DNA of 64,000 bases from Naegleria lovaniensis (taxonomy: Eukaryota > Heterolobosea > Eutetramitea > Acrasida > Naegleriidae): the NCBI RefSeq assembly GCF_003324165.1, contig NW_025407857.1:1-64000 (forward strand), given 5' to 3'. Position 1 is the first letter of the stretch; each line of letters opens with the position of its first letter. The notes under the pieces are model-generated. The model was not told the DNA's origin and searched no databases. It saw nothing but the letters and a program-made list of their open reading frames with translations. Both the position numbers and the translations under genes were made by a program. Below are positions 1 through 64,000 of the stretch, piece by piece.

Positions 1-1
1 C

Positions 2-3000
2 ATTGCAGGTAATGGTACTCAAGGATATAATGGCGACTATATGTTGGCCACCTCTGCTTCCTTATATTATCCTTCGGATGTTGCTGTTGGTCCAAGTGGA
101 GAAGTTGTCATTGCTGACACCAACAACAACAGACTAAGAATTGTTTTTACCAATGGAACAATTATTACTCTTGCTGGTAATGGCTTGCAAGCCTTTTCAG
201 GAGACGGAGGTTTAGCCAATGCTGCTTCACTGGCTGGACCCACTGGCATTATTTTCGTCAAAGACGGTATTCTTATTGCCGACGCTTTCAATGCAAAAGT
301 TAGAAAGCTTCAAACGAAATGTTTTGGTGTCTTGAAAAACGCATGTAATGGTCATGGTTATTGCGTAGCAACAGATACATGTGTTTGTGATTCTGGGTAC
401 ACCTTTGGTCCAACATGTCTTTCGAGTACTCCTACAATTTATACTTTAGCAGGAGGTAATGGTGAGTTTGTGGATCCACAAAAACTTGGAGTTCTCTCCA
501 CTGGTGAAGTCATTGTTTCAGATGCCAATGGAAATGCCATCAAGAAGATCCATTTGGATGGCAAGGTCACCACAATTGCTGGCAATGGTGTTGCTGGTTT
601 CAGCGGAGATAATGGTCCAGCTTCTCAAGCTTTATTGAATCGTCCTTATGGTATTGTTATTTCTCCATCAGATGAAATATTCATTGCAGACAGCAGAAAC
701 CATAGAATTCGAAAGATTGATGTGAACGGTACAATTTCAACAGTTGTAGGAAATGGAGTCAGTGGATTCAGTGGAGATGAAGGTCTTGCCACTTCATGTT
801 CTCTCAACACTCCAATGGATGTTGCGTTGTCTTCTTCAGGTGAACTCTACATTGCCGACATGTACAACTACAGAATCAGAAAAGTATATTTGAATGGAAC
901 CATCAACACTGTGATTGGTTCTGGTGCTTCTGGATATATAGGTGATGGTGGTCTTGCAATTAATGCTGCCCTTGCTCTCATTTATGGTGTTACTGTCACA
1001 TCCAATGGAGAAGTTTACATTTCTGATTCATTCAACTTTAAAGTTCGAAAAGTCGACACCAATGGAATCATCACAACCGTTGCTGGTAATGGTGTTCAGG
1101 GATACAATGCAGACAACATTTTAGCCACCTCTGCTTCCTTATATTATCCTTCGGATGTTGCTGTACTTCCAACTGGTGAAATGTTGATTGCTGATGCCAA
1201 CAACTATAGGGTCAGAATTGTCTTTCCAAACAACACTATTACAACACTTGCTGGAACTGGTGTCCAAGGTTTTAGTGGAGATTATGGTTTGTCCACTTTG
1301 GCACAAATCTCTGCACCAACAGGTTTAATTCTTACCAACCAAGGTATTATATTTGCTGATGCATTTAACGCACGAGTTCGAGTTCTTACTGATGGAAATG
1401 GTCTCAAATGTTTCGGAAAATTTGCCAGAGATCCAAAAGTTTGTTCAGGACATGGTATTTGTGCTACAAAGGATTCTTGCCAATGTTTGCCTGGTTGGAG
1501 TGGACCAAGTTGTGATCAAGCAAGTTGTGTTGCACCTGAAATGGGAATCACTGTTCCATGTTCTGGTCAAGGAACCTGTGTCAATAATACTTGTGCATGT
1601 TTACCAAACGTGTATGGTCCTTTATGCTTCATTAATACCCGAATTGAAGCTCCTTCATATGTAGCTCCAGTTTATGGCTATCAAGCTGCTGCGAATGTGC
1701 AAGTGTCTCCTTTTATCAACCAAACCTATAGTATCAATTATAATTGGTATCAAACTTCTGGTCCTGTGATTTCTAATCTTGCTTCTATTGCAACTAATGG
1801 ACTGAATAGTCCAACATTGCTTCTTCCATTCAGATTCAATAATTTGGCACTTGTGAATGGACTGGTAGCAGGTAACACGTATGGTTTTAGCCTTAATACT
1901 ACAGTTGTATTCTCCTCTGCCACAGTAACCATCAAGAATGACGTTTCTGTGTTAGTTCAACTTGATCCAACTTTAACTTTTACCTTACAAGATGCAAAGA
2001 CCAATCAAAGTATTACATCTGGAACTGCCGGACAAACAATCTTCAAAATCACAATTACAAGCAATTCTAATCCTTACAGCGACACAGACATCCAATATGG
2101 ATTTGGTTATTATGATTTAACAGGTATCATTATTTTGACACCATTATCACCTGCTCCTGCTACATTCACATTACCATACCTCTCAGGAGGCTCAGCTGAT
2201 TTATACGTTGGTACCTTTGGATCAAAAACTATGAGTGTTCAAAAGTTGACCACTATATCCCTTTCCAGTCCAATCAATAATTTACCTACAGATCAAGCTT
2301 TAAATGTCATCCAAAATATCATCTCTCCAAATTCATCTGTGAGCGATATTTTGAGTGCATCCTCTCTTTTGAACACTCTTTCAACTACCAATGCCACTGA
2401 AATTGCAAAGAAGAGTGCAATGAGAACGAGCATCATTCAGAGTATTTCCAACATGGTTGGTACCATGGAAATCAATACTGCCTTCAAAACACTTTCCTCT
2501 GCCACTCAGGTCCCAAGTGAGCTCAGTCCAAGTACTTCTAATTTGGTCATGGACACTTTGGTATCCACCACTCAAGCAGGTCAATTTAATAGAAATTATC
2601 TTCCTTCACTTGTCGGTGTTGCTTCTAACACAATTCTCTCATCATCCTCCAACAAGACAGGTGTATTGATACATTCCGCAGCCAAAGCTCTCATTCCATC
2701 ATTGGCGAGCTCCGAAGTTATTTCTTCGACAAGCACAAACTTGGATGTTGCGTATTTCCAATCTCCAAACTCAAAGGTTAATATTGGAGGTCAAAATTCA
2801 ATGGAGCTGATACAAAGACAACGATTTAATTTGGGATGTTATTTTATTAACGATTTAGATGAAAGAGGAAAATGCCTTTTTGGAGGTTTTTTTACTTATC
2901 CTCAGACACAAAAATCCTCGAGAGCTGTTATTTCTGGTAATTACAGAATTGTTTCCAAGATTGTTGATTTTAATGCATATTATGCAAATGGTTCACTGGC

Positions 3001-3337
3001 AACAAACTTCACTATGGGTGGAACTATACGTTTAGGATTTCTTTTCAGTTCTTCTTCTGGTTATGTTCCAATTTGTGCCACATTTGATCCAATCTCGAAC
3101 ACTTTCAACACAAACGCTAAAATCACAACAACAGTGGTTAACTCAACATTTGTCTATTGTGACACCAACAATGCCAAGGGAAATGCATTGTTGTTACAAC
3201 AAGCAACACCCAGTTCTCCACAGAAATCTGCAAGAACATCTGGACGTGTCTCAATTGCCACAAGTAGATTCCAGTTGAATTATTATGCAATTGCAACAAC
3301 CACTGCTCTACTCCTAATGTCTATCATTTTATTGTAA
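2..3337 (+). CDS. NHL-repeat / EGF-like cell-surface protein, 5' partial
   Basis: The frame is open from the first bases of the window, so the true start lies upstream; the first internal ATG is at 41. The visible 1111 residues hold many NHL-type propeller repeats (recurring AGNG.QG.SGD and IADxxNxRxR patterns) interrupted by EGF-like cysteine knots near residues 107-140 and 465-560 (CSGHGICATKDSCQC, CSGQGTCVNNTCAC). Next comes an Ig/REJ-like stretch (YNWYQTSGP), a long Ser/Thr-rich stalk, a weak GPS-like stretch with paired Cys near the C-terminus, and a terminal hydrophobic segment (YYAIATTTALLLMSIILL) that could be a membrane anchor or a GPI signal. This architecture suggests an extracellular adhesion or recognition protein. 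The propeller-EGF block appears internally duplicated. The ligand is unknown. Single open exon in the visible part. Confidence 0.85.
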   Translation: MAGNGTQGYNGDYMLATSASLYYPSDVAVGPSGEVVIADTNNNRLRIVFTNGTIITLAGNGLQAFSGDGGLANAASLAGPTGIIFVKDGILIADAFNAKVRKLQTKCFGVLKNACNGHGYCVATDTCVCDSGYTFGPTCLSSTPTIYTLAGGNGEFVDPQKLGVLSTGEVIVSDANGNAIKKIHLDGKVTTIAGNGVAGFSGDNGPASQALLNRPYGIVISPSDEIFIADSRNHRIRKIDVNGTISTVVGNGVSGFSGDEGLATSCSLNTPMDVALSSSGELYIADMYNYRIRKVYLNGTINTVIGSGASGYIGDGGLAINAALALIYGVTVTSNGEVYISDSFNFKVRKVDTNGIITTVAGNGVQGYNADNILATSASLYYPSDVAVLPTGEMLIADANNYRVRIVFPNNTITTLAGTGVQGFSGDYGLSTLAQISAPTGLILTNQGIIFADAFNARVRVLTDGNGLKCFGKFARDPKVCSGHGICATKDSCQCLPGWSGPSCDQASCVAPEMGITVPCSGQGTCVNNTCACLPNVYGPLCFINTRIEAPSYVAPVYGYQAAANVQVSPFINQTYSINYNWYQTSGPVISNLASIATNGLNSPTLLLPFRFNNLALVNGLVAGNTYGFSLNTTVVFSSATVTIKNDVSVLVQLDPTLTFTLQDAKTNQSITSGTAGQTIFKITITSNSNPYSDTDIQYGFGYYDLTGIIILTPLSPAPATFTLPYLSGGSADLYVGTFGSKTMSVQKLTTISLSSPINNLPTDQALNVIQNIISPNSSVSDILSASSLLNTLSTTNATEIAKKSAMRTSIIQSISNMVGTMEINTAFKTLSSATQVPSELSPSTSNLVMDTLVSTTQAGQFNRNYLPSLVGVASNTILSSSSNKTGVLIHSAAKALIPSLASSEVISSTSTNLDVAYFQSPNSKVNIGGQNSMELIQRQRFNLGCYFINDLDERGKCLFGGFFTYPQTQKSSRAVISGNYRIVSKIVDFNAYYANGSLATNFTMGGTIRLGFLFSSSSGYVPICATFDPISNTFNTNAKITTTVVNSTFVYCDTNNAKGNALLLQQATPSSPQKSARTSGRVSIATSRFQLNYYAIATTTALLLMSIILL

Positions 3338-3444
3338 ACTGGAAACTCAAATAAATTCTATTTCATTGCTCTCCCAGCGATTATGAAACATCAAATGAAA
3401 TGTGTGTGTCACAGCCAATACGGACCATGAATAATTTAATATGC

Positions 3445-5688
3445 TTATTCCTCGTCATACCACTCGTCATTGCACTCCACTTCCTCCTCATTCAACATTA
3501 AATGGACCTTGCGATTTTCCCACAACAAAGTCACTTCAATGTCAGAGAATTTTCCATTTCTCGATTCTGAATTAACATGGAAGGTGTGTTTTCCCTTTGG
3601 GAACGTTAGACATGTGCCTGTAAAAACATATAGTCCATTACTTTTAACATCCAAATCATCACAAACCAATTCCAAATAAGTACTATATTTTAACATGTCA
3701 TTATGAACCATTCTCAAAGCAACAAGTACTTGGCAAGCCTCGCCAAGAGTCAAAGAAAATTTTTGAGTAAGAATTTTGGTTCCAGTCTCTTCATCTTCTG
3801 TCACAAGATCCTTATCATCATGAACAAGAATTTGTTTGTAGATTGGAAAAGTTGAGGATTTGTGAATGGCATGTAAAAGATTTCGATCGAATTTGAATCC
3901 AAATGCATTCTCTTCCTTGTACAAGTAATCAATGTTAGTGAGATGGCCAATAGCCATTGTACGAAAATTGTCAATGACATCATCTAAGGAAATCCAAAAA
4001 ACACCATCGTCAGGATCCAATACTTGTTTTTTTCTTCTCCCTCTCGAAGAATTTCCTATATCACTGGCAGTGTCCTCATTGAGTGGCAAAAGTCCTGTGT
4101 TTGCACATAATTGCTGAATCAGAGAAAATGTTTCAAGACTGCTTGTGTTGTTCAATTCTCTTCGAACTTGATCGGTCATTTGAGGAGAAACATCAGACCA
4201 GTCACCTTTCCACTCCGTGTTTCCCCATGGATTTCTCAATTTGACCAATTGATGACCCTTATATTCACGTGCATCCACAAGTGCATAATAATGGCCTCCA
4301 ACAATACCTGTTTCTGAAACAAACTCGTCTCCCAATCCAGAATGATCTTCAGTGGCGAAACCAATCATGTTACCATTGTTAAAAGCAGTCAAAATGCATT
4401 CCCAAATTTCATCTCGTGACAATCCACCACCCCCATCAACATCTTCAATTTCTTCTTCACATTCCTCTTCATTTTGATCGTCTTCTTCATATTCTTCTTC
4501 ATTGTCATCATCATCATCCTGTTGTGTACGTAATGCTTGATAATCTTCATGCTTACAATTCTTTAACAATTCGAATTGAGGCACACATCCAGTAAACAGA
4601 TAAATACCCAATGTACCATCGCCTCCTTCGACCTTTGAGTAACTTCCAAACAATTTAGCAATAGCTTTTTCAACAATGGTAGGCCATAGTTCATTGGGGT
4701 TTTTAGATCGAACGACCATGGGTTCTCCTTCACTCGTGACAGGCACATAATCATCCACAGTAACATTTTTCCATTCATTTCTCCAAAATAATCTCAAAGT
4801 ATATTGACCCATGGAAATATTGAAACGAACAAAGAGATGAGCAATTAAATGAGGAAATCTTGCAACTGCTGCCAATGAGCTCAATAACCAGCAATCTCCA
4901 AATTGTCCTTGAATAATATCTGAAATATCAATACCATCAATGATTAATTGTGGATTTTCACACAATTCCGATGCTCGTTTGAATGAACCATAATTATTTT
5001 CTTTCATTTTCTTTTTGGAATGACCCAAAGATGTTTCATTGGGTGGAAATTCCGAATCGGTAAATGGTTCATTCAGTACAGTAGTACCTGGTTGGAATAA
5101 TGATGATGAGTATTGTGGATTGTGTTGTTGTTGTTGTTGTTGAGAATGTTGATCAACAATTAATTGTTGTCCATAATACGACGGTGGAGTCGTCCATGAC
5201 ACAGGTTGTGATTGTTGAGGTGAGAATTGTTGTACATGAGGAGGATAGACGGAAGGTGTCTGTAATAATAATGATGGTTGTTGTTGTTGTTGATAAGCAG
5301 AAGGAATATTGTAGGGTTGTTGTTGTTGTGAGATGAAATTATTGTTATTCATGATTGTTGGATATTGAACTTGTTGTTGCGTTGGAGGTTGTGGTTGAGA
5401 GTTTGGATAGGAATAAGTCCATGATGATGATGGTTGTTGTTGTTGAACAGAAGGATTCATAGATGATGATGGTTGTTGTGGTTGATAGGGATAGCTCTGA
5501 ATATACGATGGTTGAAAGTAGCAGTTCGGGTTAGAAACTTGTCCATACGGATACTGTTGTTGTTGTGGTAAGGATGGTTGGGCATAATATGGTTGTTGTT
5601 GTTGTGGTTGTCCTGGTTGACCATAAAGTGGACCCTGTTGTTGGTTCTGATCCACAGTGAAATGGGGTTGATGATTATTGTTGTACAT
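3445..5688 (-). CDS. Calpain-like cysteine protease with Gln-rich N-terminus
   Basis: A 747-residue protein if translation starts at 5688, where the ATG has an AAAAAAA context; an in-frame ATG at 5766 would add 26 residues. Residues 1-210 are low-complexity Gln/Pro/Tyr/Ser. The calpain (family C2) catalytic core follows: Cys266 in GQFGDCWLLSS, His466 in GGHYYALVDA and Asn486 in KLRNPWGNTEWKGDW. All three triad residues are present, so activity is expected. An acidic Asp/Glu insert (about residues 395-430) lies between the Cys and His subdomains. The C-terminal roughly 180 residues look like the calpain beta-sandwich. No EF-hands are seen. Calpains are intracellular, usually Ca2+-regulated processing proteases; the low-complexity head may serve localisation. 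Single exon. Confidence 0.9.
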   Translation of the reverse strand: MYNNNHQPHFTVDQNQQQGPLYGQPGQPQQQQPYYAQPSLPQQQQYPYGQVSNPNCYFQPSYIQSYPYQPQQPSSSMNPSVQQQQPSSSWTYSYPNSQPQPPTQQQVQYPTIMNNNNFISQQQQPYNIPSAYQQQQQPSLLLQTPSVYPPHVQQFSPQQSQPVSWTTPPSYYGQQLIVDQHSQQQQQQHNPQYSSSLFQPGTTVLNEPFTDSEFPPNETSLGHSKKKMKENNYGSFKRASELCENPQLIIDGIDISDIIQGQFGDCWLLSSLAAVARFPHLIAHLFVRFNISMGQYTLRLFWRNEWKNVTVDDYVPVTSEGEPMVVRSKNPNELWPTIVEKAIAKLFGSYSKVEGGDGTLGIYLFTGCVPQFELLKNCKHEDYQALRTQQDDDDDNEEEYEEDDQNEEECEEEIEDVDGGGGLSRDEIWECILTAFNNGNMIGFATEDHSGLGDEFVSETGIVGGHYYALVDAREYKGHQLVKLRNPWGNTEWKGDWSDVSPQMTDQVRRELNNTSSLETFSLIQQLCANTGLLPLNEDTASDIGNSSRGRRKKQVLDPDDGVFWISLDDVIDNFRTMAIGHLTNIDYLYKEENAFGFKFDRNLLHAIHKSSTFPIYKQILVHDDKDLVTEDEETGTKILTQKFSLTLGEACQVLVALRMVHNDMLKYSTYLELVCDDLDVKSNGLYVFTGTCLTFPKGKHTFHVNSESRNGKFSDIEVTLLWENRKVHLMLNEEEVECNDEWYDEE
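5124..5142. repeat. GTT/CAA triplet run (polyGln codons)
   Basis: A short perfect trinucleotide run inside the calpain gene, encoding Gln on the minus strand. Similar short CAA/CAG runs occur in many genes here (for example near 11630, 12465 and 15555), typical of this genome type. Confidence 0.8.
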
Positions 5689-5906
5689 TTTTTTAGTGAT
5701 CGCCCTTTCTGAATTCGTACTCCTTTGACAACCCTGACACGCGAATTGATCAAGAATAATTCCCAATTCTCATGAGGTTGTTATTAAGGAAGAATAAATT
5801 ATTTTGATCAAGCGTTGTTGTATACAACCTGTTTGTTCATGAAACACCATTAAACTATTATTTATCGAGTGCGCGAATAAAAAAATACCAAAAAAATACC
5901 AGCAAA

Positions 5907-8307
5907 ATGCCAGAAATAACGTCTCCTTTGGCACCACCACCGTCGTTGGCATCTTCGGAACAACAAGAACAAGGGTATGCCGAGAAGGCATTATTGAACC
6001 ATTTAATAGAACTGAGAAAGAGTCATAACAAAGCAGGAATAACCTTATCAGTGTTACCTATTTTTTTCGCATTATCGTTCTGCTCTTCGGGAACGTATTG
6101 GGTCTTTCTTTGTGTGGCGGCTGCGGAAATTGCTTTTCAAATAGCATTAAATACAATCATCACGAGTACTCTAAGAGGATTTTTGGCAACGAATATCGTG
6201 CGAATTTTTGGCATGATTCTGGTCCAAATATTAGTGTACATGCTATTCGGCCCGCATTTTCCTTACCATGTTCTTTCTACTTTCAAAATTCTCATCACTA
6301 CAAAGAATTTTTGTTTCAATTTGAGGTTTATGCTTTTGGCAGGATTTGCTCTTGTATTGGGCTCATGTACAGCCATGCTCATTTCATTTTGGAATTGGAA
6401 AGAAAATATGACGCAATTGGAAATTGGACACTTTTACTCGAGACTAGCAGAAGTATTTATTTTGCAAGTGGGTGTTACTTTGGGAGCATACATGTTCTCG
6501 GATGCATTATTCAAAACGAATCAAGAATTCACAAAACAACAAGTGGAAATTGCAAAAGAAAAAGTGAGAAGTTCAGAAAAAACAAAATTCATTGCTAATT
6601 TGAGTCATGAAGCAAGAAATCCTCTCCATTGCATAACGGGAAGTTTGCAAGTGTTGCATCACCAATTTGAAGGTGAGAAATGTGTTAATGGCTGTAAGCA
6701 TTGCATCCTAAAAAACTCTTCAATTTCTGAAACGATGGAAGATATTAAGGAAAATGCCAATTTACTCTTACATATCTTATCTTCATCTCTACAGATGAGC
6801 TCTCTTGAAATTGGATCAACAGTAATGAAATCAGAGCCATTTTCAATAGTTGCTCTGGTGGATTCGTTAGTTGGCCTCTTTTCTCATCTTTCTCATGAAA
6901 AGAAAATTGCGTTACATGCTTTTTGTAATGTTTCTTCTTTACCATCAACCCTCAAAGGAGATTCGATTCGAATTAGCCAGGTAGTAATGAATTTGATTTC
7001 GAACGCCATTAAATATACAAAACATGGATACGTGAGAGTGAACTGTGATATTTGCACTGAGCAAGATTTAACAGAATTTGACAAGAACATTCGCTCTCGA
7101 TTGGCTCAAAATTCCACTTTTGTTAAACTTGAATGTATTGATACAGGATGTGGTATTTCACAAGATCAAATCCATAACTTGTTTCAGCCTTTCCATATAA
7201 TAGAAAAGCATGAAGACATCAAATTAGGATTTGATCAATATTTTAAGCAAACAGAAAACATTAACAAATTAGGAGAGGGTGGAAGTAGTTTGATATACAC
7301 CAATAGAAATGGGCTTGGGTTGAGTATTGCAAAGTTACTCGTTGATAAAATGAATGGCCAAATAACGGTTAAAAGTGTAGCTAATGAAGGAACCACTATG
7401 ACCATAATTTTACCACTGGAAAAAGCAGAAGGAAACCATGACCTCAAAATCCCTTTAGAAGCGAATCCTACTAAAACAGCCTGGATCATTGATAGTGATG
7501 GATGCTTTAGAGATGTGTTAAAATGCTATCTAAAATTATTTCAACTATATCACGAAATTCTTGAATTCGAGAACAGTCAAAACATTGCATCATTATTGCA
7601 GACAACCACTCCAGATATTGTATTTCTTGTGGAATCAGAGTTTGAGCGTATATGCAACGAATGTCCAACCCTCAATTTTGTCATAACCACCGATCGAGGA
7701 GCAAGACGCAAATATTCAGATTCATGCTATCTTTCAAAGCCAGTGAGATTTAATGATCTTCGAGAGACATTAGAGAACTTCATAGATGTAGATGTTCACA
7801 AGTTGAAAAACGACGAAGAAACAAGACAATTCAAAGAACTCGACGCCAATGATAACGACATCAAATTTGATGAATATTCTGTCTTGCTTGCTGATGACAA
7901 TGATGTGAACAGGAAAGTACTTGAGAAAATGCTGAAAATAATTGGATTTAAGGACATAGATCAAGCAAAGGATGGTATGGAATGTTTTGAGAAATACAAA
8001 CATAAATCATACAATCTGATTCTATTAGACTGTGTGATGCCAATTTTGAGGTATGTATTAATTTAGTGTTAAGAGAAATCACGAGATCATTAAATTCAAT
8101 AGTGGTAAAGAAGCTTGTGAAATGATACGACGAGCAGAGCGCCAAGGCAATTATCACACAACAGCAAGTATTGTTGCTGTAACTGCGAACACATGGGAAT
8201 TGAAAGAACAGCTGTTGTCTCAAGGTTTTGATGAAGTTGCATACAAGCCAATAATGTTACAAAGTTTTAAGGAGCTCTTGGTGAAAGTACTGAAGAGCAA
8301 ACGGTAA
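5907..8307 (+). CDS. Membrane hybrid histidine kinase
   Basis: Two exons, 5907..8050 and 8103..8307, joined across a 52-nt GTATGT...AG intron; the join restores the receiver motif (LLDCVMPILSGKEAC). Product 782 residues. Residues 45-200 contain about six hydrophobic segments, so the sensor is a membrane domain. Next come HisKA with phospho-acceptor His234 (NLSHEARNP) and HATPase_c with N box (NLISNAIKYT), G1 box (DTGCGIS) and G2 box (GLGLSIAKL). A receiver-like segment around 520-620 has no clear phospho-Asp motif, followed by a full receiver with DD near the start, Asp708 and a Lys in AYKP. It probably autophosphorylates and relays intramolecularly to Asp708. The ligand is unknown. Such kinases are common in amoebae and absent from animals. 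Confidence 0.9.
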
Positions 8308-8477
8308 TCTGTAGTCAGTTTTTTAGGTGGCAGTGAATTTTGTGCGGCTATTCCGCAGGGTTTCAGTGAAAATGCATTCACTCGACTACTAATCGCTATT
8401 TCCTTTTTCTCTCAAAAATTCACAGCTGTGCATATCACATTGAAAAAATTATTGACTATTGACATATAACAATCATC

Positions 8478-9374
8478 ATGATGGCAACAGAATCATTAGC
8501 GAGCATAACACCCATGGAATCTCTTGTGAAGAATTTTATCGATCTAAATATCAAATCAATTATTTCGGATCCGAATGTAGACAGATCACAATTAGAACAA
8601 TATGCCGCTTTTCCACTTGATGTTTCTCCAATTCATTTGGCTACTAAGAAGGCATCTATTTGTAGTTTGGACAAGGACGTCATCTCATTCCTCTTTCATG
8701 ACACTGGATACTCTGAAAGAGCTCCTTTTCACGGAAATTCAAAGTTGAAAAAGTTTGTGGCGTGCCATACCATATTAGCATTCAATGTTTATGATATTCA
8801 CAGAGATAATTTAGATGTTGACAAAGCTAATCATGAGAAAGCTTCTGTTGGGGAGGATATTGAAAAAGATGACGGCTTAATGACATCAATTTTCGAAATA
8901 ATCATACAAGAAAAATTTTCAGTTGTGTGGAATCATCGTAAGGAATATGCGAATAGCTATCATTCACTACTCATGAATAACAACTTTGTATTGCAGCTAT
9001 TGGAAGAATTCAAACCAACATCTCCAGGATTGTTGGACAAGAGTGACATGCTGGCTTTTTTATTCGCCAAATTGAAGGCTTTAGATTTAGAAAATGCTTA
9101 CTATCCTAAAGTTCACTCCTTCTACGAAAAGTTGTTTTCGCAATACTCCATTCAAAACATTTGGAAATTTGCAAAGCTGGCATTCTTTGACAGCACTCGG
9201 TTCACGAACGATGATTTTAAATATGCGAGAGAACATAATGAATACAAAGTGTGGGCAAGTCCAAGACAAGTCTTTAAGGAATATCACATTTTGGATGCAA
9301 TCAGAAAAGCACCCTTTGATCAGTACCGCAAGGAGCCTCACCATGGTGGCGGAGACGATTGTATAATTCTTTAA
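8478..9374 (+). CDS. Orphan protein with C-terminal CaaX box
   Basis: A 298-residue single-exon protein of unrecognised family. It is mostly helical-looking, with no signal peptide or membrane segment. The tail is a Gly/His/Asp stretch ending in CIIL, a canonical CaaX prenylation signal; Leu in the last place usually directs geranylgeranylation. A soluble protein tethered to a membrane is therefore inferred. It starts 170 nt after the histidine kinase on the same strand. Two adjacent ATGs (8478, 8481) could start it. Confidence 0.75.
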   Translation: MMATESLASITPMESLVKNFIDLNIKSIISDPNVDRSQLEQYAAFPLDVSPIHLATKKASICSLDKDVISFLFHDTGYSERAPFHGNSKLKKFVACHTILAFNVYDIHRDNLDVDKANHEKASVGEDIEKDDGLMTSIFEIIIQEKFSVVWNHRKEYANSYHSLLMNNNFVLQLLEEFKPTSPGLLDKSDMLAFLFAKLKALDLENAYYPKVHSFYEKLFSQYSIQNIWKFAKLAFFDSTRFTNDDFKYAREHNEYKVWASPRQVFKEYHILDAIRKAPFDQYRKEPHHGGGDDCIIL

Positions 9375-9445
9375 ATTAACATAAACTTTCCATTGCGATT
9401 CGAAATTCCTATTGAAGTTCGAATCTCAAAAAACTAAGCGAGACT

Positions 9446-11718
9446 TTAATAATCAAAGCTCTCAACAACAATATTCTTGGCATGAACATTCAAATCTTGC
9501 ATGGTCCTAATCATACTTTCATTGAAAGGACCGGGTCCGCATATATACACTACCCTCTCCTCGATATCTTTAACAGTGTCCGTAATAATCTTCTTATCCA
9601 GACGTTGACATCTAATTAATTCACCCTTAACATCTTTCTCTCGTGTGACACAGAACAACAGCTGATCGATCACTTTTTCTTGTAGCAAATTTTCTAGCTC
9701 TGACCTGAAAGGTATCTCATTTTGAAGTTTTTCGCTGTGAATCATAACTATTTGAGGTTTCGAATCTTGTGTTAGGATTGATTGTTTTAAGCTATGGGAC
9801 ACTCCGCGAATCATTGAAATGAAAGGAGTAATGCCAATTCCTCCACTCAGGAACAAGACTTTCCATTGAGCATCTTTGTTTTGTGACTTCTTTTTCATTG
9901 TTACATAATACGACGTTTGCAAAGTGAAATTTCCTTCAATTCCCATTAAAAACAGCTCATCTCCTGGTTGGGCATGATCATGCAACCATGTACTTGTTGC
10001 TCCTAAATCCTGTTTTTTTACAGAAATTTCAAAGTAGTTCGTATCATTCATGTCTGTGTGAACATGAGGAATTGTGACATATTGTGCTGATGACACAGTC
10101 CAACTTCTCATATATGGATGTTCCAAAGATAATGTAAATGTCGCATATTGTCCAGGTTGTATGGAAACTGTCTTATTCTCTGAAATTTTGAATCCAAAGG
10201 TTTTGACTTCATCCGTAATTGGAATAATTCTTTCTAAACGAGCATGCACAATTTCTTTCTGGTGTTTCTTCTTCATAAGAGGTGCAACATTCACCACTGA
10301 CAAATATTTGGGATTCAATTTCTCCAATTCATTGGAATCATTGAGTAATGGATTGTGAGAGGACATGGAAACAAATTGCCAAATAAAAGGACATGAATGT
10401 TGAAATAACATCCATCTTTTGGTGTGAAAAAGAACTGTTCGATCACTTCCATCCAAACTTGTTCCAGGCTCTCTCCATAATATTTGAATATCACCAGTGA
10501 GATGAAGCAGATGACCATTTTCGAAATCTACAAATAGCAGTCCCGCATTGGGACAATTGACAGTATTTCCCAGAGTTTGAAACATGCCTTTTCCAACATA
10601 ATCTCCCCAAACTAATGTTCTACGATCCAAGACTCGAATGAATCCAGGTCTTCCTCCTCGATGTGAACCTTTGCAAGCACAAAACAGTTTGAACCAAAAT
10701 TCCAGAAACTCTTTGAACATTACTTACAATCAGCTCCAACATGTTTGTGAATCGTTGCAATCATCATGGTATCAGATCCCACAATAAAATTAATCACATC
10801 CTCACTCAAGTACGTTGTTTCATCTCCCAATGTAATTCTCCTATCAGCCAACAATTCATTCACCACCACTCCTTTACGTTCTTCACTTTCTTGATACAAT
10901 TTCACCACAGCTCTCTGTTGAATATATTTCGGGCAAGTCGAGAAGGCCTCACACACTTGTATTTCAAATCCCGATGCAGAGAGTCCTTTCGTTAAGATTC
11001 CATTCGTTCTATAACGTTTTCGAGATTCCAAATCAAGAAAATTCAAACTCACCAGAGTACCAGCCTCTCGACACGATTGCCACATGGGATCTTGTGCATG
11101 AGGAGCTTTCAATATTCGAAGGGTTTTACCATCCTGAGAAATATCAACGAGTTTTTCAAAGTGTTGGGCATTCAGGTAATTGAGATGAAGCCATGAATCA
11201 CCACTGGCCACATTACATGGATCGTATAAGGAGCATAAACGTTCTTCTTCCGAATCTTTACCTTGAGGCTCAACAATGGTAGAGAGAGGAATCCATGGAT
11301 AATCCTTCTCCTCCATATACGAAGGTAAATGAGAGTCTTTCAGAAAGGAAGGCTTTTCAACAATGTGTTCCTCTTCCAATACTTTCAATTCAGTGGGACG
11401 AGGAGAAGCCCATATGGCCGAACACCAACATTCATTCGTTTCAGAATTATATGAGGCTACATACACGACCATACGATTCGTGAGGAAGTGATGAAATTCT
11501 TGAGGAACATGACCTGTGATTTTACGTGGTCCGAGAGCATTGGCAAATTCAAAGGTATTGGCTTTCTTTTGAAATTCAATTTCACCTTCATGGAATATGG
11601 AAGAGGGTTTCCGTTGTTCTTGTTGTTGTTGTTGTTGAAAGGAAAGAGATGAGGAACGTGGTTCCTGGATTTGAGGAGAAGGGGTTAAGGAAGTGGTAGG
11701 AGCTGTTGGATTGGTCAT
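9446..11718 (-). CDS. PNPOx-like flavoprotein fused to ferredoxin-reductase module
   Basis: Two exons, 10728..11718 and 9446..10668, separated by a 59-nt intron (GTAAGT...CAAAG). Splicing creates CSHRGGRPGFIRVLD, which matches the conserved block of bacterial PNPOx-like split-barrel/FAD-oxidoreductase fusions and argues strongly for one 737-residue protein. The N-terminal half is the FMN-binding split barrel (FHEGE near residue 43). The C-terminal half is an FNR fold: FAD-binding RSWTVSS, nucleotide-binding LSGGIGITPF and a terminal CGPGPFNESM motif. No 2Fe-2S domain follows, unlike many bacterial relatives. Role inferred: NAD(P)H-driven flavin oxidoreductase of unknown substrate, possibly of bacterial origin. 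Confidence 0.85.
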
Positions 11719-12072
11719 TGGGCGTTGTGTTTTTAATGATCATGCACTGAATTTCAAAATTGGATGATCATCTAAAACTATCATCACCACGCCTCATAAA
11801 AAAGTAATTAGGCTGATATGGAAAATAGCTGAATATTGTTTGACCAACAACAACAATCAACACCAGCGATGTGTTTGTACAACGCCACACCATCAGAATG
11901 GTAAACCTCATTTCTAGTTTCGGCTTGGTAGATGAAAGGAAATTTCATGATCTCTATGATAGAATTCCATTGGTTAGCATATTACGATCATTCCACTAAA
12001 TTCGTTAAGAAAGTTCAATAGCTTGATCAATAATTAAATCCAACTAATGAATCATTGAAACTCAGTGTTGCA
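11719..12072. other. Intergenic, 5' of PNPOx-FNR gene
   Basis: Holds the upstream DNA of the PNPOx-FNR gene and the 3' end of the 7TM-RGS gene, both minus strand. I see no coding signal or RNA gene. Confidence 0.5.
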
Positions 12073-14280
12073 TTACTCGAATGAATACACCAAGTCATCA
12101 ATTTCCTTATTTGAATTTCTCAACCTTGTAAATACATCTCTCATATCATACAAACAATGTTCTTCAAGCTTATCAAAGAACGATGATGTAATTTTTGCAT
12201 CACTATTCAGCACATTCATATAGTCCTCTCTCTTTTTAACAATATTTGAAATATTCAATTCAAAAGGACTTCCAATCGTGAGATAGGTATTTACAACGTG
12301 TTGAGCTATTTTTCTCTTATGCAACCGACTGGATTTAAATCTTCGAATGTCTCTCCAAGCCAATACACTCTCAACACAGTACGAGCGTCGTGCAAAGTCC
12401 AACATGATGTCAAATGTTCTCTTATTCAAGAGAATTCTCTCAATTTCAGACTGATGTTGTTGTTGTTGTTGCTGTTGATGAATGGATATTGCCTTATTTA
12501 AATATAAAGTAGTGGTGCTTGGACTTGAGGCAGGTGAATGAATTTGATCCATGTTTCTTCTCGACCACCACAAATTTTTCATCACGCCTTTCTGTGTTCC
12601 AGTTTCATGTTGATCACGCTTATTATGACTGGTGGATGGTGGTCGAATGGCTTCCATCAGTGTCTTCAATAACGGAATAGATGTATAAATTCCAATTTCA
12701 AAAAATGTATACAAGACGAGTGTGTAGCCATATGGCACAATGTAATCGGTGAGAATGACAATGAATTCTACATTACCGGCAATGGCAAATAATACCACAC
12801 AAATCACTTGAAGAATAACTAGGAGAATGGTATCTCGTTTCATGTTCCAGGTATCCCGATCTGCTCGAAAACACAGAATCAAGGCAATAATTTCCAGAAT
12901 GATATACAAGATGGAAACACAGGCAAATATAATGACAAAATTAGTGGAGAGAGCACAACCATGATTGAATACAAAGAGACCTCCCTCTAGTAAGAAGGCT
13001 CTCTTATTTTCTTGCTGGGATGAAGAAACAGCAAATATAATTTCCTCAATAGCTCCGAAAAGCAGCCACAAGATGATTTGAAAGACTATTAAGGCCGAAT
13101 AGGAAATGATCATGAATTTGTAACTGGAGAGAAAGGAAAGGATTTGCATGGTGCGAATTTGTGCTCTGACTTGTTCATTTGAATCTGAAATGTCCCATAC
13201 GGATTTTGAGTTTAAGGTGAAAGTAAATTCATCATCATTGGAATCGGTAGGATCTGTATTGGTGATTAGAGAGGAGGGGTCGATGGCTTGCAGCTGTCGA
13301 CTAATGATGTTCATGGGACTCTCAATATAGGTTGTAGTATTGTTTGGAAGAGCCTTATCGTCAGTCATTGTGGTTGTGGTTGTATCATGTTGGATACTTG
13401 AATCAGAAGTTACATCTGCAATTGGAAGCACAATTTCAGAGGATGGTTGTTGTTGACCTTGCTGCTCTTCTTGGAGAGGCTGAGCAACAAGATTGTCATC
13501 ACTCGTTAAGGTTAGGGCAGGTGATGCACCACCATCATGATGACGATTCACTTCTTCTACTAGGATCGATGACTCGTCATGATTTGTTGTTGGTGTATTA
13601 ACCGTGACCATCTCTGGTTTGATTTGAAGTTCTTGATCCATGCCCGTTGGCTTGTTGTTGCCAATATTTATCAAATTACCGACATTGTTCCTATTCTTAT
13701 CCGCTTCATGATCGATATCAAAGATTTTAGTTTTGAACAAATTCAATCGATACATGGTATAAATCCGAATACATCTCAACGTGGTTGGCAATGAAACAGC
13801 AGCTGGCAGCAAGAAGTAGAGCAAGGTATAGAGTGCACACGGAAAGAGCTTTCGTCCGACGGTAAATCTCAGTAAAAATCCAACAATGAATACGGCATGG
13901 ACACACATGCACACAAACAAGTAGAGAGGATCCCTCGATTTGATGCGACCCTTCTTTCGGAATTTGATGATGCCAAGAGTGTTGACGAGATAAAGCACAA
14001 GATAGAGACCAATGAAAAGACCTGAAAATATTGGTGTTGTGAGAGCATCTGGGCATACGCCATAAGTTGATGAAGGGGAGCTTTCAGTAGAGAAATTGCC
14101 AAGTGAGAAGAGAAAGGGATCGCAAATGATGGAAGAATTGTTTGTGGTGGAGTTGCCCGAGGACATGATGATGAGCTTGCCAGCTTCGGGTTCTCCAAGG
14201 CGTTTTTTCTGGCTGTGCCAAATGTCACAACTCAAAAAGCGCATCCTACTCGGGCCGAACAAAAAAGTGAAGTGTGGCAT
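12073..14280 (-). CDS. Seven-transmembrane receptor with C-terminal RGS domain
   Basis: Up to 735 residues; an ATG at 14166 (MSSGNSTTNNSS, Asn-rich with glycosylation sequons) is a good alternative start. Three membrane helices lie at about residues 70-165. A long disordered Gln/Thr/Asp-rich loop (about 180-370) follows, then four helices at about 385-550. The RGS domain occupies residues 615-735 and is recognisable from SYCVESVLAWRDIRRFK and the NTYLTIGSPFELNIS block. RGS domains accelerate GTP hydrolysis by G-alpha, so this is a membrane receptor that may itself switch off G-protein signalling, as in plant RGS1. The large loop splitting helices 3 and 4 is unusual. Single exon. Confidence 0.88.
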   Translation of the reverse strand: MPHFTFLFGPSRMRFLSCDIWHSQKKRLGEPEAGKLIIMSSGNSTTNNSSIICDPFLFSLGNFSTESSPSSTYGVCPDALTTPIFSGLFIGLYLVLYLVNTLGIIKFRKKGRIKSRDPLYLFVCMCVHAVFIVGFLLRFTVGRKLFPCALYTLLYFLLPAAVSLPTTLRCIRIYTMYRLNLFKTKIFDIDHEADKNRNNVGNLINIGNNKPTGMDQELQIKPEMVTVNTPTTNHDESSILVEEVNRHHDGGASPALTLTSDDNLVAQPLQEEQQGQQQPSSEIVLPIADVTSDSSIQHDTTTTTMTDDKALPNNTTTYIESPMNIISRQLQAIDPSSLITNTDPTDSNDDEFTFTLNSKSVWDISDSNEQVRAQIRTMQILSFLSSYKFMIISYSALIVFQIILWLLFGAIEEIIFAVSSSQQENKRAFLLEGGLFVFNHGCALSTNFVIIFACVSILYIILEIIALILCFRADRDTWNMKRDTILLVILQVICVVLFAIAGNVEFIVILTDYIVPYGYTLVLYTFFEIGIYTSIPLLKTLMEAIRPPSTSHNKRDQHETGTQKGVMKNLWWSRRNMDQIHSPASSPSTTTLYLNKAISIHQQQQQQQHQSEIERILLNKRTFDIMLDFARRSYCVESVLAWRDIRRFKSSRLHKRKIAQHVVNTYLTIGSPFELNISNIVKKREDYMNVLNSDAKITSSFFDKLEEHCLYDMRDVFTRLRNSNKEIDDLVYSFE

Positions 14281-14282
14281 AA

Positions 14283-14294
14283 CTGACAGGTTTC
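14283..14294. promoter_or_regulatory. CTGACAGGTTTC motif upstream of 7TM-RGS gene
   Basis: A 12-base word directly upstream of the longest start of the 7TM-RGS gene. It recurs exactly in the right arm of the inverted repeat at 55103-55147, and its 11-base core recurs in the left arm. TGACAG is the known core of TALE (MEIS/PREP) homeodomain sites; a regulatory role here is inference. Confidence 0.3.
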
Positions 14295-14345
14295 AAAACA
14301 TGTTCAACCCAATGTTATTATTGATAATTTGGAATACATATATTA

Positions 14346-15596
14346 CTACAAGACTGGAGCCAATGCAAACAAATCATAATACACAGGTTGAGTCTTTTGC
14401 AACAGCAAAATATTCATATCTGCATGAATGACAGGATAGCTCAAATCATTCACCTCAGAACAAGCTCCACAATAATGTTGAGTATCTAGCAAACGTTTTG
14501 GAGAAGCAAAATATTCAATCTCACTTCCTGACTTGTCTTTGTGTGAAATTTCAACATGATAACCTTGAGCACGATATGGATCTAACAAACCAACTTTTTG
14601 ATCGGAATTTGATGAATCCCAATCACATTTAAGGTAATAATATTGCTCAATCATGTAAATACTTTCATGACGATCATCAGGAATAATATTCTTGAGAGTT
14701 CTCTTTGCAGCACTGTAATCCAACACACCTGCCCATCCATGTTTCCTGGTAATGTCAACAACCTTACTACTATCCACCACGACGAATGGAGAAGTCACCA
14801 ACTTGATATAAGGGAAATAAGCCTTTGCCAAATTAATTGGTTTTTTCAATTTGATTTCACGAAACACTTGATAGCCCATCACATTTCTAGGAGTTTGATG
14901 AAAGGTAATCTTGGATCGAAAATCACGTCCAGGAATTTCAAAATTAATCACCAAATTTCGAGTCGCATTGCAATCCAAAATCTTGATCTTTAAATGTGTC
15001 TTCATGGAAATCTTCATACATAAATTGGCAAATCTGAGAGGAAAGATGATATTCTTCTTGAAAATATCCTTATGAACGGGATTAAATCGAGACATGAGAT
15101 TGGCAGCTACCACTTCATGAGAGCTTCCAATGGCCATAGATAGTGTGATCATGGAAGGAGATCCGGAACGATAGGGTTTGTACTTTCCAACCATGGTCAA
15201 TGAAAACTCCTTCTTGATGATGGGGGCTGATAAACCACTCAGTGGAATTTCGCATGTAGCAACAAGATCATTACTACCCACAGCATCATAATCAAAGATT
15301 TGAATTTCTAAATTCTTGGAAATGTCGACATCATGTTGATAGATCCAACATTTCCAAACTGGATTTACATTGTTCGGAATGACTTTGGATTTATGAGTGG
15401 CTCTGCTTGGACTTCCAACGATGAGAGGGATATGCACCACAGCGTAGGCATCGATCGTTCCTAACGTGTCGGCTTTGGGTAGATTCAGACCTGAATGGAT
15501 TTTCAAATGGAGAATGTGTCCTTGTTTGGGATCAGTGTTGTGCATGATCATGGGTTGTTGTTGTTGTTGCGGAATGAATGATTGTTGTGGAATCAT
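14346..15596 (-). CDS. N-terminal C2-domain protein
   Basis: A 416-residue protein from the ATG at 15596 (context CACAAAATG, MIPQQSF); an in-frame ATG at 15746 would add 50 residues that look like leader sequence. A C2 domain occupies about residues 24-125 (ILHLKIHSGLNLPKAD, DAYAVVH, NPVWKCW, LEIQIFDYDAVGSND), with Asp residues of the calcium loops mostly present. The remaining roughly 280 residues have no family I recognise but are beta-rich, with repeated Lys and aromatic positions. Likely a Ca2+- and phospholipid-responsive peripheral membrane protein. It lies 65 nt upstream of the 7TM-RGS gene's longest start, on the same strand. Single exon. Confidence 0.75.
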   Translation of the reverse strand: MIPQQSFIPQQQQQPMIMHNTDPKQGHILHLKIHSGLNLPKADTLGTIDAYAVVHIPLIVGSPSRATHKSKVIPNNVNPVWKCWIYQHDVDISKNLEIQIFDYDAVGSNDLVATCEIPLSGLSAPIIKKEFSLTMVGKYKPYRSGSPSMITLSMAIGSSHEVVAANLMSRFNPVHKDIFKKNIIFPLRFANLCMKISMKTHLKIKILDCNATRNLVINFEIPGRDFRSKITFHQTPRNVMGYQVFREIKLKKPINLAKAYFPYIKLVTSPFVVVDSSKVVDITRKHGWAGVLDYSAAKRTLKNIIPDDRHESIYMIEQYYYLKCDWDSSNSDQKVGLLDPYRAQGYHVEISHKDKSGSEIEYFASPKRLLDTQHYCGACSEVNDLSYPVIHADMNILLLQKTQPVYYDLFALAPVL

Positions 15597-15789
15597 TTTG
15601 TGAAGCGATTGAAAAAGGGAAACGTCAACAGCCAATCGAATGGTTAAAATTTTTTGGAATTTTTGTGAGGGGATGTTTCGCTTTTGACATTTCCAAAACG
15701 CTCCCTTAAAAAGGTCGCCCATCACATCAACGACCTTTACCACCAATTAGAAAGAAAATCATTGGTCAAAGAGACACGGCAAAAAGATA

Positions 15790-18594
15790 TTATTTAATGT
15801 TTCTTGGTGATGTATGTCTTTGAAGTTTAGATTTCAGCTTGGAAAAGAATCCGCCATGGTTGGAGGAGTGGTTGTTTGAGGAAGAAGAAGGTGATGGAGA
15901 GAGTGTCATGTTTCCTGAGGATGCAGAGCCACCCTTTTTTGAGGGTGAATTAATTTTGATTGAGGGAGAATTCTCGAGTTTTGCTGTTGCTGGAACAAGG
16001 GATTTCCATGTCGATTCGGTTTCAAATAGTAATTGATGAAACATTTTGAATGAAGAATTGGTTTCAGACTCTTTGGCAGCAATCTCTATTGCTGTTCTCC
16101 CTTTAGAGTCTCTTGAGGAGAGTAACTGAGCAAGAGAATGAGGACATGACACGGAAAAAGTCTTCCTTAACCAATCCAAGAGCCAACAAAATCCATTAAA
16201 TACAAAGAATGTTTCTTCGGACCTGTGAGTTGAAACCTGAAGTGAGGATTGAATTGCAAGCTGAATAATATTCATGGTGTTGATTTTCTCTGGATCAAAT
16301 ACCATTTCTTCAAACTGTTTCTTTGTCCTTCCAACACACGTATCCAATTTTCTGGAAATGTAACCACAAAGTACTTTGGTCGAATCAATATCATTAATTG
16401 CAACAGATTCTAATAGAAGTTGAGTTCAAAATTAATATTGGTGACTCCAATTTCTGAAATACATACCCAGTAAAATATTTCTTCCAAAACTATTCTTACA
16501 GGTAATTGCTTTTTCAAGTAAATCTTCACCGAGCCATTCAGGACCTTTCTCCAAAAACTCTCTCAATGTGACAGCATGATTACCAAGAGTGTTTGAATCT
16601 CTAACAATATTTGTTTTTACAAGTGTCTTTTTTGGTGGAGAGTTTGGATTGCCTGGAATGGAGACCGTCATTTGTTTGTTAATACCAGTAGGTCTGAAAT
16701 CACGAAGGGCTCTAAACAATGCTATTTCATCTCTCTGATTCTTTTTCAAAATAATTTTTGGGTTCTTCTTTACAAGATATTCACTGGTGACAATATCAAG
16801 CTCTCTCAGAGCGGTATGAAGAAGTGATTCACCTAATGCCACGCTTCCAATCATGTCAAATTTGGCTCCGAACAGTTGTAACAAGTCACACAATACAAAG
16901 TCTTTTTTCTTCAGAGCTAGGACAATGGGTAAATTACCAAACCTATCCCTAGTAAAATTGATTTGACTTTGAACAGCAGGTTGACTACAAAGAAAAACAC
17001 ATGCTTCATGAGCTCCGTACTGAACTGCATACAGGAGCGGTGAGGCGGATATACTATCAAGAGTTGTCCACAAGTTCTTTTGTCTGTTGATGCAGTCATG
17101 AGAATGGAGTGTGTGACTAGTTTGATCTTGTTCAGCTGGAAATTGAATAGAAACTTGAGGATGAGAGGTGCTGCAGGTGAAGCTATTGATCTCATCACTT
17201 AGCAAACTTGTTTGTGAGGAGAAGCTAGCCTTTGCTGAGGCACATGTGATGGCATCGTGAAACTCTGTGGTAGTTGGAATTGTCATTGAATTCATATCAA
17301 TGTTGACTGCAAGTGAAAGCCTTGGAGGTGATGCTGAATCTATTTGAATCCTTACATCGTTATGATTCGTTGTTGGAGAGTGTGTCGTTGAAATGCTGGT
17401 GTTTGGAGACGCTTCAAAATTTGGGGTGGTAGGATGATCAGTGACATCTGTTCGGCAATTTTCATCACAGCAACAATCCTTGAGCCAGCTCAAGACTTCC
17501 ACACTATTAAATCTGGCGGCCAAATGACATAATGTACAAAACGAGTATTGAGGCCAAAGCATTTCATTGAGAACGCATTCGACCACATGAGGCCCAAAAA
17601 ATTCTTCAGGACAAGTTTCATTGTTTCTTGTAAGTTTTCCATTGTTTGAACCAAATGAGTCATATGAGTGTAGTGAATGTGTAGGGGAATTTTGACACTT
17701 TGATTGATGACTTGGAGAAGATGGCCTACTGTTTCTTTCAGAATGGGTAGGAGAGCTTGGATTTGAGCAATAATCGCACGAAAATGAAATAGGTGGATTT
17801 GAACTCTTGGTTTTCAATTCATTGTTTTTGATCATTTGTGTCAACCTGTCAATTAATTCTTTTCCATCAATATTTCCACTCGAAGAAAGAAGAGGGCTTG
17901 TTGAGGCATTTTCCAAAGTATTCGAATTGGTGGTGGTTTGAGATGAGGAGTTTGGAGTCCTAGGTGTCACAGCTTCATACAAATCAGGAGGTAAAGAACA
18001 ATCTGTAAAAGTGCTTGAACCAGTCTCAAAACAAGGTGCTGATGACCGTTCTGCAATATGACTTCCAACCTTCAACGAGTTATCTCCCAATAAACATTTT
18101 GAAAGACTGACCAGAGTTTTAGAAACTCTTCGGTATGGCCCATTTCCATTTCCTGACATGGAGAGTGACATTGGTGACGATGCAATTTGTGAGGAAGTTT
18201 TTGAAAGATGTGAGGTGCTGAGGAAAAGTGGTGTTGTAGGTTCTTCCAGTGAACCCGTTGCTGCTGTTGGTGTTGTTGGTGATTGAGAAAGTGTTAACGG
18301 TTGTTGTTGTTGATTATGATGGACTTGCAAATGATGAGCTTTGCCAATTTCTTCATTATGATGAGGTTGTTTCTCCAAATGATCGTCATTCTTGCCAATT
18401 TCATCAGAAAACACCACAGAGATGAACGAGGATCTTGTACAACTTGCTGAACCAAAATCTATGGAAGAAGCATCATCATCCGAGTCGTCCAGTTTGAGAA
18501 TAATTTTCTCTGTAGATGAAGGAGGCGGTTTCTCACCACTTGTGGGCTGATGACGAGAAGTTGTTGTGGACAGCATGGTGGACGGAGTTACCAT
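15790..18594 (-). CDS. Ankyrin-repeat-like Ser/Thr/Pro-rich protein
   Basis: Two exons, 16467..18594 and 15790..16409, with a 57-nt intron (GTATGT...TTAG) preserving frame; product 915 residues. Residues 1-330 are disordered and Ser/Thr/Pro/Asn-rich. The rest contains scattered ankyrin-like helical pairs (ATLCHLAARFNSVEVLSWL type, SPLLYAVQYGAHEACVFL, NLPIVLALKKKDFVLCDLL, SLLHTALRELDIVTSEYLV). The C-terminal tail is Ser-rich then basic. Ankyrin repeats mediate protein binding; the partner is unknown. A CxxC-type pair near residue 272 (CDYCSN) is not enough for a zinc-finger call. Confidence 0.75.
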
Positions 18595-19565
18595 TGCTTA
18601 CTCTTAAGAATTGTAATAATAATAGGATGATGAAATTTCAGAGTAAGTAGATGCATCAACAACAACAAAAAGCGAATGATGATGATGTAGATCCTCAAAG
18701 TTGCAGATTTGATGATGCTGAGAGGTCGCTTGATGCTTTAATTTCTAATAGTAATAATGTTAGCTCTCCCAAACAACACTTCTTCGTCGTAGATGTTCGC
18801 TGCTGATGCTGAGAGTGAAGAATAATTTGAGAGAGAAGGGGCGAGAGGCCACTCAGAACACACTATATTCTCTTGAGAAGAGATATTCCAAACGACTTTC
18901 TTTTTCAATTACTGAAAGCTCGGAAAGGAGTAAAACATCTATTCAATGCTCACTACTGCGTTAGACGATTACTGTTATTGTTGTTAATATTATTATTACC
19001 AAAATTAAAAGAACAACAGGGAAAGCCGAAAATATAATATTAACGCGTAACGATCATGGAGAGAGATTTCACGACCTATCAAGGGCAATACATTTTGGTT
19101 CATGTCATGATGAGTAGATGGCTATCAATCCGAAGCCAAGCTGATACCAACGTTCATGTGGCGTACATTCTTGAAGCGTTTTTGGTGAGAGAGCTCGAAT
19201 CTTATCATCGGGAAGAGAGAAAAGAAAACAATTTTATCATCATCAACTCTACGAGATCATTTTTTGATAAGAATGGATGAGAAGAACCGAATCGTCATCA
19301 TGTACAAGCCATATGCTGCTCCCATTCAGTTTGATTTTCAACAGTTGGTCATCCGTGGAAAGAAGAAGCGAGTCAACGAAGCCTCTTGCTCGACGAGAAA
19401 GAAGACTTGAGGTCTATACCCAAAAATTTTGTAACGGTTGGAAACGGCTAGGATTGGCGCTCTAAACCGTTGTAAAATGAAAATCGATTTTTACCAAGAA
19501 AAAAACTTTAAAAAAAACGCCTGTGAACTGACGCTCCCATCACTGACTCGTCATCCTTGATCAAA
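18595..19565. other. Long intergenic region with possible short ORFs
   Basis: Divergent upstream DNA of the ankyrin gene (minus) and the Lys-rich gene (plus). Short ATG-started plus-strand frames occur at 18651-18806 (51 aa), 19056-19280 (74 aa) and 19273-19410 (45 aa, Lys/Arg-rich). Composition is somewhat protein-like, but nothing is recognisable and they overlap in different frames; they could be upstream ORFs or unrecognised exons. No RNA gene seen. Confidence 0.4.
19433..19471. promoter_or_regulatory. Inverted AACGGTT/AACCGTT pair (Myb-like sites)
   Basis: AACGGTT at 19433-19439 is mirrored by AACCGTT at 19465-19471, with a further AACGG between them (19443-19447). AACGG/CCGTT is the core of known Myb binding sites. 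The cluster lies about 95 nt upstream of the Lys-rich gene start. Regulatory function is inferred only. Confidence 0.3.
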
Positions 19566-19919
19566 ATGCCTGCAGCAAAGAAAGACAAGAAGGAAGAAAC
19601 CGAAGAAGAAACAACAACAAGCACCGAGAAAACCACAAAGGGTGTGAAGAAGCAAAAGAAGACCAAGAAACCAACTGATCCAAACAAGAGAATTGCTCAA
19701 GAATATTGCAGCATTGACGAGAAAAACGTTCTCTCTGGTCCAAGAAGAAGAACCAACGTAAATTACAAGGAAACTGTTCAAAAGGGTGCTAAGGGCGAGA
19801 AGGAATCCAAGCCAGTACAAAGAGAGAGTGCTAACACCTATGAAGCAAGACAAAAAAACGTTGCAAATATCACAAAGAAGAAGAAGGGATCAAAGAAGAA
19901 GGATGAAGAGAAGAAGTAA
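19566..19919 (+). CDS. Small Lys-rich basic protein
   Basis: A 117-residue protein from the ATG at 19566 (AAAATGCCTGC context); an ATG at 19557 would add three residues. Lys plus Glu dominate, with Lys-rich runs at both ends and a central less biased core (residues 40-60, containing EYCSIDEKNVLSGPRRR) that is probably the conserved part. Highly charged, disordered and presumably nuclear or ribosome-associated; no family recognised. Single exon with a codon pattern suggesting good expression. Confidence 0.7.
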   Translation: MPAAKKDKKEETEEETTTSTEKTTKGVKKQKKTKKPTDPNKRIAQEYCSIDEKNVLSGPRRRTNVNYKETVQKGAKGEKESKPVQRESANTYEARQKNVANITKKKKGSKKKDEEKK

Positions 19920-20263
19920 TCTCACACTTGTACAGCATAATCTAGATTGAATACTCCATGTATCATACACTTTTGATCTATTTCAGGTTATCATCTCTAG
20001 AGTTTCATATTTTTGATTATTATAAATATTTAACCTGATACAGAAATATTTATTATCTTTTGATGATTTAATGATTTTGTTCTTTCACGAATATTTAATT
20101 AATTATTTTAATTATTTAATATTCAATGATGTCTTCCTCTCATCGTTTCACACCTTGTGTGTGATGGGTTTATGAAAAATTAAAATGTCATCAATTTGAC
20201 AAACATCACGTTTCATATGCCTTGCGCGTATTGCGAAAAGCAAAAAAAGAACAACGTTAGCAA
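19920..20263. other. AT-rich intergenic region
   Basis: 3' flank of the Lys-rich gene and 5' flank of the C2 gene. It is strongly AT-rich around 20020-20120 with several AATATTTAA-type words. No coding or RNA signal seen. Confidence 0.5.
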
Positions 20264-20788
20264 ATGCCAACTCTCAAATTGATACTAGTCGAAGGCAAGA
20301 ACTTACCAATTGCCGATTTGAAAAGCAGCGATCCAGTGAGTATTCTACTTTCACATGATGCGACGCTCATTTCGTTTAATCCAATCTTGATGATAAATGC
20401 ATCCATCACGCGTGTGCTTTGTTAAATGGCGATATTTCACAACAATTTAATACCCAAGTACGTGAAAATGAAAACCGAAAGATCAGAAGTAAAATCAACA
20501 ACCATCAAACAAAATCATCTTCATCCTGTGTGGAATGAAACCTTTACTTTTGAAATTGATAACCCCAAGATGAGTTCAATGGAATTGAAAGTTTTTGATT
20601 GGGACCGACTCAGTGCCGATGATGAAATTGGACAGTATAAAATCATGTCCTTCTCCAACTTTAAAAAAGGTGTGGAAAATGACTTGTGGCTGAACTTGAC
20701 AGTTCCATCGTCAGCAAAAGTTTCCGATCCAACACAACCTTCTCAACTGCACTTGAAAATTGTTCCTGTTGATTTTGGAAAAGAATAA
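20264..20788 (+). CDS. Single C2-domain protein
   Basis: Two exons, 20264..20335 and 20459..20788, with a 123-nt intron (GTGAGT...CAAG) in phase 0. The junction yields SSDPYVKMKTERSEVKST, a textbook C2 calcium-loop block. Product 133 residues, essentially one C2 domain: LKLILVEGKNLPIADLKSSDP, NPVWNETF-like NHLHPVWNETFTFEI, and LKVFDWDRLSADDEIGQY supplying the second Asp cluster (WDRLSADDE). All calcium-binding Asp positions look intact, so Ca2+-dependent phospholipid binding is likely. Similar lone-C2 proteins are frequent in amoebae and plants. Confidence 0.88.
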
Positions 20789-20918
20789 TAATAATTGCAT
20801 GAATTGCTTCCAATGCAAGATTTGCATTTTACTGTTACATTGTGTGCCATTCAAAATTGTCATAACCTAGTAGATGTCAGTTATTCCTCAAGTACATTTT
20901 CCTTGATTGTTTAAACAT

Positions 20919-21835
20919 TTAGAAAAAGTCATCTTCTTTCTTTTGGCTAGCAGCCTCTAAATCCTTTTCCAGTCTTTCAATGGTTGCTGCTTTAACTTCG
21001 ACTTGTTGAGAAAGTTCTTGTTCCTTCTTTTTCAAGGTTTCGTGATCTGTTTTGATTTTTGACAACTCGTTTTCCTTATTTTTCAATTCTGTTCGAATAT
21101 CTTCTTCTCGTTTTCTTAAAGATACCAACTCTGAGTGTGTCTTTTCAACTGAAGCTGCAATTTCCTTCTCTTTCGCTTCCAATAATTGTTTCAACTTGGC
21201 AATTTCCTTCTCTTTTTCAATAACTTTGCCTTCCTGTGAAATGGTGTTATTGTTGGTTGGCTTCTCGACAGTATTTCTAGTATTTCTTTTAACCGTAGTA
21301 GTAATAGTTTTCGATTTTGGACTCACAGTCATATCCTCATTGGAGACTCTATGTGCCTTCTTTCCATGTAATGTGTTGAATAAGCATGATCCCCAATAAT
21401 GGAACTTGTATGAATATAATCGTTCCTTTGCATCAATAGCAATTTGATACAATTTAGCATTCTCGGAAATCAATTCCAATGCCAAATCAAAGGCTTGATC
21501 GAAAAGTTCACTATTATAAGTCAAACTCTTCTCTTCATCCAGTACGGATGTTACTGCCATAGTAAATAGATCATTCTCTCCGACCTTTTCGCTTACATTC
21601 TTTTCTCCAATGCATTCATAGAGATAGGATTGATATTCAAGATGTTCTTTCATGGCAAGAGAAAGTTTGTAAGCTAATTGATGAGTTTCATCATCCTTAA
21701 TGCAAATTTCTTCGTTTTTGAGCGTATAGCCTCGAGAGCTGATTGAATAGATTCAATGTAAATTCCGAATGGATCATCAAGGATTCGGATCGTAGGCACA
21801 ACATATTCACGAGACAGACATACTTACCATGCCAT
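20919..21835 (-). CDS. Coiled-coil protein
   Basis: Proposed two exons: a tiny 8-nt first exon 21828..21835 (ATGGCATG) before a strong GTAAGTATG donor, and 20919..21738; product 275 residues. Without that exon the first internal ATG is 21653 (244 residues). Residues 1-110 are helical and may form a MIT- or TPR-like bundle (AFDLALELISENAKLYQIAI). Residues about 165-265 form a long Lys/Glu/Leu coiled coil (repeated EKEIAKLKQLLEAKEKEI pattern). Probably a cytoplasmic scaffold or tether. The exon-1 assignment is inference from splice signals and frame. Confidence 0.65.
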
Positions 21836-22331
21836 CACTGAACGAAGACTACAGATTGAGTTTGGAGGACACGGAACACAAACTTTTGAAATGAAAGATC
21901 CTTGATCCTCTATTTATGATTCATCATCATCATTCACATGATCATCATACAGTAAAATTCCGTGGAGCAATCAATGAGAAATTGATCAAAAAGTTAGAGA
22001 CGATGATGATGCAAAATCATAGATGATATCGAAAACAATAAAATTCCACGTAAATCGGATGGAATAGATTCCTTCTCCAAATCACCTACCTCTACAATAG
22101 GGCTTGTACATGAGAACCAGGCACAATACTCCCACAAGGTTAAGCAAATAAAGTCCTTTCGATGCGAGAAGCAATCGGAGTGCAGTGAAGGAATTGAGCA
22201 TTTTTTCGCAGCGTGAATTCACAAAAATCCGAATCATGAATTGATGACTTGGCATCATGATTTGTATTTACAAAAAGTTTGGTGATGGGTTTGTACCAAT
22301 GATCATCCTCGTCATGGTCATCTCAAAACCG
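21836..22331. other. Intergenic, no feature seen
   Basis: 5' flank of the coiled-coil gene and 3' flank of the UBA gene, both minus strand. Several ATCATCATC/GATGATGAT short runs; no coding or RNA signal recognised. Confidence 0.45.
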
Positions 22332-23309
22332 TTAGAATAGAAATGAAAGAGCAGCTTCTACATTGTTGTTTGAAGCAATTAAAGCTGCTGCACTTTGTTC
22401 TTTCGAGAAACCCATTTCCATGAGTGTTTGTACAAGTTGTGGGTCAGCCTCGGTCACATCATTGGACATACTGGAATTTGTTGAGGTATCGTACAAACCA
22501 ACGACACTTCGTAAATAATTCAATCGTTCCTTAACAATTTGGACGTCTTGATGAGTAAGATATGGATAAATACAACTCTCGGCTTGGTCTGAAATGGTCA
22601 TGATTTGTTGAAACATGTTGTTGGAATCTACAACTCCTCCTTTTCCAAATACATTGGCAGTATTGGCATTGAAACTATCATCCAACATGAGATTGATCTC
22701 ACTCACAAAGTCTCCCCATTCACCTGGATCTTTAAGCTTGCCCTGTGCTCGAAAACTCAATGCTCCTCCATTGTCAATACGATAGACTGAAAATCGTTGT
22801 TTTGAATCGACATGCTGCTGTTGAGAATGTACTGCTTGTTCTACAATAAGAATGTTGGAATCATCTACACCGATCACATCACGATTCGCAAAGAGACAAT
22901 CCAACACAAAAAACCGAGCCATCTCTCTTCTCACTTGATCACACTCTTCTTTCGAACGCTGTTTCATAAAATTGGCCCATGTCATTCCATGGTTAATAAA
23001 TTCTGACAAGACCACAATATCCGAATGATCATCATCGGCCAATGATTCAATTCCGTCGAGAGAGGAAATCATCTTTCCTTTCACATACAGTTTGACTTGG
23101 GGAACGAGGCAGCCCATCTTGTAATAACACAAATTCACTCGGTACTCATTCACAACGTGTTTCTTGTTGAAACCTTTCTTCATGACATATTCTTGATTGG
23201 TGGTTTGATCTTTGACTTTTTGTGGATGTGAGCTTCCTCCGAGTTGTTCAAGAACGGTCAGTTTCGATAGATCACTGGGAAAGGCAATTGAATTTGGTCC
23301 ATAATCCAT
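22332..23309 (-). CDS. Atypical kinase-fold protein with C-terminal UBA domain
   Basis: A 325-residue single-exon protein starting at the ATG at 23309 (MDYGPNSIAF). The C-terminal 40 residues are a clear UBA domain (LVQTLMEMGFSKEQSAAALI...NVEAALSFLF), which binds ubiquitin. The N-terminal 250 residues resemble the PI3K/actin-fragmin-kinase/HipA-like atypical kinase fold: YVMKKG as ATP-lysine strand, NEYRVNLCYYKMG helix, FVLDCLFANRDVIGVDDSNILI as catalytic-loop-like segment and YRIDNGGAL as the metal-binding Asp region. A ubiquitin-linked kinase is inferred; the kinase assignment is moderate, UBA firm. Confidence 0.75.
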   Translation of the reverse strand: MDYGPNSIAFPSDLSKLTVLEQLGGSSHPQKVKDQTTNQEYVMKKGFNKKHVVNEYRVNLCYYKMGCLVPQVKLYVKGKMISSLDGIESLADDDHSDIVVLSEFINHGMTWANFMKQRSKEECDQVRREMARFFVLDCLFANRDVIGVDDSNILIVEQAVHSQQQHVDSKQRFSVYRIDNGGALSFRAQGKLKDPGEWGDFVSEINLMLDDSFNANTANVFGKGGVVDSNNMFQQIMTISDQAESCIYPYLTHQDVQIVKERLNYLRSVVGLYDTSTNSSMSNDVTEADPQLVQTLMEMGFSKEQSAAALIASNNNVEAALSFLF

Positions 23310-23499
23310 TTTCAATTCTGGAATGATGATGCAATCAAGGAGAAAAATTGATTTTCAACAAAGTGATGATGACGGCCGTCTACGGAGAGGTATGCACTTC
23401 CAGATTGTGATTTCAATTTTTTGAAGCAGCAAATTGAAAAGTTCCTTTCTGTTCACATGAAAGACCAAAACCTTTGAAGTGTTGCACTCGGGTCACGAT

Positions 23500-25631
23500 T
23501 TACCAACATTGGCTCGACAACAAGCGTTGGTGGACAGCTCGCAAAAAGGCCTCTCTTAACTCGGCAGAGGAATCACGAGAAAGATCATCACTCGAACAAC
23601 TGTTGGCGAGTGATGGAGGTGGTTCAAAAGATCCAGAATACATTCTATTGGCAGAATATTGGTCACAGGTGAGCTCTGAAGTGGTTGGAGGTGAGAGTTG
23701 TGGCTTGTTTTTAAGAATTACAGCCTGCTTACAAATATCGAACTGAATTACCATCTCACGAATCATGAGAAAGACAAAGGATTTGTCATCAATGGTAAAT
23801 AGTGATCCCAGGCTGCTCTTACTTCCGTTAGATTGAGGAGAGGTGTTCATGGGAGGAGGAGGAGGAGATCTATTTGCTGTATCCATCATGAGAGATTGAA
23901 CCAAATAGCTTAAAATTGTAATTTGATAATTTTCTCCAGCATAATTAGCAAATTCCAAAATAAAGTGTTTGATATTGTTAATGAGAAGGAGGACGTTTCG
24001 TTTCAGTTCGTCATCTTCGTCGTCATTTCCAGGTGAGTGTTCACTAATGGCCGAAAAAACATTGTAGAGGGTGGTTGATCTTGATCGCTTTGTTAGTTGT
24101 GAAGAGCTGTTGTTGTGGCTACAGTGGCTCTTGTTATTCAGGTTTTCCAAATAAGAACATAACCAACTGCCAATAGATATCAGAATGAAGAAAATACTAG
24201 ATTTTGACTCCAGAGATACTCCTTCAATAAATAAAAACTCGGATCCAATTTGACTCATTTGGCTCTGTACAACTTCCAAGCATTTGTCAGGTTTGAGTTG
24301 AAATAATTGGACAATTGCTTGGAATAATATTTCAATTTTTGGAATGTCTTCTTTGTAGAAATCTAAAAGTTCGAATATCGTCTCAATAAATTCACGATCT
24401 GCCATCTCAAAATAGGTAGCATTCAAAATTCCTCGTGATATACTAATCACTGCTTCGAATGCTTTCACTGTTGGATGTTTGATGAGATCTTCACTCGTAA
24501 TTCTCTCCTTTTCATCATAGCTTGTCATTAATTTGATTAGTTTTTGAAGACTTTTCAGAGGCAATTCAGAAATTAGTTTCTCGAGACAAGTACAATCTCT
24601 GGACTTGTTGTAAATTCTATTTTGAAATTCACACGAGTCTAATCTACAGAGCATTTCTAATGCTGTTACTCCTAAACTGTACACGTCCACAGAGAACGAA
24701 TAAGAAAGACGATTAATTTCTGGAGCGGCGTAAATTGGAGAGCCACAAAAGGTTTTCAGTGTTTCAGTTTTATCCTTTACCAATGAACTCAGACCTGTGA
24801 TTGATTCGGTTGGTATTATTATGCACAAATTTAAAAGTATACAGATACGTACCAAAATCGCATAGTTTGACCATAATTCGACCATTTTCATGAGGAGCAT
24901 GTAATAGTATATTGCTGTAATGGAGTTGTGCACCAAATGAAAATAAAACACAGTGTCACATTGTGAGCCAACAATGCCTGTACTTACTGAGGCTTGATAT
25001 CTCTATGAACTACGTTCATCTTGTGGCAATACCCAATACCGTGAATGGACTGCACAACCCAGTCCAGCATTTGTAACAGGTCGGCAGTGATGTGTCGATT
25101 TCGCTTGATAAAGTCTCCAATAGAACCATTGTTGCAATATTCCATCACAATGGCAACCATGGGATCTTCTGAGGTGTGTACCTCCTTGCTAATCTCAAAA
25201 TATTCATAGAATTTCAAAATATTGTCATGTTGAAGATTTTTCATGGCCGCGACCTCCGAAATGATAAGCCGCCAATCTGCATCGTTTCTTGCATAACAAC
25301 ACTTGATAGAGAATGTCTTTTCTGTCACTAGTGTTGTCGTTGTTGATGTGGTTGAACATGTTGAACCTTGGCTTGTGTTGTGAACTTTCTTTTCACACTT
25401 GTAAACTTGGCTATATGTACCTTTTCCGATGAGTTTATCCACTCTGTAACTCTCAATGATGGAGCCAGATTTTAATAATTGGTCCTTACAATCGATCATT
25501 TGTCCGGGCTCAACAGTTTCATCGTCATATTCCTCGTCTGCCATAATACACTTGGCAGCATTGTAGTCGTTGCTCGTCGAGGTTGCAATTTTGGCTGCCA
25601 AGCTTGCAGGTCTATTTGCACTATTTCCCAT
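23500..25631 (-). CDS. Ser/Thr protein kinase with helical C-terminal region
   Basis: Three exons, 24988..25631, 24853..24914 and 23500..24794, with introns of 73 and 58 nt. Splicing rebuilds the catalytic core VVHRDIKPHNILLHAPHENG and LCDFG, which makes the model convincing. Product 666 residues. The kinase domain spans about residues 55-360: glycine loop IGKGTYSQVY, Lys in FSIKCC, HRD, DFG, YAAPE activation segment and DVYSLGVTALEML. All catalytic residues are present. A Thr/Ser insert follows the glycine loop. The C-terminal 300 residues are helical, possibly HEAT/ARM-like, ending in Pro- and Ser-rich sequence. The substrate is unknown. Confidence 0.88.
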
Positions 25632-26176
25632 CGTAACGATAGAATTTTCAAACGAGAAAATTATAATAATGATCGGTTAAGTTAGAATAGTATTCTACAA
25701 GAATTGTTGAAATTCAGTGATCGTTAATATCGTGTTGTTGATGATGATTCAATAATATTGCACAATAATTATTGATCTATCAACACTTCGGAACAATGCA
25801 CACACTGAATGTTGTTGCTCCTGAATCCAACTTCTCTCTACAAGTAAATTTACTGTTTGATTACGAGTAATGCTACTTGATGGCCTAATCAATACTAATT
25901 ATTAAAGTGTAAAAAAACTTCGGTGAGTACTCTCTTGACACAAAAAGCACAAAGCACGGATGAAGTTCGGCCTTTTTTTTAAAAAATTATTTGCTGAGAC
26001 CCGACAACGGAGCGTACATTCGCTCAACCAAACGAACAACGAGCACTATATGAAAATTGGTTCTTCTTTGCATCTAAGAATCAATTACTGATTGTTGTCT
26101 TTCAAAAGAATTCGAATGAGCCTCCAAAACGAACTCGCCACGTCGTGTTTGGGATATACAAAAGTTTAAAAAAAAT
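25632..26176. other. Divergent promoter region
   Basis: Shared upstream DNA of the Ser/Thr kinase (minus) and the TM9SF gene (plus). Contains poly-T/poly-A tracts near 25973-25987 and just before the TM9SF start. No coding or RNA signal recognised. Confidence 0.5.
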
Positions 26177-28243
26177 ATGGCGTTCTCAAGACTCACCTCA
26201 CCTCATACAACAACAGGAAGAGTCCGATCATCATCCTCCTCCTTGTTACCCATAACAACGTATCTAGTTTTGGCTTGTTTGTTTGTGTGTTGCTGTTTTA
26301 CAACAAGTACGGAGGGATTCCTTCCTGGTATACCTGATAATTACTACACTTTAGGTGATGCGGTCAAAATTAAAACTAGAAAATTATCAAGTACTCATGA
26401 TTTGGCCTTTGATTTCTATTCCGTTCCATATTGTAAACCAAAGGAAATTAAGAATAGCGTTGAGAATTTAGGAGAATATTTAATGGGAGATCGTATTCAC
26501 AATTCCGTCTACTCCGTTGAATTTATGAAAGATATTACTTGTAAACGATTGTCTTCTATTGACTGTAAAGAATCCGATGGGTCATCATGTGTGAGCACTG
26601 AATGTCCAACAAAACTCACACCTGACGACATCAAGAATTTGAAAGAAAAGATTGATGAGGATTATTTGGCTCAATTGGTTGTCGATCAGCTTCCTTTTGC
26701 CAACTTACAAGGATATACCGCTTGTGGAAATCCACCTCCATCTGTAGATGATATCAAAAGCCAGAAAAAGCTCACCAAATACTCTCGTCCTGATGGATTC
26801 CCAGTTGGTTGCAAGGAGAAAATATCTTCCACTGACGGAACTGACAAGTACAATTACTATTTGAACAATCATCTTACATTTGTATTGTATTATCACACTA
26901 GAAAGAATGGAAGAAAAGTTATTGTTGGTGCTGAAGTTTATCCAACAAGTGTTGAACACACTGCAGATTCATGTAAGGATGGAAAGGGATTACCTAGCGA
27001 CAACGACATTGACAGATTGGTTATTGATGACAAATTGTCAAAGGTAGAATATTCATATTCAGTGATTTGGAAGGAAAGCGATATTGCATGGGGATCTAGA
27101 TTTGATGCATACATTAACACTGAAGATAATCCTGATGACTATCGTATTCACTGGTTCTCAATCATCAACTCTTTGCTCATTGTTTTCTTCTTGACTGGTA
27201 TGGTCGGTATGATTATGCTCAGAATTCTCAGAAAAGATATCACTTTGTACAATGAGAGAGATGAAGAGGATCCAGGTGACGAAACCGGTTGGAAACTTGT
27301 TCACGGAGACGTATTCCGTACACCAAAGAATTCAACTCTTCTTTCTCTTGCAGCTGGTGCTGGTATTCAAGTATTAGGATGCTTGGTTGTTGCTCTCTTC
27401 TTCTCTTTAATTGGATTTATTTCTCCTGAGAGCAGAGGTTCTCTTCCAACTGCAATTATGGTTTTGTTTGCATTTATGGGAATTACAAATGGTTATGTCA
27501 CTTTGAGACTTTACAAGATGTTCCAAGGAAAGTCATGGAAAACTGTTTCTCTCCTTGCTGCTTTTGCATTCCCTGCCATTCCATTGTCTCTCTTCACATT
27601 TATTAACTTTTTGGTTTGGGCATCTGTACACTCAACATCTGCTCTTCCATTCCTCTCATTGCTTGAAATATTTGGTTTATGGCTTGCTATTTCTGTTCCA
27701 CTTGTGGTTGTTGGTGGTTTCTTTGGATTTAGAGCAAAGGATATCGAAGTACCAGTCAAGACCTTGCAAATCCCAAGACAAATCCCAGTTCAACCTGTCT
27801 ATATGCATCCTGTTATTGCAGTTTTGATGGGAGGAGTTTTACCATTTGGTAGCGTTTTCATTCAATCCTACTTTATTTTGAGCTCTATTTGGTTGCACCA
27901 ATATTACTATCTTTTTGGATTTTTGTTCGTCGTTTTCCTCATTTTGATTGCTACCTCTGCAGAAATCAGTGTGGTATTTGTTTACTTCCAATTGTGCAAT
28001 GAGGATTACCGTTGGTGGTGGAGATCATTCTTATGCAGTGGAAGCTCTGCATTGTATCTTTTTATTTACTCTGCATTCTACTACTTTACTTCTCTAGAGA
28101 TTGACACATTCATGATGGCTCTATTCTACTTTGGATATTCATCGATTTTGTGCTATTTCTTCTTTGTGTTGACAGGTGCAGTTGGTTTCTTCACTTCATT
28201 GTGGTTTGTCAAGACCATTTACGGTAGCATTAAGGTTGATTAA
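26177..28243 (+). CDS. TM9SF (nonaspanin/EMP70) membrane protein
   Basis: A 688-residue single-exon protein with a signal-anchor/peptide (about residues 26-48, ITTYLVLACLFVCCCF), a lumenal domain beginning FLPGIPDNYYTLGDAVKIK (residues 50-330) and nine membrane helices from about residue 333 to the end. The C-terminus (GSIKVD) matches the KxD-type COPI/Golgi-retention signal of the family. Length and layout match TM9SF proteins, which act in Golgi/endosome cargo sorting, adhesion and phagocytosis in amoebae. Its stop codon is separated by a single base from the stop of the convergent DYRK-like kinase gene. Confidence 0.95.
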   Translation: MAFSRLTSPHTTTGRVRSSSSSLLPITTYLVLACLFVCCCFTTSTEGFLPGIPDNYYTLGDAVKIKTRKLSSTHDLAFDFYSVPYCKPKEIKNSVENLGEYLMGDRIHNSVYSVEFMKDITCKRLSSIDCKESDGSSCVSTECPTKLTPDDIKNLKEKIDEDYLAQLVVDQLPFANLQGYTACGNPPPSVDDIKSQKKLTKYSRPDGFPVGCKEKISSTDGTDKYNYYLNNHLTFVLYYHTRKNGRKVIVGAEVYPTSVEHTADSCKDGKGLPSDNDIDRLVIDDKLSKVEYSYSVIWKESDIAWGSRFDAYINTEDNPDDYRIHWFSIINSLLIVFFLTGMVGMIMLRILRKDITLYNERDEEDPGDETGWKLVHGDVFRTPKNSTLLSLAAGAGIQVLGCLVVALFFSLIGFISPESRGSLPTAIMVLFAFMGITNGYVTLRLYKMFQGKSWKTVSLLAAFAFPAIPLSLFTFINFLVWASVHSTSALPFLSLLEIFGLWLAISVPLVVVGGFFGFRAKDIEVPVKTLQIPRQIPVQPVYMHPVIAVLMGGVLPFGSVFIQSYFILSSIWLHQYYYLFGFLFVVFLILIATSAEISVVFVYFQLCNEDYRWWWRSFLCSGSSALYLFIYSAFYYFTSLEIDTFMMALFYFGYSSILCYFFFVLTGAVGFFTSLWFVKTIYGSIKVD

Positions 28244-28244
28244 A

Positions 28245-30731
28245 TTATTTTTTGTTTCTAATAAATATATGTTTGCATTTCTTACATTTCACAACATATT
28301 GAGAATTCGAGTGTTCAGAAAATTCACAAAAGGTGCTGTCACACTTCTCACAGCTCAATCGTGTGGATTTTGGAGGTGCCTGAATAACATGATTCGTTTT
28401 GTTATGCTGAACGGCAGTTGCGAATGCCGAGTTGTTGCTGACTGATGTACCCATTGATTGGGTAGTGCTTTCTGTTTTTGTCTTCTTACTAGGTGGTTCA
28501 GTATGACTAGTTGATGATAATGAGTTGCTCCTTGTCAACATTGTTGTTGATGGCACAATACCGACCGTGGCTGTTGTTGAAGGCGTTGCAGAACTAGCAG
28601 TGTTTGAACTCATGGTTGTTATGGGAGAATTGAATGAAGAAGCATGTCGTGCTGTGATTGCTGACGAAGGAGTGCGTGGAGATTGTTGATGATTATGAAA
28701 GGAATGATGATTAGCTCCAGTAGTTGCCATTACCGTTTGCCCATGACCATGCTGCACAAGAGGAGACACATCGGCCGATGAAGAAGGATTTTCATGTCGT
28801 TTTCTACTCATCTGTTTCAATTCTTGAATTTGACTTAATAATTGATCGATCGTTTGTTTGTGTTGTTCATTCTCTTGTTTCAACTCATTATATTTCAACG
28901 AAGAAATGACATGTTGTGTCAAACTATTTACAATGGAAGAAAATGGAAAGAGTGATTGAAGGAAAGGATGTGACAATGCTTGCAGTGGTGTCATTCTTTT
29001 CGTTGGATCATATTCTAACAAACCAACTAAAAAGGAAGCAAAATCATTGTTCTTTTTCAATCTCAAATATTTGCAGATTTTGTGCTGTTTTTTTGCAAAA
29101 TTATAAGTTTGTGTGTTGGAAAGATCAAAATGTTGTTTCAATAAATTAGAGGAAGAATATGGTACAGGTCCTAGAAGAGAGACCATTTGTCGAAAAAGTT
29201 CTTCAGGTGAGGAACAGTTAAATGCTGGATTTCCAGTGTAGCATTCAATGAGTATACATCCAACAGACCAAACATCAATTTGAAAGTCGAATGAATTCAA
29301 TCCTAGTAATATTTCAGGAGCTCTATAGAGTAATGTTTGAATTTGATGTCCCTTGTTGGATTCTATTAATTGTTGATCACAAAAATCCAGAGCATTTCCA
29401 AAGTCAGAAATTCTTAGAGAGTTCTTAGATTCATTTCCCATTAATATATTCTCAGGTTTAAGGTCAGCATGAATAATATTGTGATCTCGCATAAATGCTA
29501 ATCCTGTCATTAGTTGTACTGCTAGCTTTTTAAGTGTGGTCATTGGCATGGTGTATGATTGAAATCGTTGAATGTACATGAGTAAATTTTCTCCCAAAAG
29601 TTCAAAAACTAAACAAAAATGTCCATAGAAAAAGAATGTCAAGTATAACTTGGATATCGATTTTGAACTTCCGAGTTGTTGCATTTTGTAGTAATGTAAT
29701 GATTCTTGAATTCCAATCTCGTTGGCTTTTTGATTCATTACTTTGATTGCAACTTTTCTGTTGGGAATAAACAAATCTTCACAAAGAACAACTTTAGAAA
29801 ATCGTCCTTCACCTAGTAGAGACACAAATTTAAATCTTCGGAAGAGCAGAGGCCACATTCGAATGTGCTTGTGTTGCGGTAAAAGCACAGAGCCCTCCAA
29901 GTCATTGTCTGTAAAATATCCAACAGGAAAATCTGTGGCAATAGTCGAGCCACTCGAACTTGCATTCATTGATGCTCGACGACCGTCATGTAATGAATGA
30001 CTTGCTCCATAATTAATTTTTTGCCGAATATTTGTTGTGACAGTCTTGTAGCCGACTGTGACCATTTGTAAAAGGCTATAGGGCCTCTGTTTTGTAACTG
30101 GATTTAATAATACTTTAGGAATTTCTAAACAAGTTGGTAAATCATTTGAACTTTTTCCACTCGAAAATTGTGACGACATGAATGCACTTTTAACAGTAGG
30201 TTTAAATGCAGAAGAAGAACTGTTTGCTGAATAATGTCCACCACCACTCGTGGAAGGTGAAATTCCAACCACACTACTACTCCGTGAAACATAACCAACG
30301 ACTTGTTGTTCATAAACTATTGGCTGTCGTTGTTGAAAAGTATTTCCTCCAGCTCCCGCTGATGAAAATCCGTTACTTCCAAAACTTGTATCATTCAAAT
30401 AATTTGCATTAGAACTCGTACTACTATGATTCAACACGGTAGTTTGATCCATTCTCCTCTGATGAAGAATTCTAGAATCGTCCAATGATGATCTGGAATG
30501 TTGTTGTTCCAATAAACACAATTCCTCCCGAGAATGATGCATGATTTGATACTTCATGTCATTCTGTTGAGCATGATGATGATGCAAAGATCCGGGCTGC
30601 GTCGGTTGGTCATGCACTACTGCTTGTCCTCCTGCTCTTCTCCGAGAAGAAGAAGAAGCCGTTGAGTGTTGTTGTTGCTGCGGCTCATCGGGAGGAGGCC
30701 CCGAAAAAACAAAGGTCCTCGGATTGAGCAT
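28245..30731 (-). CDS. DYRK/PRP4-like protein kinase with C-terminal zinc ribbon
   Basis: An 828-residue single-exon protein. Residues 1-295 are disordered (Gln/His/Ser-rich). The kinase domain (about 300-605) has LLGEGRFSKV, AIKVMN, IIHADLKPENILMG, ISDFG, IQTLLYRAPEIL and DVWSVGCILIECYTGNPAF, all placing it in the DYRK/CLK/PRP4 branch; the second Tyr of the activation loop is kept (LLYRAPE). A coiled-coil stretch rich in Gln/Glu follows, then Ser/Thr-rich sequence. The last roughly 45 residues carry a CxxC...CxxC pair (CEKC, CKKC) suggesting a zinc ribbon, not a usual DYRK element. Catalytically competent by sequence. Confidence 0.88.
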   Translation of the reverse strand: MLNPRTFVFSGPPPDEPQQQQHSTASSSSRRRAGGQAVVHDQPTQPGSLHHHHAQQNDMKYQIMHHSREELCLLEQQHSRSSLDDSRILHQRRMDQTTVLNHSSTSSNANYLNDTSFGSNGFSSAGAGGNTFQQRQPIVYEQQVVGYVSRSSSVVGISPSTSGGGHYSANSSSSAFKPTVKSAFMSSQFSSGKSSNDLPTCLEIPKVLLNPVTKQRPYSLLQMVTVGYKTVTTNIRQKINYGASHSLHDGRRASMNASSSGSTIATDFPVGYFTDNDLEGSVLLPQHKHIRMWPLLFRRFKFVSLLGEGRFSKVVLCEDLFIPNRKVAIKVMNQKANEIGIQESLHYYKMQQLGSSKSISKLYLTFFFYGHFCLVFELLGENLLMYIQRFQSYTMPMTTLKKLAVQLMTGLAFMRDHNIIHADLKPENILMGNESKNSLRISDFGNALDFCDQQLIESNKGHQIQTLLYRAPEILLGLNSFDFQIDVWSVGCILIECYTGNPAFNCSSPEELFRQMVSLLGPVPYSSSNLLKQHFDLSNTQTYNFAKKQHKICKYLRLKKNNDFASFLVGLLEYDPTKRMTPLQALSHPFLQSLFPFSSIVNSLTQHVISSLKYNELKQENEQHKQTIDQLLSQIQELKQMSRKRHENPSSSADVSPLVQHGHGQTVMATTGANHHSFHNHQQSPRTPSSAITARHASSFNSPITTMSSNTASSATPSTTATVGIVPSTTMLTRSNSLSSTSHTEPPSKKTKTESTTQSMGTSVSNNSAFATAVQHNKTNHVIQAPPKSTRLSCEKCDSTFCEFSEHSNSQYVVKCKKCKHIFIRNKK

Positions 30732-30863
30732 TTTTTTTAAAGTAATTCTTTCATATCTTTATCATGATAGGGATGGATGTATCATAATTCATTCATGGAT
30801 CAGTATCATCATGATGATGTATGAATTCATCCAAGGTTTTTATAAAAGACAGAATTGGAAAAA

Positions 30864-32428
30864 ATGTCTTTTTATCATAATAATGATGGTTCAGTAGTGC
30901 CAATACTGAGTACGAACGGGTCGGAAGATGCCTTGCGGAAGAGAAGGAACAATTCGTTGAAACCCTTCATTCAACAACAACAACAACAAATATTCATACC
31001 GGACATGATTCCCCAACGCTCTATGGTTGCTACTGCTTCTTCTCATAATTTAAGAAAAAGCACTCATTCCGATGTTTCAATGAAACCAACAGGAACAACA
31101 ACATCCTTACAAATTTGGTCTCATCATGTTGAGAGAATTAAATTATTATTAAGACATTTATTTCCGAATTTGATGAATAGGGAGTCTACACGGATGAGCG
31201 AAAACGGTTTTGAATCCACGAAGAAGATTGAAACAGAAGATTATTATTGCAGTAGTAACGTGAAAGCCTTTCCTTCTTGTTGTTGTTGTACTTATTTACT
31301 TCTCGTTGGAAATACCGGAGATATGAGTGCGTGCTCGGATTTATCGATTTGTAATGCCATTAAGGATTACTCTCATAATTTTGAAAAGTATTCAAGATGT
31401 ATTATTAATGTACATAATGATTTGTTTCACTTTTTATATTTTGTAAAAAACGTAGAGAAGATGTATGGAGACAAACTTGATGTGATGGATCTCACGTATA
31501 ATATGATTTGTAATTATGAATATCAAAAGACGAAAGAATTAATGAAATTTTTCAATGGAAAGAATTATGAAAGAAGTTTGAAATGCATGAAAGAGCATTC
31601 TGTGCTTTCATTGAATATCATTTACTGGAGTGGACATGGTGAGAATAACCTAGGACTTTCTTTTCCATCTTTTCAGTATATGAGCTTTGAAGAATTTTTA
31701 TCAATATTCGCAAATCAGAACTCTGAGAGTATTTCAATTCCACATTTGTTTGTGATGGAATGTTGTTTTTCGAACGAAAAAGAAATTTTTAATTTTGTTC
31801 AGAAGACCAGACATCACAACAAGCCATTTCCATACTTGTTTCTGTGTAGCTCAATAGAAAAATCTGGAGGATGGATTTGTGATGGAGTGGATAGTAATGG
31901 TATCATGACAAATTTTCTGACGGATCCTGTTTCTTCGTTTTTTAAGGGTATGTGACTGTATTAGATTTTCTGAATGTCATTTCTCATCAATATTCTATTC
32001 CATTATTCATATGACGTTTTCTAAAATTTTCTTGACCAATATTAGTGAAATACAAGATATTCTTCGATTTGGGAAACAACTCTTCGGAATATTTTCCATA
32101 TTTCAATGCCAAGGTGAAGCGAAAATTTTACTCCATTATTGATACTTGCCTCAGTGAAGTATTTCCATTGGTATATCCTGTCGAATTTGTTAATTTTATT
32201 GGAGCTCATCTTTCATTTCTACATTCGAGCATGATTCGATTATTGTTCAAACACTTTATTTTACTGCATTATTATGTGGACAAATTGTATCAAAGACAAA
32301 CTCCATTCTCATATCCACCTATTTCAACACATGTCTTACGAGATTTAAAAGTTGTAACCTTATTTTCTCAAATGGAAGACAATATTGATTCTCTTTTAAT
32401 TGATACTTTCAGAAACACTCAAATATAG
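30864..32428 (+). CDS. Divergent caspase-like (clan CD) protein
   Basis: Two exons, 30864..31947 and 32046..32428, with a 98-nt intron (GTATGT...TTAG); product 488 residues. After a disordered Gln/Ser-rich head, residues 140-350 follow the caspase/metacaspase fold order: a strand YLLLVGN, then NIIYWSGHGE with candidate catalytic His258, then LFVMECCFSNE with candidate Cys301 (Cys300 adjacent), where metacaspases carry a D-x-C-H-S-G block. The HG and CC spacing (43 residues) is typical of clan CD. Glu299 replaces the usual Asp, and the rest is very divergent. Proteolytic activity is plausible but unproven; it could be a pseudo-enzyme. The second exon has no recognised domain. Confidence 0.65.
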
Positions 32429-32518
32429 AACGAAAGATTTTTCACGTTGAAATTAAGTATCATGTGCTCAAAGAAATAATTTAACAATATTTTAGACTCA
32501 TCAACCCTCATTCATTGT

Positions 32519-34498
32519 TCAATTTGAAGATTTATTGGGCAGAAAGAGAGGGATTTGATCGAGTATATACCGAAGAGCTTCTGAATCTTTCTTTTTCAAA
32601 ATACCAGGTACTTGCTTAATATCACCCTCCATAATCATTTGCCAAACCCTCCTGAATTGTTGCAAAATTTGGTCTTGTTTAACCTTCTGAGTGCCGCATT
32701 CTTTTACGAATTGTGAAGGATACCACGACTTGTGACTGTTCACCAAGGGTCGAATGAGAGCACAATTCCCAACTCGAAAATCATTACTCAGACAATGAGG
32801 AACAATGTGATCCCTCGCCAGCTTGGTTAATTGTTTCAATGAATCATCCCAAACATAAGAACTTTCACTTCGAATCAGAATGGCCAATGACCCACAATTC
32901 GTAATTCTCATGAAGCAGTTCAAGAGTGGAAAGCCACAAAAGTCCAATGGTTGTAATCGTAAAAAAGCTTCTTGCACGGCAATATTCTCAAAATCATTCT
33001 CGGCTCGCTCCTTGGGGCCATAAGTTTTTGCCATATTTTGACAATAACATGTCAGTACTTGCTTCAGCACCTTCTCTGAGTTATTTGCGAATTCCAACGC
33101 AAATACATCTTGCTCGACTTCCATATTTTGGCTCGACAATTGTTCTGCCTTTTTGAGAAGTTCATCAAATTTTTCGCTGTTCTTTGTTTTCAAGAGTGAC
33201 TTGTAAATCGTATGGTCTTTCATGTCCCTATGTTTGTACATGACGAATAGTAAGCGAAAGACCTTGGGATGGCGTTCCTTCAGCTTGGAAACATTTTCTT
33301 TCACATGTAAATTTTCCACTGGTTTTAACAAGGTCCAGAACACCCCGTGATTGATCATTTCATCTCTTGCTTGCTCTTCTTGTTCCTTATATGAAAGGTC
33401 ACTTCGATTAATCGAGATCACCTTTTGCAAGAATTCAGAAATCACTCGAATTCTCTCTCCCTGGGATCCATCTTTCAATGCTATCGTGATACCAAAAAAT
33501 CGACACATTTCGTGTAAATAACCCTTATCCATTTCTTTCAGAAAACTTTTAAGAGACAGTTCGCCAGAAAGTACCTGTTCCATCCAAACATGAGGTTGAA
33601 CAGAAGGGTTAAAGCGCTCCCAAAATCGATCATAGCCATCAATGGATTTTAAGTGTGTTACATATGGATGTTGCTTCTTGGTATCATCGTTGCGCTCAGC
33701 CTTCTCTGAAAACTGGGAAGCAATTATTTTGTTCAATCCCTCGACAATACGGGCTCTCAAAGATCCCCTCTTCTCCATTTCAAACGCAATCATTTCGTAC
33801 CAAGCATGTATAGTTTCTTCAATTGTGATAATATCATCAAAATAAGACCACTGGGAAGCTTTGTCACATTCTGAGCTTGTTGTAGGTGTTGTCATCAAAA
33901 ATTGAAAGTCCTTCTTGGTAGCAATGCAAAAACTGGATCTAGACAAAATCCAAAACAAGGCTAATTTCTTGAACGTTGCAACCAAAGTTAATGGATGGTC
34001 AGAAAGAACAAGCTTCTCGGAGAGTTTAGCGGTTGGCTCAGTAATGCTTGTAAGAACAAGTTGTTGTTTGACTTCTTCACTAAGATGATGCAGCATGGTT
34101 ATTGCTTCAAAAGGTAACACGTCGTTACAATACAGTTTTTTCAATTGAGTATCAATATCAAGCGCACGAACAAGTTCTTGCGAGCTTTGAACCAGCTTCT
34201 CTTGTTTGTTTTTCCGATTGAATTTTGCTCCATGTTGTTCCACAACTATTTCCGAAATGTAGCTCTTGGTATGTACAGAAACATCGACGTCGGAGCTTAA
34301 AACCTTCTTTCGCGAGTACCTTCGGCAACAACAACAGCCAGTGCCTGCCGAAGAACGAATGAATGTGTTGTTCCCCCGAGAAGCAGTGCACTCATTTTTA
34401 AGGAACGTTGAGAAGAGGTTGTTGGTGCAATTTAATGAATTTTTAGTGCTGCTGTTCATGATGGAAGCACTCCATGAGGATAAAAGTTTCCTTCTCAT
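32519..34498 (-). CDS. Probable mitochondrial orphan protein
   Basis: A 659-residue single-exon protein. The first roughly 65 residues are Ser/Arg/Asn-rich with almost no acids (MRRKLLSSWSASIMNSS), the usual look of a mitochondrial presequence; an internal ATG lies at 34459. A Cys4 run (GCCCCRR) at about residue 54 is probably in the cleaved part. The body is helical and highly charged with no recognised motif. A segment near residues 325-365 (LHEMCRFFGITIALKDGSQG...) has a SAP-like shape. Function unknown. It ends 91 nt from the convergent caspase-like gene. Confidence 0.65.
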   Translation of the reverse strand: MRRKLLSSWSASIMNSSTKNSLNCTNNLFSTFLKNECTASRGNNTFIRSSAGTGCCCCRRYSRKKVLSSDVDVSVHTKSYISEIVVEQHGAKFNRKNKQEKLVQSSQELVRALDIDTQLKKLYCNDVLPFEAITMLHHLSEEVKQQLVLTSITEPTAKLSEKLVLSDHPLTLVATFKKLALFWILSRSSFCIATKKDFQFLMTTPTTSSECDKASQWSYFDDIITIEETIHAWYEMIAFEMEKRGSLRARIVEGLNKIIASQFSEKAERNDDTKKQHPYVTHLKSIDGYDRFWERFNPSVQPHVWMEQVLSGELSLKSFLKEMDKGYLHEMCRFFGITIALKDGSQGERIRVISEFLQKVISINRSDLSYKEQEEQARDEMINHGVFWTLLKPVENLHVKENVSKLKERHPKVFRLLFVMYKHRDMKDHTIYKSLLKTKNSEKFDELLKKAEQLSSQNMEVEQDVFALEFANNSEKVLKQVLTCYCQNMAKTYGPKERAENDFENIAVQEAFLRLQPLDFCGFPLLNCFMRITNCGSLAILIRSESSYVWDDSLKQLTKLARDHIVPHCLSNDFRVGNCALIRPLVNSHKSWYPSQFVKECGTQKVKQDQILQQFRRVWQMIMEGDIKQVPGILKKKDSEALRYILDQIPLFLPNKSSN

Positions 34499-34914
34499 TT
34501 CGAGATGAGGTTATATATGAGAGAGAGAATGAAAGGAATGAAAGCCTTACTTCTTTTCCAATGTGAATTAAGGTGAGATGGTCATCATGTAAGGAATGAT
34601 GAATTGTCTCACTCCCATCATCATCAAGGCACATGGTTGATGGGATGGCTTCGTGATGGGATCTCCATTTTTGGACGTGAAACCAACAACCATCAATTGG
34701 GAATGGAACTCTGAAAACCTTTCGTTTTTTGGAAATTACCTTATCTGTCGTGGATAAAGGCAAAGATACAGCTTGGAAACAACAATGAAAATGCTTATGT
34801 AAGTATGGATGGAATGAAACCCATTAAGATTGTTAACACCCTATTGTGAGACCTCAGTTTCGAAGAATTATTTGATATTAATAATTTATTAAAGCGTAGT
34901 GAACTCGTGTCCAA
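34499..34914. other. Intergenic with a possible unassigned exon
   Basis: On the minus strand, 34763..34551 is open and protein-like (contains FPIDGCWFHVQKW and DDDGSETIHHSLHDDH) and ends at a GTAAGG donor, but it has no ATG and I could not join it in frame to the downstream mitochondrial-type gene. It may be an exon of an unrecognised gene, or chance. Confidence 0.3.
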
Positions 34915-35694
34915 TTAGTTCAACTTGTGAACATTTTCATGATCCTTCATGGCATCAAGAGCAGAAAAATCATTCTTTTCCATGCAAGGCAACAAAGTTT
35001 CCCACCACTTGAACAAGAATCGTCTACAAATCAATTTAAACCATGGAGTAATTTCAATTTCTTTCTTTTGTTCGTTCAAAACGTCCAACATGTGCAACAA
35101 TTCATCAGCATTGACATATTTCACAGCACGAACTTCATTCAAATTCATGGATTTCAAATGTTCTTCAAATTGAGCGTCCTCCTTTTCAGTCAACACATAA
35201 AACAAGCAATAGTCAACTTCATGCTCTCCCCATTGTGAGTCTTGGGGATTTCCACTTGGTGCCTTATACAAAATTCGTGTCAAATAAATAAAACGATCTG
35301 GGTCAATGCTGGATTGTGGAATTCCAAGTTCGTGTTCTAATTTTCTACGAGCAGCAGTACGAACTCCAGATTGATTCTTTCCCTCACGTTCCGAATCAAG
35401 ATTATAAAGAGGATGAGAACAACAAGTGTTCGTCCAATAGTCTGGGAAAGTAATCTTTTCCGAAGCACGTTGTTGAAGTAATAATTGTCCCTTGGAATTA
35501 AACAAAAACACAGAGAAGGCTCTATGAAGATAAGGAACATTATCATCTCCGACTTTTGAATCAATATTAGCCCAAACATGGCATTGCTTCTTTGAAGCTC
35601 TTCCCTTCTCTTGGTCTTGTTCCGTAACTAGGATACAGTCCTCGGACTCCATAAAAACTAATTGTTGTTGGTCGAGCGATGAAGTGGTGGCCAT
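34915..35694 (-). CDS. IDI1: Isopentenyl-diphosphate delta-isomerase (type I)
   Basis: A 259-residue single-exon Nudix-fold enzyme converting isopentenyl diphosphate to dimethylallyl diphosphate, the entry to sterol, dolichol and prenyl-anchor synthesis. The catalytic Cys is in TNTCCSHPL and the catalytic Glu in WGEHEVDYCLFY. The conserved LHRAFSVFLFNSKGQLLLQQR strand and the Nudix-like AARRKLEHELGI helix are complete. Length fits eukaryotic IDI1. No clear organelle signal at either end; ATG at 35694, with a second in-frame ATG 14 codons on. Confidence 0.96.
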   Translation of the reverse strand: MATTSSLDQQQLVFMESEDCILVTEQDQEKGRASKKQCHVWANIDSKVGDDNVPYLHRAFSVFLFNSKGQLLLQQRASEKITFPDYWTNTCCSHPLYNLDSEREGKNQSGVRTAARRKLEHELGIPQSSIDPDRFIYLTRILYKAPSGNPQDSQWGEHEVDYCLFYVLTEKEDAQFEEHLKSMNLNEVRAVKYVNADELLHMLDVLNEQKKEIEITPWFKLICRRFLFKWWETLLPCMEKNDFSALDAMKDHENVHKLN

Positions 35695-36017
35695 TCTGTG
35701 TTTTTTGAAGAAAATATTTGGTTCGTGGATATCAAAAACGATGAAGGAAAAGAGAAACCAATGAATTGAATTTCAGAATTTTTTTTTCAGTTCATCACCA
35801 ACCTACCTCGGAGTGCGAGTGTGAAAGAGTTGCTGACGAGAAGAAGAGTGCAATGTCTGGTGCAACAAGGATCCATTCCTTTTCCAAGAATGAGATGAAG
35901 AGAGTTTTTTGAAACCTTTCAAACCAATGTGGTTCCGAAATGCCAACCATTCAAACGCAGTTGATGATGACGGAAACAATTTCATCATCATGAAAATTTT
36001 TGTTGAATGGAAAAAAA
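35695..36017. other. Divergent promoter region
   Basis: Upstream DNA shared by IDI1 (minus) and RPAC1 (plus). Contains a poly-T tract near 35779 and the A-tract just before the RPAC1 start. No separate gene supported. Confidence 0.5.
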
Positions 36018-37403
36018 ATGACCTCGAAAGCAACCTCTGCTACCAAATCTCTCCCTCCGCAAGTGGAGGACATGAGGACGAGAGTTCGGGTTGGAAAATA
36101 CGCTCCAACACAGACCACAACATTTGCCTATCACTCTAGTTTTGCAAATTTAAATTATGATAATAGTTTTTCTCTTGAGGATTTTCAGAACAATTTGCAA
36201 ATTAATGTTTTGAGAAGGGATGAAAATGATTTGGTTTTTGAAATGATTGGTATTGATGCTCCTGTTGCAAATGCTTTCCGTAGAATTATGCTTTCTGAAG
36301 TTCCTTCAATGGCTATTGAAAAGGTTGTATATATAACAAATACCTCAATTATTCAAGATGAAGTCTTAGCTCATAGAATTGGTCTTGTTCCGATCCGAGC
36401 AGAACCAGACTTTTTCTACTTTGCAAGGGATATTAACCAAAACGAAGATATTAGTGCATTTGCTCCTCCTCAAGAACCAAAACACAACAACAGTAACCAT
36501 CATTCAAATGATGACGACGATGATGAAGACATCCAACCACCTATTCCAACTATGGCCACCTATGCTCCTTCCCTTGCCAACAAATCAACTCCTTTTTGGC
36601 AACCTCCTGAAGAATTATTGGATAACGAGTATATTTTATTTGAACTGAATGTCACCTGTGAAAAGACACTCGTTCCAAATCCACACAACAACAATAAGCT
36701 CGAATACAAACATTCAAAAGTATATTCTGGAGATTTAAAGTGGATCCCAATAGGAAATCAATCTGAAAATTTCAATGGAGAAAATGCTATTAGGCCTGTT
36801 TTTGATGATATTTTACTGGCCAAGTTAAATCCAGGACAATCCATTCATGTTCAATGTTATTGTGTAAAAGGTATTGGAAGAAGCCATGCCAAATGGCAGC
36901 CAGTTGCAACTGCTTCATATCGTCTCTTACCAGAAATTACCTTCAAAGGAGAACCAATTACGGATATTGAGCAAGCCAAAGAACTGATTCAAAAGTGTCC
37001 AATGAATGTTTTTGACATTGAGGAAAATCCTCAAACCGAGTTTGATTCAAAAGTTAGAGTTGCACGTCCATTGAACTGCACCATGTGTAGAGAATGTATT
37101 CGTGAAGACGACTGGGACAAGAGAATTCAATTATCTAAGGTGAAGGATCATTTCATTTTCTCGATTGAAAGCGTTGGGTCCATTCCAGGAGGACCTGCAG
37201 AGATTTTCAGACGAGCTCTAAAGATTTTCTGGCAAAAGTGTGAAGCTCACTTACTCAACATTCGACAAAATCCAATTGGCTCACGTCAACAAACTTCTTC
37301 ATCCACATCAATGCAAGACGAAGACAATGATGTAGAAATGTCAGAACAACAATCAAAGAAGAAGAATAAGAAGGACAAGAAAAAGAAGAAGGTGTTGCAA
37401 TAA
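36018..37403 (+). CDS. POLR1C: RNA polymerase I/III subunit RPAC1 (AC40)
   Basis: A 461-residue protein from the ATG at 36018 (eight-A context, MTSKATS); an upstream in-frame ATG at 36000 adds six residues. The alpha-like dimerisation domain is clear: FEMIGIDAPVANAFRRIMLSEVPSMAIEKV and HRIGLVPIRA. An Asn/Asp-rich insert sits at about residues 160-185. A cysteine set (KCPMNVFDIE, then CTMCREC) matches the predicted iron-sulfur-type insert kept in plant and archaeal homologues. VKDHFIFSIESVGSIP precedes the final helix. The Lys-rich tail is lineage-specific. It forms the assembly platform of Pol I and Pol III with AC19. Confidence 0.95.
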   Translation: MTSKATSATKSLPPQVEDMRTRVRVGKYAPTQTTTFAYHSSFANLNYDNSFSLEDFQNNLQINVLRRDENDLVFEMIGIDAPVANAFRRIMLSEVPSMAIEKVVYITNTSIIQDEVLAHRIGLVPIRAEPDFFYFARDINQNEDISAFAPPQEPKHNNSNHHSNDDDDDEDIQPPIPTMATYAPSLANKSTPFWQPPEELLDNEYILFELNVTCEKTLVPNPHNNNKLEYKHSKVYSGDLKWIPIGNQSENFNGENAIRPVFDDILLAKLNPGQSIHVQCYCVKGIGRSHAKWQPVATASYRLLPEITFKGEPITDIEQAKELIQKCPMNVFDIEENPQTEFDSKVRVARPLNCTMCRECIREDDWDKRIQLSKVKDHFIFSIESVGSIPGGPAEIFRRALKIFWQKCEAHLLNIRQNPIGSRQQTSSSTSMQDEDNDVEMSEQQSKKKNKKDKKKKKVLQ

Positions 37404-37934
37404 TTGAGTGAACATTTTCCAATAATAAATGAGCAAGTATAACAAACAGGTGTTGTGTATGATGATCCGTTGCAGAATGGAACAAGAGCCGAAAACATCG
37501 TTTCCCAACTGACGATAGTATTGTAAAAACTACTCTTGGGTGGTTCAATGAGCTGAGTGTAGTTCAGGAGTATCTCTCTCAACAGAGAAAAACAACATAT
37601 TGTTGGTGAAAGAGCGAAAAGGATGTGTTTTTATGAAAAAGGATGGCAATGATGGTACAACATGAAGACGCGAGAGAGAGCACCAAAAGAAAGAGAGAAT
37701 TTCTGATTTGAGCATATGGACTCCAAAACATTCTAAAAATTGAATGAACACTGCTGAGGAATCTTCCACTCTCTCTCCAACTTGGCACGCACTCTCTCGT
37801 TCTCACAAACATTTTAACATCAACACTGTGATGTTCCAAAATAAATATATAAAAATATTATTGTTATTGTTGTGTGCGTAGATGTAAATTCTACATTTGA
37901 AAAATAATAATAATAATAATAACAATAACAACAA
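37404..37934. other. Convergent 3' region
   Basis: 3' flanks of RPAC1 (plus) and the G-gamma gene (minus). Several overlapping minus-strand frames of 74-98 codons exist but have erratic composition and most lack ATG; I do not support a gene. Confidence 0.45.
37904..37922. repeat. TAA trinucleotide microsatellite
   Basis: A short AAT/TAA run continuing into AAC-rich sequence, lying immediately 3' of the G-gamma stop codon, probably in its 3' UTR. Confidence 0.8.
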
Positions 37935-38162
37935 TTACATGATGGTACAACATCCTCCATCCTTTGGTGGATTCCAATATGGATTTGTAGGGTCACCCAT
38001 CACGAGCATATCCTTCGACTTGTGATCATTGCAATAATCAATCAGAGTTCGACATGCTTCAGAAATTGGGATGGCCTTTCGACAACTTTCTAAACTTTCT
38101 TTTAAACGTTGATTTTCAGCCAATAATTGTTGTAACACAAAGTCGTTCATACGGTTTGCCAT
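37935..38162 (-). CDS. Heterotrimeric G-protein gamma subunit
   Basis: A 75-residue protein with the whole G-gamma plan: an N-terminal helix able to coil with G-beta (about residues 8-30), the conserved SEACRTLIDYCNDHKSKDML helix/turn, the NPYW block (NPF/NPW in animals), and a C-terminal CaaX box CTIM preceded by another Cys. Met in the last position normally specifies farnesylation, and the preceding Cys is a possible palmitoylation site, as in fungal gamma subunits. It would anchor a beta-gamma dimer to the plasma membrane. Single exon. A TGACAG triplet cluster lies about 150-175 nt upstream of the start. Confidence 0.88.
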   Translation of the reverse strand: MANRMNDFVLQQLLAENQRLKESLESCRKAIPISEACRTLIDYCNDHKSKDMLVMGDPTNPYWNPPKDGGCCTIM

Positions 38163-39123
38163 TTTGAGTTATTGTTGTGTTGATGATGAGGAATAGAGAT
38201 GGAATTTAGTGATGATGAAGATGATGAATAACGAATTTCTGCTGCAGTGGTGGTAGAGATATGAGAAAAATTGGACAGCAGCAGGTTGTCGAAACGGTTT
38301 TTTTTTGCTGGATGACAGAATGACAGGACCTTGACAGGTGTTGTTTTAAATGGCTTCATGGGCAAGTGTGAACTCCAGTTGCCAATTCTCTAAGGGAATG
38401 CAGTTCCAAAAAATTCTTCTTCATTTTGCTCTAGTAGAGGGTTTCATGAAAAGAATTTCTCCAATGAAGAGTCCCAAAGCCTTTGAAGCTTCTAACAGAT
38501 CGACTTGAAAAAGATTTCAACAAGCTTGTTGTAGCTGTTTGTTATCCAAGTACCAAAAAGAGCTAAACATTTTCATTCTGGTACTTGAAAAATCCACAAG
38601 GTGAATTTTGCTACAAATTGATCGTGGCAGTATTGTTCGCGAGTTGCTGAAGAACACTTTTTCATGAGATTATGATGAATCTGTAGTTGAGTAGAAAACA
38701 CCCACACTACAGCTCTGGTGTTGTAATAATATATGTAGGCCAACGCTCTCTCTCTCTCCAACGGAACAAGAGTCCTCTCATTCATCCTCATGATCCATCC
38801 CATGACCACACCATTCTCGGGATTTTCTTTCGACTTCAAAAGGAAAATAATTCGGAAACCACTCGTTTCAAGTTTTTTGGCAAACGTTTGAAAATTCCTC
38901 CGTTCAATCAATGTAGTAGCAAGCTAAGGGCTCCACACACGACTCTATCTGTGGATTGGCTATCCTTTGGCACTCTCGTGTTTGAATGATCAAGAGTTGA
39001 GAGAGATTAATTTGGTCTTGTTTTCGGTTGGGGCTTTAAAAAGCATTCACAAAGAACCGAAGCAAAAATATTCAAAAAAATTCCTTTCATCAACACGACT
39101 TCTTCTTCTTCCTATACAACACA
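38163..39123. other. Long divergent intergenic region
   Basis: Between the G-gamma (minus) and MDH (plus) starts. Contains three TGACAG words (38313-38337), a CT microsatellite (38745-38759) and a minus-strand open frame at 38573-38911 that I do not support as a gene. No RNA gene recognised. Confidence 0.45.
38313..38337. promoter_or_regulatory. Triple TGACAG cluster upstream of G-gamma
   Basis: TGACAG occurs at 38313-38318, 38321-38326 and 38332-38337. The same core is found upstream of the 7TM-RGS gene and in both arms of the inverted repeat beside the G-alpha-like gene. Known TALE homeodomain core; function here is inferred. Confidence 0.3.
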
Positions 39124-40116
39124 ATGACCAAGCCAACATTGAAGGTTTTGATTACTGGTGCTGCTGGACAAATCGGATACAGCTTGATTGGTATGGTTGC
39201 CAGTGGATTAATGCTCGGTTTTGATCAACCCATTGTTCTTCACTTGCTTGAAGTACCACAAGTTTTGGATGCTTTGAAGGGAGTTTGTATGGAACTTACC
39301 GATTCAGCTTATCCATTGCTTCAAAAGGTAGTTGCTACTAGTGATTATCAAGAAGCTTTCAGTGATATTGATGTTTGTATCATGGTTGGTGCCATGCCAA
39401 GAAGAGAAGGTATGGAAAGAAAGGATTTGTTGGAGAAGAACGCTGCTATTTTCAAGGGACAAGGTGAAGCTTTGGAAAAGTGGGCCAAGAAGACCGTCAA
39501 GGTCCTTGTTGTCGGTAATCCAGCCAATACCAATTGTCTCATTGCCAAGACTTATGCACCTTCAATTCCTGCTGAAAACTTCTCTGCTCTCACTCGTTTG
39601 GATCATAACAGAGCAAAGGCACAAATTGCTGATCGTCTCGGCATCAATGTTGCTGATGTTCATAATGTCATTATTTGGGGAAATCACTCATCAACTCAAT
39701 TCCCTGATGTTGCTCATGGTTATGTCACAATTAATGGACAGAAAAAGTCAATTTATGAAGCCATCAATGATGATGCTTGGTTGAAGGGAGATTTCATTTC
39801 TACTGTTCAAAAGAGAGGTGCTGCAGTCATTGCTGCAAGAAAGCTTTCTTCTGCTACATCTGCTGCTAAGGCAATCACTGATCATATGCATAATTGGATT
39901 TTGGGTACACCTGAGGGTGAATGGGTCAGTATGGCCATTCCATCTGATGGTTCTTATGGTATTCCAGAAGGTGTTATTTACTCATTCCCAGTTACTTGCA
40001 AGAATGGAACAGTCTCCATTGTTCAAGGTTTGAAGATTGACGATTTTGCCAGAGAAAAGCTCACAATTACTGACAAGGAGTTGAGAGAAGAGAAGACTAT
40101 GGCTTTGTCAATTTAA
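39124..40116 (+). CDS. MDH1: Malate dehydrogenase, cytosolic type
   Basis: A 330-residue single-exon enzyme. The NAD-binding GAAGQIGY motif is at residues 13-20, the substrate-binding [14 protein letters not shown] loop near 95-108, NPANTNC follows, and the catalytic His is in [14 protein letters not shown]. No presequence is present and the cytosolic/animal-plant MDH1-type signature is clear, so a cytosolic role interconverting malate and oxaloacetate is expected. Codon use looks like that of a highly expressed gene. It is followed by a short CCCG...CGGG hairpin (40186-40199) in the 3' flank. Confidence 0.96.
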
Positions 40117-40277
40117 ATTTATTTGTAGAAGATTAATTCAATATATATTTATAATTGTGACATGATTTAAATCTTGGTTGTCGATCCCGCCTCAACGGGT
40201 TAGTAATTAGAATAATATTAATGTTGATGATCTCTTGCATGAATTACCCGTTGCTTTGAACGCTCATCATCAAAAAA

Positions 40278-42636
40278 ATGTTTCGCAATCACTCCCGAGA
40301 ATCATTCGTTGCTGTGTTGCTGCTGGTCGTTTTCCTAAATTACAGCCTCACTCTGGTGGATTGCTTCATTCGGGTCAACACTCCAACTCAACAATTCATG
40401 GATGAGACTAATAGAACAAGAATTTTCCACGGGTAAGAATTACAGCGTTTGAGAATGTCTCACAGGAACAATGTAATTCAAAATACTTAACACAACGGCA
40501 AATTATGATTTCATGGTCACTTGTGATTATTTCTCATTGTCACACCACTTCTGATCACTCCGTTCAGAGTCAATGTGGTTTACAAAATTGCTCCCTTTCA
40601 CCCAGATCGCTTCAATTTCAATACCAACACTTCACTCACAGATAAGGATTTACAAAATTTGAGAAATTGGGGATTCAATGTGATTCGATTGTATTTGTCA
40701 TGGGAAGGTACTGAACCAAGGAGAGGTCAATACAACACAAACTACTTGGCAACTTTGAGAGATATTGTCAGACAATGTGAAAAGTATGGAATTATGGTCA
40801 TTCTGGATGTACATCAAGATGTGATGAGTGATTTGTTTTGTGGAGAGGGTAAGATATGATTATATGTGGTCCACAAAATTTCTAAATTTTCTAAACCGAT
40901 CCAAAACTATTGAAATAATGTTGTTAATTATTGAAACAGGATTTCCGAGATGGGCCGTTCAATATTCCACTCCTGATTTTCCCTATCCATTCAACAACAT
41001 TCATCTCCGAATCAATCAAACCACTCATGCTCCCGTTGTGAGTGATTGTTTACAACATGCCTTCTTTCAATATTATCTCACGACAGCAGCCTCTAATGCC
41101 TTTCAGAATTTTTATGATAACATGAATGGTGTGCGGGATGCTTTTGCAGATTTTTGGAAATATTCAGCAAATTATTTTAAGGATGAACCAAACGTGTTGG
41201 GATTGGAGTAAGTTGTTGTGCGGTGTGAGAGTGCATTGGTTTGCATTAAGGCTGAATTTTTTTTAATGTTGAACAATTTTCATGATTGAATTTTAATTAT
41301 TTATAATAATTGTAACGACAATTGTAATATATAATTGTAAATGGTCAACCTTATGGCTTTACAAAAAATTATATCAATTTAAGAATTATTAATGAACCTT
41401 TTGCTGGAGATATATATGCAGATTTAGGCTTGTTGTTGGATCAGACAGGAAAGGCAGATCGTAAAAATTTACTTCCATTGTACAAACAAGTCTATCAATC
41501 GATTCGTTCCGTGAATAACAATCATTTGGTATTTTTCGGTAAGTGATTCCTTATCATCATCATATCGCCCTTCTTTTTACAATTAAGGCTTATCATGATA
41601 TTCCTTAATGAATTCATTACTACTCTTGGATGATCATTATATTTAAATATTTCATGATGATTTTAATATAATGATGATTGATAATCTCATCATGGTTGAT
41701 TTCATAATAATTAAATAACATCCCGATATATTATTTCATTGCATACACAATGAATAGAACAAGCCGTAACGGATTTACTTTCATCTGGATTTGACGAGAG
41801 TCCGTTAGGAACTCAAGACTTGGACAAACAAGTATTCTCTTATCATGTGTATTGTTTTGATGTGAATAGTACGGGAGATCCCAATAATAGATTCCTTTGC
41901 CAAATCGGAGATGATGCCGTATTGGGAGCCAAAGAATATGATGTTAAACGATTTAAGGTTGGTTATTATTGAATGATTGACAATGGGTTAATTAATTATT
42001 ATTGGAGTGTAGACTGGAGGTTTTATGACTGAATTTGGTGCTTTAAGTAAGTCATTGATTATTATGGAACTATCTTTGATTCATGCATATTCGATAGGTA
42101 ATTTTACTCAAAGCGCACATGAAATTGAGTGGATTACAGGACTTGCGGATGAGTACTTGAGATCATGGACGTAGGTTTCTCGATCTAATTTATGAAATTG
42201 GAACTTGAATCCAATGGTTGTAAATAGATATTGGCAATTCAAATACTACAATGATGTGACCACAGCAGCCTCTCCACCAACTATTGAAAGCTTTTATGGA
42301 CCAAATGGAGAACTTCAATCAAGAAAAGTCAAAGCTCTCAGTAGAACTTATGCACAAGCAGTGTGTGGAAATCCAACTCGAATGACCTTTGACCCTGCTT
42401 TTTCAGAGTTTTATCTTTCGTTTAATTATGTCAAATCCCTTAATTGTGATTCACAACCTACCGTCGTTTATTTCAATCAAGAATTTTATTATCCAACCGG
42501 ATTTAACGTTCAAGTGACTCCTCCCAATGCTCTTTCAGTGAAGCAAAGTGAAATGAATTATTTACAATTTTTCGTGAGGAGTGAAAATGTTGTAGATGGT
42601 CAACAAATACAAATTCAAATCACTAGAACCAATTAA
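40278..42636 (+). CDS. Secreted endoglycoceramidase-like GH5 glycosidase
   Basis: Eight exons: 40278..40432, 40568..40848, 40940..41207, 41384..41538, 41758..41957, 42013..42046, 42098..42170, 42228..42636; phases are consistent throughout and yield 524 residues. A signal peptide (residues 8-29, VAVLLLVVFLNYSLTLVDC) precedes the GH5 barrel: RIFHGVNVVYKIAPFHP, GFNVIRLYLSWEG, ILDVHQDV, acid/base Glu in IINEPFAGDIY (the motif is created only by splicing) and nucleophile Glu in GGFMTEFGAL. This block order is that of endoglycoceramidases, which release the oligosaccharide from glycosphingolipids. The C-terminal beta domain is also present. Probably lysosomal or secreted, used on bacterial or eukaryotic prey lipid. 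Intron 5 has an unusual GTTGGT donor. The most intron-rich gene in the window. Confidence 0.88.
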
Positions 42637-43213
42637 TGGGATGGCATGCTGCTGCTCTGATCAAATCGAGAGATGGAATACAATATTTATGGATTATTGT
42701 GAAAGCAGCTCCTACCAGTAAAATTATTTAGTTGTTTGCTGCTCTCAGAGTGTAATTTCTAATCACTACTCCTTAATGTTCGTTCTGCCTCAAGTTTGTT
42801 CAGAGCTTTCAACCACTCCAACACCACCAGAACACGAGCTTCACCTTTCGGATCCACACAGCCCCAGCTTTTTGTTAGAACAATTTACTCACCCAGACCA
42901 ACACCAGAAGCTTGAACAAGAAGAAGATTGAAACCGTCATTCGGCTCTTCCTATGCAATAGGTTACACATAAGGAATTCATCATTGACCAACAATTTTGA
43001 GCCAATCGTTCGACGTTCCACGCTTTTGTGCAGTGAAATCTCTTTCGTTTATGGTTTGGATATTTTTGTCATTTTAATTTGTTGATTTTTAACTGTGAAC
43101 AACACAAAAACCCTTGCTATTCAAAAGCACATGTCTTTTCATAAAAATGTGAATTGTTTTGACATTCCAATAAGCATCCTCGATGCTAGCAGTCAATAAA
43201 GGTAATATTATTA
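42637..43213. other. Convergent 3' region with one short ORF
   Basis: 3' flanks of the glycosidase and succinyl-CoA ligase genes. Apart from the short frame at 42776-42931 described separately, no coding or RNA signal is recognised. Confidence 0.45.
42776..42931 (+). CDS. Possible small protein (51 aa)
   Basis: An ATG-to-TGA frame of 51 residues with protein-like composition: Pro/Glu/His/Leu-rich, starting MFVLPQVCSEL and ending QHQKLEQEED. It lies between two convergent genes, where no promoter or UTR ORF would be needed. No family recognised, no signal peptide. It might be a real short gene, a terminal exon, or chance. Confidence 0.3.
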   Translation: MFVLPQVCSELSTTPTPPEHELHLSDPHSPSFLLEQFTHPDQHQKLEQEED

Positions 43214-44593
43214 TTACTTGAGTTCAAAATTGACCTTCAAACCCAAATCAGTGGCATTGACCACAATGGATGCAATTTTCACAGCTTTCTGAGCGGCATC
43301 TTCAAGATTGTCAGCTGGTATAATACGAATTCCACTCTTGGCGAGAATATCCTTTGCTTGTTGCACATTGGTACCTTGCAAACGAACAACAACTGGAGCT
43401 CTCAATTCCGTCTCCTTCACAGCATTAATCAAACCTTGTGCAATAAGGTCACATCTCATAATACCTCCGAAAATGTTCACCAAAATTGCTTGAACGTGAT
43501 GATCGTCGTTGAGAATTTTTAAAGCTTCCACAATTTGGTCCTGGGATGCACCACCACCCACGTCCAAAAAGTTGGCTGGATCTCCACCGTATAATTTAAT
43601 GATGTCCATAGTTGCCATGGCCAAACCTGCTCCGTTCACAATACATCCAATATTGCCATCAAGACCAATATAATTCAAATCGTATTTAGCAGCACGAACA
43701 TCTCTAGGATCTTCTTGTGAAATATCCTTGAGAGCGAAAAGTTCTGGTTGACGGAATGCAGCATTGTCATCGATATTAATTTTAGCATCAGCACAAATCA
43801 CTTTTCCATCAGCAGTTTCAATTAAAGGATTGATTTCAAGAAGAACTGCGTCTGTCTTCATAAACAAGTTATAAAGTTTTGTAATTTGGTCGACCGCTTG
43901 TTGCATCATGTCATCACGAGTAAAACCTAATTTTTGAGCTAACTCTGCTGCTTGAGTCTTCTTCAATCCCTCCTTGATATTGATTTGAATGGTATGGATT
44001 TCTTCAGGACTTTCCTTAGCGACATCTTCAATAGCCATTCCTCCCTGAGTACTTCCGATTAAAACAGGACCTCCCGATTGTCGATCAAGTAAAATGGCAA
44101 GATATAATTCTCTACGAGCATAAAGTCGTTCTTGAATATAAACCTTGTTACATGGCTTTCCTTCAGGTCCGGTTTGTTTGGTTACAAGGACTTGTCCCAA
44201 CATTTTAGAAGCATATTCTTCAGCTTCTGCAACCGAAAGGGCTTTTTGAACACCACCTTTAAGACCATTCTTGAATTTTCCTCGTCCTCTTCCTCCAGCC
44301 AAGACTTGAGCCTTTACAATATAATCCACGTTATAGCCCAAATCAATACAGGCTTTTTTCACTTCGGTTACACCCGTGATGATTTTACCTCTAGGAACAG
44401 AAATATCATATTTTCTGAAAAGGTCTTGAGCCTGATATTCATGAATGTTGAGAAAACGTTTTTGAGTACAATTAAGAGCCGTTGTTGTTGTAGTTGCTGA
44501 ATTCGGAGAAAGAAGAAGAGAAGAGAGAGCGTTGGATTTTGAAGAGCTTTTCGAGCAAGCTCGGAATAATGATGATGAGGACGAGGCAAACAT
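43214..44593 (-). CDS. SUCLA2: Succinyl-CoA ligase beta subunit, mitochondrial
   Basis: A 459-residue single-exon TCA-cycle subunit. A Ser/Thr/Arg/Lys-rich presequence of about 45 residues precedes the mature start RFLNIHEYQAQDLFRKYDI. ATP-grasp features follow (VKAQVLAGGRGRGKFKNGLKGG, LLEINPLIETADG), then the CoA-ligase domain (GLDGNIGCIVNGAGLAMATMD, GGDPANFLDVGGGA, VNIFGGIMRCD). It forms succinyl-CoA synthetase with the alpha subunit in the matrix. Nucleotide preference (ADP or GDP) is not safely read from the sequence; the SUCLA2 label follows the ADP-forming resemblance. Confidence 0.95.
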   Translation of the reverse strand: MFASSSSSLFRACSKSSSKSNALSSLLLSPNSATTTTTALNCTQKRFLNIHEYQAQDLFRKYDISVPRGKIITGVTEVKKACIDLGYNVDYIVKAQVLAGGRGRGKFKNGLKGGVQKALSVAEAEEYASKMLGQVLVTKQTGPEGKPCNKVYIQERLYARRELYLAILLDRQSGGPVLIGSTQGGMAIEDVAKESPEEIHTIQINIKEGLKKTQAAELAQKLGFTRDDMMQQAVDQITKLYNLFMKTDAVLLEINPLIETADGKVICADAKINIDDNAAFRQPELFALKDISQEDPRDVRAAKYDLNYIGLDGNIGCIVNGAGLAMATMDIIKLYGGDPANFLDVGGGASQDQIVEALKILNDDHHVQAILVNIFGGIMRCDLIAQGLINAVKETELRAPVVVRLQGTNVQQAKDILAKSGIRIIPADNLEDAAQKAVKIASIVVNATDLGLKVNFELK

Positions 44594-44905
44594 TTTTTTG
44601 AGTTATTTTTAAAAATTAAAAAATTAACAAACGTTCTAAAAATTTGAACGACGAGGATTCTCAATGATTCTCATAGGATAAGGAAAAGATGTCGCGCCAC
44701 CTCAATCTTTACATCATTCGCCAGGTGTGTTTGAGAGTCTTCTTGGATTCACAGAGAGGATGAGATTAAAGATCGATGAAAAGCGTTCAGCATTGAATCC
44801 TCTTCTTCTTCGTTTGCTTGTATCATCTTCAATGTTTGAATGATTGTCAAATTAAATTTCACACTTTTCATGAACCTTCAAATGAGGTCATGACATTAAA
44901 AAAAC
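44594..44905. other. Intergenic, 5' of succinyl-CoA ligase
   Basis: Upstream DNA of the succinyl-CoA ligase gene and 3' flank of the serine protease gene. No feature recognised. Confidence 0.45.
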
Positions 44906-46274
44906 TCAAGCAGCCAAGATCATACACAAGAGTAATAATGTCACTCCTCCAATAACACTCCATTGTGAAAACGTCAATTGATGCCTCGACCATGCTTCTC
45001 CAAAGAGCTGTAAATCCGCTTTTGTGAAATTCCCAAAAGATGTCAAATTCGTTAACGACATGATCCATTGTTGATGAAAATCGACCGAAGTATAGACTCC
45101 TCGATTCGTGTATGACTCTTGAACTCCACACTTGTCAGGACCATAACTATAGATATTCAGGGAGGTGGACCATTAAGATGTTCATGATTTTTGAATTTTC
45201 CAAAAATCTTAATCATCATAACGTGCTTACCTTGTGAGTCCAGTTTGAGTATAAATTCCATGTTGAATGAATAACAAAGGTCCACCAGAATCGCCAGCAC
45301 CTTTTTCATGATCCATTCCATTCATTATCATAAATCCCAACATTCCAAATATATATTTATCATCATCCTTATTGTTATACGAAATTATAAAACCATGATG
45401 ACTTACAAGTATCCACTCCTTCTCCAGCTCCTGCACAGGTCTGTCCCCGCGATGTGGACATTCCCAATCTCAACTCATTACATGCCGAGTCAGGTACAAT
45501 GGGTACCATTCCCTTCCTCAGAAAGTCAGAGACCCGATTCGCTCCACTGTAATAACCCCAACCCAACACGAAATGTTGAGTCTCAAAGGAAGGTCTTTTC
45601 AAAGTCAAGGCAATGGGTTGAATGGTAGAAGTCCAAGGTAAATCTTCATGTAATTCCAATAAGGCTATATCATTGGCTGCAAAGGCATCACTGTAACGAG
45701 GATGGACATGAATGTGTTTCACTCTCGCTCGGATACAATTCCAGAACCGAAATTGAGTCGTTCGTCCAGTAGTAGTAGCAGTAGTAGTTCTCTCCATGCT
45801 CTCCCTGTTAGAGGTTAAAGAAGAACCAGGTGAGGAAGAAACACCATCCATAAAACCCTCCAAACTACACGTGGATAAACGATACGAACCGACCATGACG
45901 GATAACTTGTTGGAGGGAATGACCTGACCCGATAGCACGACACAATGTCCAGCCGTTAAGATCCATCGTTTGGCAATGATAGTACCTCCGCATCGATGGT
46001 AGGGATCTCGTTGAGGAGAGGGTTGATATTGGAGAGAGGCCATGAAGGGAAATTCACGACTGTCCATGACGATTTGACCTCCTTGGACAGAGACTTTGAG
46101 AGTCATGGCATGTATGAAGAAGAGAGGATTCAATGTACTGCTGGTACTCCTACTACTGAAGAAGAAGAAGGAGAAATTGAAAAGTGGTAAGACTTCTAAT
46201 AAGATGAATACAAGAACGAGTCTTGAAATAAATGTTTTGCTTTTCAGAGTTTGGGGATTTGAAGAAGGTTTCAT
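44906..46274 (-). CDS. Trypsin-like serine protease with C-terminal anchor
   Basis: Three exons, 45407..46274, 45231..45300 and 44906..45146; the joins recreate DTCAGDSGGPLL and GLTSYGPDKCG, as expected for the S1 family. Product 392 residues. A hydrophobic N-terminal segment (about residues 17-40) is a signal sequence or anchor. The propeptide junction reads VSVQGGQIV instead of the usual IVGG. The triad is complete: His in LTAGHC, Asp in NDIALLEL, Ser in GDSGGPL. A Thr/Ser-rich insert sits between His and Asp. The final WSVIGGVTLLLLCMILAA is a membrane or GPI anchor. Likely a cell-surface or digestive protease. Confidence 0.9.
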
Positions 46275-46738
46275 GAATTCCGATTAAGAGTAGTAGAGTG
46301 GATGGTGTGGTAGGTTTTTTGAATTTCAACCAACCACTAACGAACCTGTTGTAAGCTTTCAAATAAGCCAAGACTGGTGTTGGAAATTACATATGGCGGG
46401 ATTTGAATTAATGTCATGAACATGGAAATGTAATAGTTCATCTTTGGTATGACATTGATATCGCATGTCGCAAATAGTAACTGTTGTTAGGGCAATAATT
46501 TACATCATGCTCGTTTGAAGGAGCATTGGAATAACATCTATATGATGGATAATATGATATTCGTTCCTTTTCAAAATTCTTTAAACACCAAGATGAGCGC
46601 CTTTATTTAAATCAACAATTTGAACAAAACAAACAAATCGAACAAAGTGCTGATCTTGCAAGCAAACACTCAAAGAGCGAAAGCCAGGGGAAAGGACCCA
46701 ACGCACACAAGGTGGGGAAGACCCAACACACAAGGTGC
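46275..46738. other. Intergenic, 3' flank of Fanzor relic
   Basis: Upstream DNA of the serine protease gene plus the 3' flank of the Fanzor relic. The last 50 bases carry an imperfect tandem repeat (listed separately). In TnpB/Fanzor loci the guide RNA scaffold lies at this end, so 46560-46740 is the place to look. No other coding signal. Confidence 0.4.
46695..46737. repeat. Imperfect direct repeat at Fanzor 3' end
   Basis: GACCCAACGCACACAAGGTG (46695-46714) and GACCCAACACACAAGGTG (46720-46737) are adjacent copies differing by a 2-base deletion. They abut the Fanzor relic stop codon (46739-46741), so they may belong to the element's end or to an omega-RNA scaffold. Confidence 0.6.
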
Positions 46739-47335
46739 TCAAAAACTAACTCTATGTGTAGTAAGGAATCGAAGAAGAATATTTCTTGCTCCATTGATAT
46801 CTCTGTCAAAAATTGAGCCACATGATGGACAACGAAACACTTCAGATGATCCAACCGTATGAATATGTCCACAACATGAGCAAGTTTTGGATGTATACGC
46901 TTCGTTGACAATATAAATGTGTGTCCACGGATGCTCTCTAGCTTTGTGAAGCAATCTTTGCTTGAATCTGTAATGTGACCAAGTCAACATTTTTCTTGCA
47001 GTCTTGCTGTTAATTCTCCTATGGAGTTTCTTTACCATTTTCTGAGTCTCAAACGAAGGAAGTAAGATCACTTGGTAGTTTCGACACAACCACAAACACA
47101 GTTTCTTGTGTAGATCATCCACAATATTTCTAATCTTTTGTTGAATTCTTCTTCCTGCTCTCTTGTACTTGTATCTTTTGCAATGTCTGACTTCTGGTTG
47201 AGACCACTTCGATTGCAACTTGTCATACGCGCAACACAATCTACCAATTCTTGGAACTGACTGTTGATGATTATATTGACATGTTGAGTTTGTAATAAAT
47301 TGTGGCTTTTGTTCTTTTATTTTAGCGCAGAGCAA
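46739..47335 (-). pseudogene. Truncated Fanzor (eukaryotic TnpB-like nuclease) relic
   Basis: A 198-codon open frame preceded by an in-frame stop and starting at a non-ATG codon; the first real ATG is deep inside. The C-terminal half of an IS607-type TnpB/Fanzor is unmistakable: LLPSFETQKM, then INSKTARKMLTWSHYRFKQRL, the NEAYTSKTC block with the relocated RuvC Glu, zinc-ribbon cysteines (CSCC, CPSC), and RuvC-III FDRDINGARNILLR. The N-terminal wedge, recognition lobe and RuvC-I Asp are absent, so the copy cannot be an active nuclease. Fanzors are RNA-guided DNA nucleases carried by transposons; functional ones are known from Naegleria. The sequence past the truncation is otherwise uninterrupted, implying a recent loss or a missing 5' exon. 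Confidence 0.88.
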
Positions 47336-47468
47336 TTAAAAACCGTTTATTATAACAAAACCTCCAAAACAAACAAGGTTAGTAATAAAGCAGCGTCATC
47401 AGGACTGTGTTTTAGTGATGGTTTTTGAAAGAATTTGCTGGAATTATTCTTTTGGCTTCAACGGTTGT

Positions 47469-47492
47469 TTAAACCATTCAAGAAGGGTTTAA
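47469..47492. repeat. Short hairpin TTAAACC...GGTTTAA
   Basis: A 7-bp inverted repeat with a 10-nt loop between the LRR gene stop and the Fanzor relic. Could be 3' UTR structure or debris at the element boundary. Confidence 0.35.
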
Positions 47493-47524
47493 TACAATAG
47501 GATTCCAATCCGTGAAGGTCCCAG

Positions 47525-48640
47525 TTAAACCTTAAAAGATTGATCGTTGAGCGTGAAAGATTGAAGTGTTTTGATGTTGGAGAGTCGTATCGAGTTAGAC
47601 ACGTTGTGGTTGGTGAGCTGGTCACTTTTCAAATGTAAATGGTTCACGTTTTTGTAGACACCCAAAATATTACGCAAAATTCTTTCATCGAGCAATGGAT
47701 GATCGAGTCGTAACGTATAGCTGTGTGCGTTTGGATTTGATGGCACTAGCAGTATGACATTGTTTCTAAAAATCACAAATGACCCTTCATGGCCCTTCTC
47801 AATTTTACATAATTTTCTACAATTATTAAATAATCTGGTGACAGTCCATCGGCTGACGTCAATGCCTTCAATTTCTAATTTTTCTAAATGATTCTCAAGA
47901 GCTGAATAAAGATCAGCCAAATATTTCATGGAGTTTTCAGTTACCTTTGTTTTTGATAAATTTAAGTGCTTCACGTTTTGAGGACTTGGCAACGACTTGA
48001 TCATTCCAATACATCCATTGTCAGTAATTGCTGTATTTTCTAGTTTTACTCTATTAATGTCGTACAACTAAATATTCTCGTGAAATGCTTACCGTTCAAT
48101 TTGTGGAATTTTAGTACAAATTCCCACAATGATATCATCATTTAATTGTACATTGCTAAGATTGATTTCTTTCAAGAACGAGAGTTTTGGAAGAGCAATC
48201 ATCAGAATATTATTGTTAATATCATAAACCTTTCCACATAAATCCATTACAGTTAAATTAGAATGATCTATTTTACCATTATTAATGGCATCTACCAAAG
48301 TCTTCAAGAATAAATCAAATTCAAATTTTGAAAATGCAGTCGGGAGTAATTTCTTTGGAGAGGTAAATATTTCCTCTTCCTGATAATTATGAGGAGGAAA
48401 AATCAATTGTAATTTTTCAGAAATGTCATATAGCGATGGTGATTCCGTTGATAGTGTTCCATCTTCTTTCCGAACATTTTCAAGGATCAAAGCTAAATGA
48501 AATAAGAAATTGCTTGAGCGATCCAACAATTGATGATGATGAATAATTGTACACTTACGCATGATATGCTGGATGATTGCTTGAGCTCTTGCAGCCGTTC
48601 GGGAAGAAAGATAATTCCTGATGGAAGACGATGAAGACAT
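47525..48640 (-). CDS. Leucine-rich-repeat-like protein
   Basis: Three exons, 48559..48640, 48093..48492 and 47525..48050, with introns of 66 nt (GTAAGT...TTTAG; its length keeps the frame open even if retained) and 42 nt (GTAAGC...ATAG). Product 335 residues from the ATG at 48640. LRR-type strands are spaced through the middle and end: LSFLKEINLSNVQLND, VKLENTAITDNG, VKHLNLSKTKVTENSM, NHLEKLEIEGIDVS, VNHLHLKSDQLTN. This suggests a cytoplasmic curved scaffold of the RNI/cysteine-containing LRR style. Partner unknown. Its 3' flank abuts the Fanzor relic. Confidence 0.75.
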
Positions 48641-48782
48641 TTTTTTAAGAACTTGTTTGCTTTTGTGTTTCAAATTCTTAATGTCAAATACATTCCCAAT
48701 TCATTCCGAGCTTGATCCAATAATAAGCGTTTTGAACGGCAATCAGAGAGTGTTTTAGTATCTTATTGAATGTTTGGAAAAG

Positions 48783-49688
48783 ATGAAAAAAATGAGTTTA
48801 AAGAGAGACGACATCATCACAGAATTTCCAACCAACACCAAGAAGAAGGATGAAGAAGGTATTCATCAACGACACGTTCGGAATACGTTCAAAATCGTTC
48901 AGAAATATTTTACGGAAAATGAGATGAGTTGGGACTTGAGTGGGACTTACCTACAAGATCTTTGTGATGATAACAATCAATATGAAATTGAGCATTTAGG
49001 AAAGGAGGCCAATCAAGAAGCAATACTCGTTGAATTTTATGCTTCTCGTAATTATCTTGAAGGATTTTCTAATCATGTGGTGAGAATCTTGGGAAGATGT
49101 ATATTCACGCAAAGTCTGCGAAAACTAAACTTGAGTTGCAATAATTTAACGAAATTTCCACCATTGAAAGAGCTTGTAAATCTACAGGAATTGTTGCTAT
49201 CAAACAATAAGATTTCAGAAATAGATCCTCAATTAGAAAATTGCATTAATTTAGAGAAATTGGATTTGAAAATGAACAGAATTACGTCACTCCAAAATCT
49301 ACCACTTCCAGCTAATGGGGCCACAAATAACAAGCTTGTATATCTTTCCTTGAGTTGTAATCAGCTCGCTGAAATCAACGACACGGAGATGCGAAAGTGT
49401 GGAAATTTGCAACATTTGGGGTTATTTGGGAATTTAATTGAAACACCTCTAACACAAATATTAGTTTTACTTAGTGAGAGTTGTGGAAATGCATTACAAG
49501 AGTTGTGGTTACAAGCTAATCCCATTACACCTATTAGCTCAATTACTGCAGATGAAAATGTGCTGGGAGTCCACAATAGAGTTGAAATAATTAGTCAAAC
49601 ATTGTCTCTATCTAGAGACAAGGAAATTGAGCTTGTTCAACAAAGACTTCCTGCGCTTTCTCATTATAATGGAACGTATTTAAATTAA
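48783..49688 (+). CDS. Leucine-rich-repeat protein
   Basis: A 301-residue single-exon protein; the first ATG in the open frame is 48783, with another at 48792. After a charged helical head (about residues 1-100) come SDS22/protein-phosphatase-type LRRs: SLRKLNLSCNNLTKFPP, NLQELLLSNNKISEIDP, NLEKLDLKMNRITSLQN, LVYLSLSCNQLAEIND, NLQHLGLFGNLIETP, ALQELWLQANPITPI, then a cap. Likely a soluble binding scaffold. Divergently transcribed from the neighbouring LRR gene with 142 nt between starts. Confidence 0.85.
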   Translation: MKKMSLKRDDIITEFPTNTKKKDEEGIHQRHVRNTFKIVQKYFTENEMSWDLSGTYLQDLCDDNNQYEIEHLGKEANQEAILVEFYASRNYLEGFSNHVVRILGRCIFTQSLRKLNLSCNNLTKFPPLKELVNLQELLLSNNKISEIDPQLENCINLEKLDLKMNRITSLQNLPLPANGATNNKLVYLSLSCNQLAEINDTEMRKCGNLQHLGLFGNLIETPLTQILVLLSESCGNALQELWLQANPITPISSITADENVLGVHNRVEIISQTLSLSRDKEIELVQQRLPALSHYNGTYLN

Positions 49689-49842
49689 TACTACATTTTC
49701 TTATCATGTTACAAATCTCCACTCAACCATCAGACTTTTTCAGATAAGGAGTGTAAGAATTACTTTGGTTAGAACAAGCGTGTTAAGCCTTGTGCATGAT
49801 GGTAAAGCTATATGACCAAGGATATGACTAAAGAAGTTCTTC

Positions 49843-50839
49843 TCAGTTTTTAATTTTATTATTTAGAGCTTGAATTTTGGAGTCTTTTAGACGTATCAGA
49901 AGTTGTAGTTTGTTGATTTTTGACTCAAGAAGCTTGACCGTCTCCTCAAGCTCATGAATTTTTGCATCTTTTTCTCGAACTAGTTCGATATCCTCGGTAG
50001 AAAATTTTCCTAACGGATTTGAGTTATGGTACATGGAATCGTTGTTAGGTGTTTGAACATTGTCATGATTCTCCTTCACTTTGTTTGGAGCTTGTTGACT
50101 AGAGCCTTTTTGGTTCGACACTACGTCCATATGATCGTCACCATAATCTCTCTGGGTTGCTCTCTGAGAACGAGCTGATGACGCAGAAGCAGGTCTCCTT
50201 GTTTTTGATGTTGTCTGTTGTTGCGTGTTTGAATTCTCCCTAGAATTGTTGTGATTTCCTAGTCCGCTTGACGCCCTAGACCCTTGTTGTTGTTGTTGAG
50301 TAAGCTTTCGTTGTTGAATTTGAGATACTTTGATTTGAAAGTTCTTTAACATTCGTTCAGCCGCAAAGGGTTTACATTTTACCATGTCGTCAAATTCTTT
50401 AGGGTCTACATAAAAACCAATTTTTTGAAATACCTTTTCTGTTGTTGGCAATTTCGACATTCCAAATCACCTCTGAACTGTTGAAGTACAACACAAAAAA
50501 CTTACGGTCTAAGGTTTGCCAATTGTATCCTTTTTGCTTAGAGCTACTTGTAGAAACATAATTATGAAGATCCACCAATTTCGGAAAGAAATGCTTAACC
50601 ACCTCTGCCATCAATACTCCGTCGCTGAAATCTCGGGCAATGTTCTTTTTAGGTCTACTCAAAGGTATTTCATCGACCCATGTATACAACATTTGTAACT
50701 CCTCCTCATCAAAAGACGGAATGGTTCCATCTCCTCCCGATCCACTTGTATCATGTAGTTGATGAGCCTGATGAGCGTGTACTCTCGTCGTTGATGAAGG
50801 TGATGTGGGCGGGTTTTGAAATCGTGGTGCTTGACTCAT
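49843..50839 (-). CDS. SPEF1: SPEF1/CLAMP-family microtubule protein
   Basis: Two exons, 50506..50839 and 49843..50438, with a 67-nt intron; the splice creates LDQKVFQKIGFYVD, matching the family block after NWQTL. Product 309 residues. The calponin-homology domain occupies about residues 45-160 (LYTWVDEIPLSRPKKNIARDFSDGVLMAEVV, HNYVSTSSSKQKGYNWQTL). A Gln/Ser/Asn linker follows, then a C-terminal coiled coil (about 255-309). SPEF1/CLAMP binds and bundles microtubules in motile cilia; here it would act in the flagellate stage. Length agrees with other protist members. Confidence 0.92.
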
Positions 50840-50989
50840 TTTTTACAGCTGCAGAGCTCATTTGGACTCAACCACCGGTAAAAAGTGATGGCGCCAAAGT
50901 CAATTACTTTCATGCAGCTTGATCATTCTTTGGTATCATCAACATTAGAGTAATTTTTTAAGAGAGTTCATACCTCACATTGGAAGTCT

Positions 50990-53900
50990 TTATTGCAACA
51001 AACAATTACTATTACTATTTTTTCTCTTTCTGCGTGCTGAGGTTGTTGTGTCCACGCTTTCAGACACTTGCTCTTCATCTGTCCATTGTTGGCCAACTTC
51101 ATCAACCACAATCATGACACGTTCTTGAGGTGGTTGTCTCCAAGATCCCCACGTGGTCCAACTCAAACGATGAGCACTCTTCTCAACAAGAGAGGCCTTT
51201 GCTTGCTTCTCTTTTCGTTTTCTCTGTTTTGTAATTTTGGAACTAGTTAACTCATTCGAGTTGTTGCCACTATTATTGGAATTTGTAGAAACCACAGAGA
51301 GAGGAACGTTTTTACATCTTCGATAGTAATATTGAGAATAATCTGCAGTTGTATCATTCAGGAGTGGTGGTCTTCGATAATGAGACCGATCGCTCATGGG
51401 TCCACCATCTCTGCCAGATCGAGAAGATTTGAACTTTTCATGAATGCTTGGAGTACGTCCGTGAGTGGAAGACGAGGTTGCTGCTGTTGACGACGGTGAT
51501 GATCCATAATATTGCTCATTGAATTGTAAATGAGTCATGATATCAGCATTGAGAATAATGTCATTCACTAATACTTGTGTGCTCTTCTTCACGTCAATGC
51601 AATTCAAAACGACAACATTTCTTCGCATTTCTTCTCTTCGTTCTTGAGAGGTGGCAACATGAATGAATTGTTCAATGATAAATTCACAACACGAGTGCCA
51701 CTCTTCAAGCTTGGAATCACCAAATTTGTGTTGAATGGATGGAATTTTTGGCTCTGTCTGTTTTTGTCCTTCAGCTGCTGGATTGAGTTGTTGAACACAA
51801 TGTACAAGTGAATTCTTTCGAGTTGGAGTGAGTGGGAATTGTTTTAAGGCTTCCTTAAAAACGTCCACAAATGTAAATACCAACAAGATGGGTATGTCTG
51901 AAAAGTACTTTCCATTCACACATTGTTCAAACTTCTCTAGTGAGTATTCGAGACGATTTTTCTCAATCATTGAACCACTGAAAGAATCTTTGACCTGAAT
52001 AGTTTTGAAAAAGTCACATAAATTCACGACATAGACCATTGCATTTGATGTGTAGCAGCACACAATCCACTCTTTTTTAGAGAAGGTGATTTTGGGATTA
52101 ATACCTCCCTTTGTAAATTACGATTATTGGGAGTGGATTCATGCATACATACATGACAGGCCATAAACGATGATAACTATTAAATATACAACAATGGAAT
52201 CTTAATACATACCATTGTAACAATGCTAAATATCGTGTTTTTCTGTTTGGGAGGAGTAGGTTTTTTAACTGTCTTTGGAGGAGGTTCATGAGCTTCAATT
52301 GTTGGAGTGTTGTTAGAATTCGTAATGTGTGACTTTAAAAAGCTAAGTAATCGACGTGGGCTTGAGAGTGGTTCTTTCTTTTCTTCTACCACTGGTTTTT
52401 GTTCTTGAATCTTGTCAAGAACGAGAGGTCTTACTGCTGCTACAACTTCTTGAGTTGCAGAGCCTCTATGATTTCCGGCCAATGCCTTATAAATATGTGA
52501 ATTTACAGAATATAACAGTGTGGAGTCAGATTTGGAATAATCTGTGTGGGATTGTGTGGTTGTAAATGACGATGATAACACTGTTGCACATGATTTCTTG
52601 TGTTCTCCTGGTCGGTTTTCGTGTGGTTGTTGGGAAAAAGTTGGAGCCTCTTGAGTGATCAAAATTGTGTGGTTACCCAATTCTTGACTATTGATAGGAT
52701 CTGAGGCAGTAGTGGAAGACGAATTTGAGGCCGTTGAAGATTGTATCTCTGAAAGTGGAGGCAAGTTGAATTTGAAATTATATTCGGTGGTAGTACTGGA
52801 TTGAGCATTGTTTTCTACTGGAGATCCAGTACTCACCATCGAGTTCAGTAAAATGATGATTTCAGAAGGCATTTGAGTTGTTTCTGAATTAGAAATTCCT
52901 TCTCCCAATAATTGAGTACTGTTGTGTGAAGAAGCATCATTATGATCATCATCATTGGCCACATCTCCTCCAAATCCAAACATTTTCGATGGCATTTTCA
53001 ATAAATATCGATCCACTACATGTTCCATAATGGATGGAAAAGCCGAGAATGCATTTCCAATTTGAACAGACATTTCACTCAAATACTTGTCTTCTTTTTG
53101 AAAACCATTCATAGACTTGGAGTCCATCTCGCCACTACAATTATTCTTGAATAATGTATAGGCATGGAAGGTATGTTGAAGTCCCAAATGATTCTCCCAC
53201 AATTCTTTACAGTCGTTGAAAAACTCGGTTCTCAATCGTTGATTCGCAGCTAACTTCTGAGGCTCGTGAATCTTTTTCATGCGCTCCACTATTGAAAAGG
53301 TCTTTTCGAGTTTCCATTGTAGTTGTTGGCAGGAAAGTTTCCCTTCCTTCATGACTACGAGAGCTTTCTCTGCTGCCATGGCATGGCAATAGTCGCAGTA
53401 GTCATGATTGTCCGTGTTGGAAGAAGACGTTGTGTTTTTCAATTTGTCCAAATTTGTAAATTGTTTTAGGAATTGATGAAATTCTTCCTCTGTCTTGTAG
53501 AGAAATCCTTTCGCTTCGGCATCATCAATTAATATACGGAAGCACACAAATATTTGAGATAATAATTCATAAGGAAGAGCCTTAAGAACAGCATCCGAGA
53601 AGGCATGTCTTCTTTTTTTCAATACTGTAACAGGAGAGAATGAGGATGTTTGATCCAAAAGAGAGGTAGTACTTGTTGATTGTTGTTGAGAATTAGAGTT
53701 GGGAGTTTGTGCTTTCTTCTTGATATTGAGAATTGGGCGTGCAGGAGTGTTCTCTTCTGTTTTGTTGCTTTCAATCTTGTTGATGATTGAACTGACGCTC
53801 ACTTTTGATATTTCCGATTCCAAAACTTTAGTCTTGTTGATGGGTGGACTACTCGAAGAGTCGTTGTTGTTGAGGTTGTTGAAAAGTGTATTGGAAAGAA

Positions 53901-54498
53901 CTGGTCTAATGGATCTTCTCCGAGCAGGAGGTAATGGCCTTGGATGATTACGGGCAAATAATGGCAAACGAGGTAATGGTCTCGAATGACTGACACGTTG
54001 CATCAACGGAGAGTCGTTGTTCAAATGATCATTTGGAGCTGATGATGAATTCATTGAGAAATTAAAATTGGTATGAGGAGAAGAAGGGAGTAGAGATGAT
54101 CCAGTATGGTTGTCATCCTCATTGCTATTGTTTGTTTGGTGTGGGAGCTGATGATGATGAACGGAAGGTGATGATGTGGCAAAGGATGAAACCGTTGATG
54201 CCGATGATGACGAAAGGGAATTGGCCGTTGATGAGAAACTGAAAGGTTTTGGACTATTGCTACCATCGTGTTGTTGTTGCCATTGAACATGATGTAAGTG
54301 ATTGGGAATGTTAATTGGAGAGGATCGGAGACTTGATGGTGTATGTGGATGACTACTATTTGGTGATCTTGGAGTTTGAATGGAAATTCCATCACTAGAC
54401 TCCTCTACCAACGGTGTCGTATGAGGAATGAGTTGAAAGAGATGAAAGAGAGTCGACAAACCCGACTCTGAAAGACCATACAATAATAATTTCACCAT
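50990..54498 (-). CDS. Giant degenerate G-alpha-like protein with CaaX box
   Basis: Two exons, 52213..54498 and 50990..52108, with a 104-nt phase-0 intron (GTATGT...AAAG); product 1134 residues. Residues 4-17 (LLLYGLSESGLSTL) match the G-alpha P-loop GxGESGKST but with Leu14 replacing the essential Lys. A Ser/Asn/His-rich insert of about 250 residues comes next, then a helical-domain-like region. After the splice come GG...KKEW (switch II region), AMVYVVNLCDFF, MIEKNRLEYSLEKFEQCVNG and FSDIPILLVFTFVDVF (NKxD degraded to TFVD), as in G-alpha; TCAT is also lost. The tail is basic and ends CLLQ, a CaaX motif suited to farnesylation. Nucleotide binding is doubtful, so a prenylated pseudo-G-alpha scaffold is inferred. 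Confidence 0.72.
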
Positions 54499-55168
54499 GG
54501 TGATGATGATTGATTAATGAATGATGATGAACTAAGTAATTAATGAACAAAGGATGACACTCGGATGATGTCAAGGTTAGAGAGCTCTCTTGTTCGTGAT
54601 GATGAACCACACACAGTTCTGTTGCAATTTCTTGTAGACGGCGCTGTATGAAAGGCTCTCTGATGAGACTGGAACCAATAGCTGAGAAGCCAAAAGTTGA
54701 ATCAAGCAAAGACCATTCAACGTCGTATGGCGGCGCATCCGACGTTGAAGCGCACTAAAAACCTGTCAGATATTCGTCAAGTCAAAAATGAAAAAGAAAG
54801 CATAAAAAAATTTATTCGTTGAATGTCATGCAGTAGAATTGGTAATAGTTCTGGTTTAGGGTGCTAGCAAGGATCTGTCTTCCGTGAGCTGTTCGTTGGC
54901 ACGCTGTTGTTTTACAAGCTTAAGCTGAAGCGAATAATGGTGTAACGTCCTATGGCCTCTATATTTCGTTTCAGTTTGTCTGTTGTTGCAGTAAGAACCC
55001 AAGTTGCTTCGGTTCTTCAAACCCTTGCAAACCAATCAGGAAGAGACTCACTCATTTTATTTTTGATTCCTTTGGGGTTCACTCAAATCAGCTGACGTGG
55101 GATTGACGAATATCTGACAGGTTTCTAGTACCAATTGCGCCGCCATAGAAAGACTGACCGGTTATGTC
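54499..55168. other. Intergenic region built around an inverted repeat
   Basis: Upstream DNA of the G-alpha-like gene. It contains the inverted repeat arms (listed separately) and, inside them, a 7-bp hairpin AAGAACC/GGTTCTT (54993-55017). A 104-codon minus-strand frame at 54395-54709 has no ATG start and is not supported. No tRNA or snRNA recognised. Confidence 0.45.
54726..55147. repeat. MITE-like or promoter inverted repeat
   Basis: The left arm 54726-54780 and right arm 55103-55147 are inverted copies. The outer 12 bases (TATGGCGGCGCA) and inner 22 bases (54759-54780 versus 55103-55124, containing AAACCTGTCAGATATTCG) are perfect; the spacer between them differs (21 versus 11 nt). The outer ends begin TA-TGGCGGCGCA and finish with the complement then TA, which would fit a TA target duplication of Tc1/mariner-type MITEs. 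The interior encodes nothing recognisable. Alternatively the arms are duplicated promoter elements pointing toward the two flanking genes. Confidence 0.55.
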
Positions 55169-55614
55169 ATGGATGAACCTAAAGCGAAACAATGTCAAGT
55201 CTCAACTTATTTTATGTCATCTGTCGAAAAAACGTTATTATTATTTCGCTGGAGTTGGTCCAATCATCATCAACAACAAGAAGAAAATTTTCTCATCCTT
55301 CTTCATCATCATCATCCAGAGTGGACTGAAACAAGAGTATCAATTGGATTGTATTCATCAAACAAACTTTTAATTTTTCAAATCCATTGACTTGGCGTCT
55401 CCTCTTCTCACGAGAAAATTTAAAAACACAATTTCAAGAACGTTGTTGTCATTATCCATTCTCCAATAATATTAATCATCCCCTTGTTTTATTTTGCAAC
55501 CGCGTTGATTATCAACCATCATTCTCCAACAACAATAACAACAATCACAACAATAATAACTCGAGAACACCCTCTTCATCATCATCATCGTATACGAATT
55601 CATACTCCTAAAAT
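55169..55614 (+). pseudogene. Probable small gene interrupted by one frameshift
   Basis: A protein-like frame runs from the ATG at 55169 to a TGA at 55388; a second protein-like frame overlaps it by one base (from 55387) and runs to a TAA at 55614, ending in an Asn/His run and Ser/Thr tail. Reading them together needs a -1 shift at about 55387. No GT-AG intron reconciles the frames. Combined length would be about 148 residues, family unknown. Either a sequencing error, a decaying gene, or two unrelated frames. It starts 22 nt after the right arm of the inverted repeat. Confidence 0.4.
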
Positions 55615-55717
55615 TGAATTCTTTCATCTTGTTCTTCTTTCACTCGAGTGATTTTCAAATTTTCCTCATTCTGACTTTTACTCACATCCATTATTGATTG
55701 CTTCTTCTCATCACACC

Positions 55718-56565
55718 ATGAGCGTGAACATGACCAATGTGGTGGATGAACTCACCAAAGTTGCTCAACACAAACTCGAATCTCTTCCCGTCTCGAAAGA
55801 CATTCCTCGTCTCGCTCGAAAATTTACTCTTTTCAGATATAACAAACAAGATTCAACAATGCAAGAAAAGAATTTCACAGCGGATAAAGCCAAAGATAAG
55901 ATTAATATAGTCTTGTTCGAATTGATGCATGCTTTGTGTTCAGAGATTGGTACTCAATCACCGGGTGGAGCTTCTCAAGAAATATTTGACACAGAGGTTA
56001 ATACGAATATTCCAACGACTTTTGACAAGTATTTACTCAAGTATTATGGAGAGAATCATGCAATTATCAAGTTATTGAAATGTTGTAATCAGAGTCCTGT
56101 AATTGCTGTGTTGTTTCATGTGAGAGAATGTTTAAAGAATCATGGAATTGAATTTAAGGATTGTAGAGGAATGTGGGTAAGTAATAGTTGGAACATTTTG
56201 AAATTAATCGATGAAATACATCTTAATTCACACAAATTCACACACAACTCCAGTTCCTGGATTTCCACACTGGAAAGGACTTTAAAACACCAATCATTAC
56301 TCAGAGACGTATCGAACAAGTGTATAGCATTTCAGAAGACAAATCCAGTCTTATTTGCAAGTATAAATTTGAATGGGAGATATCCATACAATTCGATACA
56401 CTACATTGTGACCATATTACAAAAATTGAATTGAAACTGAAAGATCTTGATTACTCTGGTTATTCATGTCCAGAAAAAGAAAAGGAAGAAAGTGGAAAAG
56501 TGTTTGCAAAAGCATTTTCAGGAACTGTTGTGGACGGCTTGAAAATTGCAGTCACAGGCGATTAA
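55718..56565 (+). CDS. Orphan two-exon protein
   Basis: Exons 55718..56176 and 56254..56565 around a 77-nt phase-0 intron (GTAAGT...CCAG); product 256 residues from the ATG at 55718. The first half is helical, with KDKINIVLFELMHALCSEIG and HAIIKLLKCCNQSPVIAVLFHVRECL. The second is beta-rich and ordered: TPIITQRRIEQVYSISED, CKYKFEWEISIQFD, KIELKLKDLDYS. It looks like a conserved two-domain soluble protein, but I do not recognise the family. No targeting signal. Confidence 0.7.
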
Positions 56566-56619
56566 TTCATGTCATGTGATACCATTGATTCATTCATGTC
56601 ATGTGATATCAATGATTCA
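56566..56619. repeat. Tandem 27-bp direct repeat
   Basis: Two adjacent 27-base copies (56566-56592, 56593-56619) beginning TTCATGTCATGTGATA, with two differences, directly after the stop codon of the orphan gene. Probably in its 3' UTR. Confidence 0.8.
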
Positions 56620-57062
56620 TACCATGACCCGACATTCCCTTGTAAATACTTCTCTTCCAATTTTTTCACTTTATTAGAACATTCACTTTGATTTTTCACA
56701 AAGCCTATTTTCTCTCTGGCCGACATTCACGAGGTTTTCACACAAACTCCTCTCTAAGCATTCAATTTTTATAGTTTTTAATTTAGGAATGGACAACCTT
56801 CACATGATTCACTCTAAGACGATCCTCACGTGTCATAGATTATCCCTACATTGTTTCATATTAAAATTAAGATTGTGTCTTTTACCAAATAGTACATGCC
56901 GTTTTGAAACGTTGTCCAGAGTGGACAACAAAGTTTGTGTGTTGGGGAGAATGGAGGTGAGTGCAATTCAGAAGTTTCACAATTTTGTTTGAAAAAAAAT
57001 TCGTTACGAATTGTGTGTATCACCACATCATCATCATCATTCGCAATCGTTTCAAGAGAAAG
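56620..57062. other. Intergenic, 5' of desulfurase-TtcA gene
   Basis: 3' flank of the orphan gene and upstream DNA of the desulfurase-TtcA gene. Short open frames exist but none looks coding. Confidence 0.4.
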
Positions 57063-60000
57063 ATGATTCCGGAACAAGTTGGTTTGAAACAAGAACAAAC
57101 CAAACAAGAACAGGCAAAGGAGGACAATGGCACCAAGAGTAGTATTGAAAATTCAGTGATTGCCAAACGTTCTCGGGAATTCTTTCGTCTTTCTCATTAT
57201 GAACAGGCTGGAGGAAAAAGTACAACGGCCATTGAAGAGGAAAAGCAGATGAAGGAACAAGAAGCATTATCGGAGCAAGAAGTATTGAATATGTTGGTTC
57301 ATGGTGGAACAGGTAAGTAGTAGTTCCGATTTGAGCACAAGTAGTAGTTTGAATATTGTACTTTACACCACCCAACTTGGTCCGCAATGTATCTATGAAT
57401 TTATCGCGCAAATTTATGAAAACACATTGAATGCATCATGATGAAATGGATATTATTTCAAAACTATGGCCAATAGATAATGAAAACCTTCGTCAAAAAA
57501 CAAGCCTCATTCAAACCATTCATGATTCAATTATCGGAGATGATGAAGTTTTTAAATCACCTTTTGGATATAGAAAAATAACTTATTGTGACTATACAGC
57601 TTCTGGAAGGTCGCTTAGTTTTTTGGAAGAGTTCATGAAGAAGCAGGTGATGACCATGTATGCCAATACTCACACAACAAGCTCAATAACTGGTCTTCAA
57701 AGTACATTATTTAGACATGAGGCTCGTTATATTGTAAGAAATGCACTAAACTGTGGAAAGAAGGATGTTTTAATATTTACTGGAAGTGGTTCTACAAGTG
57801 CTGTAAACAAGTTGGTTCACTTGTTGGGTCTTCAGAAGGGCGGTGACATGAATTTGCTCTTGGAAAAGAGAAAATGGGAAAAAGAGTTCAATATCAAGAA
57901 TAATTTATTAGAAGACAATTTCAGACAGCCACAAACTAATTCTCCTTTTCCCTCTGACAATGACCAATTTTATGATGATTATTACAACATAGAGAATGGA
58001 GCTGATATTGACGAATTACGACCTGTTGTTTTTGTAGGACCAATGGAACATCACTCAAACATTCTTCCATGGAGAGAATCTTGTTGTCACATTGTTCCAA
58101 TCAAATTATATATACCAACGACTGGCTCTACTGCCACAAGAAACGAAGTTGCTGATTTAGAGGACTTAGAAAACAAGTTAAAACACTTCAAGAATGGAAA
58201 GAGACAATTAATTGGAGTCTTTTCAGCTGCTTCCAATGTCACAGGTGTTTTAGAGCCTAATGTGAATAAGATATCCATCTTGATGCACAAATATGGAGGT
58301 TATGTAGTTTGGGATTATGCTGCAGCAGCTCCCTATGTAAAGATGGACATGAATCCAAGAGGAGTCTCAACCGAAAATTTGGATCATACATTTGGAAAGA
58401 TTACTGAAGAAATTCCAGACGAGGACAAACCTTTATGTTACAAGGATGCTCTGGTATTCAGCCCACATAAATTCGTTGGTGGCCCAGGCACGCCAGGAGT
58501 CCTTGTTGTCAAAAAACACATGTTCAAGAATAAGATTCCAGAAAATCCTGGAGGAGGTACAGTATTCTTTGTGACCGATAGAGATCATCACTATGTGAAA
58601 AAGTCATACGAAAGAGAAGAAGGTGGTACACCAGAAATTTTGGGATCAGTCAGATGTGGTCTTGTTTTCCAACTTCGTCAAGCAGTCGGTACTCAATTAA
58701 TTTCTCAAATAGAGACAGATTTTACGAATCGTGCCTTCAACGAATTCAAGTCTGTCAAGAACTTGGTAATTCTTGGCCATGGTCAAAATACTCCTCGCCT
58801 TCCAATTTTCAGCTTCCTTATTAGACACCATAATTCATTCCTTCCATCTACCTTCGTGTCAATATTGTTGAATGATTTGTTTGGTATTCAAACTAGATCT
58901 GGTTGCGCTTGTGCTGGCCCATTTGCTCACTTCCTCTTTGGGCTCAAGTACAGCGAATCTAAAAACCTTGAAAATGTGCTCTTGTCAGATGATGATTATG
59001 AGTTTTTGAGACCTGGTTTCGTGAGATTGAATTTCAATTACTTTATGGATGAGGATACATTTGTATACATTACAAAGTCTGTTAAATTTGTTGCAGAACA
59101 TGGATACAAATTTTTACCATATTATTACTTTTATCCAGAAACAGGAGAATGGTTGCACAATCAAAACAGAAAATTCCCCACCAGAAGATGGCTACAAAAC
59201 ATTTCATACAAGAATGGAAAACTCGAATATAGACAAGAAATTGGCTACAAGATTACTTCCCCAAGCAAGGAATATGAAAAGTATTTAAAACATGCTGAAG
59301 AAATGGCTGATCAAGCAGTTAAGGAATTCTCTAATCCTAAATTCAGAATTGTTGACCAAGATTTACTACTACTCAACAAGACTAATACTAATTTATTGAA
59401 AGAAAACAGCATTATCAATAAGGAGAACCTTCCAACAAAAGAAGAAGAAATTGATCATGCCGAAAAATGGAGATGGTTTGTCTTCCCTAAGCAAATTGTG
59501 GAAGAGTTACAAGGAGGTGACATTCATTCAATTTTCAAAGCTTCTTATTTGAAGCCATGGACAGGTTTCGCAGTTTCAGAACAATCAGTTTCTTCAAACG
59601 AAACTGCCTCCACACAAAGTCGTCTCATTCACTCCACTCTCACTTCAGAAATTAATCCAGTTTCATCTTCGCTCATTGGAGTAGAGTTACCATCATCATC
59701 GACACAATCAACAGAAACGAATGTACAAGTGGAACCTTCTTCATCTACTCTACCTACGTCATCTATTGATGGTTTTGATATTGGAGAAGATGATTTTGGA
59801 GGAGATTGGAAAAAAGAAAGTACTGCCAAACCTTATGTTCAAAAACGACCAGTCATGTACAGCAGACCTGTCAATGTTTTTGATCATGAGACCAACAAGG
59901 AAATTATACTCTCTGACGAGGATGACAAGAAACGTCGAGAGGCACTCAAGAAACACTACAAAATGTGGCCAAAAGTTGATGCTAAAACCATTATGGGACC

Positions 60001-60886
60001 TGTAAAGAGAGCCATTCGTGAGTACGACATGATTCGTGACGGGGATCGTTTGCTTTTAGGATTATCTGGTGGTAAAGATTCCCTCACTTTGCTTCATGTT
60101 TTGCACGCACTTCAATACAGCAATTTGGGAGTGAAATTTGAATTTGGTGCCTGTACAGTGGATCCACAAACAGCATCCTATGATCCTTCTCCACTCATTA
60201 ACTATTGTAAACAATTAGGTGTTCCATATTTCTATGAATCTCAATCTGTCATTGAGGGAGCTAAGGAATGTAATGCATCGTCTATTTGTGCATGGTGTGC
60301 CAGAATGAAGAGAGGAATTTTGTACAACACTGCAAGAAGAGAAGGGTATAATGTATTGGTTTTGGGACAACATTGTGACGATTTGGCAGAGAGTTTTATC
60401 ATGTCCATTTTCCATAATGGTTATATGAGAACCATGAAGGCTCATTACACAATTGATGCTGGAGATTTACGTGTGATTAGACCTTTGATTTATGTCAGAG
60501 AGAGCGAGACAAAGAAGTTTGCATGGGAAAACAAGTTACCTGTCATTAATGAGAATTGCCCTGCTTGCTTTGAAATTCCAAAAGAAAGAGCACGCATCAA
60601 GACACTCCTCGCCAATCAAGAGCTTATTTATCCACAATTATTCCTTAGTTTACAAACAGCCATGAAACCACTCATGAGCAAAGATATTGAAGTGGAGGGA
60701 CACAAAAAATTCAAGAGTGCCAAGCCCAAGTTTGAAACAATCACACAATACATTAAGGGATACAATGCCAACGAAGGTTCTTCCAGTGATGACTCTATGG
60801 TTTGCAGAAGAAAAACAATGGAGGAGGACGACGAGTTCAATGATGACGACGATGTTGGAAACGTTGTCACCAGTAAGAAGGAGTAA
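57063..60886 (+). CDS. Cysteine desulfurase-TtcA tRNA-thiolase fusion
   Basis: Preferred model: exons 57063..57312 and 57477..60886 (164-nt intron, phase 1), 1219 residues; an ATG at 57431 gives an unspliced 1151-residue alternative. The N-terminal part is a class-V aminotransferase/cysteine desulfurase: HTTSSITG, VVWDYAAAAPY (PLP Asp), SPHKFVGGPGTPG (PLP Lys) and RSGCACAGP as candidate persulfide Cys. After a Ser/Thr linker the C-terminal roughly 300 residues are a TtcA-type PP-loop enzyme: LLGLSGGKDSLTLLH, iron-sulfur cysteines in CAWC, third Cys in NCPACFE, LGQHCDDLAESF. TtcA makes 2-thiocytidine in tRNA. One chain thus holds sulfur donor and acceptor, implying direct persulfide channelling. 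Both active sites look complete. Confidence 0.92.
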
Positions 60887-60983
60887 ATAATGTAGATATT
60901 ATAGATAATTATAGATTTTAGTGGTTATTCCAGTCCAAAACTTATTCTTTCTTTGAAAAACATTTTCCATGCACTCAAGAAAA

Positions 60984-62167
60984 TTAAATATCATTCAAAT
61001 ATCTTGAAATTGCTTCGACCATCAAAAAAGTCACAGCATTCACTGGTACTGCACGTACCAATGTAGGTGCTAATCCCTTAAATAAGGATTTAGACTTTCT
61101 ACACTCATTAAAAACGTCAATCACCTTCACACTGTATTCTCCTCTGGCAGCTGCTACTGGAGATCTTGATTGAATGAGACTTTTCACAACATCGGTTTGG
61201 TAGCATAGTCCCCAAGCACTTAGACCTGCCAAGCCACCACTCGTTAAAATCACTCTCCAATCAGAACGCAATTCTTCAATCTTCTTCTTAATCTGCTCTT
61301 CGTCAGCTCCTTCCATCTGCTTGGAGGCTAAATATCTCGAAAATCGTGTTTTACATTGTTCATAGGTTGCAAAATAAACTCCATTAAAACTCAACTCTCG
61401 AATCAGAGTAGACGAATAACCATGATAAATTCCTCTTAAACCTCCTTCATATTTCCAAATAAATTTAGCACAATCCATAAATCCTCTTCGACCCAAAGTG
61501 CCAGAGGTGGCTCGTGTGGTGATATGATCCGTTGAGGTTTGAAGTCTAATCTTAATAAGCTCTGTTGGACAAACCACAAAAGCAATACAAAAACCAGCCA
61601 ATGAACCACTTGCAAACTGAATTGGAATTGAGGTTCTACGAATCATGGTCTGTTCTTCCTCACTTAAATTTCCAAGAAATGTAGAGAGTACATTCGGAAG
61701 CAATCCGTTATAGACTCCAAACAAGATACAATTGTTGATCGCTTCTCCAATCAGAGGAGAAAGTAATCCCTTGAAAAGAGAACGAGCTCCTTCTTTTGCT
61801 ACTGCTTCTTTCAAAAAGTGAATGGCACCGAATTTTGAGGAAGTTTGTGTTTGAAGCCTTACACGGATGGTATCTGAAATGAACAAACGTGAGAAAGATT
61901 CCATTTGAATCCATAATTTCATCATCAATGAATGGTGATGATTTAAATAATTTTCCTTACTTACCTAATGGATGTCCAACAAATATTCCCGAGCTGTTGG
62001 AGTTTAGCCATGTGTGATTAGAAAAAAGAATAAAGAACTTACATTCCACCAATACTTCCTGCTACACATTCCTTTCCAAAATTCTTCATCAATTGTCCAA
62101 AAGATACTGATTCCGATGATACCACTACTTGTGATGATGTAGTAATTTCCTGTGGTGATGATTCCAT
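60984..62167 (-). CDS. Mitochondrial carrier (SLC25 family)
   Basis: Three exons, 62043..62167, 61965..61993 (29 nt) and 60984..61873; phases agree and give 347 residues. Splicing builds the first carrier signature HPLDTIRVRLQTQ. The second is CPTELIKIRLQ, and the third, degenerate, YQTDVVKSLIQ. Three roughly 100-residue repeats with six helices are visible. The CPTE second signature is typical of the carnitine/acylcarnitine and ornithine/basic amino acid branch (SLC25A20/A15/A29), so a substrate in that range is inferred. Located in the inner membrane. A Ser/Thr-rich N-terminal extension of about 28 residues precedes helix 1. Confidence 0.92.
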
Positions 62168-62587
62168 TCTCAGTCAGATAATAAATAATTATATTTGGTG
62201 ATGATTATAATTTAGGTCCAGTTCTGCAAATACTATTCTTCGTGATGGTTGTTCAATAAATTGAATCATCAATGAGACGTAGTGGTGATTGGGATGATTT
62301 CGAAAGAGGATTTTATTCCAATAAATTAAACAGAGAGAGCAGGAACAACACGTTGTTGTGGAGAAATCAAAAACAGAGAAAATAACAAGTCGAACGATGG
62401 CGAGAGTTCTTTTGAATTTTTTCAAACTTCAATTTTTTACATCATCCATCTTCCTGTTTGAGGACCTCTGCTTTGCCACCAAAAACATCAGCCACAAGAG
62501 TTGTAGATACAATCACAGCAACAATTGCATCAGCAAACGAGTTTTATTCAAAAGAAAAAAAGATAAGCAACTTTCAAGAAGCCAAAG
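62168..62587. other. Intergenic, no feature seen
   Basis: Upstream DNA of the SLC25 gene and 3' flank of the TMEM181-like gene, both minus strand. Short plus-strand frames (62358, 62458) are not convincing. Confidence 0.45.
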
Positions 62588-64000
62588 TTATTCCATGTCA
62601 TCAAAGTAGTCATCCTCTTTCTCGTAAGTTGTCGTTTCTTCAATAATTTCAGATTCTTGGAGGGCAACCCAACTTGGCCAATATAAAATTGTAAAGAGCC
62701 AAACGTACAAGCTGTAGAACATAAAGTATGACAAGAACTGTGCAGCGCTGTTCCAATCCTTACTGAATACATATAAAAAGATTTCTACAATGGTACCAAT
62801 GACCATGATTGTGGTGAGGAACCAAATGACCTTGCCACGCCAAGCATTACGTTTTGGTAATAAATTCATTCGATGCTTTTCAATTACTCTCATGAGGTAA
62901 TAAACCAAAACGAAAATATAAAGGATCATGAGAAGGACAACAATAATTCCCAATGTTTGATAGGATGTCAAACCTTGAACAATATTTAAACTGTATCCAG
63001 GATCCTCTTGCTCTTGCAATCTCACATAGGTGAAGGTTGTAATGACAAACACAAACAAAATAGAAACAAGTACAATCTTGGGAAGGTAGAACCACAGGAA
63101 GGATCGATCCTTTTGCGCTACTACTAGGGAGTGTGTAAAAACTAAAACCGTAAACATGAGAACGCATAAAAAGCTCACAATGAAAATAATGTTAATAAAG
63201 GAAAATGCCCAGTTGCCTCCAGTGAAAATCAAAGCAAAAATAGGGTTATTGTAAAGAGTGAGGAAACAAAGTAGCAAACCAATCCATTTCTGTTCAGTAG
63301 TCCAGTTCACAAAGTAGCTTCTTACAATATTTGCTACAATAAATGCAACTGTTAGTGGAGCTGTTATGCAAATCATAGAGTATCTCCAGCCCAATTCCCA
63401 GTTTGCATATGCATAATTGTAACTCTCCGTTTCAAAACCGATATATCCAGAATTAATAAGTCCATTATCGTATAATTCTTTAGCGTTGAGGAAAGATAAT
63501 CCTACTCGATAATTGGTGTATCTAATGTGTGATTCATAGAATAGAGCAATGGCTACACATTTCTCTGAAACTTCCGTACATATCAAAGATCTCGTGTAGG
63601 TACCATTCACAATTCGAGTCCATTCCTCCGAGTAAGAATTTCTTCCAAACAATTGTAAGTAGAAGGTAAGATCTAATTTCTGGAAACCAAAACTATCTTG
63701 TGGTGATTTAGCATTTTGTATCGAAACGTTAGATTTCAAATAACAGTTAAAAGTAATTTCCTGATTCAAGGCAGTATAGTTTTCTAGCGTTTCAATATAA
63801 ATTGGTTCTTGTCCATAGAACACTGAACGCATGTCTTTGATATCTGAAACTAAACCCCAAAATGGTGTTGATGCAGTATTGTTGTTGGTATCAACTTCTA
63901 TTGTCGTGAAATGTAAAACTTTTGGTCCTGCAAATACTCCTACCAAAATAGCAATAATGAAAAGTACGGTGGCAACTATGAAAAGAATCAAAACTGCCCA
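62588..64000 (-). CDS. TMEM181/Wntless-like multipass protein, 5' partial
   Basis: The frame is open to the window edge, so the start lies beyond 64000; about 470 residues are visible. They comprise a membrane helix (near WAVLILFIVATVLFIIAILVG), a lumenal beta-rich domain of about 170 residues with Asn-glycosylation sequons and Cys residues, then seven helices from about residue 205 to 445, and an acidic tail (TTYEKEDDYFDDME). The WTTEQKWIGLLLCFLTLYNNPIFAL segment matches the helix-2/3 block of the TMEM181/Wntless (GOST) family, which act as Golgi/endosomal trafficking receptors. The acidic/Tyr tail could be a sorting signal. Confidence 0.8.
   Translation of the reverse strand, partial: WAVLILFIVATVLFIIAILVGVFAGPKVLHFTTIEVDTNNNTASTPFWGLVSDIKDMRSVFYGQEPIYIETLENYTALNQEITFNCYLKSNVSIQNAKSPQDSFGFQKLDLTFYLQLFGRNSYSEEWTRIVNGTYTRSLICTEVSEKCVAIALFYESHIRYTNYRVGLSFLNAKELYDNGLINSGYIGFETESYNYAYANWELGWRYSMICITAPLTVAFIVANIVRSYFVNWTTEQKWIGLLLCFLTLYNNPIFALIFTGGNWAFSFINIIFIVSFLCVLMFTVLVFTHSLVVAQKDRSFLWFYLPKIVLVSILFVFVITTFTYVRLQEQEDPGYSLNIVQGLTSYQTLGIIVVLLMILYIFVLVYYLMRVIEKHRMNLLPKRNAWRGKVIWFLTTIMVIGTIVEIFLYVFSKDWNSAAQFLSYFMFYSLYVWLFTILYWPSWVALQESEIIEETTTYEKEDDYFDDME

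Follow-up and report, generated by a model that had tools for sequence, protein, structure and literature searches.

A cysteine desulfurase and a TtcA-type tRNA thiolation enzyme in one open reading frame of Naegleria lovaniensis

Can a eukaryote thiolate cytidine in its tRNA with one protein that supplies its own sulfur? The question is raised by a gene on contig NW_025407857.1 of Naegleria lovaniensis, within the 64,000-nucleotide stretch of DNA that was analysed as a whole ("the window"). A preliminary description noted one uninterrupted frame in which a cysteine desulfurase is combined with TtcA, the enzyme of 2-thiocytidine (s2C) formation. To our knowledge, no s2C pathway is known from a eukaryote.

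A single open reading frame encodes both enzymes

The combination was confirmed. A single frame on the + strand (57431-60886) runs through 1151 codons with no internal stop and includes both the desulfurase half and the TtcA half. At the window's own six-frame stop frequency of 0.051 per codon, the chance of an open run of 1151 codons is about 6e-27. The Pfam scan matched the same protein to Aminotran_5 (4e-31, in three stretches) and ATP_bind_3 (2e-17, at residues 874-1040). The two best-scoring NCBIfam models both stay under their cut-offs: TtcA at 189 bits against 272, and SufS at 109 bits against 475. The catalytic motifs reported earlier are found in both halves: SPHK at residues 344-347, GCACAGP at 491-497, SGGKDS at 879-884, CAWC at 953 and CPAC at 1043. 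In place of the earlier name "TtcA thiolase", the correct term is tRNA thiolation enzyme. The gene is laid out as follows, with residues numbered in the 1151-aa form throughout.

57063..57312, + strand: proposed exon 1, open from the ATG at 57063; 83 codons plus 1 nt, Gln/Glu-rich, with a phase that matches exon 2
57313..57476, + strand: proposed intron of 164 nt, inferred from its consensus ends (GTAAGT...TAG)
57477..60886, + strand: exon 2, an open frame with both enzyme halves (unspliced alternative: ORF 57431-60886 from the ATG at 57431)
59633..59938, + strand: linker, residues 735-836, of Ser/Thr/Glu/Asp-rich composition

The span of 57063-60886 first given for the gene fits two exons with a GTAAGT...TAG intron, and this spliced model encodes 1219 aa with a single terminal stop. 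Translation may start at 57063 or at the ATG at 57431; both are compatible with the DNA. In nearly all of the 28 bacterial relatives described below, the aligned part does not reach residues 1-21 of the 1151-aa form. Both enzyme halves are within one exon, and thus the fusion is independent of the splice model. Inspection of the exon 1 product by eye revealed no evident mitochondrial targeting peptide. No Rfam families were detected near the gene and no tRNA genes in the window, across which the GC content is 0.34-0.40.

A spurious fusion could come from a misjoined assembly or from two genes taken for one, and the present fusion is known from one assembly and from DNA alone. However, the frame crosses the linker without a stop or a required frame change, and we regard an artefact as very improbable.

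A desulfurase half with a predicted SufS fold

The N-terminal half and the module end that follows it comprise these features:

57494..59230, + strand: cysteine desulfurase half, residues ~22-600, identified by Pfam Aminotran_5, bacterial relatives and an AlphaFold2 model matching SufS
58469..58471, + strand: Lys347, the predicted PLP-binding lysine (SPHK), invariant in 29/29 aligned sequences and aligned with the lysine of SufS SGHK
58910..58912, + strand: Cys494, the predicted catalytic persulfide cysteine (GCACAGP), invariant in 29/29 and aligned with the cysteine of SufS GHHCAMP
59231..59632, + strand: C-terminal extension of the desulfurase module, residues ~601-734, from sequence reading; model confidence is low from residue 637

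Cys492, two residues ahead of Cys494, is also invariant in all 29 sequences (the fusion and 28 bacterial relatives). Part of the extension seems to be repeated in an unfused paralog of the same genome (WRWFVFP...EEL compared with LRWYLLP...MEL). The AlphaFold2 model of residues 1-740 has a mean pLDDT of 71.5 and a pTM of 0.74, with residues 637-740 below 50. All of the 50 Foldseek matches shown for this model are selenocysteine lyases or cysteine desulfurases, SufS in most cases, and their target TM values are 0.81-0.88.

The preliminary description had likened this half to IscS, the class I type of desulfurase. This was not borne out, as the best matches by sequence and by fold are of the SufS/CsdA type. 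The protein resembles SufS-type enzymes in its fold and in having the lysine and the cysteine at the SufS positions. Its best NCBIfam and PDB sequence matches are also SufS/CsdA-type, at scores far under the curated SufS cut-off (TIGR01979, 475.1 bits), which is missed both by the fusion (109 bits) and by a bacterial relative from Porticoccus (L049, 128 bits). Judged by sequence and modelled structure, the half has a SufS fold but is of a different subfamily, a distinct bacterial family. SufS-type desulfurases usually require a SufE/SufU partner; the Pfam scan detected no such partner domain in the fusion. A canonical IscS is encoded elsewhere in the genome (654 bits, above the cut-off), so the fusion is not the sole desulfurase.

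Relatives of this half are common in bacteria. At least 589 of 591 candidate stretches from species genomes were confirmed, and the best 80 of more than 589 loci share 39-45% identity with the fusion by tblastn over residues ~22-638. The relatives, for example L049 and loci from Myxococcota, are of the "aminotransferase class V" family, and the lysine of SPHK and the cysteines of GCxCAGP are invariant among them. In three of 85 loci (Rhizobium plasmid L015, Porticoccus L049 and Pseudomaricurvus L055), the desulfurase gene is followed by genes for a TauE/SafE sulfite exporter and a metallo-beta-lactamase-fold protein, in varying order. The latter protein of L049, the one locus compared with the PDB, resembles human ETHE1 persulfide dioxygenase (4chl, 2e-58). 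Sulfite/persulfide neighbours were not seen in the other 82 of the 85 loci, some of which have short flanks. A cluster of Lrp/AsnC-type regulators (Pfam family checked in L049) is present in eight of the 85 loci, divergent and directly upstream in seven. These neighbours fit the production of sulfane sulfur from cysteine, the activity predicted here.

A TtcA half of the CPAC subfamily

Four features define the C-terminal half:

59939..60724, + strand: TtcA half (CPAC subfamily), residues about 837-1098, identified by Pfam, NCBIfam, 55-61% identity to 20 bacterial loci and a tree
60065..60082, + strand: PP-loop SGGKDS, residues 879-884, from motif reading
60287..60298, + strand: first CxxC (CAWC), part of the expected Fe-S site, from motif reading
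60557..60568, + strand: second CxxC (CPAC), part of the expected Fe-S site, from motif reading; CNLC in E. coli TtcA

Exactly two CxxC motifs occur in residues 837-1151, those at 953 and 1043, and two such motifs are given as the mark of group I in the available text of PMC3980101. In the E. coli TtcA copy that we examined the second CxxC is at 210-213, but the third cluster cysteine of the E. coli enzyme is residue 222 according to the available portion of PMC5372745; the assignment used here follows PMC5372739, which describes two CxxC motifs. The earlier claim of a TtcA with all of its iron-sulfur cysteines stands insofar as the PP-loop and both CxxC motifs are present, but the half is of a distinct subfamily and not of the E. 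coli type. It shares 32-34% identity with E. coli TtcA. Against the TtcA model NF007972 (cut-off 272 bits), 20 bacterial CPAC-type genes score 196-230 bits, compared with 189 for the fusion and 514 for the E. coli copy. TtcA is nonetheless the top-scoring NCBIfam model, both for this half and for those CPAC-type proteins that were scanned.

Among 398 genomes of Pseudomonadota, two stood out, with matches 59% and 50% identical to the TtcA half. No other TtcA match exceeded 39-40% identity; these matches came from 118 of 187 Myxococcota genomes and from 16 further Pseudomonadota genomes listed. A profile built from the two standout genomes recovered the CPAC subfamily in 118 of the 369 genomes of the class to which one of them belongs. 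The subfamily seems to be concentrated in this class, given that the wider sample of the phylum held two members only. The window domain shows 55-61% identity to the 20 loci retrieved and has the CPACF motif in common with them. Most of their frames are 246-345 aa long and none of the 20 is joined to a desulfurase; one (L149) combines CPAC-type TtcA with an aldose 1-epimerase domain in a 621-aa frame. Tree building with 54 rows placed the window domain within the 22 CPAC rows (SH-aLRT 98; 89 for the inner 21 rows), a clade separate from the 30 other TtcA rows. The tree is a quick one without bootstrap, and two of the 22 CPAC rows are from the same genome. Because the branch of the window domain is long and the tree quick, its exact sister is unsure.

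CPAC-type and classic TtcA appear in different genomes. None of 20 genomes with the CPAC type has a classic TtcA above the cut-off; each has one match (196-230 bits), which is the CPAC gene. Classic TtcA was found in 6 of 10 genomes of the same class that do not have the CPAC type (406-481 bits), and no match at 1e-20 in the other 4. The exclusion has a Fisher p of 0.0004, computed on genomes that are non-independent. Eighteen of the 20 positive genomes were picked from the profile-search list and two (G483 and G265) came from the search of 398 Pseudomonadota genomes, of which G265 may belong to another class; the 10 negatives were drawn from the top 20 entries in the list of genomes lacking a 1e-60 match. 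The pattern is as expected if both types do the same job, and it supports, without proving, a shared function in which the CPAC type replaces the classic one. In the literature searched, we found no demonstration that CPAC-type TtcA makes s2C.

This exclusion bears on what the fusion makes. The protein might be a self-supplied thiolation enzyme with a product other than s2C32, at another tRNA position, on another base or in another RNA, and share no more than the PP-loop and Fe-S chemistry with TtcA; the TtcA/TtuA family makes several products (available text of PMC5372739 and PMC10067955), and both the low identity to E. coli TtcA and the scores of the fusion and the CPAC genes under the curated cut-off would suit this. 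However, CPAC-type and classic TtcA are mutually exclusive, the half has two CxxC motifs only, as in TtcA, and its best model is TtcA. Moreover, an Ncs6-type protein with five CxxC/H motifs and a zinc ribbon is encoded on another contig of the genome (L011; best NCBIfam model NcsA, 193 bits, under the cut-off), and this separate gene would be expected to serve s2U34. We thus consider a different product unlikely, and s2C32 is the preferred reading.

The two halves in other genomes and the origin of the fusion

In bacteria the halves are separate proteins, as had been stated at the outset. Searching the flanks of 82 desulfurase loci (80 bacterial and 2 viral) with the TtcA half by tblastn (E<=1) gave no matches; among the 80 bacterial loci the flanks extend at least 1 kb downstream in 74 and upstream in 69. 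The same search recovered 34 of 36 control loci; the two that it missed are a second match of low strength (L137) and the locus of the Ncs6-type gene in Naegleria. A whole-protein search of 20 genomes detected both halves in nine, on different contigs in 9/9. Conversely, searching the two genomes that stood out for TtcA with the desulfurase half gave nothing at E<=0.001. Around 17 CPAC loci, 14 recurrent clusters of neighbouring genes were listed, and none was recognised as a desulfurase; a single frame was taken at each place, by which the TtcA frame dropped out at 7 of the 17 loci and neighbours may have dropped out too.

In 81 open frames (80 bacterial and 1 viral), the desulfurase module is the end, with no additional domain after it. 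These counts leave out six long frames, three of 795-842 aa among the TtcA matches and three of 520-663 aa from the CPAC search; a bacterial fusion is possible on account of these six, although chance long frames are common in GC-rich genomes. No record among plasmid and phage sequences had one place covering 80% of the protein, and Fibrobacterota gave no match at the set limit. The search for the fusion in other genomes, suggested in the preliminary description, thus covered bacterial, viral, plasmid and phage sequences and found none, with eukaryotes beyond its scope.

The unfused desulfurase paralog of Naegleria, on contig C3 (L009), has a hydrophobic end and no TtcA in the stretch examined. 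It leaves room for other roles of this desulfurase type. The fused desulfurase and L009 are sisters (SH-aLRT 99.6), joined as two long branches, and joins of this kind are often false. On the simplest reading of the sequences, a bacterial-type desulfurase was duplicated in the lineage and one copy was joined to a CPAC-type TtcA. Given the two long branches, it is possible that the fused and unfused desulfurases are two separate acquisitions.

The halves may be joined and yet work independently, with the desulfurase serving cysteine breakdown or general sulfur supply and TtcA fed by the ordinary IscS and the Fe-S machinery of the cytosol. An IscS is encoded in the genome, the bacterial desulfurase relatives were found without TtcA (a few being in sulfite/persulfide-type operons), and the epimerase protein L149 indicates that joins need not mean coupling. 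However, a paralog is already there for such roles, and coupling is suggested where a sulfur donor is fused to an enzyme that uses sulfur. We judge independent halves to be quite unlikely.

A proposed route of sulfur into tRNA

Considering the one frame, its two domains with their motifs and the kinship of each half, we lean slightly toward a bifunctional cytosolic enzyme of two bacterial-type parts that supplies its own sulfur for s2C32. The activities, cluster, tRNA target, sulfur hand-over and localisation that we infer are as follows. The protein is probably cytosolic. In the SufS-fold N-terminal half, Lys347 would bind PLP and Cys494 would take the sulfur of L-cysteine as a persulfide, with release of alanine. 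This activity is suggested by residue conservation, by the fold and by the genes that accompany some bacterial relatives in operons. In the CPAC-type TtcA, a [4Fe-4S] cluster would be ligated by three cysteines of the two CxxC motifs. With ATP, the SGGKDS loop would adenylate a tRNA cytidine, most likely C32, at its C2. Sulfur released nearby, as sulfide or persulfide, may pass to the open iron of the cluster and from there to the base as 2-thiocytidine. The flexible linker would keep donor near acceptor, and IscS or a separate carrier would be unneeded.

The preliminary description proposed a direct channelling of persulfide. Sulfur may be handed over directly as persulfide or released as sulfide, or the halves may act independently. 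A local supply of sulfide is as likely as a persulfide relay, because one iron of the TtcA cluster has been proposed to bind sulfide transiently (PMC5372739, available text, which describes the reaction mechanism of TtcA as still unclear). We count against the s2C32 reading that both halves score under the curated cut-offs of the nearest named families, that they were not seen together in bacteria, that Pfam detects no SufE/SufU in the fusion, that 82 of the 85 desulfurase loci are without the sulfite/persulfide neighbours and that s2C is assigned to bacteria and archaea only in the reviews cited below. That a eukaryote joined two separately descended bacterial-type enzymes into a self-sufficient s2C synthase, working without IscS, Urm1 or other carriers, is a tentative proposal, held with less than even confidence.

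The route of sulfur to Fe-S-dependent tRNA thiolation enzymes is unsettled, and the fusion offers a single purifiable protein whose donor cysteines can be mutated independently of its acceptor cysteines. Detection of s2C in Naegleria tRNA would add eukaryotes to the groups known to have this nucleoside. If the proposal is true, the fusion is an all-in-one form of a reaction that requires several proteins in bacteria, and its bacterial kin form a second lineage of TtcA, which takes the place of the classic type. The CPAC subfamily would then explain a capacity for s2C in some bacteria without classic TtcA.

Comparison with known systems

As in the TtcA and IscS of E. coli and Salmonella, which form s2C32, the Naegleria protein has a PP-loop, two CxxC motifs and, by prediction, cysteine sulfur delivered via a PLP desulfurase. 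It differs in that the bacterial enzymes are separate proteins, the desulfurase is of another type and the TtcA half is of the CPAC subfamily. Bacterial CPAC-type TtcA has the same CPACF motif and 55-61% identity, but no joined desulfurase in 20 loci. The bacterial SufS-fold family shares the lysine and cysteines at 39-45% identity, but has no domain after the module and no TtcA in the flanks.

Desulfurases fused to sulfur-using enzymes are familiar from ABA3/MOCOS, where the target is the molybdenum cofactor. A SufS-SufU fusion in Monocercomonoides (PMC6006210, available text) is likewise eukaryotic and links an acquired SufS-type desulfurase to a sulfur-taking partner, which there is an Fe-S scaffold, unlike the tRNA enzyme of the Naegleria fusion. 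The desulfurase DndA works with DndC, a PP-loop, Fe-S enzyme, in a similar donor-acceptor relationship (PMC10853773, available text), but the two are encoded by separate genes and act on the DNA backbone.

The fusion was also described at first as unusual in a eukaryote. In support of this, the available portions of PMC7694415 and PMC5372745 assign s2C to bacteria and archaea only, and a table in the available part of PMC5372717 has dashes at TtcA where other rows give human and yeast proteins; the sequence searches covered prokaryotes and viruses. Our literature search found no report of this fusion or of eukaryotic s2C, and no paper combining Naegleria and TtcA. Fusions of a desulfurase with a partner are of a known kind, and the pairing of a desulfurase with TtcA is new as far as the literature was searched.

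Desulfurase copies in Naegleria lovaniensis and their relatives

Beyond the desulfurase-TtcA fusion gene, the following loci of the N. lovaniensis assembly (G000) match cysteine desulfurases:

L009:1906-4900, minus strand, unfused desulfurase paralog, apparently split by introns, with a hydrophobic segment at its end
L010:2142-4113, plus strand, third and diverged desulfurase copy, with DASK in place of SPHK and a frame that seems broken near the Cys loop
G000:C4:161407-162819, minus strand, IscS-like match in two pieces within an 823-residue open frame

The terminal hydrophobic segment of the L009 paralog is possibly a membrane anchor, and the L010 copy is likely decayed or non-catalytic. The 823-residue frame may represent a second desulfurase fusion.

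One further gene follows shortly after the fusion gene and is transcribed towards it:

60984-61928, minus strand, mitochondrial carrier protein, with Pfam Mito_carr matching in three stretches

Relatives of the SufS-fold desulfurase in Rhizobium (plasmid, L015), Porticoccus (L049) and Pseudomaricurvus (L055) are grouped with genes for a sulfite exporter of the TauE type and for a protein with a metallo-beta-lactamase fold, the latter ETHE1-like in Porticoccus. These gene groups likely constitute a cysteine-to-sulfite route. Another relative is viral:

L097:5001-6194, desulfurase relative, 28% identical, encoded on a 306-kb IMG/VR contig

The bacterial CPAC-type TtcA subfamily

The CPACF motif marks a bacterial TtcA subfamily, represented by loci L124-L157; within the class of genome G483, 118 of 369 genomes encode it. 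None of the 20 genomes tested carried a classic (E. coli type) TtcA alongside the CPACF-motif protein. At L149:1286-3148 (minus strand), a single 621-aa frame holds an aldose 1-epimerase domain followed by a bacterial CPAC-type TtcA, possibly another TtcA fusion.
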